The translations under genes and the position numbers were made by a program. Source: a virus. Taken from it: 37,311 bases of DNA. The stretch's first letter is position 1, and every line of letters starts with the position of its first letter. Below are positions 1 to 37,311 of the stretch, in pieces. The notes beneath the pieces were generated by a model that was given only the letters and a program-made list of their open reading frames with translations, was not told the origin of the DNA and did not search any database. Where the stretch lies: IMG/VR virus record IMGVR_UViG_3300031784_000095, positions 1 through 37,311 of that record, one strand, 5' to 3'.

Positions 1-127
1 TGCAAGAAGGGTTACAAGCCGATTCAGAACACCGATCTGTTCGACTTGGCCTACGAGATCAGTTCTTTCTCCGATCGCGCTGTCGAGACTGCCGGATCGC
101 TTCGTGGTGGTCGGCGCGTGTTCTGCC
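1..127. repeat. Terminal overlap copy 1 (identical to 37185-37311)
   Basis: The first 127 bases are identical to the last 127. The repeat lies inside a protein-coding gene and keeps its reading frame across the junction. The length fits the overlap a de Bruijn assembler leaves on a circular contig (k=127), so I read it as evidence of circularity or circular permutation, not as a biological terminal repeat. Confidence 0.95.
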
Positions 128-759
128 TTCTCGCGATGGACGAGATCGTCGCCGCAAGCGATGACAAGGTTCAGCCCTATCTGTTCATCTGCTCCGGCCA
201 CGACCTTTCGCTGCAGTTGACGATCGGCGCGATTGCTACTCGCGTCGTTTGCGCGAACACGATGGCGATCGGGTTGAGCGAGATGGGCGACAACTCCCTG
301 CGCATCAAGCACACCAGCAGCGCAGAGAAGCGCATTCAGATGGTCAGCGAATGGCTGGCCACGCCGAGCGCGATGCTCAAGAAGTACGAGAATGCGGTTC
401 AGCGCATGGCCGAAACTCCCATGAGCGACGATCAGTTGCAGGCCTACTTCACCAGCGTGTGGCAGCGCATCAACGGTCGCCTCGTCGTGACCGAGGACGG
501 CTCGCGTCGCGAGACCAAGTTTGAGAACGAGGTCGGCCAGTGGCTGAAGAACTTCCGCGAGGACGAGCGGCAGACTGGCGTGTCCACTAGCGGCACGGTG
601 TGGTCGGCGGTCAACGCCGTCACGCAGTGGGCCAACCATGAGAAGACTGTGCGCGAGGAAGACACTGATCCGACTCGCCGCGTGGAGAGTGTTCTGTTCG
701 GCAGTGCCAGCCGCGTCAATGATGCGGCGCACGCGGCTGCGGAAATGCTGGTCGCCTGA
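1..759 (+). CDS. DUF932-family phage protein, 3' part (gene crosses the circular junction)
   Basis: This is the C-terminal 252 codons of a gene that begins at 36951. Because bases 1-127 equal 37185-37311, the two pieces join in frame into a 330-aa protein. It resembles the DUF932 / TIGR03299 phage-plasmid family, which is common beside recombination genes in phages and has no firmly assigned activity. The sequence has the family's usual layout: an N-terminal half with W-H-G-L-G near the start (in the 36951 piece), a K-G-Y-K-P-I-Q-N segment at the junction, and a long helical C-terminal half. It lies directly upstream of the Bet recombinase gene, fitting an early DNA-metabolism role. The stop is at 757-759 and a TTCG-capped hairpin follows immediately. 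Confidence 0.85.
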
Positions 760-777
760 CGCGACGGCTCGCGGATC

Positions 778-799
778 GGTGGCCTCTTCGGAGGCCACC
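778..799 (+). promoter_or_regulatory. Intergenic hairpin with TTCG tetraloop
   Basis: A perfect 9-bp stem (778-786 pairing with 791-799) is capped by TTCG (787-790), just after the DUF932 stop. No U-run follows, so it is not a clean intrinsic terminator. It could stabilise or separate messages. A second, smaller hairpin (804-819) follows it, the arrangement also seen before three other early genes. Confidence 0.75.
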
Positions 800-803
800 C
801 TTC

Positions 804-819
804 CCTGCGCCATTGCAGG
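804..819 (+). promoter_or_regulatory. Leader hairpin (CCTGC/GCAGG) before bet
   Basis: A 5-bp stem CCTGC (804-808) and GCAGG (815-819) encloses a 6-base loop, 16 bases before the bet start. The 3' arm GCAGGA may itself be part of the ribosome-binding region. Related stems with the same position and sequence stand before the genes starting at 35471, 35778 and 36951. Confidence 0.55.
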
Positions 820-835
820 AGAAACGAGAGACACC

Positions 836-1900
836 ATGTCACTAGCGAATCCAATGTCGTCAGGGTTGACGACGCAGCAGATTGATTTGATCAAGCGTCA
901 GATCGCACCAAAGGCCACGAACGATGAACTCACGCTGTTCGTTGCCGTGTGCAACCGTACCGGACTCGACCCGTTCTCGCGGCAGATTTACTGCGTACAC
1001 CGCTGGAGCGGCAGGGATCAGCGCGAGGTCATGTCGATTCAAGTCAGCATCGACGGGTTCCGTCTGATCGCGCAGCGAAGTGGCGAGTACGCCGGACAGA
1101 TCGGCCCCGAGTGGTGCGATGACTCCGGCGAGTGGCGCGATGTTTGGCTTTCGGACAAGGCTCCGCGAGCATCCCGCGTGGGAGTCATGCGCAAGGGATT
1201 CACGCAGCCCCTGTTCCGTACCGCCCACTGGGACGAGTACGAACCGTTGGACAAGTCGGGCAAGCCGATCGGTCTTTGGGGCAAGATGCCAGCCCTGATG
1301 CTTGGAAAGGTGGCCGAAGCCTTGGCCTTGCGATCTGCCTTCCCCGCCGAAACCAGCGGCCTGTACACGCAGGAGGAGATGACCCGGGCATCGACCGAGC
1401 AGGACGGTCAGGCCGTTCACGCAGCCCCTACGAGGCCTGTGGAGCGATCGGCACTGCCGGAGGCTCCCGTGGCCTCCCCCGTGGCGACGGACGCGCCAGA
1501 GGCGATTCCCGTGGCTCCTAGGGTCAAGGTGATTCGGAAGACCACGAAGGCTCCGCAGCCCGAGGTGGCGATTTCGCCATCAGAACAGGGTATTGACGCA
1601 CCGCCGATCGACTATGTGACCGATCGCCCGCCCCGAGAGGCAGTTTGGGGCAACAAATCATTTGCGGTGGTCAAGATCGCCGAGGGTCGGGAGACAAGCA
1701 CCGGAACCAAGCGATTCCCGATTCTGCTGTCTGACGGGCATGAAGAGCAGTGGGCATCCGTGTTCTCCGATACACTGGTCAACGAGTTGAGCAGGGCCAA
1801 GAGCGGCAGCCTGAAGATTCAGGTGTTCGCCGTTCTGAAGCCACCATACGGCATGACGCTGTACGGATGCCGCGAGGTCGTTGAGGCTCAAGCGAACTAA
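836..1900 (+). CDS. bet: Phage recombination protein Bet (RecT family) with extra C-terminal domain
   Basis: A 354-aa single-strand DNA annealing protein for phage recombination and repair. Residues about 10-190 match the Bet branch of the RecT superfamily, with an F-x-x-x-C-x-x-x-G-L-D-P-F-x-R-Q-I-Y segment and a G[12 protein letters not shown] segment followed by A-L-R-x-A-F-P. A Pro/Ala/Val-rich linker (about 200-265) leads to an additional domain of about 80 residues with beta-strand-like alternation, possibly an OB fold. I chose ATG 836, preceded by GGAGAAACGAG, over the longer open frame because it starts at the conserved N-terminus and lies beyond the leader hairpins. The Gp157-like gene follows. 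No separate single-strand-binding protein was recognised in the genome. Confidence 0.93.
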
Positions 1901-1911
1901 ACCCCCGGAAG

Positions 1912-1943
1912 GCCCACCGTGTTGACGCAAGTCCACGGTGGGC
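1912..1943 (+). terminator. Hairpin after bet, terminator-like
   Basis: A perfect 10-bp stem (1912-1921 with 1934-1943) with a 12-base loop begins 11 bases after the bet stop and is followed by TATTTCACT. The short T-rich tail makes it a weak intrinsic terminator or a processing site ahead of the next gene at 1973. Confidence 0.6.
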
Positions 1944-1972
1944 TATTTCACTCCCAACCGAAAGGAACTCAA

Positions 1973-2497
1973 ATGGCAAAGACACTTGATCGAATCTTCG
2001 AAGCGACAGCCGCATCCCGAGAACTGGAAGCGTTGATCGCGAGCACGGCTGAAACTGGCGGCGACATCACCGAACTGGAAACCAAGATTGATGAACTGGC
2101 GCAGAAGGCTGAAACACTGCCGCAGGCGATTGATGACCTGCTGTCGCTGGTGTCCGAAATCGAATACCGGGCATCTGCACGGAAGACAGAGGGCAAGAGG
2201 CTTACCGACCGGGCCAAGCAGGACGAGAAGGTGGCCGAATGGTTCAAGGGTCAGGTTCTGCGCATTCTGCGCAGTCGCGGCACAGCCAAACTGGAAACTG
2301 CACGGTTCAAGGCCACCGTCGCGCAGCCCGGAGGCAAGCCAGCCATGGAGATTCTTGACGAAGTGCCGGATGAGTGGACAATCGCAGTAACCGAGATCGT
2401 TCCGGACAAGGAACGCATTCGGGAAGCACTAGAGAAAGGCGAAGTCTTGTCTTTCGCCCGTCTGATTCCCAAGGAACCGTATCTCCGCATTTCGTAA
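1973..2497 (+). CDS. Siphovirus Gp157-like protein
   Basis: A 174-aa protein. The layout matches the Siphovirus Gp157 family (PF05565): a long N-terminal coiled-coil (about residues 15-95, rich in E, K and A), a basic centre with R-x-x-G-T-A-K-L, and the typical C-terminal block D-E-V-P-D-E-W followed by P-D-K-E-R-I-R-E-A-L-E-K-G and a final Y-L-R-I. The family is usually encoded beside recombinases and its biochemical role is not established. ATG 1973 is preceded by AAAGGAAC at good spacing. The longer frame from 1919 would start inside the upstream hairpin, so I rejected it. Confidence 0.85.
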   Translation: MAKTLDRIFEATAASRELEALIASTAETGGDITELETKIDELAQKAETLPQAIDDLLSLVSEIEYRASARKTEGKRLTDRAKQDEKVAEWFKGQVLRILRSRGTAKLETARFKATVAQPGGKPAMEILDEVPDEWTIAVTEIVPDKERIREALEKGEVLSFARLIPKEPYLRIS

Positions 2498-2505
2498 GGA
2501 CTTCC

Positions 2506-2823
2506 ATGTACGCAACATCAGCAGTATTGCCAGCCGTCATGACCGCACTCCGCAAGCGTGGATTCGACACGCCGATTGTGAGCAACGGTCGATCTTCAAG
2601 CGAAATGGCCGTCAAGCGCATGACCTACGCAGCCGTTCGGCTTCTCACCGCAGAGAGCGCGAGCAGCACTGCGGCGATTCTTGGCCTGAACGCCGCATCC
2701 GCGAAGGACTACGAAGAGAGCCTGAAAACATTTTGGCACTCCGAAACCGAGCGCAATCAATGGATTGACGATGTGGTCGGCGTATTGCGTTTGAATTATT
2801 CAGAGTCGGCCGAAACCCGATGA
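2506..2823 (+). CDS. Small helical protein of unknown function
   Basis: 105 aa, beginning at ATG 2506 eight bases after the previous stop, with TAAGGA upstream as a ribosome-binding site. It is predicted mainly helical. The middle (about residues 35-70) contains a segment rich in A, S and T with a possible helix-turn-helix feel (T-A-A-I-L-G-L-N-A-A-S-A-K-D-Y), but no diagnostic motif. It sits between recombination and replication genes, so a DNA-associated role is possible. I do not recognise the family. A hairpin follows its stop. Confidence 0.7.
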   Translation: MYATSAVLPAVMTALRKRGFDTPIVSNGRSSSEMAVKRMTYAAVRLLTAESASSTAAILGLNAASAKDYEESLKTFWHSETERNQWIDDVVGVLRLNYSESAETR

Positions 2824-2842
2824 CGAAGCATCGTGAATGAAT

Positions 2843-2874
2843 GGGGAGGGTGCGCCGCAAACGCAACCCTCCCC
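2843..2874 (+). promoter_or_regulatory. Intergenic hairpin before the replication gene
   Basis: A 9-bp stem GGGGAGGGT (2843-2851) with ACCCTCCCC (2866-2874), extended inward by three more pairs with one bulged A, encloses a 7-base loop. It lies between the stop at 2823 and the likely start at 2891 and is followed by C/T-rich sequence. It may be a weak terminator or a translation-control element. Confidence 0.6.
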
Positions 2875-2890
2875 CTCACGCAGACCCAAC

Positions 2891-3892
2891 ATGACTTTAC
2901 CACCAACAACCAAACCGTGGGCCTATTTGAAGTTCTATGGCTCGGACTTTCTCAACGCGACCGCATCGTGGACGATGGAGGAACGCGGCATCTATGTCAC
3001 CCTGCTGTGGTACGCATGGGTGAACGATGGCCTCCCATCCGACATCGACAGGCTTGAGCGCATGGCGGCCGGATGCAAGGCAGCATGGCCGCTGTTTGAA
3101 ACCAAGTTCCCCATCTTCCCTGATGGCAAGCGTCGCAATCCACGCATGGAGCAGGATCGCGATCCTTTCAACGAACGATCCAAAGCCTTGTCAGATAGAG
3201 CATTACGAGCGGCGAATGCGCGTTGGCATCCCGGCGACGATGCTTCAAGCAATGCTTCAAGCATGCTCCAAGCATCCGACAAGCAATGCTTGACGCATCA
3301 TAGTCAGAGTCAGAGTCAGAGTCAGAATAAAACAAACATGGCCGCTCCGCTGTATACTCCCGCAGAGACAGGGGAGGGGACAGGCACAGCCGATAACGAA
3401 ACCGACCCGCCCGCCCGCAAGGGAGGGAAAGGGAGGCCTGCGTCCGGGCTGACCGGGGCAAACGACCCCGAAGCCTTGGAGGTCTACGAGGCCTACCCAC
3501 GCAAGGTCGGGCGGGGAGCCGGAGTACGGGAAATCCAGCGAGCCTTGGATCGGCTACAGGCGATTCTTGAGTCAGACCGGGCCAAGGCTGCGACCGTGCT
3601 GCTCGCAGCCGTCAAGGACTACGCCCGTACCGTTACGGGAACGGAAGCCAAGTTCATCGCCCATCCCCGGACTTGGTTCAGCCAAGGTCGATGGGAGGAC
3701 TATGTATCCAAGATGCAGAGCGGCGATCAGCCGAAATTGAAGAAATCTTCGGGGCCGATCTTCGCGGTCGAATATTTGCGACAGCCGACAGATTCACGGG
3801 CAAAGCCGACACTTGCAGAAGCGCGATTCATGGATGAGGAGCAGGCTCGGTCATTTGCCGAGCGTTTCGGTGGCAAGATTCGCACGCTTTAA
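2891..3892 (+). CDS. DUF1376-type replication initiation protein
   Basis: A 333-aa protein. The N-terminal domain (about residues 7-80) matches DUF1376: W-A-Y-L-K-F-Y-G-S-D-F-L then W-T-M-E-E-R-G-I-Y-V-T-L-L-W, a winged-helix-like domain common at the start of phage replication proteins. A low-complexity linker (Asn/Ser/Gln-rich, ending in four S-Q repeats) follows. The C-terminal region (about 195-285) resembles phage replisome-organiser tails, with Y-P-R-K-V-G-R and A-H-P-R-T-W-F-S-Q-G-R-W-E-D-Y. ATG 2891 gives the usual DUF1376 start, while ATG 2837 lies just ahead of the hairpin. Neither has a clear Shine-Dalgarno. The linker DNA carries a repeat array that may be the origin. Confidence 0.85.
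   Translation: MTLPPTTKPWAYLKFYGSDFLNATASWTMEERGIYVTLLWYAWVNDGLPSDIDRLERMAAGCKAAWPLFETKFPIFPDGKRRNPRMEQDRDPFNERSKALSDRALRAANARWHPGDDASSNASSMLQASDKQCLTHHSQSQSQSQNKTNMAAPLYTPAETGEGTGTADNETDPPARKGGKGRPASGLTGANDPEALEVYEAYPRKVGRGAGVREIQRALDRLQAILESDRAKAATVLLAAVKDYARTVTGTEAKFIAHPRTWFSQGRWEDYVSKMQSGDQPKLKKSSGPIFAVEYLRQPTDSRAKPTLAEARFMDEEQARSFAERFGGKIRTL
3246..3291 (+). repeat. Iteron-like array (candidate origin) inside the replication gene
   Basis: CAAGCA occurs four times at 3246, 3258, 3269 and 3280, spaced 12, 11 and 11 bases, close to one helical turn. Two copies extend to CAAGCAATGCTT (3246-3257 and 3280-3291), which contains an inverted repeat. The array encodes the low-complexity linker of the replication protein, as lambda's origin iterons lie within gene O. 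Confidence 0.5.
3302..3325 (+). repeat. Hexamer tandem repeat AGTCAG x4
   Basis: Four perfect AGTCAG units follow the iteron-like array by 10 bases and encode alternating Ser-Gln. Such simple repeats are common in linkers of DUF1376-type proteins and may only reflect slippage. Confidence 0.9.
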
Positions 3893-3900
3893 TTCCAACC

Positions 3901-4395
3901 ATGAACATCTTCTTCGTTGACTCCGACCCGGACATCGCAGCGCAAGCGTTATGCGACAAGCATGTTGTCAAGATGCCTCTTGAATCAGCGCAAATGCTTT
4001 GCACGGCTCATCGCGTCGTTGACGGCGATGCGTACGCAGACCGCATAGGTCTGTACAAGCCATCGTTCATCAATCACCCCTGCACGATTTGGTGCCGCAG
4101 CACGCGCGAGAATTACAAATGGCTGTTTATGCACTTCCGTGCGCTACTCGCCGAATACACGCATCGCTACGGACGCGAGCACAAGTGCGGCGCACTTCTC
4201 GGCGCACTGGCGGTCGTTCCGGCCAAGATCGTTGATGTCCCGTTCACGCAGCCTCCGCAGGCCATGCCTGACGCGCAGCGTGTCGCGGGCGACAGCGTTA
4301 CCGCGTATCGCAACTATTACCTTCACTGCAAGGGAGCAATCGCCAAGTGGAATCGTGTTCCGCAGCGTATGCCCCAGTGGTACTGCCACCAATGA
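3901..4395 (+). CDS. Conserved phage protein, possible pyrimidine-dimer glycosylase-like fold
   Basis: 164 aa. The sequence has the pattern of a widespread phage family: N-terminal M-N-I-F-F-V-D-S-D-P, then C-D-K-H-V-V-K-M-P-L-E-S-A-Q-M-L, H-P-C-T-I-W and a final Y-R-N-Y-Y with K-W-N-R. Members are sometimes annotated as endonuclease V / pyrimidine-dimer DNA glycosylase-like (PF03013), but I see no decisive catalytic signature and the assignment is from memory. It begins eight bases after the replication gene stop and overlaps the next start by ATGA, so it belongs to the same early transcript. Confidence 0.75.
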   Translation: MNIFFVDSDPDIAAQALCDKHVVKMPLESAQMLCTAHRVVDGDAYADRIGLYKPSFINHPCTIWCRSTRENYKWLFMHFRALLAEYTHRYGREHKCGALLGALAVVPAKIVDVPFTQPPQAMPDAQRVAGDSVTAYRNYYLHCKGAIAKWNRVPQRMPQWYCHQ

Positions 4396-4619
4396 CAAAC
4401 CAACAGCCTGATCTTGAACTTCCGCCATGCGAAATGTGTGGTGAGCGTGCCGTTCTGTTCAAAGTGCGTCGTGATGTTCATCGCATTACCAAATGGTCGT
4501 GGGGACACTCCCACACTTACGACTGGTTCGTGTGTCCTGACTGTCGAGACGCGCACAATTTGGAACGACTTGAGAACGAAATCAAACAACTGAAAGAACA
4601 ACATGACAGACAACTTTGA
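4392..4619 (+). CDS. Small zinc-finger-like protein with coiled coil
   Basis: 75 aa, with ATG 4392 overlapping the upstream stop (ATGA). Two CxxC pairs, C13/C16 and C48/C51, flank a region with several His (H30, H39, H41), suggesting one structural zinc site. A short charged coiled coil (about residues 55-75) ends the protein. The function is unknown. It overlaps the next gene by 17 bases. Confidence 0.7.
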   Translation: MTNQQPDLELPPCEMCGERAVLFKVRRDVHRITKWSWGHSHTYDWFVCPDCRDAHNLERLENEIKQLKEQHDRQL

Positions 4620-4911
4620 CATCGTCGCAGAACTGCGGTCGCGTCACGCGAATGTGACTGGCAATGATCCTCGCATCACGCAGCCGATCGTCGGGCCGAC
4701 CGTATTCCTTGAAGCAGCCGACGAAATCGAACGGCTGCGGGGAATGCTTGAGGTGCAGAACGAGATGGTCAAGCACTATGTGCAAGAGCGCGATGAGGCG
4801 AGGCGGGAGGTGTGCAACATGAACGAATCAGGACTGCGCATGAATGACAGCGACAAACAACTTGAAGCCAAGCGTCGCGGCTGGGATTGCTTCAAGGAGC
4901 AACACGGATGA
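4603..4911 (+). CDS. Small coiled-coil protein ending in a W-D-C-F motif
   Basis: 102 aa. A helical, charged region (about residues 33-72) carries E-A-A-D-E-I-E-R-L-R and R-D-E-A-R-R-E-V-C. The C-terminus carries R-R-G-W-D-C-F-K-E. The R-D-E/A-x-R-R...C and W-D-C-F elements recur in the gene at 5204, suggesting duplication. No enzymatic motif is seen. The start overlaps the previous gene by 17 bases and the stop overlaps the next by ATGA. Confidence 0.7.
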   Translation: MTDNFDIVAELRSRHANVTGNDPRITQPIVGPTVFLEAADEIERLRGMLEVQNEMVKHYVQERDEARREVCNMNESGLRMNDSDKQLEAKRRGWDCFKEQHG

Positions 4912-5207
4912 GAAACGCATGGCGACAAGTCCCAGTCACGATGAGCCGCAACGCACCACGGGAAACCGTGACGCTGGCAAAGACTGTACAGAAACTCTTC
5001 AGTCAGGCCGCGTATCAAGATGCCGCGTTGCGAACGACCGGACCTATTGCGATTGAGCAGGCAAAGCGTGGCCGGAGCCTTCGCGAACTATCCAAATCAA
5101 CCGGATTGAGTCCGGCGTATCTCTCGCTGGTGGCCCGTGGAGAACAGCGAATCAGCCTCGCCGCTCTGCAACTTCTACTGGCTGAATGTGAAGGGGCAGA
5201 AGAATGA
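4908..5207 (+). CDS. Cro/CI-type helix-turn-helix protein
   Basis: 99 aa, with ATG 4908 in an ATGA overlap. Residues about 48-95 form an XRE-family helix-turn-helix: A-I-E-Q-A-K-R-G-R-S-L-R-E-L-S, then S-T-G-L-S-P-A-Y-L-S-L-V-A-R-G-E-Q-R-I-S-L, which matches the canonical Q/R-x-x-x-x-S turn and recognition helix followed by G-E. It probably binds DNA as a dimer and is a candidate regulator of the divergent promoter region at 36400-36496 (inference). There is no protease or dimerisation domain like that of a CI repressor. Confidence 0.8.
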   Translation: MRNAWRQVPVTMSRNAPRETVTLAKTVQKLFSQAAYQDAALRTTGPIAIEQAKRGRSLRELSKSTGLSPAYLSLVARGEQRISLAALQLLLAECEGAEE

Positions 5208-5404
5208 ACGAGTCCGAGGACATCATGCAACTTCGACAGCAGATAACGAAATTGCGTGCAGAGCGCGACGCGATCCGGCGAACTTTCTGTTTCATGGTCG
5301 CAAGTGGAAACCTAAATGTGCGCGACGGGAACACGCAATATCGCAGCAGCGCAGAGTATGTGGCCGAACTGAACCGCTGGGACTGTTTCGAAAGCAAGCA
5401 ATGA
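5204..5404 (+). CDS. Small protein, paralogue-like partner of the 4603 gene
   Basis: 66 aa, joined by ATGA overlaps on both sides. An N-terminal coiled coil (about residues 6-27) with R-A-E-R-D-A-I-R-R-T-F-C is followed by a C-terminal N-R-W-D-C-F-E-S. The same two elements occur in the same order in the 4603 protein. No known function. The position inside a tightly packed early run supports that it is real despite its size. Confidence 0.65.
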   Translation: MNESEDIMQLRQQITKLRAERDAIRRTFCFMVASGNLNVRDGNTQYRSSAEYVAELNRWDCFESKQ

Positions 5405-5643
5405 TCGAACAAATCGACCTAACCGAACGGCTGATTCAGTATTGGCGCGACAACGGCGCAACTGTGTGCGTTGAAGCATCGGCGCACATCGAATGGCTGC
5501 GGGCGCGCGTCGAAAGACTAGAAGAAGCAACATTCAAACTCGGCGGGCGAAGTCTTATGCTGTCCGAAGAGTGTGATGATCTGCGGGCACGCTGCAACAA
5601 ACTCACGCACCTGCTGCAAGAACACGAAGCGAGGGAACAATGA
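5401..5643 (+). CDS. Small coiled-coil protein
   Basis: 80 aa, starting at ATG 5401 in an ATGA overlap; the longer open frame from 5137 would read through two other genes. It is predicted nearly all helical, with heptad-like I-E-W-L-R-A-R-V-E-R-L-E-E and C-N-K-L-T-H-L-L-Q-E-H segments. No family recognised. It overlaps the following gene by ATGA. Confidence 0.65.
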   Translation: MIEQIDLTERLIQYWRDNGATVCVEASAHIEWLRARVERLEEATFKLGGRSLMLSEECDDLRARCNKLTHLLQEHEAREQ

Positions 5644-6122
5644 TTGACATCGAACTCACGAATGCCGAACTGCTGCACGCAGCCATCATGGGCGTGATGC
5701 GCCGCGTATCTTCAATCAAGCGTGGTCTTCAACCGAAGCACGGATTCAAAGACGAGAACCCGTGGCAGATCGACATCGAAGGATCGTGTGGTGAACTGGC
5801 TGTTGCGAAGGCTCTTGGCATCTACGCATCGCTCGGACTCGACACCTTCAAGGCTCCCGACCTGCCGGATATGCAGATCAAGACTCGCAGCAATCATTCA
5901 TACGAACTGATCGTCAGGCCGCACGACGCGGAGGATCAGAAGTATGTGTTGGTGACAGGGAAGAACGGCAAATACCGCGTCCACGGATGGATTCTCGGCA
6001 AGGATGCCAAGCAGAAGAAGTGGGAGCAGACGCACGGCGGAAGGGATGCCGCGTATTTCGTGCCGCAGGATGTTCTGAAACCCATGGACGATCTGAAACC
6101 GTATCGTCTTGACTACGCCTGA
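5640..6122 (+). CDS. PD-(D/E)XK-like nuclease-fold protein
   Basis: 160 aa. The pattern of a helix carrying E47 and E52 (E-G-S-C-G-E-L-A-V-A-K-A-L-G), then D77 and Q79-I-K81 on a predicted strand, then alternating strands (Y-E-L-I-V-R, Y-V-L-V-T-G, Y-R-V-H-G-W-I-L-G), is typical of the restriction-endonuclease fold, with Q-x-K replacing the usual E-x-K. It probably cuts or binds DNA in phage recombination. Whether it is the exonuclease partner of Bet or a structure-specific nuclease cannot be told from sequence. It starts in an ATGA overlap. Confidence 0.7.
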   Translation: MIDIELTNAELLHAAIMGVMRRVSSIKRGLQPKHGFKDENPWQIDIEGSCGELAVAKALGIYASLGLDTFKAPDLPDMQIKTRSNHSYELIVRPHDAEDQKYVLVTGKNGKYRVHGWILGKDAKQKKWEQTHGGRDAAYFVPQDVLKPMDDLKPYRLDYA

Positions 6123-6172
6123 AATCCCTGTCACGCTTTGAGGGCGGGTCGTGGCGGTAGTAGTTATGGAGG

Positions 6173-6565
6173 ATGGCTACCGTCACGCCCGCGACTATGC
6201 CGGACACCGTAACCATCACGCTTCCCATACCCGACCGCGTGCTTTCGCCGAATGCCCGTTGCCACTGGGCGGTCAAGGCCAAAGCGACCAAGAGGCTACG
6301 CAAATGCGCCATGGACGCTTGCTTCTTGGCATTGAGGGGCACGCCGACCGACTGGGTCGACGCGACCTGCCAAGTATCGTGGTATGCGAAGACGAATCGC
6401 AGACGCGACCGAGACAACTGTCTCGCGAGTCTGAAGGCTGCGTTCGATGGCATAGTGGACGCTGGCGTTCTGCAGGATGACTGCGGCCTGACGCACCTGC
6501 CGATGCTGATGCTTTGCGACAAACATTCTCCGCGAGTGGAACTCACCCTAACGCGCGAGGACTGA
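6173..6565 (+). CDS. rusA: RusA-family Holliday junction resolvase
   Basis: 130 aa. RusA resolvases cut four-way DNA junctions as Mg-dependent dimers. The acidic catalytic pattern is present: D79 and D81 in R-D-R-D-N, and D102/D103 in V-L-Q-D-D-C, with spacing near that of E. coli RusA. The early P-N-A-R-x-H-W segment is also typical. The start is uncertain: ATG 6173 has GGAGG immediately adjacent, while ATG 6197 lacks a site. Its stop overlaps the next start by one base (TGATG). Confidence 0.88.
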   Translation: MATVTPATMPDTVTITLPIPDRVLSPNARCHWAVKAKATKRLRKCAMDACFLALRGTPTDWVDATCQVSWYAKTNRRRDRDNCLASLKAAFDGIVDAGVLQDDCGLTHLPMLMLCDKHSPRVELTLTRED

Positions 6566-7536
6566 TGAAGAAGCAGAAGCAGCAGACCGAAATTGTTGTG
6601 CCGGGAGTCAAGAAGTACGGCGCACGCAAGCGCAATTGGGATGTCGAACACCACGGCAAGAACATCCATGTCGTATCGGTCAAGCGACCGAAGATGAAGG
6701 ACTTTGAACAGTGGATTCTGCTGCTTGCCGACAACCATCACGACAATCCATCCGCAGATCACGCGATGGAGAAGCGACTGCTGGATAAGGCACTTGAGCG
6801 AGACGCGATCATCATCTCGGTCGGCGACACGCTTGACCTCATGCAAGGGAAGGGCGACAAGCGATCCGCCAAATCTGCTTTGCGATCCAGCCTTCTGTCG
6901 GACTCCTACTTCGACAAGGTGATTGAACAGGCCGCTGACTTCTACGCTCCGTACGCATCGCATTGGGCTGTGCTGGCTACGGGCAACCACGAATCCGCAT
7001 GGGAGCGTCATCACGAATCATCGCCTACGCAGCATCTCGTTCGGGCCATGAAAGACAGGGCCGAGAGCAATGTTGGTGCGGGCGGATACGGCGGGTTCAT
7101 CAAGTTTCAGATGCAACTTGGCAACAACCGATTGGCCTACACCATGAAGTACCAGCATGGCACGGGCGGATCGGGAGCGATGATGTCGTTTGGCGTGCTG
7201 GATACGCGCCGAATGTTCTCTTGGCTTGAGGGAGTGGACTCAATCGTCATCAGCCATTTGCATACAAGCAATGTAGTGGGAGTGACCCGGCAATTCCTGA
7301 ACTGCCACAACGGTGTGTATCGCGTCGAGAATCGACACTGCGACCTGATCCGCGTCGGTACGACCAAGGATGCTTGGAAGGACGGTTCGGCAGGTTGGGA
7401 GGTTGAGAAGGGATTTGGCCCTAGCCCCATGAGGCAGAAATGGGTGCGCCTGTTCGTCCAGTACGAGCAGTACAAGAACGACAGCGGAATCCACGGTGCG
7501 CCAAGAATCGCGTGGGATGTGATTGATGCGCAATGA
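6565..7536 (+). CDS. Calcineurin-like metallophosphoesterase
   Basis: 323 aa. The metal-binding blocks of the calcineurin-like superfamily are all visible in order: D56-N-H58-H-D60 (variant of D-x-H), G87-D88-T-L-D91, G140-N141-H142-E143, an isolated H198, and H231-L-H233. It may hydrolyse a phosphodiester in nucleic acid or nucleotide; phage members are often annotated as DNA repair exonuclease-like without proof. ATG 6565 overlaps the RusA stop and has GCGAGGA upstream. The preceding in-frame extension lies wholly within rusA and was discarded. Confidence 0.85.
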   Translation: MKKQKQQTEIVVPGVKKYGARKRNWDVEHHGKNIHVVSVKRPKMKDFEQWILLLADNHHDNPSADHAMEKRLLDKALERDAIIISVGDTLDLMQGKGDKRSAKSALRSSLLSDSYFDKVIEQAADFYAPYASHWAVLATGNHESAWERHHESSPTQHLVRAMKDRAESNVGAGGYGGFIKFQMQLGNNRLAYTMKYQHGTGGSGAMMSFGVLDTRRMFSWLEGVDSIVISHLHTSNVVGVTRQFLNCHNGVYRVENRHCDLIRVGTTKDAWKDGSAGWEVEKGFGPSPMRQKWVRLFVQYEQYKNDSGIHGAPRIAWDVIDAQ

Positions 7537-7837
7537 AATTGCCATCACGATCGGCAAACGCAAGTGGCGTATCCGGTTCGTACTGGCCAAAGAAATGCCA
7601 AGAGACTGGCTGGGCAGTTGCGATCACCCACCCGGACGGCATCCGACGATTCGCGTGAGGCGAGACCTGACCGACAGGCAGGCTTTGGAAATCGTGGCAC
7701 ACGAATGCCTTCACGCTGCCCTACCCGACTTGTCCGAGGAGGCTGTGACGGCTTCCGCTAGCGTTATTGGGCGTGCGCTTTACTCTTTAGGTTACAGGCG
7801 CAAGCCGTTAGTATCACCCGACAAGGCAAATCCATGA
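7526..7837 (+). CDS. Zincin-like small metallopeptidase-fold protein
   Basis: 103 aa. Contains H59-E60-C-L-H63 preceded by A-L-E-I-V-A, the H-E-x-x-H zinc motif of gluzincin-type proteins, with E71/E72 downstream as a possible third ligand. The size and pattern fit small SprT/ImmA-like phage proteins. The substrate is unknown. It lies just upstream of the lysis-type genes, so a lysis or virion role is conceivable, but the protein has no export signal. ATG 7526 overlaps the phosphoesterase gene by 11 bases, with GGGATGTG upstream. Confidence 0.75.
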   Translation: MRNEIAITIGKRKWRIRFVLAKEMPRDWLGSCDHPPGRHPTIRVRRDLTDRQALEIVAHECLHAALPDLSEEAVTASASVIGRALYSLGYRRKPLVSPDKANP

Positions 7838-8118
7838 GCGAGCAAACAGAAACGAAGTTGGGCAAGCAGGTTGGAGTGCAGACCGTTCTGCAGTTCATCC
7901 AAACCTTGGTCTTGCTTGGAAGTGTTGCGGGTGTCTTCATGACCATTGGTCGCCGAGACGCATCGCTGGACAATCAAGGCGAGCGAATCAAGGAACTTGC
8001 CGCGATTACTTCTGACCTCGCTCGCACCGTAAGCACTCTGTCGGCAACCGACCGCGAGTATTCTGCTCGCATCGACAGCATTCAGAATCGAATCGAACGA
8101 CTTGAAAGGAAGAACTGA
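7834..8118 (+). CDS. Membrane-anchored coiled-coil protein
   Basis: 94 aa. One predicted transmembrane segment (about residues 17-40, V-L-Q-F-I-Q-T-L-V-L-L-G-S-V-A-G-V-F-M-T) is followed by a long charged coiled coil (about 50-94). This resembles phage lysis-associated membrane proteins of the XhlA/DUF2746 type, but the family is not certain. The start overlaps the zincin stop (ATGA) and the gene lies three bases from the next. Confidence 0.7.
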   Translation: MSEQTETKLGKQVGVQTVLQFIQTLVLLGSVAGVFMTIGRRDASLDNQGERIKELAAITSDLARTVSTLSATDREYSARIDSIQNRIERLERKN

Positions 8119-8120
8119 CC

Positions 8121-8954
8121 ATGCCCGATCCAGCAGCAACATTCGCCAACACCTCCTATCCCGGATCGCTGCCTCGCCCGAGCGTGGCTGCCGGATGGGG
8201 ATCTTCGCTGTTTGTCATCCACAAGGATGTGACGAAGACAGTTGAAGAACCAAATACGATCAATGAAATCATCACAGGAACCGAATCGGACGCGCAGTAC
8301 AGCGTGATCCTTTCTGTTCCTCCCGGAGCAAGAGGATTTATCCCATTCTCCATCCTGAACTACACCGTTGCCGCATCGACTGATGCGTTTTCAGTAAGCA
8401 CGCTCACGGTCGTTGGCGCAAGCGCGAATCCGCTGCGATATATGTTTGTTGGCCGAACTCCGTTTGCTGACGATTCGTATGCATACGACCCATCAACCGC
8501 CGCGATGACGAGTGCGGTTGCGCCGGGAACTACCGGATATTGGCACGCGCTCGGTGCTTGGCGTTTGGCTGCTGCGACGGGTGCGGGAGCGGCGAACATC
8601 TTCACCTATTATTCCGACAACAGTTCTGCGGTTCCTGCAAACTATGGGATCACGACTGCGGCAAGCAATGGACTCACGCGAACTGTAGTCACATCGCTGC
8701 TGCGTGGTTCTAGCGCCGCTCCCGCATTTGAAACCATGACGGGTCAAAGCGTGTATGGCGGAACTTTGGCCACAAGTGTTCCAACTGGAGCATTTGGAGA
8801 CAATCAGCCGTACATCCCGTTGTGTGGATGCGACCGACTGACCTGCTTTGCCGCGTTGGGTACAGCAGCACCAACCGTCACCCCATCCATTACGATGGCG
8901 AGCGGAACCGCGTCGAACATCAGCGTCGGCCTTGCCGTGCGCTTTGTCGCTTGA
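8121..8954 (+). CDS. Orphan 277-aa beta-rich protein, possibly virion-associated
   Basis: ATG 8121 is preceded by GAAAGGAAG. The sequence is rich in Ala, Thr, Ser and Gly with strand-like alternation and few charges, like phage decoration or tail-tip proteins: repeated S-T-L-T-V-V-G-A, A-N-P-L-R-Y-M-F-V-G-R-T and I-T-M-A-S-G-T-A-S-N-I-S-V-G-L-A-V-R-F. No signal peptide is seen and no family recognised. Its position between a membrane protein and a holin, far from the other structural genes, is odd. Confidence 0.7.
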   Translation: MPDPAATFANTSYPGSLPRPSVAAGWGSSLFVIHKDVTKTVEEPNTINEIITGTESDAQYSVILSVPPGARGFIPFSILNYTVAASTDAFSVSTLTVVGASANPLRYMFVGRTPFADDSYAYDPSTAAMTSAVAPGTTGYWHALGAWRLAAATGAGAANIFTYYSDNSSAVPANYGITTAASNGLTRTVVTSLLRGSSAAPAFETMTGQSVYGGTLATSVPTGAFGDNQPYIPLCGCDRLTCFAALGTAAPTVTPSITMASGTASNISVGLAVRFVA

Positions 8955-8965
8955 AAGGAACCAAC

Positions 8966-9148
8966 ATGAAGAAGAACTGGAAGACAACTACGGCTGGCAT
9001 TGCTGCGATCCTCGTCGCTGTTGGCGCAGCACTCAAGGCTCTGACTGACAACGATGCCTCCACCGTGCCGGATATCGGCGCGTGCGTGGCGGCTGTCATG
9101 GCTGGCGTGGGCCTGATCCTTGCGAAGGACGCGGTCAAGGCCGAGTAA
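8966..9148 (+). CDS. Holin-like protein
   Basis: 60 aa with two hydrophobic segments (about residues 8-27 and 36-54) separated by a short polar loop with D-N-D-A-S-T-V-P-D, and a charged K-D-A-V-K-A-E end: the size and layout of a class II-type holin. Holins form inner-membrane lesions that trigger lysis. ATG 8966 has GAAAGGAACC upstream; the longer frame from 8822 lies inside the previous gene. The stop overlaps the next start (TAATG). Confidence 0.7.
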   Translation: MKKNWKTTTAGIAAILVAVGAALKALTDNDASTVPDIGACVAAVMAGVGLILAKDAVKAE

Positions 9149-9318
9149 TGGCTTGGCTGACTGCACTCATCGCTGCCGTACTGGGCGAGTTGTTGGCCCG
9201 GTTCGGCGGCAAGTTTGGCAAGACGGAGGCCACTGATGCGCCACAAGACACGAATCGCCTTGATCGGGCTGGCTCTCGCATTCGCGAATGGCTGCGCTCG
9301 CGTAACGCTGGTAAGTGA
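9148..9318 (+). CDS. Small membrane protein, candidate inner-membrane spanin partner
   Basis: 56 aa with an N-terminal hydrophobic segment (M-A-W-L-T-A-L-I-A-A-V-L-G-E-L-L) followed by a charged tail. Its 3' half overlaps, in another frame, a lipoprotein gene (9236-9466), the arrangement of Rz/Rz1-type spanins. It is short for an Rz-type protein and lacks a long periplasmic coiled coil, so the assignment is tentative. Confidence 0.6.
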   Translation: MAWLTALIAAVLGELLARFGGKFGKTEATDAPQDTNRLDRAGSRIREWLRSRNAGK

Positions 9319-9466
9319 AGGCAGTCCGGTGCGGATCGGCCCAGAGTGCCGCGTCCGGGTCTACACCCTGACCGAGAATGGGTGGGAGTTGTCGCCAAAT
9401 ACGGTGATGATTCCCGAAGGCTGGTACTGCGTTCCACCGTCGTATGTGGACAAGCCTGCTCCGTAG
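9236..9466 (+). CDS. Small lipoprotein (candidate outer-membrane spanin-like protein), overlapping gene
   Basis: 76 aa. A basic N-terminus (M-R-H-K-T-R), a hydrophobic stretch and a lipobox-like F-A-N-G-C ending at C19 indicate a lipoprotein signal. The mature part is beta-like: V-T-L-V-S-E-G-S-P-V-R-I, R-V-R-V-Y-T-L-T, then I-P-E-G-W-Y-C-V-P-P. ATG 9236 has GGAGG at 9225-9229, an ideal spacing. It overlaps the upstream gene by 83 bases in a different frame. It could be an o-spanin or a superinfection-exclusion lipoprotein. Confidence 0.7.
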   Translation: MRHKTRIALIGLALAFANGCARVTLVSEGSPVRIGPECRVRVYTLTENGWELSPNTVMIPEGWYCVPPSYVDKPAP

Positions 9467-9483
9467 CGTGTTATGATGGCCGC

Positions 9484-10119
9484 ATGAAGATCAAGCGTGT
9501 AGCCATCGAAACCCTTCAGTCCGACCCGCAGAATGTTCGCAAGCACAACACCGCGAACCTTGACAGCATCCGCGAAAGCCTGAAGAAGTACGGACAAGTC
9601 GAACCGCTGATTGTCGACGCGGACAATGTCGTGCGCTCCGGCAACGGTCGTTTGGAAGTGATGCGGGAACTGGGATACACCCATGTCAACATCCTCCCGA
9701 CAGAACTGAAGGGCAAGGAGGCGATCGCCTATGCCATCGCCGCGAACCGCACCGCCGAACTCGCGGAGTGGGATGACGAGAACCTGCTGGCGCAGTTGCG
9801 CATGATCGCGGAAATGGACGGCGAACTGCTGCTGTCTACTGGCTTCTCCGAGGCCGATCTTGAGCGTCTGAACGAAGACCTCAAGGCTGGCGTTGTTGAA
9901 TCAGAGGCTTCCGCCGAAGCGATGGGCGAGAACATTGCCAAGTACGAGAGCAGCGCGATCCGGCAGATCGTGCTGGTGTTCAGTATGGCGGAATACACTC
10001 GCGTCGTTGATGCGTTCGGTCGCTACTGCGATCAGCACGGGTTGAGCAATAACACCGAAGCCGTCATGCACCTTTTGGAGAGCAATGGCTATGCGTGTGC
10101 TGGAAAGAACGCGGACTGA
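9484..10119 (+). CDS. ParB/Srx-fold protein
   Basis: 211 aa. The N-terminal domain (about residues 1-90) matches ParB-like proteins: L-Q-S-D-P-Q-N-V-R-K-H, I-R-E-S-L-K-K-Y-G-Q-V-E-P-L-I-V, then R-S-G-N-G-R-L-E-V-M at residues 51-60 (the G-x-x-R-type nucleotide or phosphate loop), and A-I-A-A-N-R-T-A-E. The C-terminal part is helical. It is not a plasmid partition protein in this setting. ParB-fold proteins recur in phage base-modification and terminase operons. It overlaps the dioxygenase gene by 35 bases. ATG 9484 was chosen for the conserved N-terminus. Confidence 0.88.
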   Translation: MKIKRVAIETLQSDPQNVRKHNTANLDSIRESLKKYGQVEPLIVDADNVVRSGNGRLEVMRELGYTHVNILPTELKGKEAIAYAIAANRTAELAEWDDENLLAQLRMIAEMDGELLLSTGFSEADLERLNEDLKAGVVESEASAEAMGENIAKYESSAIRQIVLVFSMAEYTRVVDAFGRYCDQHGLSNNTEAVMHLLESNGYACAGKNAD

Positions 10120-10906
10120 ACTTGACCTGACGAAGTTCAAGAATCGCTCCGCACAAGAAACCGACTGCTCGACATACATCAAAGAGTCCACGACCGTGAC
10201 GGTCGATGGGCGCATTGTCATCGTTTACATCTCGTATGTCGATGACAAGGCTCTCGACGAGATGGCGAAGGTGCTGCCGGAAATCAAGTATCAGACTTCC
10301 ACGCGCACCAGCGGTCTCGTTACGACGAGCCGCATCTTCGGCTACGCACCGCGTAACGAACTGCGTCGCCAGCCGTGCAGGGCTACTGGCTTCGCGACGG
10401 AACAGCCGAGGGAACACGCGATCGTCGCTGCGGCCAGCAAAGTGGTCGAGCGTTACTATGTCGATTCGTTCCCTGAACTGTCGCAGTATCACCGAGAACT
10501 GACCGAAGGGAATGTGAAGGAGCAGTATCGGCTTGAGGGGACGATGTTCACAAGCGGAATCGTCAACCACAACAACCCGCTGCGCTACCATTTCGACAGC
10601 GGCAATTTCAAGAATGTCTGTTCGGCCATGTTGGCCTTCAAGCACAAGGTGTCTGGCGGACATCTCTGCATTCCCGAACTTGATTTGATGATTGAGATTG
10701 CTGATCGGTCGCTGCTGCTGTTCGACGGACAGGGGTTGATTCACGGCGTTACGCCGATCAAGAAACTGGCCCCGGATGCGCACCGATTCACGGTTGTGTA
10801 TTACAGTCTTCAGCAGATGTGGAACTGCGAAGCGATCACGGACGAGATTGCCCGACTTCGCAACAAGCGAGCAGAAATCGAACGAAAGCGAGCGAACCTT
10901 GAATAA
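10085..10906 (+). CDS. TET/JBP-like 2-oxoglutarate/Fe(II) dioxygenase
   Basis: 273 aa. The double-stranded beta-helix iron site is visible: H169-F-D171 (in L-R-Y-H-F-D-S-G-N-F), H220 (in L-I-H-G-V-T-P-I) and R234 (A-H-R-F-T-V-V-Y-Y-S-L) for 2-oxoglutarate, the H-x-D...H...R order of TET/JBP enzymes. The family oxidises the 5-methyl of 5mC or thymine in DNA. The N-x-N-x-x-L-R-Y-H-x-D-x-G-N and S-A-M-L-A-F-K segments fit phage members. The next gene encodes a TET-associated glycosyltransferase and the previous one a ParB-like protein, which strongly supports a DNA-base modification role. A charged helical tail (about 250-273) follows. Confidence 0.83.
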   Translation: MAMRVLERTRTELDLTKFKNRSAQETDCSTYIKESTTVTVDGRIVIVYISYVDDKALDEMAKVLPEIKYQTSTRTSGLVTTSRIFGYAPRNELRRQPCRATGFATEQPREHAIVAAASKVVERYYVDSFPELSQYHRELTEGNVKEQYRLEGTMFTSGIVNHNNPLRYHFDSGNFKNVCSAMLAFKHKVSGGHLCIPELDLMIEIADRSLLLFDGQGLIHGVTPIKKLAPDAHRFTVVYYSLQQMWNCEAITDEIARLRNKRAEIERKRANLE

Positions 10907-11594
10907 TGTCCATGTTGCCATCATCAGTGCGCGTCGGCCCGAGCGGGTTGTCCCGATGATGAAGTGGTGTCCTGACGCGACTTGGTATGTCGCGAAGGGC
11001 GAAACGAATCTGTATCGCGATGCCGGAGCCGCGAATGTCGTTGAGGGTGGAGGCCTGTGCGAGAGTCGAAACTTGGCGATCGATACGGCACTTTACAAGG
11101 GTCAGGTGTGCGTGCAGTTGAGCGATGATCTTTCGGCGATCAAGCGAGCGCACAACAAGAAGGAAGTCGAAGCGATCACGCTTGAAAGCGCGATCAAGGA
11201 GATGATTACGGTCACTTCCAAGATCGACGCGAAACTCGCCGGATGCGCGCCGACAAGCAATCCGTTCTACTACAACCCCGAGAAGCCTTATCGGTCAGCG
11301 GGATTCATCGTCGCGGATTTCATTCTCATTCGGCCATGCGAACTGCGTTTCGACACGAAGTTGCGGCTCAAAGAGGACTACGATTTCACGCTTCAGCACC
11401 TCGCGAAGTATGGTCGCGTGGCTAGGCTGGATAATCTGATGGCATCGTTCGCTCATCGCACCAACAAGGGTGGCGCAGTCGCCTACCGCACTTCTGAACT
11501 GGAGCAGCAGAGCATCGCGTATCTGCGTACCAAATGGGGCAAGGCAATCAAGAACAACCCACGCCGAGAGAACGAGATTCTTCTCAACATCTGA
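10899..11594 (+). CDS. TET-associated (GREB1-like) glycosyltransferase
   Basis: 231 aa from TTG 10899, overlapping the dioxygenase stop. No in-frame ATG lies near the conserved N-terminus, so TTG is the likely start. The sequence reads as a GT-A-type enzyme of the TET-associated/GREB1 group: V-H-V-A-I-I-S-A-R-R-P-E at residues 4-15, W-Y-V-A-K-G-E, a C-E-S-R-N-L-A-I-D segment and S75-D76-D77 as the metal/sugar-nucleotide site, then G-F-I-V-A-D-F and K-E-D-Y-D-F-T. It would transfer a sugar onto the hydroxymethyl base made by the dioxygenase. The sugar donor cannot be read from sequence. Confidence 0.8.
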   Translation: MNNVHVAIISARRPERVVPMMKWCPDATWYVAKGETNLYRDAGAANVVEGGGLCESRNLAIDTALYKGQVCVQLSDDLSAIKRAHNKKEVEAITLESAIKEMITVTSKIDAKLAGCAPTSNPFYYNPEKPYRSAGFIVADFILIRPCELRFDTKLRLKEDYDFTLQHLAKYGRVARLDNLMASFAHRTNKGGAVAYRTSELEQQSIAYLRTKWGKAIKNNPRRENEILLNI

Positions 11595-11932
11595 CTCCCG
11601 CACCGGAGATCGTTGATGCGAAGCGTGTGCGCAGCAGCCTGCGAACACTTCAGCGAGCGGTTGAGAACGGCTGGTCGATTCCCGAGAACATCGTTCAGGC
11701 AGCACCCCTGATCGTTGCCAGCATTCTTACGAATCGAAATGCCAGCGCAGCCGCGAGGCTTCGCGCAGCCGAAGTGCTGGCGGCAATGGCTCGCGACCGC
11801 GTGCAGGCGGCTATCGCTCTCGACAAGATGGAAAGACTTGACGAAGGCACGGCGACCGAGCGATTTGAAATCAGCCCCGAAGTTCGCGCTCGCGTGGCCG
11901 CAATCATGGCCAAGCGTCTAGGCAATGGATAG
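11534..11932 (+). CDS. Probable small terminase-like protein (start uncertain)
   Basis: Up to 132 aa. It lies directly upstream of and overlaps the large terminase gene, where small subunits usually sit. The body (A-K-R-V-R-S-S-L-R-T-L-Q-R-A-V-E-N-G-W to the end) is helical with R-L-R-A-A-E-V-L-A-A-M-A-R-D-R and a final P-E-V-R-A-R-V-A-A-I-M. No clear helix-turn-helix is seen. The only in-frame ATG is 11534, which overlaps the glycosyltransferase gene by 61 bases. Alternatives are CTG 11591, which overlaps the upstream stop as CTGA, and GTG 11627. Function by context only. Confidence 0.65.
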   Translation: MGQGNQEQPTPRERDSSQHLTPAPEIVDAKRVRSSLRTLQRAVENGWSIPENIVQAAPLIVASILTNRNASAAARLRAAEVLAAMARDRVQAAIALDKMERLDEGTATERFEISPEVRARVAAIMAKRLGNG

Positions 11933-13349
11933 CGACACGCAAGTCATTTTTGCGATGGCGCGCGAAGACCCGGACACCTTTGCGGAACTGCTCGGGTTCT
12001 CGCAGTCGGGCGTGCATAGCGATATGCAGAAGCACCTGACTCGCTATGCCAATGCGACCATCGGCCTGCCTCGCGGTCATGGCAAGTCCGTGCAGTGCGC
12101 GATCCGGCAGGCTTGGGAGATCGGGCAGAACCCACGCATTCGCATCAAGCATGTGGGTCAAACTGTCACGAAAGCGCAGGAGCAGATTCGCATGGTGGTG
12201 CAGATCATGCGAAGCGACATCTTCCGAATGGTGTTCCCCGAAATCCAAATCGTGAAGCCGAAACCCGAGGATGAGGGAAGCAACGAAATCCTTGTGCGTC
12301 ACGAAGCCATGCACAAAGACGCGACGATGCAGGCGGTCAACATCTTCGGTCGCGCAGGTGGCCGTTGCGATCTGCTGTGCGGAGACGATGTGTGCGATCT
12401 TCGGAACAGCGTCCTTGTGCCAGCCGAGCGTCAGAAAGTCAAAGAAGCGTGGAAGAATAACTGGTTGCCGATGCGAGACTTCAGCGCAGGCACGCCGCGA
12501 ACATGGAAACTGTTCACGCCATACCATGTCGATGACCTGACCACCGAATGGCGAAAGCAGGCCGAAGACGATGGCAGCCTGTACTGGCGACCCTGCAAGG
12601 GATTTGATTCACCTTGGCCCGAGGTGTTTACGCCCGAAGTGCTGCAGGCGCAGCGGGTTGAGATGGGGCCACTTGGTTATGCGCGAGCCTACGAACTGGT
12701 GGCTATCTCGCAGGATTCGCTGATTTTCCGCGAAGAATGGCTGCAGAACTCGTACTACATGAACGATCCGCCCGAGGCTGAAGCGTCATCGGGCACGGTG
12801 GTTGCCGCAATCGACTGGGCGTTCACCGAGAAGCGTGGAGACAGCGGCGACTATTCCGTCTGCGTGGTCGGTTTGCTTGACCCGAATGGCAAGTGCTGGC
12901 TGCTAGAAATGCTGCGCGTACAGGCAACTTTCCCTAATTTCATGCGGTCGGCTGTTGATCTGTGTCAGCGGCTAGGAGCCAGCATGATTATCGCGGAAGG
13001 CAATGGCCCTCAAGCGGGACTCTGCCAGCAACTCGCGCAATCCACCACGATTCCCGTTCGCCGGGTCGCACGCACGAAGGACAAAGTCACGCGAGCGAGC
13101 GAGGCGCAACCGATGGTTGAATCGGGCAAACTCAAACTTCGTTGCCGTTCTGATGGCAGGCTCGACCCTTCCATGGAGCCAATTCGTGACGAAATGCTCG
13201 CTTTCCCTCTGTCCGATCATGATGACACTGTAGATGCTGTGGTCGATCTATTGGAATACGCAAGGAATCGGCTATACATTCACAAGCCGGGAACGATCAG
13301 CACCATCAAAGACACCCGTCCTGAACTTTGGAGACTGTACGGCAGATGA
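11925..13349 (+). CDS. terL: Terminase large subunit
   Basis: 474 aa. The packaging ATPase and nuclease. Walker A G47-L-P-R-G-H-G-K-S55; Walker B-like D149-L-L-C-G-D-D155; a G-T-P-type coupling region (F-T-P-Y-H-V-D-D); then the RNase H-fold nuclease with D297 in A-A-I-D-W-A-F, I-I-A-E-G-N-G-P-Q and S-D-H-D-D-T-V-D-A near the end. It cuts and pumps DNA into the prohead with the portal. The length is typical. It overlaps the upstream gene by 8 bases and the portal start by ATGA, so packaging is translationally coupled to the modification genes. Confidence 0.95.
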   Translation: MDSDTQVIFAMAREDPDTFAELLGFSQSGVHSDMQKHLTRYANATIGLPRGHGKSVQCAIRQAWEIGQNPRIRIKHVGQTVTKAQEQIRMVVQIMRSDIFRMVFPEIQIVKPKPEDEGSNEILVRHEAMHKDATMQAVNIFGRAGGRCDLLCGDDVCDLRNSVLVPAERQKVKEAWKNNWLPMRDFSAGTPRTWKLFTPYHVDDLTTEWRKQAEDDGSLYWRPCKGFDSPWPEVFTPEVLQAQRVEMGPLGYARAYELVAISQDSLIFREEWLQNSYYMNDPPEAEASSGTVVAAIDWAFTEKRGDSGDYSVCVVGLLDPNGKCWLLEMLRVQATFPNFMRSAVDLCQRLGASMIIAEGNGPQAGLCQQLAQSTTIPVRRVARTKDKVTRASEAQPMVESGKLKLRCRSDGRLDPSMEPIRDEMLAFPLSDHDDTVDAVVDLLEYARNRLYIHKPGTISTIKDTRPELWRLYGR

Positions 13350-14821
13350 ACAACAAGAACGAAGAAGCATCGCAGGCTGGCATGGCGAACGATACGGCTC
13401 CGCACCCGGCGTTCCAAAGCCTTGTGACTCCGGTGGAGATGCAGCGTTCGTTCTATACGAGCGTCAACAAGATTCTCCGGCAGGGTTCGGTCGCGGTCCG
13501 AAACGAGCGTGCGCTTCAGCGGCAGATGCGGTTCGACCCCGATGTGATGGGGCCACTGCTGTCTTTGCAGTTGTCCGTGGCGTGCGCCGATTGGGCCGTC
13601 GCGCCGCAGGCTGATTACGCGCAGGATGCCGAAGCCGTCGAGCAGGCTGCGACGATGGAGAAACTTCTCAAGAACACGCCACGCTTCACCGATCTGCTGC
13701 GACATTTGATGGATGCGTTGTGGTATGGCCGTTCTGCGGTCAACATGGTGTACGGTCGCAACGGCGATACGATCTTCATCCGCGATTGGCTTCCGATTCA
13801 CGGCGACTCTGTTGTCGTTACGGAATACGGGTCGATCGGCCTCAAGGTCGGCCCACGCTATTACGCGAGCCAAGAATCCAGCAACGAGCCGAACGGAACG
13901 AAGATAGGCGACACGATCATCGGTTGGGATAGCCGCGTGCTGCCCATCGACCAGTTGCAGCGACAGACGATTGCTTTGCATACCTATCAGGCGCAGGGTG
14001 TCGATTTTGATGATCCCTACGAGGCAGAGAACGCGTATCTCGGTCGCGGAATGCGCGATCTGATTTGGTACTACTGGAAGATGAAGCAGCGAGTGCTTCA
14101 GAACTGGGATGCCTACTGCGAGCGTTACGGCATGGGCTTCCGCATCGGCACTTATCCGCTGGGCAATATGCAGGCCAAGAGCGAGATGGATGCGATCCTC
14201 GCGCAGTTGATGGGCGATGTTTCGGTCACGATTCCGAAAGACCCGAACACCGCCGAGCAGCCGTTCGACATCAAGTTGCTTGAGCCTTCGTCCAGCAACG
14301 CCGAGACTTTCGCCAAGATGGTTGAATACCTCTGCGGCAACATCAAGGAAATCATCCTTGGTCAGACAGGCACAAGCGAAGCGATTAGCACCGGAATGGG
14401 CAGCAGCGTTGCCGATCAGCACGCGCAGACGCTCAACAGGCAGGTCACCTATGTGGCTGGCTCGCTGGCAGAAACCGTTACGCGAGAGATCGTTGAGCCG
14501 CTGTATCGCATGAACTTCGGTGACGAAGGTGTGCCACCGCAGTTCACATTCGCGATCAGCAAGCCGAATCCCGATGAGTACATGAAGGCCATCGAACTGT
14601 TTACGAAACTTGGTGGCCGCGTAAGCGAGCGCGAAGCACGCAAGGTGTTCGGCTTGGCAGAACCGGAAGATGACGAGCCAGTGCTTCAGGCTCCAGCAGA
14701 ACCGGGTATGGCTCCGATGGACATTCGCCCTATGGGTGATGAGCCGGAGGAAACGGAAGCGACCGAGCGAGTCAGCGTAACAGAGCAGTTGGACAAGGCT
14801 GAAGGCAAGAACGGCGAATGA
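13346..14821 (+). CDS. Portal protein (Mu gp29-like, DUF935 family)
   Basis: 491 aa. Forms the dodecameric DNA channel at the head vertex. Matches the Mu gp29/DUF935 portals: early R-N-E-R-A-L-Q-R-Q-M-R-F-D-P, S-V-A-C-A-D-W-A-V-A-P, then D-A-L-W-Y-G-R-S-A-V-N, R-D-W-L-P-I-H, W-Y-Y-W-K-M-K-Q-R and the late L-G-Q-T-G-T-S-E. The C-terminus is acidic and low-complexity. ATG 13346 overlaps the terminase stop (ATGA); the extended frame from 13328 lies in terL. Confidence 0.93.
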   Translation: MNNKNEEASQAGMANDTAPHPAFQSLVTPVEMQRSFYTSVNKILRQGSVAVRNERALQRQMRFDPDVMGPLLSLQLSVACADWAVAPQADYAQDAEAVEQAATMEKLLKNTPRFTDLLRHLMDALWYGRSAVNMVYGRNGDTIFIRDWLPIHGDSVVVTEYGSIGLKVGPRYYASQESSNEPNGTKIGDTIIGWDSRVLPIDQLQRQTIALHTYQAQGVDFDDPYEAENAYLGRGMRDLIWYYWKMKQRVLQNWDAYCERYGMGFRIGTYPLGNMQAKSEMDAILAQLMGDVSVTIPKDPNTAEQPFDIKLLEPSSSNAETFAKMVEYLCGNIKEIILGQTGTSEAISTGMGSSVADQHAQTLNRQVTYVAGSLAETVTREIVEPLYRMNFGDEGVPPQFTFAISKPNPDEYMKAIELFTKLGGRVSEREARKVFGLAEPEDDEPVLQAPAEPGMAPMDIRPMGDEPEETEATERVSVTEQLDKAEGKNGE

Positions 14822-15873
14822 CCAAAGACTTCCTGCGTCTCTACAACTTGGGGCTGCGGGAGGCGAACTATTGGTACGCGAGGGCGGTCGCCAATCAGAT
14901 TCGCGGCGATACGGAGGCGGCAGAGAAGGCTTGGGTTGGATTTGAGAACGCCGTCGCCGATGTGATGACCCTGTCCTACCTAACAGGAGTCTCCGAGACC
15001 TACACCGTTGCCAAACAGGGTGGAATGCCACAGGAGCCACAGGAGTTCCCCGTGGAACGCCCGGAGACATTCGCCCGCCCGTCGCCAGCCTTCAAGCCGG
15101 GACAGTTCTGGAGGTATATCCGTACCTTTAGGAACCGAATACCGATGGGCTGGAAAGAGGTCGAGGCACGCCGAAAGCAGGCTCGCAGGCTAGCCGAGAA
15201 GATTCGGAAGGCAGAGAACGCCGAAGCCATCAAGAAACTCAAGCAGCGGCTAGAGGCTTTGCGAATGCTGACGGAGAACACCTTCGTGATGAAGGGTGCG
15301 ACGCAGCAGCAGGCCAAGCGAATCAAGCAACTGATTGCCGAAAGCATTGAGAATCGCCATGTCGCCAAGGGGTTGAAGACGGGCGGTATGTCGAAGTTCA
15401 TTCGGCGGGCACAGGTCGAAGGCATCATCAACGCCACGCACGCACGGCTGGAAGTCGTGTACCGCACGAACATCTCATCTGCCTACAACGAAGCGGCTTA
15501 CGAGGTGGCAAAGCGACCTGAAACGAAAGCATGGGCACCCCTGCTGCGGCTGTTTGAGGTTCACGACAGGCGCACCCGTGGCGCACCGGGCGGCGAATAT
15601 GCCACGAAAGGCAAATCATCTAACCCCGGATTCCACTGGCAGATGGATGGGTACATTGAGACTCCCGAGCGCATGAAGGCTCAAAACCTCATTCCGCCCA
15701 ACGGATTCAACTGTCGAGGATCGATCCGAGCCGTTTCGCGTTACGAAGCGATGCAACTAAAGATCGCCGACAAGGACGGAAATGTAGACCGAAAGGCACT
15801 TGATCGGTACAACTTACAGCGTCAGAAACTGATCGACAAAGGTCTTTACCCCGATCCCGGATTCAAACGATGA
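14818..15873 (+). CDS. Minor head protein (Mu gpF-like)
   Basis: 351 aa. The C-terminal half (about residues 190-330) matches Mu gpF/SPP1 gp7-type head morphogenesis proteins: Y-R-T-N-I-S-S-A-Y-N-E-A-A-Y-E, D-R-R-T-R-G, H-W-Q-M-D-G-Y and P-P-N-G-F-N-C-R-G-S-I. The central region (about 115-185) is a strong coiled coil. It probably sits inside the prohead near the portal and helps capsid assembly. It starts with an ATGA overlap with the portal gene and ends overlapping the next. Confidence 0.9.
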   Translation: MTKDFLRLYNLGLREANYWYARAVANQIRGDTEAAEKAWVGFENAVADVMTLSYLTGVSETYTVAKQGGMPQEPQEFPVERPETFARPSPAFKPGQFWRYIRTFRNRIPMGWKEVEARRKQARRLAEKIRKAENAEAIKKLKQRLEALRMLTENTFVMKGATQQQAKRIKQLIAESIENRHVAKGLKTGGMSKFIRRAQVEGIINATHARLEVVYRTNISSAYNEAAYEVAKRPETKAWAPLLRLFEVHDRRTRGAPGGEYATKGKSSNPGFHWQMDGYIETPERMKAQNLIPPNGFNCRGSIRAVSRYEAMQLKIADKDGNVDRKALDRYNLQRQKLIDKGLYPDPGFKR

Positions 15874-16643
15874 ATACTGAAGACAAGTTCTACTGCCTCC
15901 GTCCCGGCCAAATCCCTCGCGACAACGATCTCACGCGCCACAATCGACGGATGCTGGTTGAGGCTGTGTCGAAGGCTCGTTCCGTCGGCCTGATCGACAT
16001 TCCGGAGTTCAAGGCAGCAGTCGCGGCACTCAATTCGGTTTCTTCGATTACGCAGAACAAACTGTACGACCTTGAATATGCGCTGACTAAAGCGATCAAG
16101 GAAGAAGGCTTTGCCCGCCCCGGCCAGCCCGACGAGTTCCGCAGGGCCACGGATGACGAAATTGAAAACCTTCTTCTTGAAGCGGAATCTTTGATTGACG
16201 ATGGATTCCCAAGCAAGGCAATCCCGTTTCTTCGCAAAGCATCCAATTCAATCGACATGCACACGGACGCGAAACTGAAGAAAGTTCTCGCGGATCTTAT
16301 GCGAGAAGCCAATGTCCGCTTTTCCCGCCCCGGCCAGCCAGAGCGATTCGGTCTTGAGGATGCGTGCTGGGATGGCTACGAGCCTGTCGGCACGAAGCAG
16401 AAGGACGGTCGCACCGTCCCGAACTGCGTGCCGATGAGCAAAGACACCCACGCCGCTGATGATCGGTCGGCTGACTTCCTGCGCAAGATGGCTGTCGGTG
16501 TGACTCCGAGCAACATCAAGCAGATGCAGATCGTGGTGTCGCAGGCACTTGCCTACGGTCAGGGCAAGCGAGACACTATGCTGATTGAAGAAGCCAAGGC
16601 TGCGCAGGCCGAAATCAACGAACTCAAGAAGGCTGGCCATTGA
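15870..16643 (+). CDS. Modular head-cluster protein with R-P-G linker repeats
   Basis: 257 aa, function unknown. Begins D-K-F-Y-C-L-R-P-G. The linker motif F-A-R-P-G-Q-P-D-E-F (residues 81-90) and F-S-R-P-G-Q-P-E-R-F (151-160) divides it into helical units about 70 residues long. After the second linker comes C-W-D-G-Y-E-P-V-G-T-K and V-P-N-C-V-P, a small motif seen in various phage head-cluster proteins. The same linker occurs in the gene at 16913. It lies between the gpF-like gene and the protease-scaffold gene, so a prohead-internal or packaged protein is likely. ATGA overlap upstream. Confidence 0.75.
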   Translation: MNTEDKFYCLRPGQIPRDNDLTRHNRRMLVEAVSKARSVGLIDIPEFKAAVAALNSVSSITQNKLYDLEYALTKAIKEEGFARPGQPDEFRRATDDEIENLLLEAESLIDDGFPSKAIPFLRKASNSIDMHTDAKLKKVLADLMREANVRFSRPGQPERFGLEDACWDGYEPVGTKQKDGRTVPNCVPMSKDTHAADDRSADFLRKMAVGVTPSNIKQMQIVVSQALAYGQGKRDTMLIEEAKAAQAEINELKKAGH

Positions 16644-16644
16644 G

Positions 16645-16932
16645 ATGAGCCGAAAGGCAGAGGACAAGTTCTACTTCGGCGGCGAGTCAGTTCAGAAGGC
16701 TGGCCGCAGTCGCATACTTGGCAATCTGCTGGACAAGAACATCCTGCCGAATGGCGGGTGGCGTGCGCTGTGCGATCACGACGATCTGCTGATCGTGTCG
16801 TTTGAAGACCCGGACATCGCGGAGTTCGTGTCGAAGAAACTGAAGAAAGCAAGCATCGACCACGACGGGCCAACTGCGGCGGTCGGCGGTCATTTCCACT
16901 TGGAGGTCAGAGATGAATCAGAAGAAGATTGA
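16645..16932 (+). CDS. Small protein of the R-P-G linker cluster
   Basis: 95 aa. Begins M-S-R-K-A-E-D-K-F-Y-F-G-G, sharing the E/D-D/N-K-F-Y opening with its neighbours at 15870 and 16913. The rest looks like a compact alpha/beta domain (W-R-A-L-C-D-H-D-D-L-L-I-V-S-F, then H-F-H-L-E-V-R). Function unknown. ATG 16645 lies one base after the previous stop; the frame upstream belongs to the neighbour. It overlaps the next gene by 20 bases. Confidence 0.7.
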   Translation: MSRKAEDKFYFGGESVQKAGRSRILGNLLDKNILPNGGWRALCDHDDLLIVSFEDPDIAEFVSKKLKKASIDHDGPTAAVGGHFHLEVRDESEED

Positions 16933-18127
16933 GAACAAGTTCTACGCTGCGGCTCCGGGCAAGAAGGGCACGATGGCTCGCAATTCCGAGTTCGACACGG
17001 ACGAGGTGAAGAACATTCTTCACAAGGAATCTCGCGATGCCGAATGGGGCATTGACCGCGAGGCCAAGGGTCAGGGTTTGTACACCTACAGTGCCTATCA
17101 CGCATATATCGGCGAGCGTGTTTTCACCAAGCGATTCAACACTCGCGGCGAAGCGGAGAAGTGGCTTGAGAAGCAGAATGCGGCGGGCCATCCGAACAAG
17201 CGGAAACACGCCCGCCCCGGCGATAAGGATGAGTTCGCCGCCCGTTTGATCAATACTCTCAAAGACGACAAGTCCGGACGCGTCGCGAAGGTTTATCGCG
17301 ATACTGAATACAACGAGTATGTAGTGAAGTTTTACACGAACGGAACTTATCACTCAAAGGCGGATTTTTTCACCGACAACAAAGATGACGCGAATGCAAC
17401 CGCTTCAATGTGGATTCAAAACAAGTTCTCCCGCCCCGGCACGAAGGCGAAGTTTGAGTCACCAAAGAACAAGATTCTCGCAGAACTGAAAGACCTTCTT
17501 GTCATGCTGAAGCAAGTCAAGGCGGATCGTGATGACATCGCGATCGTTTCGGATTCGATCAAGTTTGTAGAAAAGAGCAACAGCAGCAGCGAAATCGGGC
17601 AGGTGTATCGCAATGCGATGGACATTGAGAGACAGTATTTCTCCCGTCCCGGCGCAAAGGCAAAGTTTGCGTGGACTCCGGGTGCTGCGCGCGAGCGAAA
17701 TTATGTCCTAGAGGTCGCACGCAAATTCGACATGGATTGCGCAGAGAAGATTGAGACGCTAAAGAAGGCTCTCGCTTCCGTTCGTAATCTCCGATCAATC
17801 ATTGCGAAGACGGAGAACATGGATGAATTGGACAGCACGCGCGACAAGATGTATTCGATCATGCGAGACGCGAAAATGGATTTCTCCCGCCCGGGCACAA
17901 AGGCGAAGTTTGCGTGGCAACCGGAGATCAATAACGCGATTCGCAAGGTAAATGCCACGATCGACAACAGTCAGGCAAGACTCCGAGAAGCGGCGAAACA
18001 GGGTTTGTGGGCTACTTCGGCTTCGATTTGCAAAGGCATCGGTGCTATGTATTCCGGCAACGGTGGACTTGTAACGCTCTACGAAGAACTTCAGAATGCG
18101 GCAGACAAGGAACGGCGGTCGAAGTAA
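16913..18127 (+). CDS. Large modular protein with F-S-R-P-G-x-K-A-K-F linkers
   Basis: 404 aa, function unknown. Opens with E-N-K-F-Y-A-A-A-P-G-K-K-G. Linkers lie at H99-A-R-P-G-D-K-D-E-F108, F172-S-R-P-G-T-K-A-K-F181, F243-S-R-P-G-A-K-A-K-F252 and F324-S-R-P-G-T-K-A-K-F333, giving units of about 71-81 residues. The first two units look alpha/beta, with aromatic strands (Y-T-Y-S-A-Y-H-A-Y-I-G and Y-V-V-K-F-Y-T-N-G-T). The later units look all-helical. The linkers could be protease sites, flexible hinges or binding tags. It lies directly before the protease-scaffold gene. ATG 16913 has GGAGGTCAGAG upstream. Confidence 0.78.
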   Translation: MNQKKIENKFYAAAPGKKGTMARNSEFDTDEVKNILHKESRDAEWGIDREAKGQGLYTYSAYHAYIGERVFTKRFNTRGEAEKWLEKQNAAGHPNKRKHARPGDKDEFAARLINTLKDDKSGRVAKVYRDTEYNEYVVKFYTNGTYHSKADFFTDNKDDANATASMWIQNKFSRPGTKAKFESPKNKILAELKDLLVMLKQVKADRDDIAIVSDSIKFVEKSNSSSEIGQVYRNAMDIERQYFSRPGAKAKFAWTPGAARERNYVLEVARKFDMDCAEKIETLKKALASVRNLRSIIAKTENMDELDSTRDKMYSIMRDAKMDFSRPGTKAKFAWQPEINNAIRKVNATIDNSQARLREAAKQGLWATSASICKGIGAMYSGNGGLVTLYEELQNAADKERRSK

Positions 18128-18129
18128 CC

Positions 18130-19413
18130 ATGCCAGCATCCCACACAGTTGAGAAGACAGCCGAAGGCAAGGTTTGCATTCGCAACCTTGAACTGTTCAT
18201 GGGCTTCGACCCGTCGATTGATTCCGACGAGGACGAAACCATGCAGCAGTACGACAACCGCAAGGTGGCTTCAATCGCCAAGCGAACCAACCAGTTCATC
18301 GCCCGTGGGTCTAGGCCCAAGTTGGTGATTGAGCATGAGAAGGAAGGCAAGGAAGCCGTTCCCGCTGCCGTTGGCGACATTACGACCGTGCGGTACGAAG
18401 ACCGCAACGGTGTCGGCTACATCGTCGGCGATGTGGAGATGTCGCAGCCGCTGTTCGATAAGTTGCTTGGGAACAATGCTTTCCCTCGACGGTCAGCAGA
18501 GATTTGGAAGGACGATCACCTCTCGGAAGTCGCGTTGCTTGGACGCGACACTCCCCGACGGCCACTTCCCGATACCAAGTTTGGGAAGAACGGAAACAAG
18601 GTAGTATTTGAGCGACCGATGGGATCGTTGCGTGTAAGTCTTGACAACAAGGTTCGGAACGCGGAAACTGGCGTGGGTGGCGGCTCAAACACCTTCGTCC
18701 CGACCGCAGGAACACAGAGGAATCCAATGGCACGAAAGATGAAGAAGCAGATGGAAGCAGAGGACGAGAAGGAGCAGAACGAGGCTCTTTGCGCCGCTGC
18801 CGATGACACCGATGAAATGGCTGGCCCTGAAATGACCATGGAGGCCGAGGGTTCGGGCCTTGAGGACCTGATGGAGTCCGACGCTGTTCATGTGGACATC
18901 GGTTCGCATCAGGGCGAGGAAGAAATGGCCGCTGATGACGACGAGATGTTTGAGGAAGAGGACGAGGATGAGATGGAGGCCGAGGCCGCTGCGGGTGGCA
19001 AGAAGCCGTTCAAGTCTGCCTATTCGAAGGGAAGCAAGATGAACAAGGAACTGTTTGCTCGCGTTCGTGAACTGGAGGCGCAGAATGCTCGCTACGAGCG
19101 TCAACTTCGTCTTGAGCGTTTCGCTCGCGAGGTCGATGGCATGATTCGCGAGGGCTATCGCTGCGGCAAGTTCCGCAATTCGATGGTCGAGGAACTGGCT
19201 GATGCCAAGAACCCCGTTGCCAAGATGTCGTTCTGGAAGGCAACCATGAGCCGCGACCCCATCGGCGTGCCCACTATCGCGCAGTTCACCATGACTGACG
19301 ATGGCGACGGCATGAGTGAGCGTGAGGCCTATGAGCGTGCCATGCGCGAGGCTGGCAACGATTCGGGCAAGTATCGTCAACTGTTCGCAAAGTACACGGG
19401 CCAGAAGGCCTAA
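18130..19413 (+). CDS. Prohead protease-scaffold protein (Mu gpI/Z-like)
   Basis: 427 aa. The N-terminal half (about residues 10-150) looks like a Mu gpI-type prohead protease: L-V-I-E-H69, V-G-D-I, F-P-R-R-S122-A-E-I-W and L-S-E-V-A-L-L, where H69 and S122 are candidate catalytic residues. A shared peptide G181-V-G-G-G-S-N-T-F-V-P-T192 is followed by a very acidic region (about 210-290) and a basic coiled coil (about 295-345) typical of scaffolds. An internal ATG at 18727 probably makes the scaffold alone. The gene starts two bases after the previous stop and precedes the decoration and capsid genes. Confidence 0.85.
   Translation: MPASHTVEKTAEGKVCIRNLELFMGFDPSIDSDEDETMQQYDNRKVASIAKRTNQFIARGSRPKLVIEHEKEGKEAVPAAVGDITTVRYEDRNGVGYIVGDVEMSQPLFDKLLGNNAFPRRSAEIWKDDHLSEVALLGRDTPRRPLPDTKFGKNGNKVVFERPMGSLRVSLDNKVRNAETGVGGGSNTFVPTAGTQRNPMARKMKKQMEAEDEKEQNEALCAAADDTDEMAGPEMTMEAEGSGLEDLMESDAVHVDIGSHQGEEEMAADDDEMFEEEDEDEMEAEAAAGGKKPFKSAYSKGSKMNKELFARVRELEAQNARYERQLRLERFAREVDGMIREGYRCGKFRNSMVEELADAKNPVAKMSFWKATMSRDPIGVPTIAQFTMTDDGDGMSEREAYERAMREAGNDSGKYRQLFAKYTGQKA
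18727..19413 (+). CDS. Nested scaffold protein from an internal start
   Basis: Inside the protease-scaffold gene, ATG 18727 is preceded by AGAGGA at ideal spacing and lies just after the shared G-G-G-S-N-x-F-V-P-T peptide. It would give 228 aa containing only the acidic and coiled-coil parts. Mu (I/Z) and lambda (C/Nu3) make their scaffolds from nested starts in the protease gene, so this is a likely separate product. No direct evidence for its use is in the sequence. Confidence 0.55.
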   Translation: MARKMKKQMEAEDEKEQNEALCAAADDTDEMAGPEMTMEAEGSGLEDLMESDAVHVDIGSHQGEEEMAADDDEMFEEEDEDEMEAEAAAGGKKPFKSAYSKGSKMNKELFARVRELEAQNARYERQLRLERFAREVDGMIREGYRCGKFRNSMVEELADAKNPVAKMSFWKATMSRDPIGVPTIAQFTMTDDGDGMSEREAYERAMREAGNDSGKYRQLFAKYTGQKA

Positions 19414-19431
19414 TCGAAAGGACAAAAGACA

Positions 19432-19845
19432 ATGGGATCTTTCTCTGATACTCCGGCACTCATCGCGGGCGGCACGATTGCACCTTACCGTTTCGTGAAG
19501 GTCAGCAAGGTGGCCAATGTGGAGAACGACAACCGTGGCCTGCAGGCTGCGGAAGACACCACCACAATTCTTGGCGTTTCTGATGCCAGCACTCTGCAGT
19601 TCGATTCGGCTAACCATGCCACGACTGGCCTGCCAATCACCCTTCAGGGTGGTGCGGTGGTGCTCATCGAAGTTGGCACTGCGGTTACGCACGGCGATCT
19701 GCTGGAGTCTGATGGAAACGGCAAGTGCGAAGGTGCAACCACCACGGCTGGCGCGACCCGATATCACGGCTATGTCGCTCTTCAGAGCGGCGCAGCAGGT
19801 GAAATCATTCAGGCGATGCGCATCGGTGGCTTCATCAAGTATTGA
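19432..19845 (+). CDS. Head decoration protein-like (DUF2190-type)
   Basis: 137 aa. It lies between scaffold and capsid, the usual place of decoration genes. The beta-rich sequence with A-P-Y-R-F-V-K-V, T-T-I-L-G-V-S-D-A, G-G-A-V-V-L-I-E-V-G-T-A-V-T-H-G-D-L-L-E-S-D-G-N-G and a final A-G-E-I-I-Q-A fits DUF2190-like capsid-stabilising proteins. ATG 19432 is preceded by GAAAGGAC. Confidence 0.8.
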   Translation: MGSFSDTPALIAGGTIAPYRFVKVSKVANVENDNRGLQAAEDTTTILGVSDASTLQFDSANHATTGLPITLQGGAVVLIEVGTAVTHGDLLESDGNGKCEGATTTAGATRYHGYVALQSGAAGEIIQAMRIGGFIKY

Positions 19846-19877
19846 TCCAACCGCTCAAACAGAAAGGGCAATGACAA

Positions 19878-20918
19878 ATGGCTGAATACGGAATTGGCGG
19901 TGGATCGAATATCTTCGTTCCCACCTTCTCGGCGGCGACTGGCGCGATTCAGATTGAATTCACGCGCAGTCCCAACTCGTTTGCGATCACGCAGTACGCG
20001 CAGATCGTTCCTGTCACGCAGTCCAAGGGTTACTACCTGAAGATTGATGAGGAAGAGACTGCTCGCGTTGTGAACACGCAGGACTTCCAGTGGCCTCTCG
20101 GTGAGGATCGTCCGACTGGCGTGCAGAGCGACTTTGAGTTCGTCTCGTACGCCACGCAGCGATATCAGACCTCGTTCGGCATTCCGACCGAGAACATCAA
20201 GCAGGCGCAGTGGGACATCGTGGCTTCGCACGCTCGCATTCACGCGCAGCGCATGATGACCCTGCGTTCGTACCGTGCTGCTTCTGCTCTGACCAACTCA
20301 AGCAACTGGACGAATAACCTGAACTACTTCAGCAACGCTACTGCGCTGGGTGCTAGTGGCTACACCAACGGTGGTGCTGTTCAGAAGATCATTCGTCTCG
20401 CTTGCGAGAAGATCATTCAGAACACCGTTGGCGTGGTGCGTCCGAAGGACATTCTCATGGTCATCAACCCCTCGACGGCTCGCCTGCTCGCAGCGACCTC
20501 CGATGTGACCGACTATGTGAAGAACTACCCGGCTGCGCTTGAGTACCTGCGTGGTTCGACTGCGTTCTCGCTGTACGGTCTGCCGCAAGACCTTTACGGT
20601 CTTGGTGGTATCGTGGTTGATGACACGGTGCGCGTGTCGAGTCGCAAGACTCCGAACACGACTAGCAGCAGCCGTGGCTTCTTCTACAACAACTCCAGCA
20701 GCAAGCCGCAGATGGTGTTCGTGAGCCGTCCCGGTGGTCTTGTGGGCAACGAAGGCCCATCGTTCAGCACCCTGTCGATCTTCGCCTACGAAGACATGAC
20801 TGTGGAGACGAGCGAAGACCCGTGGAATCGCCGCCTGAAGGGCAGTGTGGTCGACAACTCGGCCATCGAAGTGACTGCGCCGTTGAGTGGCGTGTTCATC
20901 GACGACATCACCGCCTAA
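19878..20918 (+). CDS. Major capsid protein
   Basis: 346 aa. By position (after scaffold and decoration, before head-completion genes), length and composition this is the main capsid protein, most likely HK97-fold. Residues 5-16 are G-I-G-G-G-S-N-I-F-V-P-T, nearly identical to a peptide in the protease-scaffold protein. Later segments such as A-Q-R-M-M-T-L-R-S-Y-R-A-A, I-L-M-V-I-N-P-S-T-A-R and S-I-F-A-Y-E-D-M-T-V-E are typical of capsid proteins of this head type. The start has AGAAAGGGC upstream, and a strong terminator follows the gene. Confidence 0.88.
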   Translation: MAEYGIGGGSNIFVPTFSAATGAIQIEFTRSPNSFAITQYAQIVPVTQSKGYYLKIDEEETARVVNTQDFQWPLGEDRPTGVQSDFEFVSYATQRYQTSFGIPTENIKQAQWDIVASHARIHAQRMMTLRSYRAASALTNSSNWTNNLNYFSNATALGASGYTNGGAVQKIIRLACEKIIQNTVGVVRPKDILMVINPSTARLLAATSDVTDYVKNYPAALEYLRGSTAFSLYGLPQDLYGLGGIVVDDTVRVSSRKTPNTTSSSRGFFYNNSSSKPQMVFVSRPGGLVGNEGPSFSTLSIFAYEDMTVETSEDPWNRRLKGSVVDNSAIEVTAPLSGVFIDDITA

Positions 20919-20939
20919 AGGCAAGTGTCGGATGCGAAT

Positions 20940-20976
20940 GGGCGGTGCGGTGAATAGCCGTACCGCCCTATTCTTT
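20940..20976 (+). terminator. Intrinsic terminator after the capsid gene
   Basis: An 11-bp stem with one G-T wobble (20940-20950 with 20958-20968) and a 7-base loop is followed by TATTCTTT. It lies 21 bases after the capsid stop. It may end or attenuate the head transcript, raising capsid yield relative to the tail genes. Confidence 0.8.
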
Positions 20977-20986
20977 AGGAGACCCC

Positions 20987-21475
20987 ATGAACCAACTCTT
21001 GAGTAACGCTGACTTTGTGAACTATGCCGACGCTCGACTGCTCGCAGAACTGGCAAGCGACACGAACACGGACGGCACTGTTTCGTCATCCACGATCATT
21101 ACGCAGGCTTTGCTGCGCGCTGGCGAGGAAATCGCTTCTGCCGCAACGACGAGCAATACCTATAGCGTGACCGATCTTGAAACCCTCGCCACGGCCAACA
21201 ACGCCTATTTGCAAGGCTTGGTGGCTGATTTGGCTCTCTGCTACCTGTTTGAGCGCAGGGCAGGCGATGTGCCGGAATCCGTCAAAGCAAAGGCGAACCG
21301 GGCTGAAACAGCCTTGTCCAGCCTGCGCGACGGCAAGCGTGTGCTGGCAGTGACCAGCAATCGGGACGCGGGTCTGCCGCAGTTGTCGGTCGTGAGCGCG
21401 AATGTCCGTGGGCAGTTGGGCATGACAGCGGACGATGCGTTCTTCCCACCCCGCCTGACCCGGAACCTGATGTGA
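20987..21475 (+). CDS. Head-tail connector protein (Mu gp36-like, DUF1320)
   Basis: 162 aa. Matches DUF1320/gp36-like proteins: an N-terminal A-D-F-V-N-Y-A-D-A-R-L-L-A-E-L-A, helical body with I-I-T-Q-A-L-L-R-A-G-E-E-I and Y-L-Q-G-L-V-A-D-L-A-L-C-Y-L-F-E-R-R. It probably forms a ring in the neck. ATG 20987 has TTTAGGAGACC upstream. The stop overlaps the next start (GTGA). Confidence 0.85.
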   Translation: MNQLLSNADFVNYADARLLAELASDTNTDGTVSSSTIITQALLRAGEEIASAATTSNTYSVTDLETLATANNAYLQGLVADLALCYLFERRAGDVPESVKAKANRAETALSSLRDGKRVLAVTSNRDAGLPQLSVVSANVRGQLGMTADDAFFPPRLTRNLM

Positions 21476-22005
21476 GAATCAATCTGCGCGATGAACTTCA
21501 GCGACGGCTCCGCAAGGGCAATGTCGGTGACATTCTCCGAGCGCAGGCGCAGCGGCGCATCGAAACGAAGGGTGCGGATGTCGGCGGTTATGCCCGTTTG
21601 TGGGCAGATACGGCCACTCTGAAGGTCTGGAAGGGCCGAGGCAAGAACAGGCGGCAGGTGTTGTTGCGGCATCCCCGGCGAGGCGGCACACCCCTTTACG
21701 ACACGGGACAAACCATTTACAACAACCTGAAAGGCCACACGAAATACACCGATGGGGGTGTGCGAATGTGGCTGACTGGCCCACTGATCGCCATTTTCCA
21801 GCATCACGGATTCACGACCCGTGGGCCGAATTTCATTCCGTTCAGCAAAGCCATGTCTCGCGGCGATCCCAAGGCCAAGAAGCGTGGCGAGTATGTGTGG
21901 GCGAAGAATGGCGTGACTGTACCTTCTCGCCCGATCTTGGCAGTTCCAAAATCTGCACGGCTAGAAATTGCCCGTGCTATCGCAGACGCGCTGGGTGCGC
22001 GTTAG
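21472..22005 (+). CDS. Tail completion protein (Mu gpG-like virion morphogenesis family)
   Basis: 177 aa from GTG 21472 in a GTGA overlap. Basic, with L-R-H-P-R-R-G-G-T-P-L-Y-D-T-G-Q-T-I, an I-F-Q-H-H-G-F segment and P-S-R-P-I-L-A-V-P. The pattern D-T-G...H-x-x-G...P-x-R-P-I/F is the hallmark of phage virion morphogenesis (PF05069) tail-completion proteins. It likely joins head and tail. Confidence 0.85.
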   Translation: MRINLRDELQRRLRKGNVGDILRAQAQRRIETKGADVGGYARLWADTATLKVWKGRGKNRRQVLLRHPRRGGTPLYDTGQTIYNNLKGHTKYTDGGVRMWLTGPLIAIFQHHGFTTRGPNFIPFSKAMSRGDPKAKKRGEYVWAKNGVTVPSRPILAVPKSARLEIARAIADALGAR

Positions 22006-22026
22006 AATCATTTCAGGAGATAAACT

Positions 22027-22566
22027 ATGGCAAGCGCAATTAATGTCACAGGCCCACACACCATCAAGTGGGGACAGGGTTCCACCGCAGCGTCCGCAAT
22101 CCTCGGTCGTGGCGACAACAACGATCTGTTCCGGATCGAAATGAGCCACAAGTATGTGGACATTCAGACGAACGAGTTTGGTGATATGCCCGCCGAGTCA
22201 ATCATGACTGGCGTGACGGCAACCATCAATTTCAGCCTTGTGTCGTACGACACCGCCGAGGCTGGCAAGTTGCAGACTTTCATGACTGGCAACACCAACT
22301 CCGGTGGCGAGAGCGGCAAGTATCCGGTGATTGGCACTCTGACGCAGGCTGGATCGACTACGACAGCAAACGATCTGACCGTCAACTTCGCCGTTGATCC
22401 GGACATTACAAATCGCCGTGGCATTACGGTGTTCCGCGTGCGTCCGACCAAGTTGGACTATCAGGAGTTTGGCAACAAGGCGACTCGCCTCGTCTTCTCC
22501 GGCGAAATCCTGCCTGATGTGGATACGAGTGGCTTCGGTACGCTGTACACCTTCACCACCGCCTAA
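22027..22566 (+). CDS. Major tail (tube) protein
   Basis: 179 aa, beta-rich, placed after the tail-completion gene and before the G/GT chaperone, where the tube protein lies in siphoviruses. Segments such as D-M-P-A-E-S-I-M-T-G-V-T-A-T-I-N-F-S-L and K-A-T-R-L-V-F-S-G-E-I-L-P-D-V are consistent with a tube fold. No family motif is decisive. ATG 22027 has CAGGAGATA upstream. Confidence 0.75.
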   Translation: MASAINVTGPHTIKWGQGSTAASAILGRGDNNDLFRIEMSHKYVDIQTNEFGDMPAESIMTGVTATINFSLVSYDTAEAGKLQTFMTGNTNSGGESGKYPVIGTLTQAGSTTTANDLTVNFAVDPDITNRRGITVFRVRPTKLDYQEFGNKATRLVFSGEILPDVDTSGFGTLYTFTTA

Positions 22567-22576
22567 AGGAGCCTCC

Positions 22577-22840
22577 ATGAAACTCGACACTCAAATGCTT
22601 GATTTGGAAGTTGGTTTGGCCGATGGCCGTCAGTTCCGAATCGACGCGAGCATCTTCATCGCCGATCTGCAGTTGAACAACGCACTTGACAAGGGTGACG
22701 CGCAGGCTGAAATTGCTGCGCTCAAGAAGTCCGTGTTCCCTGCCGAGGCGATTGATGGAATGGATGACACTCGTCTGTTTGCCATCGTGCTTCGCGCGAA
22801 GTTGAAGTTGGCATCTTTGGGAAACGCGCTCGCGCCATAA
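22577..22840 (+). CDS. Tail assembly chaperone, short form (gpG-like)
   Basis: 87 aa, zero-frame product. It is placed between tube and downstream tail genes. The helical C-terminal half and the slippery GGGAAAC near its end mark it as the G part of a G/GT pair. ATG 22577 has AAAGGAGCC upstream; the upstream open frame lies in the tube gene. Confidence 0.82.
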   Translation: MKLDTQMLDLEVGLADGRQFRIDASIFIADLQLNNALDKGDAQAEIAALKKSVFPAEAIDGMDDTRLFAIVLRAKLKLASLGNALAP

Positions 22841-23100
22841 GCATCTTCACGGCTGTTTATGGCGTAAACCCGTTCGACTTTCCCAAAGACATCGCAATCG
22901 GCATGATGCTGAATATGCGAACAGCACTCGCTTGGAAGGCATTGCCAACAACGCAAGCCATCGGTGCTGCGGTTGGCGGAAAGGGAGCGGCAAACGAATT
23001 GACCGCCGCCCTGTTAGGAACGGAGCCGGATACGAAGGCGCAAATTGAGGCGGCTTTTGATTCCGCCAATCAGGGACATAGACAATGGCGATCTCACTAA
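22577..23100 (+). CDS. Tail assembly chaperone, frameshifted long form (gpGT-like)
   Basis: A -1 shift at GGGAAAC (22819-22825) moves ribosomes into a frame that is open to 23100, giving about 174 aa: 83 residues of the G part, then 91 beginning R-A-R-A-I-S-I-F-T-A-V-Y-G-V-N-P-F-D. No own start is needed for the T part. The T part has the usual helical, A-rich character and its end overlaps the next gene by 16 bases. The long form would coat the tape measure during tail assembly. Read as join(22577..22825,22825..23100). Confidence 0.8.
22819..22864 (+). promoter_or_regulatory. Programmed -1 ribosomal frameshift signal with stimulatory hairpin
   Basis: GGGAAAC at 22819-22825 is in the X-XXY-YYZ phase of the zero frame. 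After a 7-base spacer an 11-bp stem with one G-T pair (22833-22843 with 22854-22864) encloses a 10-base loop. The zero-frame stop TAA (22838-22840) lies in the stem's 5' arm. Confidence 0.85.
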
Positions 23101-24389
23101 CCACTCTTTACAACCGACTCGGCAAACTCTTTGGCATTGCAAAGGCGCAGGTCGATGCGCGAAGTGCGTTGCTTGATCGCGTGAAGGGCACGGGTTCTTA
23201 TACGGGTTCGGGCCTTGATGCACAGTACGACGCAAGCACTCGGTACATGATTTCTGATGTGCTGGCGTACTTCTTGAATCTGTATTCCAGCACGGACAGT
23301 TCGATTAGCAATGTGGTTCAGGGTGGCGTAAAGACGCTGACCGAGATGATTACTGCCGACAACCCGGCAGTCAGCAAGTCCACAAATGCTGCGATGATTG
23401 AACTGAATCGGCAGATGCGTGCAGCAACGCAGTCGCTGAAGGGCAATACCGTCAGCGTGACCGGAAGTGCCGTGAGCGGAACCGGAACGGGCTATGTGAT
23501 GTTTTGCCAGCCCTACTCGCAGATGTCTGCAAGCGAAACGATCCGCATTGAATGCGTTTCAGATGTAACGACTGGCGCGACTGCTGGGCGAGAAACCTTC
23601 TCGGTTCGTGGTTCGCAGCGCGTTACGGACATCGGTTCATCTTTGTGGCCGGGAGGCAGCGGAGCAAATGCGAATCGCGTGTCGACCGATTTCACCGACA
23701 GTCAGAACAAGGTCGTAAATGGAATGTTTTCGTCTTGGACTGGTGGAGTACCGGATTCGTGGACGATCGACACTGGCGCAGCAAACATCTCGCAGTTGAT
23801 CACCGGAACCTTCCGCACTTCAAGCAACATGAAGACAACGATTGCTGCGGCTGGCACATCCGTTTCGATCCGGCAAACGCTGCCGCCCGTGACCGTTGCT
23901 CCCGGCCAACGCATTTTGTTTGGCGTGTATGCGAAGCAGATTTCCGGCACTTGCGGCAATGTCAACTTGTTCCTGATGGATGCGGTGACGAACGCTACGC
24001 TCGCATACAAGTATTTCGATGGAGGCGACTTCGCAGGTTCTGATTGGGAATGGTGGTACACAAGTGTGCAGTTGCCCTATTCCGCTCCCCCGACCAGCAT
24101 GTATGTGCTGCTAACCGTAGACGCTCCCGGCACGGGAACGGCGGTCACTGGCTTCTCGGCACTTGGTTGTTTCTTGCCGCAGCAGTGTGGCGTGAACGGT
24201 CAGTTCCTTCAGATTTACAGCGGCAACACGAACTGGCGCATTGGTGACTACATCACGCTTACCGTGACAAACAACAATGCGAGCAAGGTGTTGGAGTACA
24301 CAGAGAAGTTCTTCTCTCCGTTTGCAAATGGCATCGAACTGCCGACTGTGGCTGGTGGCGGAACAATTACCGACAGCGTGATTCCGTGA
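23085..24389 (+). CDS. Tail protein with carbohydrate-binding-like module, paralogue of the 32000 gene
   Basis: 434 aa. The N-terminal 120 residues are helical. Then S-E-T-I-R-I-E-C and S-L-W-P-G-G-S-G-A-N match the 32000-gene protein (S-E-T-I-R-M-N-C, I-A-W-P-G-G-S-G-L-N). A jelly-roll module (about residues 207-365) begins V-V-N-G-M-F-S-S-W-T-G-G-V-P-D-S-W-T, the opening of CBM_4_9-like domains. It could bind glycans on the host or decorate the tail. The gene overlaps the end of the gpGT reading frame and ends in GTGA. Confidence 0.75.
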   Translation: MAISLTTLYNRLGKLFGIAKAQVDARSALLDRVKGTGSYTGSGLDAQYDASTRYMISDVLAYFLNLYSSTDSSISNVVQGGVKTLTEMITADNPAVSKSTNAAMIELNRQMRAATQSLKGNTVSVTGSAVSGTGTGYVMFCQPYSQMSASETIRIECVSDVTTGATAGRETFSVRGSQRVTDIGSSLWPGGSGANANRVSTDFTDSQNKVVNGMFSSWTGGVPDSWTIDTGAANISQLITGTFRTSSNMKTTIAAAGTSVSIRQTLPPVTVAPGQRILFGVYAKQISGTCGNVNLFLMDAVTNATLAYKYFDGGDFAGSDWEWWYTSVQLPYSAPPTSMYVLLTVDAPGTGTAVTGFSALGCFLPQQCGVNGQFLQIYSGNTNWRIGDYITLTVTNNNASKVLEYTEKFFSPFANGIELPTVAGGGTITDSVIP

Positions 24390-24841
24390 GTACGACTTCG
24401 ACTACTACGATTGGCGACTTCTTCAAGGCTCTCGCCACTCGGTTGAGTAGTCAGATGTCACTTTCAGCGAATCGCTGCTTCGTCGTTGACAAACTGCATT
24501 TGCAGGAGTCGGCGGTTCCGAACTTTCAAATTGAACCGTCGAGCATGGTCATCATGGGCGACGAGACTGGTTTGAATATCTTCGTCTTGGAGTACAAAGT
24601 TCACGCTGTTGCCAAGGTCGAATACGACTTCGCGAAGCGCATGACCGAGCGGCTGGTTGACAACAAGAGTGCGTTTCAAGAAGCGTTCAACGCTGCGTCG
24701 GCTCTGAACAAGTACGAACCGACTGGGGCCGAGAATCAGGTGTTCCTGCGGCTCGACAATGGCACTTACGATGCCGAAACTGGTCTGACCTACGCGACCG
24801 CCACATTCCGAACTTTCGTAAGGGTGCTTGCAGATGGCTGA
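24386..24841 (+). CDS. Tail-cluster protein of unknown function
   Basis: 151 aa from GTG 24386 (GTGA overlap). Mixed alpha/beta with F-V-L-E-Y-K-V-H-A-V-A-K-V-E-Y and Y-A-T-A-T-F-R-T-F-V-R-V. The size and the late strand pattern resemble tail-terminator-type proteins, but the position after the chaperone is unusual for one. Confidence in function is low. It overlaps the tape measure start. Confidence 0.6.
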   Translation: MSTTSTTTIGDFFKALATRLSSQMSLSANRCFVVDKLHLQESAVPNFQIEPSSMVIMGDETGLNIFVLEYKVHAVAKVEYDFAKRMTERLVDNKSAFQEAFNAASALNKYEPTGAENQVFLRLDNGTYDAETGLTYATATFRTFVRVLADG

Positions 24842-26204
24842 CGAATCACTTGGACATATCGACATTCGGTTTGCAGGCCAAGCAGCGACCCCAATGGGAG
24901 GCTCGGGCGGCCAAGTCCCCGGTGGGGCGACCGACGCGTCTGCGGACGCTGTGGGGCATCTAGGCGACTCTGCAATCCGGCTGTCACAGGGCATTGAGAA
25001 GTTGAACACCGTGTTCCTGTCGAGCGCAGGAATGCAGGGCCACCTGACCAAACTGACCGTGCATCTCAAGTCGGTCAACGATTCGTTGGCGCGAATCTCT
25101 GTAATGCTGGATCAGTTTGCGAACTTCACGCGACAAAGTTCCGGCGGCATGAGGATGCTAGATGGCACGGTCGCTGATACGGCTTCGGCTGTTTCCGATC
25201 TGCGAACTGCATCCAAGACTGCTGCGGACACGGACGCAGAATCGAAGGGCGACGCACTATCCAAGCGCATCAAGCCGTTGCAGGATGCGTTCGACAGCAT
25301 CGGAAATGGCATCTTTGCCAGTGGCGGTGTGCTTGACGGGTTGATTGAAATGGGCGGAAAGATCGGCAGCGTTGCCGCTGGCATTTCGTTGGCTGGTGCT
25401 GCGATTGCGTTGGGCACGGGTCTGCTGGTGGGGTTGGCTGATGCGCTCGGCAAGGCGATTCGCGCGTCGGAAGAATGGGCACGCTCAACAATTGAGGCGG
25501 CCAAGTTGTCATACGGAGGCGCGATGGCTGCTGCGCGACTTCAGGTTGGCGAGATGCAGCAGCGCATGGCTATGGGCGAGGCTCTTGGGCCACTCGCGAA
25601 TGCGATTGCGACTAGCCAGTTGATCCTGATGGACGCAATGACTCCGATCAAGGCCACGCTTGCTGCTATTTGGGGTGGCCTGTCTGCGCTGCTGGCGGGC
25701 ATCTTGAAGGCACTTGCGCCCCTAATCGCCGGAGTGTTGGATTTGATTCTCGGTGCTGTCATCGGCATCCTTGAAGTCCTCAAGGGCATCGGCGATATGT
25801 TCGGTGGCACGGGCGGTGCGATAGCACTCGGAGCGACAGGCGCAGTTGGAGGTGCTGGTATCGGAGGCGCAGCGGGTGCGCTGATTGGTGGCGGCATCGG
25901 CGCATTGTTCGGTGGCGTTGGCGCGATTCCCGGAGCGATCATCGGCGCGAAGATCGGAGCAGTCGCTGGCGGTGCGACTGGTCTTGGTCTTGGTGTTGAA
26001 GCCGGAATGAACATCGAAGAAATGAATCTCACGATCGCCGACACGCTTGAGGAACTGAAGCGGTTCCGCAAGAACTACAACGCGAGCAATCCGGCTCCAG
26101 CAGGCATTGCGACCATCAACCTGTGGGCCTTGTCCACCTTCTCCGGCTTGGGTTCGTCGCACTTCGGCCCAACGCCGCCACCGCGTCCAGCCTTCAGGCC
26201 ATAA
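24834..26204 (+). CDS. Tail tape measure protein
   Basis: 456 aa. A coiled-coil first third is followed by long hydrophobic, Gly/Ala-rich stretches (about residues 180-215, 270-325 and 325-385), including many G-x-x-G and G-A-x-x-G repeats, typical of the membrane-active part of tape measures. It is placed after the chaperone genes. At about 1.5 angstroms per residue it predicts a tail near 68 nm, short for a siphovirus. ATG 24834 has AAGGG upstream; TTG 24828 is an alternative. Confidence 0.82.
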   Translation: MADESLGHIDIRFAGQAATPMGGSGGQVPGGATDASADAVGHLGDSAIRLSQGIEKLNTVFLSSAGMQGHLTKLTVHLKSVNDSLARISVMLDQFANFTRQSSGGMRMLDGTVADTASAVSDLRTASKTAADTDAESKGDALSKRIKPLQDAFDSIGNGIFASGGVLDGLIEMGGKIGSVAAGISLAGAAIALGTGLLVGLADALGKAIRASEEWARSTIEAAKLSYGGAMAAARLQVGEMQQRMAMGEALGPLANAIATSQLILMDAMTPIKATLAAIWGGLSALLAGILKALAPLIAGVLDLILGAVIGILEVLKGIGDMFGGTGGAIALGATGAVGGAGIGGAAGALIGGGIGALFGGVGAIPGAIIGAKIGAVAGGATGLGLGVEAGMNIEEMNLTIADTLEELKRFRKNYNASNPAPAGIATINLWALSTFSGLGSSHFGPTPPPRPAFRP

Positions 26205-28118
26205 ATGCAGATCAAATACAACGGCATCGTCATTCAGCGTGCGCGCATCGACCGATTCGCAGCCACGAACGAATACCCCGGCGAATCGTTCAACTCAAAC
26301 GGTCGGATGTATGAGTTGGAAGGCGTAGGTGTTGTTCACACGGGCGACAACGGATATGCAAACAACAGTGCTGACACGATTGATGTGATCCGTGCATTGC
26401 TCAATCAGCCTCGTAAGCCTCTGCTGTATCGGTTCGATGACATGGGTGCTGGCGTGTTCAATACGCTTGCAGCGAACAGCGAGGGCAACGACGGAAGTGC
26501 CGACAATGTTGTTCCGGTGTCATTGAGTGATTCTCGTAATGGCCCACTTACGCAAGTCACCATTACGAAGATGTACGGCAAGAACTCAAATGCCGCGTTC
26601 TTCGTCGCGTTTCATTTCAAGTGGTTCTCTTGTGCCGAGCAGCGCGTTCAGCGATTTGACTTTCAGATCACAACTGAAATCGACACTGCTGGGTTCTTGA
26701 CGCACCACTACAGCGGAACGCTAGAAGTGTCTGCGGCATGGTCAACCGCGACGAATCAGAACAATCCCGTTTCCAAGCAAACGACTTGGGGGCCGACCAC
26801 GATTGAGAACAACGATCGCGGCCCATATCCCGATCTGTACCGCAGGCTTGTGACTCCGACGCTTCCCGGCGATCAGTGGCGAAGGCAGAGGCAGGAATAC
26901 ACGGTCACACCTTCGCTGCGAACGCTGACTTGGAATGTCACGGACAAGGAACTGTTCCGGCAGATGCCGTCCGATCTTGCTCCGAATCCGAACGGAACGC
27001 GAGCGGGCAACATCCGAAACCCGGATGGCGATGCGTCGTTCACCTTCGAAAGATCGCTTGCTGACAATCCCGGCTTGTTCGGTCGCAAGACATTTGAAAT
27101 GTCTTTGCGTTGTGATCGCAACACTGATCCGGCAGCGATCATTGAATACATCTTCATCGCTAGCACTGCTCGCATCACTTGGGTTCCGCCCAAGAACGAC
27201 ATCGTCGAGTCCATTACGATCAGCGAACCCAACATCTACACCGACAACAAAGTGTCGGTCACGATTGTTGCGCGAGGCACAGACCCAAGCGTGTTGCAGG
27301 CTCCGGTCACGGTAGTCAGCAAGATGTTCACTTCGCTGGCGGCGCAAACGCAGGGTGCAACTGGCGTTCCAGACCCGTATCAACTTGGCCACGGCTACAC
27401 GATGGGACAGGCAACGGTCGATCCGTTGAAGTTCCAAGTGTGTCAGGGTTTGTCGGAAGTCATTGAAGTCGTTCAGAACAGCGGCGAAGACCCCGGCGTT
27501 CCGGCGAATACAGAGAAGACTCCGCAGACCCCCGATGCGACGCTGCCTCAAGAAACGGCGACGGATGAGTTTGTCAAGAAGGACAAAGACCTTGGCTTCA
27601 AAGACAACTGCATTCGCGAAAGTCAATCCTCGCAGTTTTACGAGATCGTTGACTCTGGAATGACCTTTATTGAACCGACTGGCGCAGCGTTCCTTATGCC
27701 CATGCAGGTTCGCGCTCCGGTCGTGCTGGTTCATCAGAAGGTTCTGATGGTGACAAGCAACCGATCCAACCCGATTCCGTGGCCGAGCGTAAATGGTGAT
27801 CCGTTCATTGTGAAGTCGCAGAAGATCGTCGTGGATCACGCTTCTCCCGACGCGGGTGGCCGTATCGTTTGGAAGGTTATGGCGGAACGATCAATTCAAA
27901 TTCAAACGACCAGTAGCCGATGGAGTCGGCGCATCGGCGCATCCGCAGCAACAGGTTCTGCGTTGGTAGGCGGTGCGGAATCCATTGGGCCTGCCCGATT
28001 GGTGTATTCGCCCGACGAGGCGTATCAGGGTCGCAATCCATTCAGCGGCATGAACAAGTTCAACATGAAGCAGGTCGACACAAGCGGCAACGAAACTCAA
28101 CAGGATTTCGTGGGATGA
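26205..28118 (+). CDS. Large tail protein (distal tail/baseplate region)
   Basis: 637 aa, starting immediately after the tape measure stop. Beta-rich throughout, with F-D-F-Q-I-T-T-E-I-D-T and V-L-V-H-Q-K-V-L-M-V-T. The location right after the tape measure suggests a distal tail or tail-tip structural protein. No enzymatic motif and no recognised family. An acidic, Pro-rich segment lies near residues 425-460. The stop overlaps the next start (ATGA). Confidence 0.7.
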   Translation: MQIKYNGIVIQRARIDRFAATNEYPGESFNSNGRMYELEGVGVVHTGDNGYANNSADTIDVIRALLNQPRKPLLYRFDDMGAGVFNTLAANSEGNDGSADNVVPVSLSDSRNGPLTQVTITKMYGKNSNAAFFVAFHFKWFSCAEQRVQRFDFQITTEIDTAGFLTHHYSGTLEVSAAWSTATNQNNPVSKQTTWGPTTIENNDRGPYPDLYRRLVTPTLPGDQWRRQRQEYTVTPSLRTLTWNVTDKELFRQMPSDLAPNPNGTRAGNIRNPDGDASFTFERSLADNPGLFGRKTFEMSLRCDRNTDPAAIIEYIFIASTARITWVPPKNDIVESITISEPNIYTDNKVSVTIVARGTDPSVLQAPVTVVSKMFTSLAAQTQGATGVPDPYQLGHGYTMGQATVDPLKFQVCQGLSEVIEVVQNSGEDPGVPANTEKTPQTPDATLPQETATDEFVKKDKDLGFKDNCIRESQSSQFYEIVDSGMTFIEPTGAAFLMPMQVRAPVVLVHQKVLMVTSNRSNPIPWPSVNGDPFIVKSQKIVVDHASPDAGGRIVWKVMAERSIQIQTTSSRWSRRIGASAATGSALVGGAESIGPARLVYSPDEAYQGRNPFSGMNKFNMKQVDTSGNETQQDFVG

Positions 28119-30613
28119 CAGCAGTACGCGGGTCGATTTGGTGGAGCGAAGATGCCACGCAGCCAGCCAAGGATGTGTTCGCTGGGTATGTGATCAACCG
28201 CAGCGAAACGATTGATGCCATGCTGGTCGAGGCTGGCTTCGATCTCAACTCAATCAACCACATCAAGACACCGCTGTTTGGCGCGAGTCGCTACTGCGAA
28301 TGCACGCTGCTGGTGGCTACGGATTTCACGCAGTCCGGTGGCGAGAATCCCCTTCCGCAAGCGGCGAAGTTCAGTGGCTTCGATCAGCGCGATAGGTTCA
28401 CAATTGTCCTTGCGGAACCAAGTGGCGGTGGAACTGGTGGCGGATCGACGGGTGGTGCTGACGATCCCGGCGAGCAAACTGGGCCGAATACGGGTGGCGG
28501 CGCAACTCCGGATGACATCGAAACCGGAACCCGAGGCGGTGCTGTAGCCAACCTTGCGTCTGCTACTGCTCCGTCTTCGGGAACGATTGCGTTGACTGGC
28601 GGAACAAATCTTGGCCGAGCGATGCGGTGGCGTGGCATGATTCACACCTCCGCATTCCAGTTGCTTGCGGACATCAACGGATCAACAACCATTCCAAGGA
28701 CTCCGTGGCAAACCAACAAGGCATTGTGGGTGCTGAAGTTTGCCGACCCGCGATTGTCGTTGCAGGCGCAGGGCGTGTCGTTCGTTTCAGCAGAGTACGG
28801 ATCGGACAGCAAGGCTGGTTATCTGATCGACCAGTGGAACATGCTGGCGGACAATCCGCTGCACTTCGTTGCGAACACATGCAAGTCCAGCACGACCTAC
28901 GAACCCGACGATCAGATGGCTTCGCCGATTCCGCTGTCAAAGTCGGGAGCGATCAATCGCGCTGACATGATTGGCGTGCCGTGTCCGGACTTTTGGTACG
29001 AGGACGAGCAGTGGTATGCGGATGAAATCCTGAACTATTATGTCGCAAAGACACAGTCGAAGGATGCACAGGTATCGCTTGACCGTTGGCCGATCACCTA
29101 TGTGTATCAGCAGGTTGTGAAGATCGAAGAGAAGCGGGGCGACATGTGGAACCTCGACTTGCGTGGCCGCAGCATCGGGGAAGCGTTAGACGAAATCGCG
29201 GGACGCATCGGGTGCGTGTGGAAGTGGGATCGTTACAAGATGCAGTTGTCGCTGGTCAAACTTGACTATGGCAACGATATGTCGGGCCAATATCTTGCGG
29301 GGCCGACTGACGGATACCGATTGAGTTCGTGGGAGTACAACAACACAGCGTATCGCGTCGGCGGTGGGTTTAGTCAGATCACGACCGAACTTCCGCAGTT
29401 GTTGTACGGCACGGTGCATCAGGTGCGTCATGTGTCTTGTTGGGGATCGACTTCGGGTGGTCAAAGCCGCGTGTTCACAGATGTTCGCGCATCGCAATCG
29501 ACCGACGGGGTTCGCGTGCCGGGTGATGAAACAAGTGACCGGGACACGGTGCTTGGCGCATCTCCGCGTCCTCCGTTGTACTACCAACTCAACACAAGCC
29601 CGTATAGCGGTCGCGTGCAGTTCATTGGCGATCATGTGCCTGCGTTTGTTGGCTACGAGTCAGATGGTGTCGGAACTGCGGGTACGAAGGGTTGGTTTGA
29701 AGACCCTGCGATGGCATCGCAGGTTGGCCCGCCACCAATTCCGTGGAACAAGAAAGAAGGCAAGTCCGCTTACTGGGCGAAAGAGTGGCCAGTGACCCTA
29801 GAGGAACGGCTTCAGGTTGCGGTCAATCGCTACAAGCGTGCGCAGTTTGTGATCGACGGCAATGTGATTTTGAATCGACTGCCTGCGTATGCTGCGAATT
29901 CGGCGATGAATCAAAGTCCCGGCAGCGGATTCCAATGGGACGAAGTGTATTTCGGATGCGGTTCCAAGCCGTTGGTGTATCGCATGTGGGGCGAGAACAC
30001 CGATCCGCTAATCGTCCCGCATCTGATTTCAACTCCGCGAGTGAAAGCGTATGGCCTTGGCTCGCAGTATCAGGCAAACGGATTTGCCAATTTCGTCAGC
30101 ATCCCGAAACGATGCGGCATCGTTCGTTCGTTCCTTGCCAAGTTCAAGCAGCAGAAGGTTTTGAAGTCAGATGGCAACGGACGGCCATATGTGTGGCTGT
30201 ATCGGTTTTCGGAAGTGTTTCCGGACAACCTGCTGGATGGATCGTTCGCACCCGGCAACGAGTTTGGCAATTCGGCTCTTGGCGCACGCGGCAACGCCAT
30301 CAATTTGTGTGAGATGAATGGCAATTTGTCGCAGGCTCCAGTAATGAACTTTGACGGTGGCTTGTTGCGGTACGACGCTGCGGCTACGGACACGCTCATT
30401 GTTCGCACGGCTCCCGAGGGAGTTGCGACCTGCTACGAATACGCGCACCCGAGCGGATTCACCATGTATTACCTCATGGCTCCGAACGGAGTGGAGGTCA
30501 CTTGTCCGACTGCGCAGCCATTCACTGCCCCCAATCCAGCGTGGCAGAAGTCGGGCGCGAGTGGCATCGGTGACATCGCAGGCCCAAGCATTGCAAGTAT
30601 GATTCAAACATGA
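28115..30613 (+). CDS. Large tail-tip/baseplate hub-like protein
   Basis: 832 aa, the longest gene. ATG 28115 is in an ATGA overlap; the longer frame lies in the previous gene. The N-terminal 105 residues form one domain. A Gly-rich linker (about 107-140) separates it from a long beta-rich body with many Trp and Tyr residues (W-Y-E-D-E-Q-W-Y-A-D-E, W-N-L-D-L-R-G-R-S-I-G-E-A-L-D-E-I). The latter segment is reminiscent of hub proteins that process their own domain fold, but I cannot assign a family. Likely tail-tip and host-contact function. Confidence 0.72.
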   Translation: MTAVRGSIWWSEDATQPAKDVFAGYVINRSETIDAMLVEAGFDLNSINHIKTPLFGASRYCECTLLVATDFTQSGGENPLPQAAKFSGFDQRDRFTIVLAEPSGGGTGGGSTGGADDPGEQTGPNTGGGATPDDIETGTRGGAVANLASATAPSSGTIALTGGTNLGRAMRWRGMIHTSAFQLLADINGSTTIPRTPWQTNKALWVLKFADPRLSLQAQGVSFVSAEYGSDSKAGYLIDQWNMLADNPLHFVANTCKSSTTYEPDDQMASPIPLSKSGAINRADMIGVPCPDFWYEDEQWYADEILNYYVAKTQSKDAQVSLDRWPITYVYQQVVKIEEKRGDMWNLDLRGRSIGEALDEIAGRIGCVWKWDRYKMQLSLVKLDYGNDMSGQYLAGPTDGYRLSSWEYNNTAYRVGGGFSQITTELPQLLYGTVHQVRHVSCWGSTSGGQSRVFTDVRASQSTDGVRVPGDETSDRDTVLGASPRPPLYYQLNTSPYSGRVQFIGDHVPAFVGYESDGVGTAGTKGWFEDPAMASQVGPPPIPWNKKEGKSAYWAKEWPVTLEERLQVAVNRYKRAQFVIDGNVILNRLPAYAANSAMNQSPGSGFQWDEVYFGCGSKPLVYRMWGENTDPLIVPHLISTPRVKAYGLGSQYQANGFANFVSIPKRCGIVRSFLAKFKQQKVLKSDGNGRPYVWLYRFSEVFPDNLLDGSFAPGNEFGNSALGARGNAINLCEMNGNLSQAPVMNFDGGLLRYDAAATDTLIVRTAPEGVATCYEYAHPSGFTMYYLMAPNGVEVTCPTAQPFTAPNPAWQKSGASGIGDIAGPSIASMIQT

Positions 30614-30924
30614 GTACGCCATTCCTGTTACGCAAGTCGATGACGGATACGGAGTCGCCGCTGCTGATCGCATCGGGCGGTTCGTATTACTTCAAGAGCA
30701 TCACGATTTCCAACAGCCTCAACAGCACGGCGCATTTCTATCTCGCCGTGACGGCTGGCCGTGCGTTTGCGCAGGTTGGCGACTACATCGTGTACCACTA
30801 CGACATCACTGGCTACAACTTTCTGACACTCAACGACATTCTCATTCCTGACGGACACGAATTGCGAGGATGGGCCGGGACTGGTGGCGTGGTATCCGTA
30901 GTCGGCTCCGGGGTGTTTGAGTGA
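30610..30924 (+). CDS. Small tail-cluster protein
   Basis: 104 aa in an ATGA overlap. Beta-rich: S-G-G-S-Y-Y-F-K-S-I-T-I-S-N-S, H-F-Y-L-A-V-T-A-G and I-P-D-G-H-E-L-R-G-W-A-G-T, resembling small head-fibre or tail-attachment proteins that form a single sandwich domain. No family assigned. It is followed by a GTGA overlap with the Cys-rich gene. Confidence 0.68.
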   Translation: MSTPFLLRKSMTDTESPLLIASGGSYYFKSITISNSLNSTAHFYLAVTAGRAFAQVGDYIVYHYDITGYNFLTLNDILIPDGHELRGWAGTGGVVSVVGSGVFE

Positions 30925-31625
30925 GCCAGAGGCTTCAAGCCTGCTGTTGCGAATCGAATCCGTGTCAAGGGCCGTTCGGTAGTTGCTGCTTTCCTGACGG
31001 ATCGTGCCGCAATGTGGCGTGCGCTCACTACTGTTCGCAGCAGGGCGGCATCTTCCGCCCAAATGTCCAATGCTCCGGCAATCCGTGCGTGCCGCCTACG
31101 CAGAAATGCAACTGCGACGATGCGACTTGGCGCAAGGTGAACTTGTGGGTAAGCATCGTCCGTATTTGGACGCACACAATCATATTGGAAGCAGATTCTT
31201 CCGTTCCACCAGACCTGTACAGCAAGCAGCAATACACGCTTTTCTATGTGACGAGTTACAATGTAACGCAAGCCCGAATTGATGCAGGCGAAATCCCTCC
31301 AATTCCATTAGACAATCCTATTCCAGCATATTCGTTTGGAACGAGTTACTTCAAAAACGGACAACAGGATGTGACAAGCATTCTGACGGTGCAAGAGTTT
31401 CGTCTTGACCAGCAATGCTGTCAAAATGTGTCGCAGACTTTTACTGTGAATGGGCCTGATGACTATTACTACGACGCTCAAGGCAATTCCGAAGGCCCAT
31501 ATCCAACTTCATGGAGCGTCATTGAGTCCGAAAGTGCATACTATTGCTGTCCCGGATTTGGCTTCTGCTACGACTGCTGCTGCCAGCGCATCCCGACAGC
31601 CTGCGCGCAAGTAGGAACATGCTAA
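30921..31625 (+). CDS. Cysteine-rich tail-cluster protein
   Basis: 234 aa from GTG 30921. By my count 23 of 234 residues are Cys, in two clusters: residues 8-53, with G-S-C-C-F-P-D-G-S-C and C-S-Q-Q-G-G, and the C-terminus, with Y-Y-C-C-P-G-F-G-F-C-Y-D-C-C-C. The G-x-C-C...D-G-x-C...C...G-G pattern looks like a small disulfide-rich module. The central part (about 60-165) is a beta-like domain without Cys. No signal peptide is present. A virion surface protein with disulfides, or one that binds metal, is plausible. Confidence 0.7.
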   Translation: MSQRLQACCCESNPCQGPFGSCCFPDGSCRNVACAHYCSQQGGIFRPNVQCSGNPCVPPTQKCNCDDATWRKVNLWVSIVRIWTHTIILEADSSVPPDLYSKQQYTLFYVTSYNVTQARIDAGEIPPIPLDNPIPAYSFGTSYFKNGQQDVTSILTVQEFRLDQQCCQNVSQTFTVNGPDDYYYDAQGNSEGPYPTSWSVIESESAYYCCPGFGFCYDCCCQRIPTACAQVGTC

Positions 31626-31990
31626 ACCCACCTCCACAGCCATCCTTCACGCTCATGCGCGACATGCGCGAGGCTATGGATCGCGTGCGAGCCGATCACC
31701 TTCGGCAGCAGGCTGAAGATCCGACCTACTGGGAGCGCGACAAGGCCGCACAAGCGGCAGCGCAGCAGACTCTGGCGCACGGCCCCATGCACTATATTGC
31801 AGGCGCAGCGAAGGCCGTAGTGGCCTCCGTTACCGCTGACAGCCCAATGTCCGAGCGACGGCTAGCAATCTGCAAGGGCTGCGACCAATGGGACGGCTCG
31901 CGGTGCAGGCAATGCGGCTGCTTCACGGGCTTGAAGGTGCGCTTGCCTGCAGAGCGTTGTCCTATGGGAAAGTGGGAAGCCGAAAGGTAA
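31619..31990 (+). CDS. Zinc-ribbon protein (DUF6171-like)
   Basis: 123 aa. ATG 31619, preceded by TAGGAAC, overlaps the previous gene by 7 bases. The C-terminus has C85-K-G-C88, C96-R-Q-C99-G-C101-F and C114-P-M-G-K-W, a compact zinc-binding pattern seen in many phage proteins of unknown role. The N-terminal half is helical and charged, with an Ala-rich centre. Confidence 0.75.
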   Translation: MLNPPPQPSFTLMRDMREAMDRVRADHLRQQAEDPTYWERDKAAQAAAQQTLAHGPMHYIAGAAKAVVASVTADSPMSERRLAICKGCDQWDGSRCRQCGCFTGLKVRLPAERCPMGKWEAER

Positions 31991-31999
31991 ACTGACACT

Positions 32000-33367
32000 A
32001 TGCCCCCTAGCCAACTTCCTGATTTCGGTGCGCGCCTTGGATCGCTGTTCGGATATGCGAACAATGTGTATACCACGACGCAGCCTCTTTGGGACATCGG
32101 ACAGAACATTGATACGGTCTTGTCGCTGTACGAAGGCACGCAGTTCCGCCAAGACACGGCGAACCTTGCTCCATTGACGAACTACTCAAGCGGTCTTTCT
32201 TCGACGCTTGGAGTTTCGATTTACGCGGCAATTCAAGAAAGCATCACGGCCACGATCATCAATGACATGCGCGACCTCTACAGCGCATACGACGGCACGC
32301 TGACCACGGCTCTTCGCAAGTTGCGCGATCAGATGATTTCGGAGTCGTACAAGTTTGAGGCTGTTGGATCGTCAAGCGTGACCTATACCGCGACGAGTGG
32401 CAATCAGGGAACGGGAACGGTGTTGGTGCGTGCTTACCGTCCGGCTTCGTCCAGTCTGTACCTGCAAGAAATGTTCAGCGAAACGATTCGCATGAACTGC
32501 ACCGTCGGCGGCGATGTGTCGAACTTTGGCGAAGCGAGTTTCGCGTTCAGTGGATTCTCTAACTACGCAGCGAACAACATTGCTTGGCCCGGTGGCTCCG
32601 GACTGAACACCACGGTGCAGGCCACCAGCGCAAGTATTACCGCTAGCGTTGGCGCACCCGGCGTAAGCATTCTTGCCAACGGCGATTTTGAGTCTTGGAG
32701 CGGCAGCACGCCGCGTGCGTGGACGATCGTGACGGGCACGGCAGGAACGCAGGTGACGCAAGGCAGCACGCCGTGCCGTGGCACTTACGCACTTCAGTTC
32801 GTCGGCAACGGATCGACGCTGACTCGTATTCGACAACAGATCGCATCCGGCTCCGGCGCACCCACAAGCGTGCAGGCCGAAACGGATTATGCGATCACAT
32901 TCTGCGCTCGCGTGGCTGCTGCGACAACGGGAACCGTCGTGGTGGCTTTGCGCGATGCTGCGGGAACGACGGTCGGTTCTGCAGTCACCCTTACTCTCGC
33001 TAGTTTGACTACGACCTACACAACGCAGAGCGTGACATTCAGCATTGCGAAGGCTTCGCTTCCAACCACGCTTTACCTCGACATCTACAGCACGACGGCA
33101 ATCGCAGCGGGCGGCACGCTGATGATTGACGAAGTCGTGTTGGCTCCGATGACTCGCCTGTACGCGACTGGCCCATCCGTCCTCATCACTTGCGGACAGA
33201 CGGACTGGGCAGCGAACGACTCGGGAACTATTGCAGCCGTGAGCGACCCTAGTACAACTGGCTTGTTCATGAAGGGATTCGCAAGATGGGTCGGTGCGGA
33301 GCGTCAGGGCATTTACCTGCCGCTGACCGGAACCAACACCCTCGCAGATACGCTTGTGACGATCTAG
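32000..33367 (+). CDS. Tail protein with carbohydrate-binding-like module, paralogue of the 23085 gene
   Basis: 455 aa. The N-terminal helical part is followed by M-F-S-E-T-I-R-M-N-C and W-P-G-G-S-G-L-N, shared with the 23085-gene protein. A jelly-roll module (about residues 228-390) begins L-A-N-G-D-F-E-S-W-S-G-S-T-P-R-A-W-T, characteristic of CBM_4_9-like domains. It likely forms a host-glycan-binding part of the tail. It is the last rightward gene, and its TAG stop overlaps the stop of the opposing gene (CTAG at 33364-33367). Confidence 0.78.
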   Translation: MPPSQLPDFGARLGSLFGYANNVYTTTQPLWDIGQNIDTVLSLYEGTQFRQDTANLAPLTNYSSGLSSTLGVSIYAAIQESITATIINDMRDLYSAYDGTLTTALRKLRDQMISESYKFEAVGSSSVTYTATSGNQGTGTVLVRAYRPASSSLYLQEMFSETIRMNCTVGGDVSNFGEASFAFSGFSNYAANNIAWPGGSGLNTTVQATSASITASVGAPGVSILANGDFESWSGSTPRAWTIVTGTAGTQVTQGSTPCRGTYALQFVGNGSTLTRIRQQIASGSGAPTSVQAETDYAITFCARVAAATTGTVVVALRDAAGTTVGSAVTLTLASLTTTYTTQSVTFSIAKASLPTTLYLDIYSTTAIAAGGTLMIDEVVLAPMTRLYATGPSVLITCGQTDWAANDSGTIAAVSDPSTTGLFMKGFARWVGAERQGIYLPLTGTNTLADTLVTI

Positions 33368-33648
33368 CGTTTCTTCGGATCGCGCGTGCGCGTGTTCCGT
33401 TTGTTACGCAGAGGGTCGCTAGCCATACCTCGCGTCGTGCGAATCTTGTGTGGCATATCCAGCAGATTGCGTATCTCGTCGGCGAACAGGCAATCGCCCG
33501 TGCGAGTCAGGCGCAACATCGTTTCCAAACGATCTAGCACCGTCGCCAGTTCGCTGGCTTGAATCGGATGGCGTTGCCCCAAGAACACAACGCACGCCCG
33601 TAGGCGGTCTGTAATTGGCTCGGGAATAGTGTCGCGAACGGGCTGCAT
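33364..33648 (-). CDS. Small basic protein, end of the leftward module
   Basis: 94 aa, starting at 33648 after GCAAGG. Helical centre (P-E-P-I-T-D-R-L-R-A-C-V-V-F-L, L-A-T-V-L-D-R-L-E-T-M-L-R-L-T) and a very basic tail (R-N-K-R-N-T-R-T-R-D-P-K-K-R). No family recognised. A strong minus-strand terminator lies just upstream of it, so it may be expressed only by readthrough. Its stop overlaps the stop of the convergent tail gene. Confidence 0.6.
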   Translation of the reverse strand: MQPVRDTIPEPITDRLRACVVFLGQRHPIQASELATVLDRLETMLRLTRTGDCLFADEIRNLLDMPHKIRTTRGMASDPLRNKRNTRTRDPKKR

Positions 33649-33676
33649 CCTTGCAGGCTGGCATCGTAAACGAAAA

Positions 33677-33704
33677 CGGCCCCGGCACGGAAGTACCGGG
33701 GCCG
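33677..33704 (-). terminator. Minus-strand intrinsic terminator
   Basis: A perfect 9-bp GC stem (33677-33685 with 33696-33704) and a 10-base loop. Read on the minus strand it is followed by TTTTCGTTT, so it terminates leftward transcription after the small membrane protein gene, or attenuates it before the gene at 33648. Confidence 0.75.
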
Positions 33705-33705
33705 C

Positions 33706-33726
33706 AACCGAATGGGGTATTCGGTT
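33706..33726 (-). repeat. Second hairpin adjoining the terminator
   Basis: A perfect 8-bp inverted repeat AACCGAAT (33706-33713) and ATTCGGTT (33719-33726) with a 5-base loop lies immediately ahead of the minus-strand terminator. It may assist termination or RNA stability. Confidence 0.6.
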
Positions 33727-33752
33727 CCGAGACACCAAAGGTCAGTATAGGG

Positions 33753-33881
33753 TCATTCGTCCTCCGGGAGCCGCACGCCGATGGTTCGGCGTTCATCGGG
33801 GTTCGCGATCACGCTGGCGACCCATCCGAAGATGCAAAGCACACACACGAACGACGCGATGATGAACAGGTCAGTTAGCAT
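33753..33881 (-). CDS. Small single-span membrane protein
   Basis: 42 aa, too short for most ORF callers. An N-terminal hydrophobic segment (L-F-I-I-A-S-F-V-C-V-L-C-I-F-G-W-V-A-S-V) is followed by a charged tail ending L-P-E-D-E. The start at 33881 has GAGGTG at good spacing and overlaps the upstream gene by 11 bases. This gene organisation and the clean membrane profile support it as real. Function unknown. Confidence 0.6.
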   Translation of the reverse strand: MLTDLFIIASFVCVLCIFGWVASVIANPDERRTIGVRLPEDE

Positions 33882-34146
33882 GAGTCACCTCGCAGTGCTG
33901 GCAGTCATCGGACAGGGCGGTGAGCGGGCTGCCGCATCGTTCGCATCGCGCAGGCTTGCCAGTGAACGCTGCCAGTTTCGCGAGCCGAATGGCGAGCCGT
34001 TCGTTGCAGTAGCAGATGTTCTTCTTGTGCTTGCACATCTTGCCTTCCAGCGTCGTTTCAAACATCTCAAGGATGTTGCACAGATGCGTTTCCAGCCGCA
34101 CGACGCGGCATCGCAGGCGAGCAGTTTCAAGTTCTTCGTTTGTCAT
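33871..34146 (-). CDS. Small protein with zinc-ribbon-like end
   Basis: 91 aa. Cys pairs C68/C71 (C-E-R-C-G) and C82/C85 (C-Q-H-C) form a zinc-ribbon-like end. Three more Cys (38, 45, 47) and an N-terminal helix precede it. Start 34146 has GGAGACACC directly upstream, the same ribosome-binding sequence used by several early genes. Possible nucleic-acid- or protein-binding function. Confidence 0.7.
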   Translation of the reverse strand: MTNEELETARLRCRVVRLETHLCNILEMFETTLEGKMCKHKKNICYCNERLAIRLAKLAAFTGKPARCERCGSPLTALSDDCQHCEVTHAN

Positions 34147-34232
34147 GGTGTCTCCGGTAAGTGGTTAAAGATGAAGTACGCCAACTACCCCAAGCACATC
34201 GGTCGCAGTATGGCGAATGCTTTGGCAATTAT

Positions 34233-34631
34233 TCAAGATTTCCGCAGATCGCGGAGCGCAGAATCGAACTGGCTCCACAAACCTGTTTGTCTCGCGAGTA
34301 TGGCAGCCTCAATTACGGCGTTCTTTAGATCGCTACGGCTCGTCGGTCGCGAGGGAACGAACAGGTCGCCGACCCCAACCACCCAAACGATTGCCTGCCG
34401 ATTAGAGCGAGTAAGCCTTCGCCTCCCGCTGTCACGAATCAAGCCCATGCGACTCAAGCGAGTGAACAGGGGCGAAACGGATTGGTGCGTGCCATCCACA
34501 TGAACCTCGTATTCATCGCAGGTCACGCCGTACTCGCAGTGAAACTCCATGAAGTTCAGCAGCAGGCGCATCTTCTCGGGAATCGCTTCGCGAGCAGCGT
34601 CGTATGCCAGCAGGCTGGTGTCTCGCCTCAT
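34233..34631 (-). CDS. Winged-helix-like DNA-binding protein
   Basis: 132 aa from ATG 34631, which overlaps the upstream stop (ATGA). A longer start at 34676 would overlap the neighbour. The block H-Q-S-V-S-P-L-F-T-R-L-S-R-M-G-L-I (about residues 49-65) followed by R-R-R-L-T-R-S-N-R-Q-A-I-V-W-V looks like a recognition helix and beta wing of a MarR-type winged helix. It may regulate the leftward or divergent transcripts (inference). Confidence 0.72.
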   Translation of the reverse strand: MRRDTSLLAYDAAREAIPEKMRLLLNFMEFHCEYGVTCDEYEVHVDGTHQSVSPLFTRLSRMGLIRDSGRRRLTRSNRQAIVWVVGVGDLFVPSRPTSRSDLKNAVIEAAILARQTGLWSQFDSALRDLRKS

Positions 34632-34843
34632 CGGGCTGCCTCTTTCTTCTTCTTCGGTCGTGTCGGAGTCTTGCATGGAGTGAACCGGAAACCACCCTTT
34701 TCCAGCGGAGTCACGCGCACGCAGTCGAACTCCACGCCACGCTTGCGAAAGTTCTGCGCCAGTTGGTAAGCCTCTGCTGCGTCGAGTCCAACATCGACGG
34801 AAGCGACAGTCGTGTACTCGGTTTGAAGTCGATATTTAGCCAC
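34628..34843 (-). CDS. Small basic protein
   Basis: 71 aa from GTG 34843, preceded by AAAGGAAC. Looks like a small alpha/beta unit: Y-T-T-V-A-S-V-D-V-G-L-D-A-A-E-A-Y-Q-L-A-Q-N-F-R-K-R-G-V-E-F, ending in a Lys/Arg-rich tail. Unknown function. Overlaps both neighbours by a few bases. Confidence 0.62.
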   Translation of the reverse strand: MAKYRLQTEYTTVASVDVGLDAAEAYQLAQNFRKRGVEFDCVRVTPLEKGGFRFTPCKTPTRPKKKKEAAR

Positions 34844-35096
34844 GGTAGTTCCTTTCGATGTGAACGCGCACGGGATTGCCGTTCGTCGGAAACACGACAC
34901 GCTGGATGGGGTCGTGAATCATCGCATCCTGATTTGCGTACAAGCAAACGCACTCGGGGCTGTCTTCGTTTCCGAACAGGCAGAATGAGCGGAATGCCTG
35001 AACGGTCACGCCACGCAAATGTGTTTCGCGTAGCCATTGGCAGTCTTCTTCGGTGTTGAAGTAGGCCGGAGGTCGAAGTGATGGTCGCACGGTCAT
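34836..35096 (-). CDS. Small protein of unknown function
   Basis: 86 aa from ATG 35096, with AAAGGA upstream on the minus strand. Compact alpha/beta sequence (E-D-C-Q-W-L-R-E-T-H-L-R-G-V-T-V-Q-A-F, V-R-V-H-I-E-R-N-Y). It overlaps the GTG gene by 8 bases. No family recognised. Confidence 0.6.
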   Translation of the reverse strand: MTVRPSLRPPAYFNTEEDCQWLRETHLRGVTVQAFRSFCLFGNEDSPECVCLYANQDAMIHDPIQRVVFPTNGNPVRVHIERNYRG

Positions 35097-35108
35097 AGGA
35101 GAATCCTT

Positions 35109-35471
35109 TCAGCGGTTAGGAAGAACCTTGTTGATCGCGTCCACGCACTTCACAAACGCCGGGGAATACGGTTCGATTTCCAGCATGTTGGCGTAGTCCA
35201 AATTGGGCGTGCGGTCATCTTCGTCAACGACCGACTTGTATCGCTGTGCCCGGTCGATTGCGTTGTTGAGCATCTTCCGAACTGCTTCGTCAATGATCGC
35301 GGACATCACGATGTGGAAATCAATTCCGTAACTGGAAATGACATCAGCCATCATGCGCCATTCAAGAATGAGGCCAGTTGGCTTCTGAATGAAAGATTCG
35401 ACTGCGCTGCATAGGAGTGCGTGAAGATCGTTCGCTTTGAGTTGAATGATGTAGGGGTTGGTCGGAGTCAT
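35109..35471 (-). CDS. Helical protein of unknown function
   Basis: 120 aa from ATG 35471, preceded by AAGGACACTCA. Predicted helical (H-A-L-L-C-S-A-V-E-S-F, V-M-S-A-I-I-D-E-A-V-R-K-M-L-N-N-A-I-D-R-A). No motif recognised. Its leader contains the two-hairpin arrangement shared with other early genes. Confidence 0.62.
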   Translation of the reverse strand: MTPTNPYIIQLKANDLHALLCSAVESFIQKPTGLILEWRMMADVISSYGIDFHIVMSAIIDEAVRKMLNNAIDRAQRYKSVVDEDDRTPNLDYANMLEIEPYSPAFVKCVDAINKVLPNR

Positions 35472-35499
35472 TGAGTGTCCTTGTGAATGGGTTGCGTGT

Positions 35500-35545
35500 C
35501 CTGCGACGATGCAGGGGATGGGAGCCGCGATGGCCGTGCGGCTCC
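35500..35545 (-). promoter_or_regulatory. Two-hairpin leader before the 35471 gene
   Basis: On the minus strand a stem of 8 bp (35521-35528 with 35538-35545) is followed by CCTGC/GCAGG (35500-35504 with 35511-35515) with loop ATCGTC. The small hairpin has the same loop as the one before DUF932 at 36890-36905. Confidence 0.55.
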
Positions 35546-35559
35546 GCACCCTTGAACCG

Positions 35560-35778
35560 TCAGGCCTTGCTCAAATGCTTGCTCACAAAGATGGCTTTGT
35601 GCAGTTCTGCGTGCAGGACATCAAGTGCGATCAGGTCTGCTTCGGCAGTCGCCCACGATCCACGACCGGGCGATGTGGCGTTGCGTTCCGCCGCGTCCTG
35701 TGCTTGCTTGATTGTGTTGGCAAGTGCCTCGGTGATGTCGCGCATGACTTCGGGAATGATGTTCAGAGTGATCTTCAC
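35560..35778 (-). CDS. Small helical protein
   Basis: 72 aa from GTG 35778, preceded by GGAGACAGCC. An in-frame extension upstream covers non-coding leader, so I discarded it. Helical with I-P-E-V-M-R-D-I-T-E-A-L-A-N-T-I and A-L-D-V-L-H-A-E-L-H-K-A-I. Unknown function. Confidence 0.58.
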   Translation of the reverse strand: MKITLNIIPEVMRDITEALANTIKQAQDAAERNATSPGRGSWATAEADLIALDVLHAELHKAIFVSKHLSKA

Positions 35779-35818
35779 GGCTGTCTCCAATCTGCCCCCG
35801 TGGGGCATGGTTGCGTTT

Positions 35819-35853
35819 CCTGCACGATGCAGGGCAGGCCACCCCCGTAGGGA
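35819..35853 (-). promoter_or_regulatory. Two-hairpin leader before the 35778 gene
   Basis: On the minus strand a 7-8 bp stem with a TACG (UNCG-type) loop is followed by CCTGC/GCAGG (35819-35823 with 35829-35833). ACGCAACC follows, as in the leader at 35500. A further 6-bp hairpin lies at 35794-35808, nearer the start. Confidence 0.5.
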
Positions 35854-35875
35854 TGGCGAGCCGAACACCGGGCGA

Positions 35876-36310
35876 TCACGACAGGTCTTCGCGGAACGAC
35901 ACGCGGAACCACCGCACGCCGCGAGTGCCGCGATCGCACGGATTGGGAATTTGCAGTTCGACAACCATCATCTCTCGGATCACCCAGTACGCGTGCTGCA
36001 CGGCAGTCGTGCTGACGAAGTGCGGAATGTTGTTCTCGGGAGAAGTCCAGCGATGAAGCCAAAGAGCAAACATGATTTCGCGCACCTCGTCCTCGCCCAA
36101 CTGGTCATGCACCACGATGTCCCACAGGTGAGCGAAGATCGAACGGCAGTTGGTTGAGTGATCCAAAGCCTTGTACTGGCGGATCGAAGCCGGAGTCATG
36201 TAACGATAGAACTCATTGAACTGGCTAGTGGTGAAGCAGCGATCAATCTCGCGGTTCGCTGCAACGGGCACGCGGTTCAGGACAGGGACAATTTCGTTGT
36301 CTGGAAGCAT
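35876..36310 (-). CDS. First gene of the leftward operon, unknown function
   Basis: 144 aa from ATG 36310, preceded by GGAGACACCAA. Alpha-rich with several Trp and His residues (F-A-H-L-W-D-I-V-V-H-D-Q-L-G-E-D-E-V-R-E-I-M-F-A-L-W-L-H-R-W) and strands near the C-terminus (V-R-W-F-R-V-S-F). As the promoter-proximal early gene it could be a host-takeover factor, but this is position alone. Confidence 0.62.
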   Translation of the reverse strand: MLPDNEIVPVLNRVPVAANREIDRCFTTSQFNEFYRYMTPASIRQYKALDHSTNCRSIFAHLWDIVVHDQLGEDEVREIMFALWLHRWTSPENNIPHFVSTTAVQHAYWVIREMMVVELQIPNPCDRGTRGVRWFRVSFREDLS

Positions 36311-36340
36311 TTGGTGTCTCCAAAGGTGGTTCAGTGAGTT

Positions 36341-36358
36341 CGCCGCACCCCTGCGGCG
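36341..36358 (-). promoter_or_regulatory. Leader hairpin of the leftward operon
   Basis: CGCCGC (36341-36346) pairs with GCGGCG (36353-36358) around a 6-base loop in the untranslated leader between the divergent promoter and the gene starting at 36310. Confidence 0.5.
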
Positions 36359-36389
36359 GTCGACCAAGAGGCTGGCCGACGCTTCTATT

Positions 36390-36402
36390 GTGGCTCCATT
36401 CT
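36390..36402 (-). promoter_or_regulatory. Putative leftward promoter -10 region
   Basis: On the minus strand TAGAAT (36397-36402) is a 5/6 match to a -10 box, with TTGGGG at about 18 bases upstream as a weak -35. An alternative uses TTGCTT in the left arm of the inverted repeat with a -10 near ACAATA. Assignment is tentative. Confidence 0.35.
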
Positions 36403-36480
36403 ACAGGAAAGCAACCCCCCTCCCCAAACTTTCCCCAATAATTCAACAAATAGTTCCCAATAACCACTTGCTTTCTGTAG
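36401..36480. promoter_or_regulatory. Divergent control region with large inverted repeat (operator-like)
   Basis: Left arm CTACAGGAAAGCAA (36401-36414) and right arm TTGCTTTCTGTAG (36468-36480) are complementary except for one bulged G. They flank a 53-base AT/C-rich centre that contains two near-identical TTCCCCAATAA / TTCCCAATAA blocks. The region separates the leftward (36310) and rightward (36547) early operons and is more AT-rich than its surroundings. It is a good candidate for a symmetric operator. Confidence 0.65.
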
Positions 36481-36495
36481 TAGACGAGGCATAAT
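36468..36495 (+). promoter_or_regulatory. Putative rightward early promoter
   Basis: TTGCTT (36468-36473) as -35 and CATAAT (36490-36495) as -10 with a 16-base spacer, about 50 bases before the first rightward early gene. The -35 lies within the right arm of the inverted repeat, so a bound regulator would block it. Confidence 0.5.
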
Positions 36496-36546
36496 GACCG
36501 CGTTGGGCCGTGTGGCCCCCCGAGACTCCGAACGAAAGGAACCGCA

Positions 36547-36852
36547 ATGAAGGCAGCAGACATGAAGAGGGTGAATCGCGTCGAGACCATGTGGTGGGAT
36601 GAGCGCGTTAGTCGCTGGCAGATTTATCGCACGAAGCGTCCCACTGCAGTTCACGACCGCATGCGCAACGATTACGAAGGTCGCACTTGGTACTGCAACG
36701 ATCCCCGAGATGGCTTCACCTACGAGATCATTGAGGTGGTTGAGAGCGATGGCTACAAGGCTCGCAAGGATCGCGAAGCGAAGGCCAAGCACGCCCAAGC
36801 GATTGAACGCCGTGCCCGAAACCTTGCGGCACGCGCCGCGACTGTGGCCTGA
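36547..36852 (+). CDS. First rightward early protein, small and basic
   Basis: 101 aa. ATG 36547 is preceded by AAAGGAACCG. The N-terminal half is rich in Trp, Arg and Tyr (M-W-W-D-E-R-V-S-R-W-Q-I-Y-R, G-R-T-W-Y-C-N-D-P) and the C-terminal third is a Lys/Arg/Ala helix. It may bind nucleic acid. No family recognised. A strong hairpin follows it. Confidence 0.65.
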   Translation: MKAADMKRVNRVETMWWDERVSRWQIYRTKRPTAVHDRMRNDYEGRTWYCNDPRDGFTYEIIEVVESDGYKARKDREAKAKHAQAIERRARNLAARAATVA

Positions 36853-36857
36853 CGGCT

Positions 36858-36905
36858 CCGGGGTGTCCGCCCGTTCGCGGGCGGCATCCCCGGCATCGTC
36901 GCCGG
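36858..36905 (+). promoter_or_regulatory. Two-hairpin leader before DUF932, with mutually exclusive pairings
   Basis: CCGCCCG and CGGGCGG (36867-36873 with 36878-36884) close a TTCG tetraloop, with an outer stem 36858-36863/36888-36893. The bases 36890-36894 can instead pair with 36901-36905 (CCGGC/GCCGG, loop ATCGTC). The two pairings share bases and cannot form together. Confidence 0.6.
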
Positions 36906-36950
36906 ATACACCAAATCGCCTCAAGTGAGGCAGAAAGCAAGAGACACCAA

Positions 36951-37311
36951 ATGCACGAAATCACCGAAACCGATGGACTCGTTCTCGCAGGTCAGCGCGC
37001 ATGGCATGGCTTGGGCACTGTGCTGCCGGAGCGTTGTGATGCGATCACCGCCATGAAGACGGCTGGACTGGAGTGGCAGATTGAGGTCGCGGAATTTGAG
37101 GCGACGCTCGCATCCGGCGAGAAGGTTGACTGCGGCGACTACCGCACGGTGGTGCGTTCCGACACCCGCGAAATCTTCGCCACCTGCAAGAAGGGTTACA
37201 AGCCGATTCAGAACACCGATCTGTTCGACTTGGCCTACGAGATCAGTTCTTTCTCCGATCGCGCTGTCGAGACTGCCGGATCGCTTCGTGGTGGTCGGCG
37301 CGTGTTCTGCC
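36951..37311 (+). CDS. DUF932-family phage protein, 5' part (continues at base 1)
   Basis: ATG 36951 is preceded by GAGACACCAA. The first 78 codons before the terminal overlap (M-H-E-I-T-E-T-D-G-L, A-W-H-G-L-G-T-V-L-P, C-D-A-I-T-A-M-K-T-A-G-L-E-W) are the typical start of DUF932 proteins. 234 bases to position 37184 keep the frame into base 1, giving 330 aa in all. See the entry at 1-759. Confidence 0.88.
   Translation, partial: MHEITETDGLVLAGQRAWHGLGTVLPERCDAITAMKTAGLEWQIEVAEFEATLASGEKVDCGDYRTVVRSDTREIFATCKKGYKPIQNTDLFDLAYEISSFSDRAVETAGSLRGGRRVFC
37185..37311. repeat. Terminal overlap copy 2 (identical to 1-127)
   Basis: Exact copy of the first 127 bases. Its presence shows that the contig closes into a circle of 37184 bp. 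Confidence 0.95.

Follow-up and report, generated by a model that had tools for sequence, protein, structure and literature searches.

Gene organization of the locus

The DNA studied here is the 37,311-bp virus record IMGVR_UViG_3300031784_000095 (positions 1 to 37,311), which may be a fragment and is referred to as the window. Three consecutive genes on its plus strand are assigned to a ParB-like protein of 211 amino acids (9484..10119), which has an N-terminal ParB-type domain with the motif RSGNGR, to a TET/JBP-family Fe(II)/2-oxoglutarate (2OG) dioxygenase of 273 amino acids (10085..10906), which carries H169-x-D171, H220 and R234, and to a TET-associated glycosyltransferase (TAGT) with a GT-A fold (10899..11594; 231 amino acids from a TTG codon), which carries SDD and KEDYDF motifs. 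The ParB and TET genes overlap by 35 bp, the TET and TAGT genes by 8 bp with the TAGT start at TTG 10899, and the TAGT gene overlaps by 61 bp the open reading frame of a putative terminase small subunit (11534..11932; weak match to phrog_74, E 0.024). The latter directly precedes and in turn overlaps the gene of the terminase large subunit (11925..13349; phrog_38, 3e-60; PF17289, 6e-11), and genes for a Mu-type portal protein (13346..14821; PF06074, 7e-51) and a Mu F-like minor head protein (14818..15873; phrog_220, 7e-10; PF04233 at 25.2 bits, below the cut-off of 29.6) follow, all of them on the plus strand. Thereby, the three overlapping genes running into the terminase genes that a sequence-only reading had described were found in place, as was each of the motifs it had listed (R-S-G-N-G-R; H169, D171, H220 and R234; S-D-D) in the respective protein.

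Elsewhere in the window, a gene at 3901-4395 encodes a protein of the pyrimidine-dimer DNA glycosylase family (PF03013, 3e-8), in a phage that is predicted to have modified pyrimidines. In the head region the motif [AS]-R-P-G-x-x-x-x-F is repeated in two neighbouring proteins (15870-18127; two and four copies) and it is also present in the relative L001 (7225-8256), where as here it is possibly a capsid-targeting or protease-related tag. Residues 164-192 of the protein encoded at 15870-16643, CWDGYEPVGTKQKDGRTVPNCVPM, match an element of about 28 residues that is common to several PHROGs of no assigned function.

The dioxygenase

In a Pfam profile search the product of the gene starting at 10085 matched Tet_JBP (PF12851) with 49.4 bits (curated cut-off 34.9; E 4e-13), and the metal triad H169, D171 and H220 together with the 2OG-binding R234 is invariant among 27 aligned TET sequences. 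An AlphaFold (AF2) model, folded from an alignment of the window protein and proteins of viral contigs, reached a pLDDT of 94.0. Its 16 best structural matches were exclusively human TET2, Naegleria NgTet1, Chlamydomonas CMD1 and Coprinopsis CcTet (Z 16.8-20.5), the closest solved structures being TET2 (Z 20.5), NgTet1 (19.8), CMD1 (19.4) and CcTet (17.4), with FTO (Z 15.8) and AlkB proteins ranking below the TETs. At the level of sequence, a search of the PDB returned CMD1 as the sole match (E 0.79). A prolyl-hydroxylase-type or other unrelated 2OG oxygenase, which the sequence-only reading had named as the placement that would speak against it, is absent from the best structural matches. The score above the Pfam cut-off, the invariant site and the DNA-acting TETs among the best structures support the proposed identity as a TET/JBP dioxygenase whose iron and 2-oxoglutarate site is intact and which is predicted to oxidise a 5-methylpyrimidine in DNA.

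Residues 1-270 of the model align with the catalytic domain of TET2, and the whole 273-residue protein is oxygenase. The structure alignment leaves no room in it for the J-DNA-binding domain of JBP1, and because of this the window TET is not classed as JBP1. In the tree the window TET pairs with the TET of L003 with full support, and it falls into a clade with TETs of actinophages that are linked to an amino acid:DNA transferase (ADDT) or a kinase (92/83, below the starred support level). Within this clade, TAGT-linked and ADDT/kinase-linked TETs are interspersed. Actinophage homologues of the TET are labelled 'queuine tRNA-ribosyltransferase' (PHROG 6059, RefSeq). Their sole match is Tet_JBP (sub-threshold) and the TET site is present, and the label, which is also carried by gene 2 of many Mycobacterium phages, was therefore rejected as a mis-annotation, apparently a propagated error.

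The glycosyltransferase and the ParB-like protein

The third gene of the string matched the TAGT profile (PF20691) with 30.2 bits (curated cut-off 27.5; E 5e-7), and the match was recovered again in a search of the whole record. Its open reading frame, called mechanically, begins at ATG 10776; most likely translation starts at TTG 10899, since conservation begins just downstream of this codon. The SDD and KEDYDF motifs are invariant in an alignment of 26 TAGT homologues, including both aspartates of SDD, and the invariant residues comprise D75, D76, E158 and D159 in the numbering from 10902, which some of the alignments use instead of 10899. The AlphaFold (AF2) model (pLDDT 94.6) shows a GT-A fold with relatives including GalNAc-T2 (Z 14.3; 3.8 A across 210 residues). 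Profile, fold and invariant acidic motifs thus support the identity as a TAGT-family GT-A glycosyltransferase, which is predicted to transfer a sugar onto a hydroxymethyl base.

Among 84,980 bacterial and archaeal genomes, searched with a single pattern, the only TAGT relative was found on a contig of a Flavobacteriaceae MAG (L118), and for this reason the cassette looks essentially viral. Several viral loci carry tandem TAGT genes or a TAGT together with a second glycosyltransferase (PF04488) (L008, L010, L042, L055, L061-L064; L020, L030), an arrangement that suggests disaccharide decorations.

The ParB-like protein matched phrog_620 (ParB-like) with an E value of 4e-33 and PF02195 with 20 bits, under the cut-off of 26.3. 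Moreover, its residues 1-141 match the N-terminal part of phrog_498 (2e-30), a family with a profile length of 633 that is labelled DNA methyltransferase and that we read as ParB-DNA methyltransferase fusions. As the same ParB module is found fused to DNA methyltransferases, we infer that ParB would act as a DNA-loading partner that recruits the modifying enzymes. Two proteins beside TET/TAGT genes that are labelled 'DNA methylase' (in MED4-117 and Javan291) turned out to be ParB as well.

Recurrence in other phages

Recurrence was assessed by anchoring on TAGT alone, using 38 loci flanked on each side by 2.5 kb or more and counting records, not independent events. ParB lies within 2.5 kb of TAGT in 34 of the 38 loci and TET in 24, so that the association is not due to chance. 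Across about 45 diverse phage contigs the triad is conserved, its frames intact and its catalytic residues invariant; the order is ParB-TET-TAGT or ParB-TAGT-TET, or the arrangement is divergent. About 25 further loci (L056-L086) show ParB-TAGT, in many cases followed by the terminase, without a TET nearby. Profiles, structure and recurrent context together uphold the core of the sequence-only reading, i.e., a base-hypermodification cassette of a TET/JBP enzyme, a TAGT and a ParB partner.

The coupling of modification to packaging, which had also been proposed, fared less uniformly. The large terminase lies within 4 kb of TAGT in 23 of the 38 anchored loci, and adjacency to the terminase is therefore frequent; however, it is not universal, as Arthrobacter phage Klevey illustrates. 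Diversity of the neighbouring terminases was discarded as proof of independent acquisition, since single linkage merged nearly all of them.

Exchange of modules behind the TET

Comparison of related phages shows that the gene behind the TET is exchanged. L001 and L002 are 99.4% identical to each other and each is 87-89% identical to the window DNA beside the swap site; exactly at the place of the window's TAGT they carry a 326-residue GT-B glycosyltransferase (PF13524), for which no further close relatives were found in viral contigs. By blastn, window position 10855 joins L001 position 856 on the left and window position 11606 joins L001 position 1906 on the right, which delimits the swapped segment to 10856..11605 of the window. 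Similarly, L107 and L111 as well as L109 and L113 share 80-82% DNA identity across the TET and again across the terminase, and between these flanks one member of each pair has ADDT and a P-loop protein (kinase), its partner a TAGT. Either TAGT or ADDT plus kinase can thus follow one and the same TET at an identical position, and the simplest reading is that both use the TET product.

Among 35 records, 17 have TAGT, 11 have ADDT and none has both (about 8e-5 by the hypergeometric distribution, with relatedness ignored). The search that finds ADDT (PF18724) in these 11 of 35 relatives gives no match in the window record, itself perhaps incomplete. In L003, whose TET is 55% identical to that of the window, the TET gene leads into those of the terminase without an intervening transferase, and searches of its 31.6-kb record gave no match to TAGT, ADDT or kinase 3. 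These arrangements suggest that the TET stays constant while the module that decorates its product is swapped, being a TAGT, a GT-B glycosyltransferase or a kinase plus ADDT. In phage KayaCho (L004) a protein annotated as 'terminase small subunit' (1802-2377) matches P-loop nucleotide kinase 3 (PF18751, 5e-112), and the annotation is probably erroneous.

Thymine or cytosine as substrate

The sequence-only reading had left open which pyrimidine is modified, and the genomic context now favours thymine without proving it. In the alternative, a C5 methyltransferase of the host, or of the phage and encoded outside the fragment, would form 5mC, the TET would convert it to 5hmC and the TAGT would glycosylate the product. 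A route of this kind is reportedly used by other phage TETs (Burke et al. 2021), and those phages resemble the window in that a phage TET is followed by tailoring enzymes; they differ from it in the methyltransferase, which is missing from the window record and from nearly all of its relatives. The profile of C5-cytosine methyltransferases (PF00145) had no match in the 37-kb window record, possibly a partial genome, none in 50 related records and none in 10 further complete phage genomes. The only match among 20 additional records was in L110 (1862-2536), in which Pfam confirmed a C5 methyltransferase next to the TET, a gene that is missing from the closely related L107. Overall, one of 81 related records (window included) and none of 13 complete phage genomes encodes such an enzyme, which argues against cytosine even if the neighbourhood in L110 speaks for it.

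In favour of cytosine, the structurally characterised TETs, all of them 5mC enzymes, are the closest structures to the window TET. The third residue after the metal-binding aspartate contacts N4 of 5mC and is Asn in TET2 and Asp in NgTet1 and CMD1 (PMC11040006). In the window TET this residue is Asn174, as in human TET2, and it aligns with Asn1387 of the human enzyme, which binds N4 of 5mC (PMC11040006); it is compatible with both bases. A call of thymine or cytosine from the residue after HxD was rejected, since ADDT-linked TETs have either Asn or Asp at this place. Furthermore, for T6-like phages a TAGT-family enzyme has been suggested to have glucosylated hmC as its substrate (PMC13390438). 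Weighing these points, we regard the cytosine route as rather unlikely, if far from negligible.

The decorating enzymes point to thymine. ADDT follows ParB-TET in the complete genomes of Tonitrus, LittleMunchkin, LilMcDreamy and Kozie, and P-loop kinase 3 (PF18751) follows it in 7 of 13 complete phage genomes. ADDT and kinase are said to act on 5-hmdU, in work of Lee et al. from 2018 and 2022. The exact exchange of TAGT for these enzymes known for 5-hmdU thereby argues against cytosine. For the ParB-TET/ADDT/kinase set of Rhodococcus phage Tonitrus, a possible thymidine hypermodification system was proposed by the authors (PMC11955845). No thymidylate-synthase-type hydroxymethylase, which would form hydroxymethyl-dUMP, was found in 11 complete TET-carrying genomes, and the TET is for this reason the only candidate found for the hydroxymethyl-forming step. 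PF00303 had a single match in the records searched, in L052, where a thymidylate-synthase-family gene is located about 2.2 kb upstream in a TAGT locus without a TET; this gene might supply the hydroxymethyl base at the level of the nucleotide pool. Judged by gene context, thymine is most likely the substrate of the window TET.

Proposed pathway and further alternatives

In the pathway that we propose, the dioxygenase would oxidise the methyl group of thymine in replicated phage DNA to yield 5-hydroxymethyluracil, and the TAGT would then move one sugar from a nucleotide-sugar onto the new hydroxyl, resulting in a base-J-like glycosyl-oxymethyl-uracil. ParB would serve as the DNA-bound partner bringing the enzymes to the DNA, perhaps as a nucleotide-driven clamp, and the modified DNA would be packaged and resist host nucleases. 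For the window we consider it probable that the virus encodes such a post-replicative cassette, converting thymine via hydroxymethyluracil to glycosyl-hydroxymethyluracil as a base-J-like base of the virion, with a ParB partner and a swappable decoration. With slightly more reserve, we lean towards phages in general running a base-J-like pathway, in which the TET forms 5-hydroxymethyluracil from thymine, a TAGT or GT-B enzyme glycosylates it, ParB does the loading and the decorator of sugar or amino acid is exchangeable.

Alternatively, ParB might direct oxidation and glycosylation to a small number of positions close to where packaging begins, in which case the modification would be a packaging or regulatory signal and no genome-wide shield, and the modified base would be comparable to the base J marks of kinetoplastids. 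ParB proteins usually load at specific sites, and the adjacency of ParB, TAGT and terminase is kept even in loci without a TET, both in line with a sparse mark. However, the cassette lies away from the terminase in Klevey and Altadena, and the swaps of the decorating module fit an arms race over the surface chemistry of the DNA better than a fixed signal, which makes a sparse mark quite improbable. A cassette that is decayed, or that has host DNA or RNA as its target, would leave the virion DNA unmodified. The structural neighbours that come next, AlkB and FTO, include RNA demethylases and would fit this reading. It is nevertheless very improbable, because the TETs rank above AlkB and FTO, frames are intact and catalytic residues invariant in about 45 diverse contigs, and the cassette is linked to the terminase and to DNA-decorating transferases.

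Comparison with known systems

A known counterpart of the post-replicative modification of thymine proposed here is base J of kinetoplastids. JGT, the glycosyltransferase of that pathway, belongs to the TAGT family, and base J and the window share a TET/JBP oxygenase and a TAGT-family glycosyltransferase. In the kinetoplastid pathway (JBP1/JBP2 and JGT) a TET/JBP enzyme hydroxylates the base in DNA and the new hydroxyl is then glycosylated (PMC10057400). The phage enzyme differs in being a bare catalytic domain of 273 residues that aligns end to end with the catalytic domains of TETs, with a ParB partner instead. In M6/ViI-type hypermodification, a thymidylate-synthase homologue makes 5-hmdU (PMC9599517). 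As in the pathway proposed for the window, hydroxymethyluracil is decorated there post-replicatively; the hydroxymethyl group comes from the nucleotide pool and an amino acid is attached, whereas here the TET would act on DNA and a sugar would be added.

Among phages with related cassettes, Tonitrus (PMC11955845) resembles the window in that ParB-TET heads a string into the terminase and the TETs fall into the same clade, but in place of the window's TAGT it decorates with ADDT and a P-loop kinase. The Arthrobacter phages Klevey and Altadena have ParB-TET-TAGT in the same order as the window, but in these a PIG-L deacetylase follows and the terminase is not adjacent. PIG-L-type deacetylase genes right after TAGT in Arthrobacter phages are located at 6810-7400 of L087 (PF02585) and at 6475-7068 of L088, an arrangement predicting transfer of GlcNAc that would be followed by deacetylation to glucosamine on the base.

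Phage TET/JBP-TAGT systems were reportedly predicted computationally by Iyer et al. in 2013 in NAR, with a TET/JBP dioxygenase adjoining a TAGT in tailed phages as in the window. This kind of cassette was thus already predicted, and what is new concerns substrate and logic, i.e., the scarcity of C5 methyltransferases, the association of sister TETs with ADDT and kinase, including their exchange for TAGT in one lineage, and the GT-B swap. Compared with those predictions, the swaps seen when near-identical phages are compared connect the TAGT, GT-B and ADDT/kinase modules with one TET product and point to thymine. As of 2019, glucosylated 5hmdU was unreported in phages (PMC6449724).

If thymine is the substrate, this phage would have its own equivalent of base J, with a TET acting on thymine outside kinetoplastids. 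Natural pairs of closely related phages that differ in the decorating module make the question of the substrate directly testable, and would provide a set of enzymes for placing different sugars or amino acids on one kind of base. Finally, ParB beside base-modifying enzymes and the terminase recurs across diverse phages, which raises the question of the role that ParB plays there.

Follow-up and report, generated by a model that had tools for sequence, protein, structure and literature searches.

The window analyzed here, the whole 37,311-nt stretch of IMG/VR virus record IMGVR_UViG_3300031784_000095, encodes a run of head genes in the order TerL (phrog_38), Mu-type portal, MuF-like protein, three genes that we call string genes, a putative protease-scaffold protein, a decoration- or scaffold-like phrog_673 protein, and MCP (phrog_1005). 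Within this Mu-type head module order (Mu-type portal, MuF, protease, MCP), the portal match is strong (Pfam Portal_Mu, 7.5e-51), the closest named portals being about 24% identical and coming from Mu-like Pseudomonas phages; the matches of the MuF-like protein (2.9e-5, under the Pfam cut-off) and of the MCP (5.7e-6) are weak, and the putative protease, assigned by position and sequence layout, has no Pfam, PHROG, or NCBIfam match. A candidate ADP-ribosyltransferase-like portal module was unconfirmed by Pfam, NCBIfam, PDB sequence search, or AlphaFold and is not retained. String gene 3 ends at 18127 and the putative protease starts at 18130, so that the string locus does adjoin the protease gene, as a sequence-only reading of this DNA had proposed. 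The features of the locus, together with a distant annealing gene, are the following:

638 to 1900, + strand: RecT-like single-strand annealing protein (phrog_2780, 1.5e-61), candidate shuffling machinery
15870 to 16643, + strand: string gene 1 (257 aa), with an N-terminal tag, two helical-looking units, and a third unit with CWxGYxxxGTKxKxGRxVPNCVP
15879 to 15893, + strand: N-terminal tag EDKFY (then CLRPGQ) of string gene 1, from a motif scan
16110 to 16139, + strand: linker FARPGQPDEF, string gene 1
16140 to 16319, + strand: unit of family F18, which in L068/L069 is also an internal unit of gene 2
16320 to 16349, + strand: linker FSRPGQPERF, string gene 1
16350 to 16640, + strand: C-terminal unit of string gene 1, with the CW...VPNCVP motif
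16645 to 16932, + strand: string gene 2 (95 aa), with the tag AEDKFYF and a constant "anchor" module
16660 to 16674, + strand: N-terminal tag EDKFY of string gene 2, from a motif scan
16913 to 18127, + strand: string gene 3 (404 aa), with the N-terminal tag ENKFY, five units, and four linkers
16931 to 16945, + strand: N-terminal tag ENKFY of string gene 3, from a motif scan
16946 to 17206, + strand: unit 1 of string gene 3, beta-beta-beta-alpha (AlphaFold)
17207 to 17236, + strand: linker HARPGDKDEF, string gene 3
17237 to 17425, + strand: unit 2 of string gene 3, family F30 = phrog_7884 (7e-20)
17426 to 17455, + strand: linker FSRPGTKAKF, an exact match to TTCTCCCGCCCCGGC, string gene 3
17456 to 17638, + strand: unit 3 of string gene 3, helical (AlphaFold)
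17639 to 17668, + strand: linker FSRPGAKAKF, string gene 3
17669 to 17881, + strand: unit 4 of string gene 3, helical (AlphaFold)
17882 to 17911, + strand: linker FSRPGTKAKF, the third of the FSRPG[TA]KAKF type in string gene 3
17912 to 18124, + strand: unit 5 of string gene 3, helical (AlphaFold), family F19
18130 to 19413, + strand: putative prohead protease with a scaffold-like C-terminal half, from position and sequence layout
18574 to 18615, + strand: linker-like site TKFGKNGNKVVFER of the putative protease, where its catalytic part meets its scaffold part

A strict-pattern scan of all six frames recovers six linkers, confined to string genes 1 and 3 and located exactly where the sequence-only reading had placed them, with no further match across the window. 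They are spaced 70 aa apart in string gene 1 and 73, 71, and 81 aa apart in string gene 3. The motif [DE][DN]KFY, which was likewise said to open three adjacent proteins, is found at the start of all three string open reading frames (ORFs) and at zero other sites in the window. At the DNA level, TTCTCCCGCCCCGGC has seven window matches with up to 3 mismatches, versus 1.7 expected; six of these are the linkers themselves, and 0 of 100 shuffles of the window DNA gave seven. A point that was understated earlier is that the N-terminal tags are themselves linker variants (KFYCLRPGQ and KFYAAAPGKK in the window, EDKFYFGKPGQPERF in relatives), and thus a copy of the linker or tag stands ahead of nearly every module. 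The CW...VPNCVP motif of string gene 1 is widespread in cyanophages and is present in haloviruses too; its relatives show no consistent head-gene location and therefore lend no support to a head reading.

Searches with two string proteins, the constant last module, and the linker DNA yielded more than 50 viral contigs. Among these are 51 related uncultivated phage contigs, possibly from overlapping samples, which carry 47 distinct strings at a locus between MuF and the prohead protease. Cut at their linkers, the contigs give 271 modules in at least 67 families, a minimum, since F0, the family with most members, chains several uncut units; the linker regular expressions also miss degenerate linkers. 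Module families occur at varying positions and with varying neighbors among the contigs, and the claim that a conserved linker separates unrelated units is thereby extended from one genome to at least 67 families behind a common linker.

Two groups of phages share the head context of TerL, portal, MuF, strings, protease, and MCP. The group A gene that follows MuF starts with MNTEDKFYFGKxGQPERF or MTNKTEDRFYFGK. It contains one to several modules that come after SRPGQPERF linkers, with the constant module last; this anchor module, a separate 95-aa gene in the window, forms the fused last part of gene 1 in most relatives. In the second gene of group A, the modules follow SRPG[AEK]K[DA]x[MF] linkers. 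A search of other phages with the window-type linker pattern, the check suggested earlier, returned 30 contigs, mostly of the divergent group B, where strings lie after TerL and/or after MuF in a similar head module and have up to seven SRPGAKAK[FM] linkers in one ORF. EDKFYFGK opens the string gene in most relatives, the group B start being R.EI..RLG instead. Matches to 24 group A families were found among group B modules, with best identities of 38 to 82%.

Some modules also exist as genes of their own. In T7-like Pseudomonas phages, family F30 (phrog_7884) occurs as an independent gene of the early region; in the T7-like phage phiPSA2, it is the second gene and precedes the RNA polymerase. 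Family F13 (phrog_9437) stands alone in Rhizobium and other phages. A search for the host with the SRPGQPERF pattern in 84,980 bacterial and archaeal genomes gave 19 matches, none with cassette context. The concatenated modules (1,190 aa) had no tblastn match in 50,697 phages, which is a weak negative, since single-protein queries with other modules did match.

Analysis of the linker DNA identifies it as a seam where phages exchange modules. Modules that are 90 to 100% DNA-identical between phages show approximately 25% identity just beyond the linker on either side. This first profile was conditioned on whole-module identity, and the analysis was repeated with unconditioned BLASTN segments after near-duplicate contigs had been taken out by hand. 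In the unconditioned test, 230 of 516 unique internal homology ends fall inside linkers, versus 57 expected and at most 78 in 500 randomizations, an enrichment of about fourfold over chance; 343 of the 516 lie within 15 nt of a linker, versus 103 expected (randomization maximum, 130; n = 500). The codons of the linker are near-fixed in a position-specific manner, with CGC for the first R (107/116), CGG for the second R (75/81), and CCC for P (121/123); the same R and P codons are used in mixed proportions within modules. Being fixed by position, these codons do not reflect a general codon preference, and group B linkers have the same DNA core as those of group A.

In addition, the 12-mer KCCCGCCCCGGC is present in 2 to 8 copies per record in 15 other records, where one strand holds nearly all copies and the reversed control of the 12-mer is almost never present. 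Annealing proteins of the RecT or ERF type are encoded in 15 of 16 records (ERF in 14 of the 16, RecT in the window). We attribute to chance one copy of KCCCGCCCCGGC, which sits in terminator-like sequence close to an annealing gene (G007, 16966). We also considered whether an imperfect inverted repeat within the QPERF linker might be the target of a site-specific recombinase, but rejected this idea since the second arm of the repeat has no counterpart in AKAKF and EKDM linkers.

The modules are real proteins under purifying selection, with a median omega of 0.15 over the 28 families with comparable pairs and a top family median of 0.39, values that are rough since saturated pairs give 0. Among module representatives, the median length is 70 aa, the cysteine content is 0.14%, and 57 of 66 families are net positive; string genes 1 and 2 of the window are not net basic. 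An AlphaFold prediction was also run on string gene 3 (5 sequences). Its overall confidence is low (mean pLDDT, 55.7); two of the units are rich in beta strands and end in a helix (pLDDT of about 75 to 80), and the others are helical. Every linker of string gene 3 falls within or overlaps a stretch with pLDDT <50, and the linkers are thus probably disordered according to the model. The structure of unit 2 matches those predicted for small phage proteins, with TM values reaching 0.92. Fold searches with the units gave no solved structure at E <0.001, the top matches (AP2 tandem repeat, PUR-alpha, and Hsp70 lid bundles) being at noise level, and a Pfam scan of a large module set returned no significant family. 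A functionally characterized relative is lacking for most modules, and no module is an established anti-defense protein.

In phages generally, the C-termini of portals and the protease-scaffold proteins are exposed to or occupy the inside of the prohead. We searched with a profile built from 195 linkers, and its best site is significant in 11 of 19 nonredundant protease-scaffold proteins and 7 of 21 portals, versus 3 of 22 MuF proteins, 0 of 7 MCPs, and 0 of 8 TerL proteins. The portal matches are mostly tags ahead of appended C-terminal modules. Those in the proteases, which are not independent of one another among relatives, are of two kinds: full tags (SRPGKADTF and similar), which some proteases, among them group B ones, have in their scaffold half, and a weaker PDT[KRHQ]FxxxGx motif between the two halves, kept at the catalytic/scaffold junction in nearly all putative proteases of both groups, with its final F being C in several. 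The junction site of the window protease is the top noncassette match (score, 2.5; P = 0.027 within that protein), a level not significant genome-wide. Since these tag-like sites lie in proteins of the prohead interior, they suggest a head-internal role for the linker peptide in targeting, processing, or both.

The sequence-only reading, which is supported in part, took the linker for a tag or protease site. Of this, a peptide role stands as a likely second role besides the DNA seam, and what was missed is that the linker is conserved as DNA and that modules are exchanged there. Given how strong this DNA conservation is, it could alone account for much of the linker conservation, with the conserved amino acids as a by-product of recombination.

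We consider it fairly probable that the locus is a combinatorial analogue of the T4 internal protein locus, in which small internal-head cargo is exchanged as in-frame cassettes. The locus is an array of in-frame protein cassettes with modules of about 60 to 100 aa, and the approximately 30-nt linker DNA provides the homology for exchange, gain, or loss of modules between phages, as the breakpoints and the conserved synonymous sites show, with RecT or ERF as the inferred agent of the shuffling at linkers. The string proteins would enter the prohead as internal cargo and are likely internal head proteins, judging from the head operon, the N-terminal tags, the tag-like peptides in protease-scaffold proteins and portal C-terminal extensions, and the T4 internal protein-like size, diversity, and frequent positive charge. 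The least certain steps are that the linker peptide probably serves as a targeting and/or protease-recognition signal and that modules would thereby be freed inside the capsid and ejected with the DNA, acting on host defenses or metabolism. We put cleavage of the linkers by the prohead protease at slightly less than an even chance, and ejection of the modules as anti-host factors at roughly even.

A stronger form of this explanation, whose probability overlaps with it and also falls a little short of even, is the polyprotein proposed by the sequence-only reading, in which the prohead protease cuts every linker and releases each unit. It would explain why a tag copy precedes nearly every module, though one would suffice for packaging, and is consistent with the low-confidence AlphaFold stretches at the linkers and with the tag-like motif that proteases of both groups carry at their junction, together with full tags such as SRPGKADTF in group B scaffold halves. 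However, the replacement of the final F of the junction motif by C in several proteases argues against it, as does the variable linker half after RPG (QPER, TKAK, DKDE, EKDM), which is unusual for one strict scissile site. At the other extreme, the linker might be a DNA recombination site and flexible joint without peptide targeting or processing, the strings acting intact as multidomain head proteins. The near-invariant synonymous sites and the breakpoints at linkers need no peptide function, and probable disorder suits a joint, but the KFY tags at gene starts join no two modules, tag-like peptides stand outside the cassettes in protease-scaffold and portal extensions and are absent from MCP and TerL, and the peptide is kept in two phage groups despite different second halves (QPERF and AKAKF/M). 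We regard this explanation as rather improbable.

It is also unlikely, in our estimation, that the strings form a structural core or condense DNA and remain in the head rather than being ejected, their module turnover reflecting drift or host-unrelated packaging needs. The net positive charge of most families and the head-operon location agree with such a role, and units 1 and 2 weakly, and not significantly, resemble DNA/RNA-binding folds such as AP2 and PUR; yet extreme turnover combined with purifying selection within families fits an arms race better than packaging, and two module families stand alone in other phages, one of them in an early region before a T7-type RNA polymerase. Finally, recent tandem duplication inside one genome, with no system behind the linkers, would agree with the near identity of three linkers in string gene 3, but is refuted by the related contigs: linkers occur with other modules in tens of them and are shared with group B, and the units belong mostly to unrelated families, of which there are at least 67. 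The sequence-only reading had named such a duplication, with a linker restricted to this genome, as what would count against it, and the presence in two phage groups speaks to the opposite.

By analogy, the T-even internal-protein loci are the nearest known arrangement. These ip loci (IPI, IPII, and IPIII) encode diverse small injected restriction-enzyme inhibitors with a conserved N-terminal capsid targeting sequence, the only sequence that T-even internal proteins have in common, and mature T4 IPI* is 76 residues long (PMC3012670; PMC12373910). Like the locus described here, they are polymorphic and combine highly diverse small proteins with one short common tag (PMC3012670; PMC12373910); here, at least 67 families share the linker and [DE][DN]KFY is found on all three window genes. 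IPI matures by proteolysis, and the T-even proteins are injected (PMC3012670; PMC12373910). T4 has a separate gene per protein with one N-terminal tag; the strings are fused units with a linker copy before each, up to seven linkers per ORF, and we therefore do not file the locus as a T4-type ip member. The conservation of the linker as DNA across two phage groups is a further difference from T4 ip loci.

Other systems share parts of the arrangement. The Dar antirestriction proteins of phage P1 are head-packaged anti-host proteins, as proposed for the string cargo, and DarB is targeted through a short sequence at its N terminus, but they are separate proteins with no tag in common and no module array (PMC9024508). 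The giant phage SPN3US has many internal head proteins, several of them cleaved by the prohead protease and ejected; it is unrelated to the phages here, and judging by the abstracts its proteins are separate gene products with no repeated linker described (PMC10052503, PMC7411985). In domain mosaicism of phage proteins (PMC10684548) and in polymorphic toxins (PMC3482391), recombination swaps segments to give composite proteins, as here, but no in-frame DNA seam repeated between all segments is described and the proteins are mostly tail, lysin, or replication proteins or toxin tips (PMC10684548, PMC3482391). We found no description of the cassette arrangement in the open-access literature, to which the search was confined.

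More tentatively, and with some doubt, a single 30-nt element may hold a dual code, being at once an annealing-recombination seam and a translated packaging or processing tag, so that phages would share a pool of injected mini-proteins as plug-in polyprotein cassettes, a bacterial-virus counterpart of exon shuffling. The locus also shows that phages exchange protein modules at a defined DNA seam, by a directly testable mechanism, and a short head-targeting peptide may come of it as a tool. If the proposed interpretation is true, uncultivated phages would hold a pool of small virion-delivered proteins recognizable by one tag, of which some 50 contigs already yield at least 67 families; these families, nearly all of unknown function, would be natural candidates for host-defense inhibitors.

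The modular build of the head-cluster strings, in which modules of about 70 aa are joined by linkers, is also observed in the C-terminal extensions of the relatives' portals, whose open reading frames range from 472 to 972 aa. In two of these portals the terminal module carries an ADP-ribosyltransferase-like signature (R / STS / ExE), reminiscent of T4 Alt; HMMs and AlphaFold gave no confirmation of this identity.

L080 1933-4737, portal gene, ADP-ribosyltransferase-like end module (VYRG...HSTS...ExE)
L087 1588-4506, portal gene, ADP-ribosyltransferase-like end module (VYRG...HSTS...ExE)

Strings of the divergent group B phages share an N-terminal R.EI..RLG.A-like sequence in place of KFYF, and many end in the motif VSRKIxxLxxEGxPQxQAVAIALDMxRRGEL, which is found as well in portal extensions of group A, the window's closer relatives with KFY-tagged strings. 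Two example loci are as follows.

L155 3450-4826, group B string locus
L134 9326-10858, group B string locus

The first string gene of the window (gene 1) contains a short CW motif, and the part bearing it matches unannotated proteins in >350 phage records, mostly cyanophages, at varying locations. A near-identical contig (L002, 425-1809) has lost the last part of the 95-aa gene, together with the first part of gene 3, through an internal deletion. The motif GGGxNxFVPT occurs in both the major capsid protein (MCP) and the putative protease-scaffold protein, and likewise in group B.

16350-16640, CWxGYxxxGTKxKxGRxVPNCVP, within gene 1
18130-19413, protease-scaffold gene, GGGSNTFVPTA
19878-20918, MCP gene, GGGSNIFVPTF near the N-terminus
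9346-10119, ParB-like gene, adjoining the next
10085-10906, queuine tRNA-ribosyltransferase-like gene (phrog_6059)

The phrog_6059 gene beside the ParB-like gene possibly points to 7-deazaguanine DNA modification. Finally, the RecT protein of the window (638-1900) has a C-terminal domain also present in relatives with an ERF annealing core (L166-L170). This is a core swap inside one annealing gene, RecT in the window versus ERF in the relatives, with the C-terminal domain in common.
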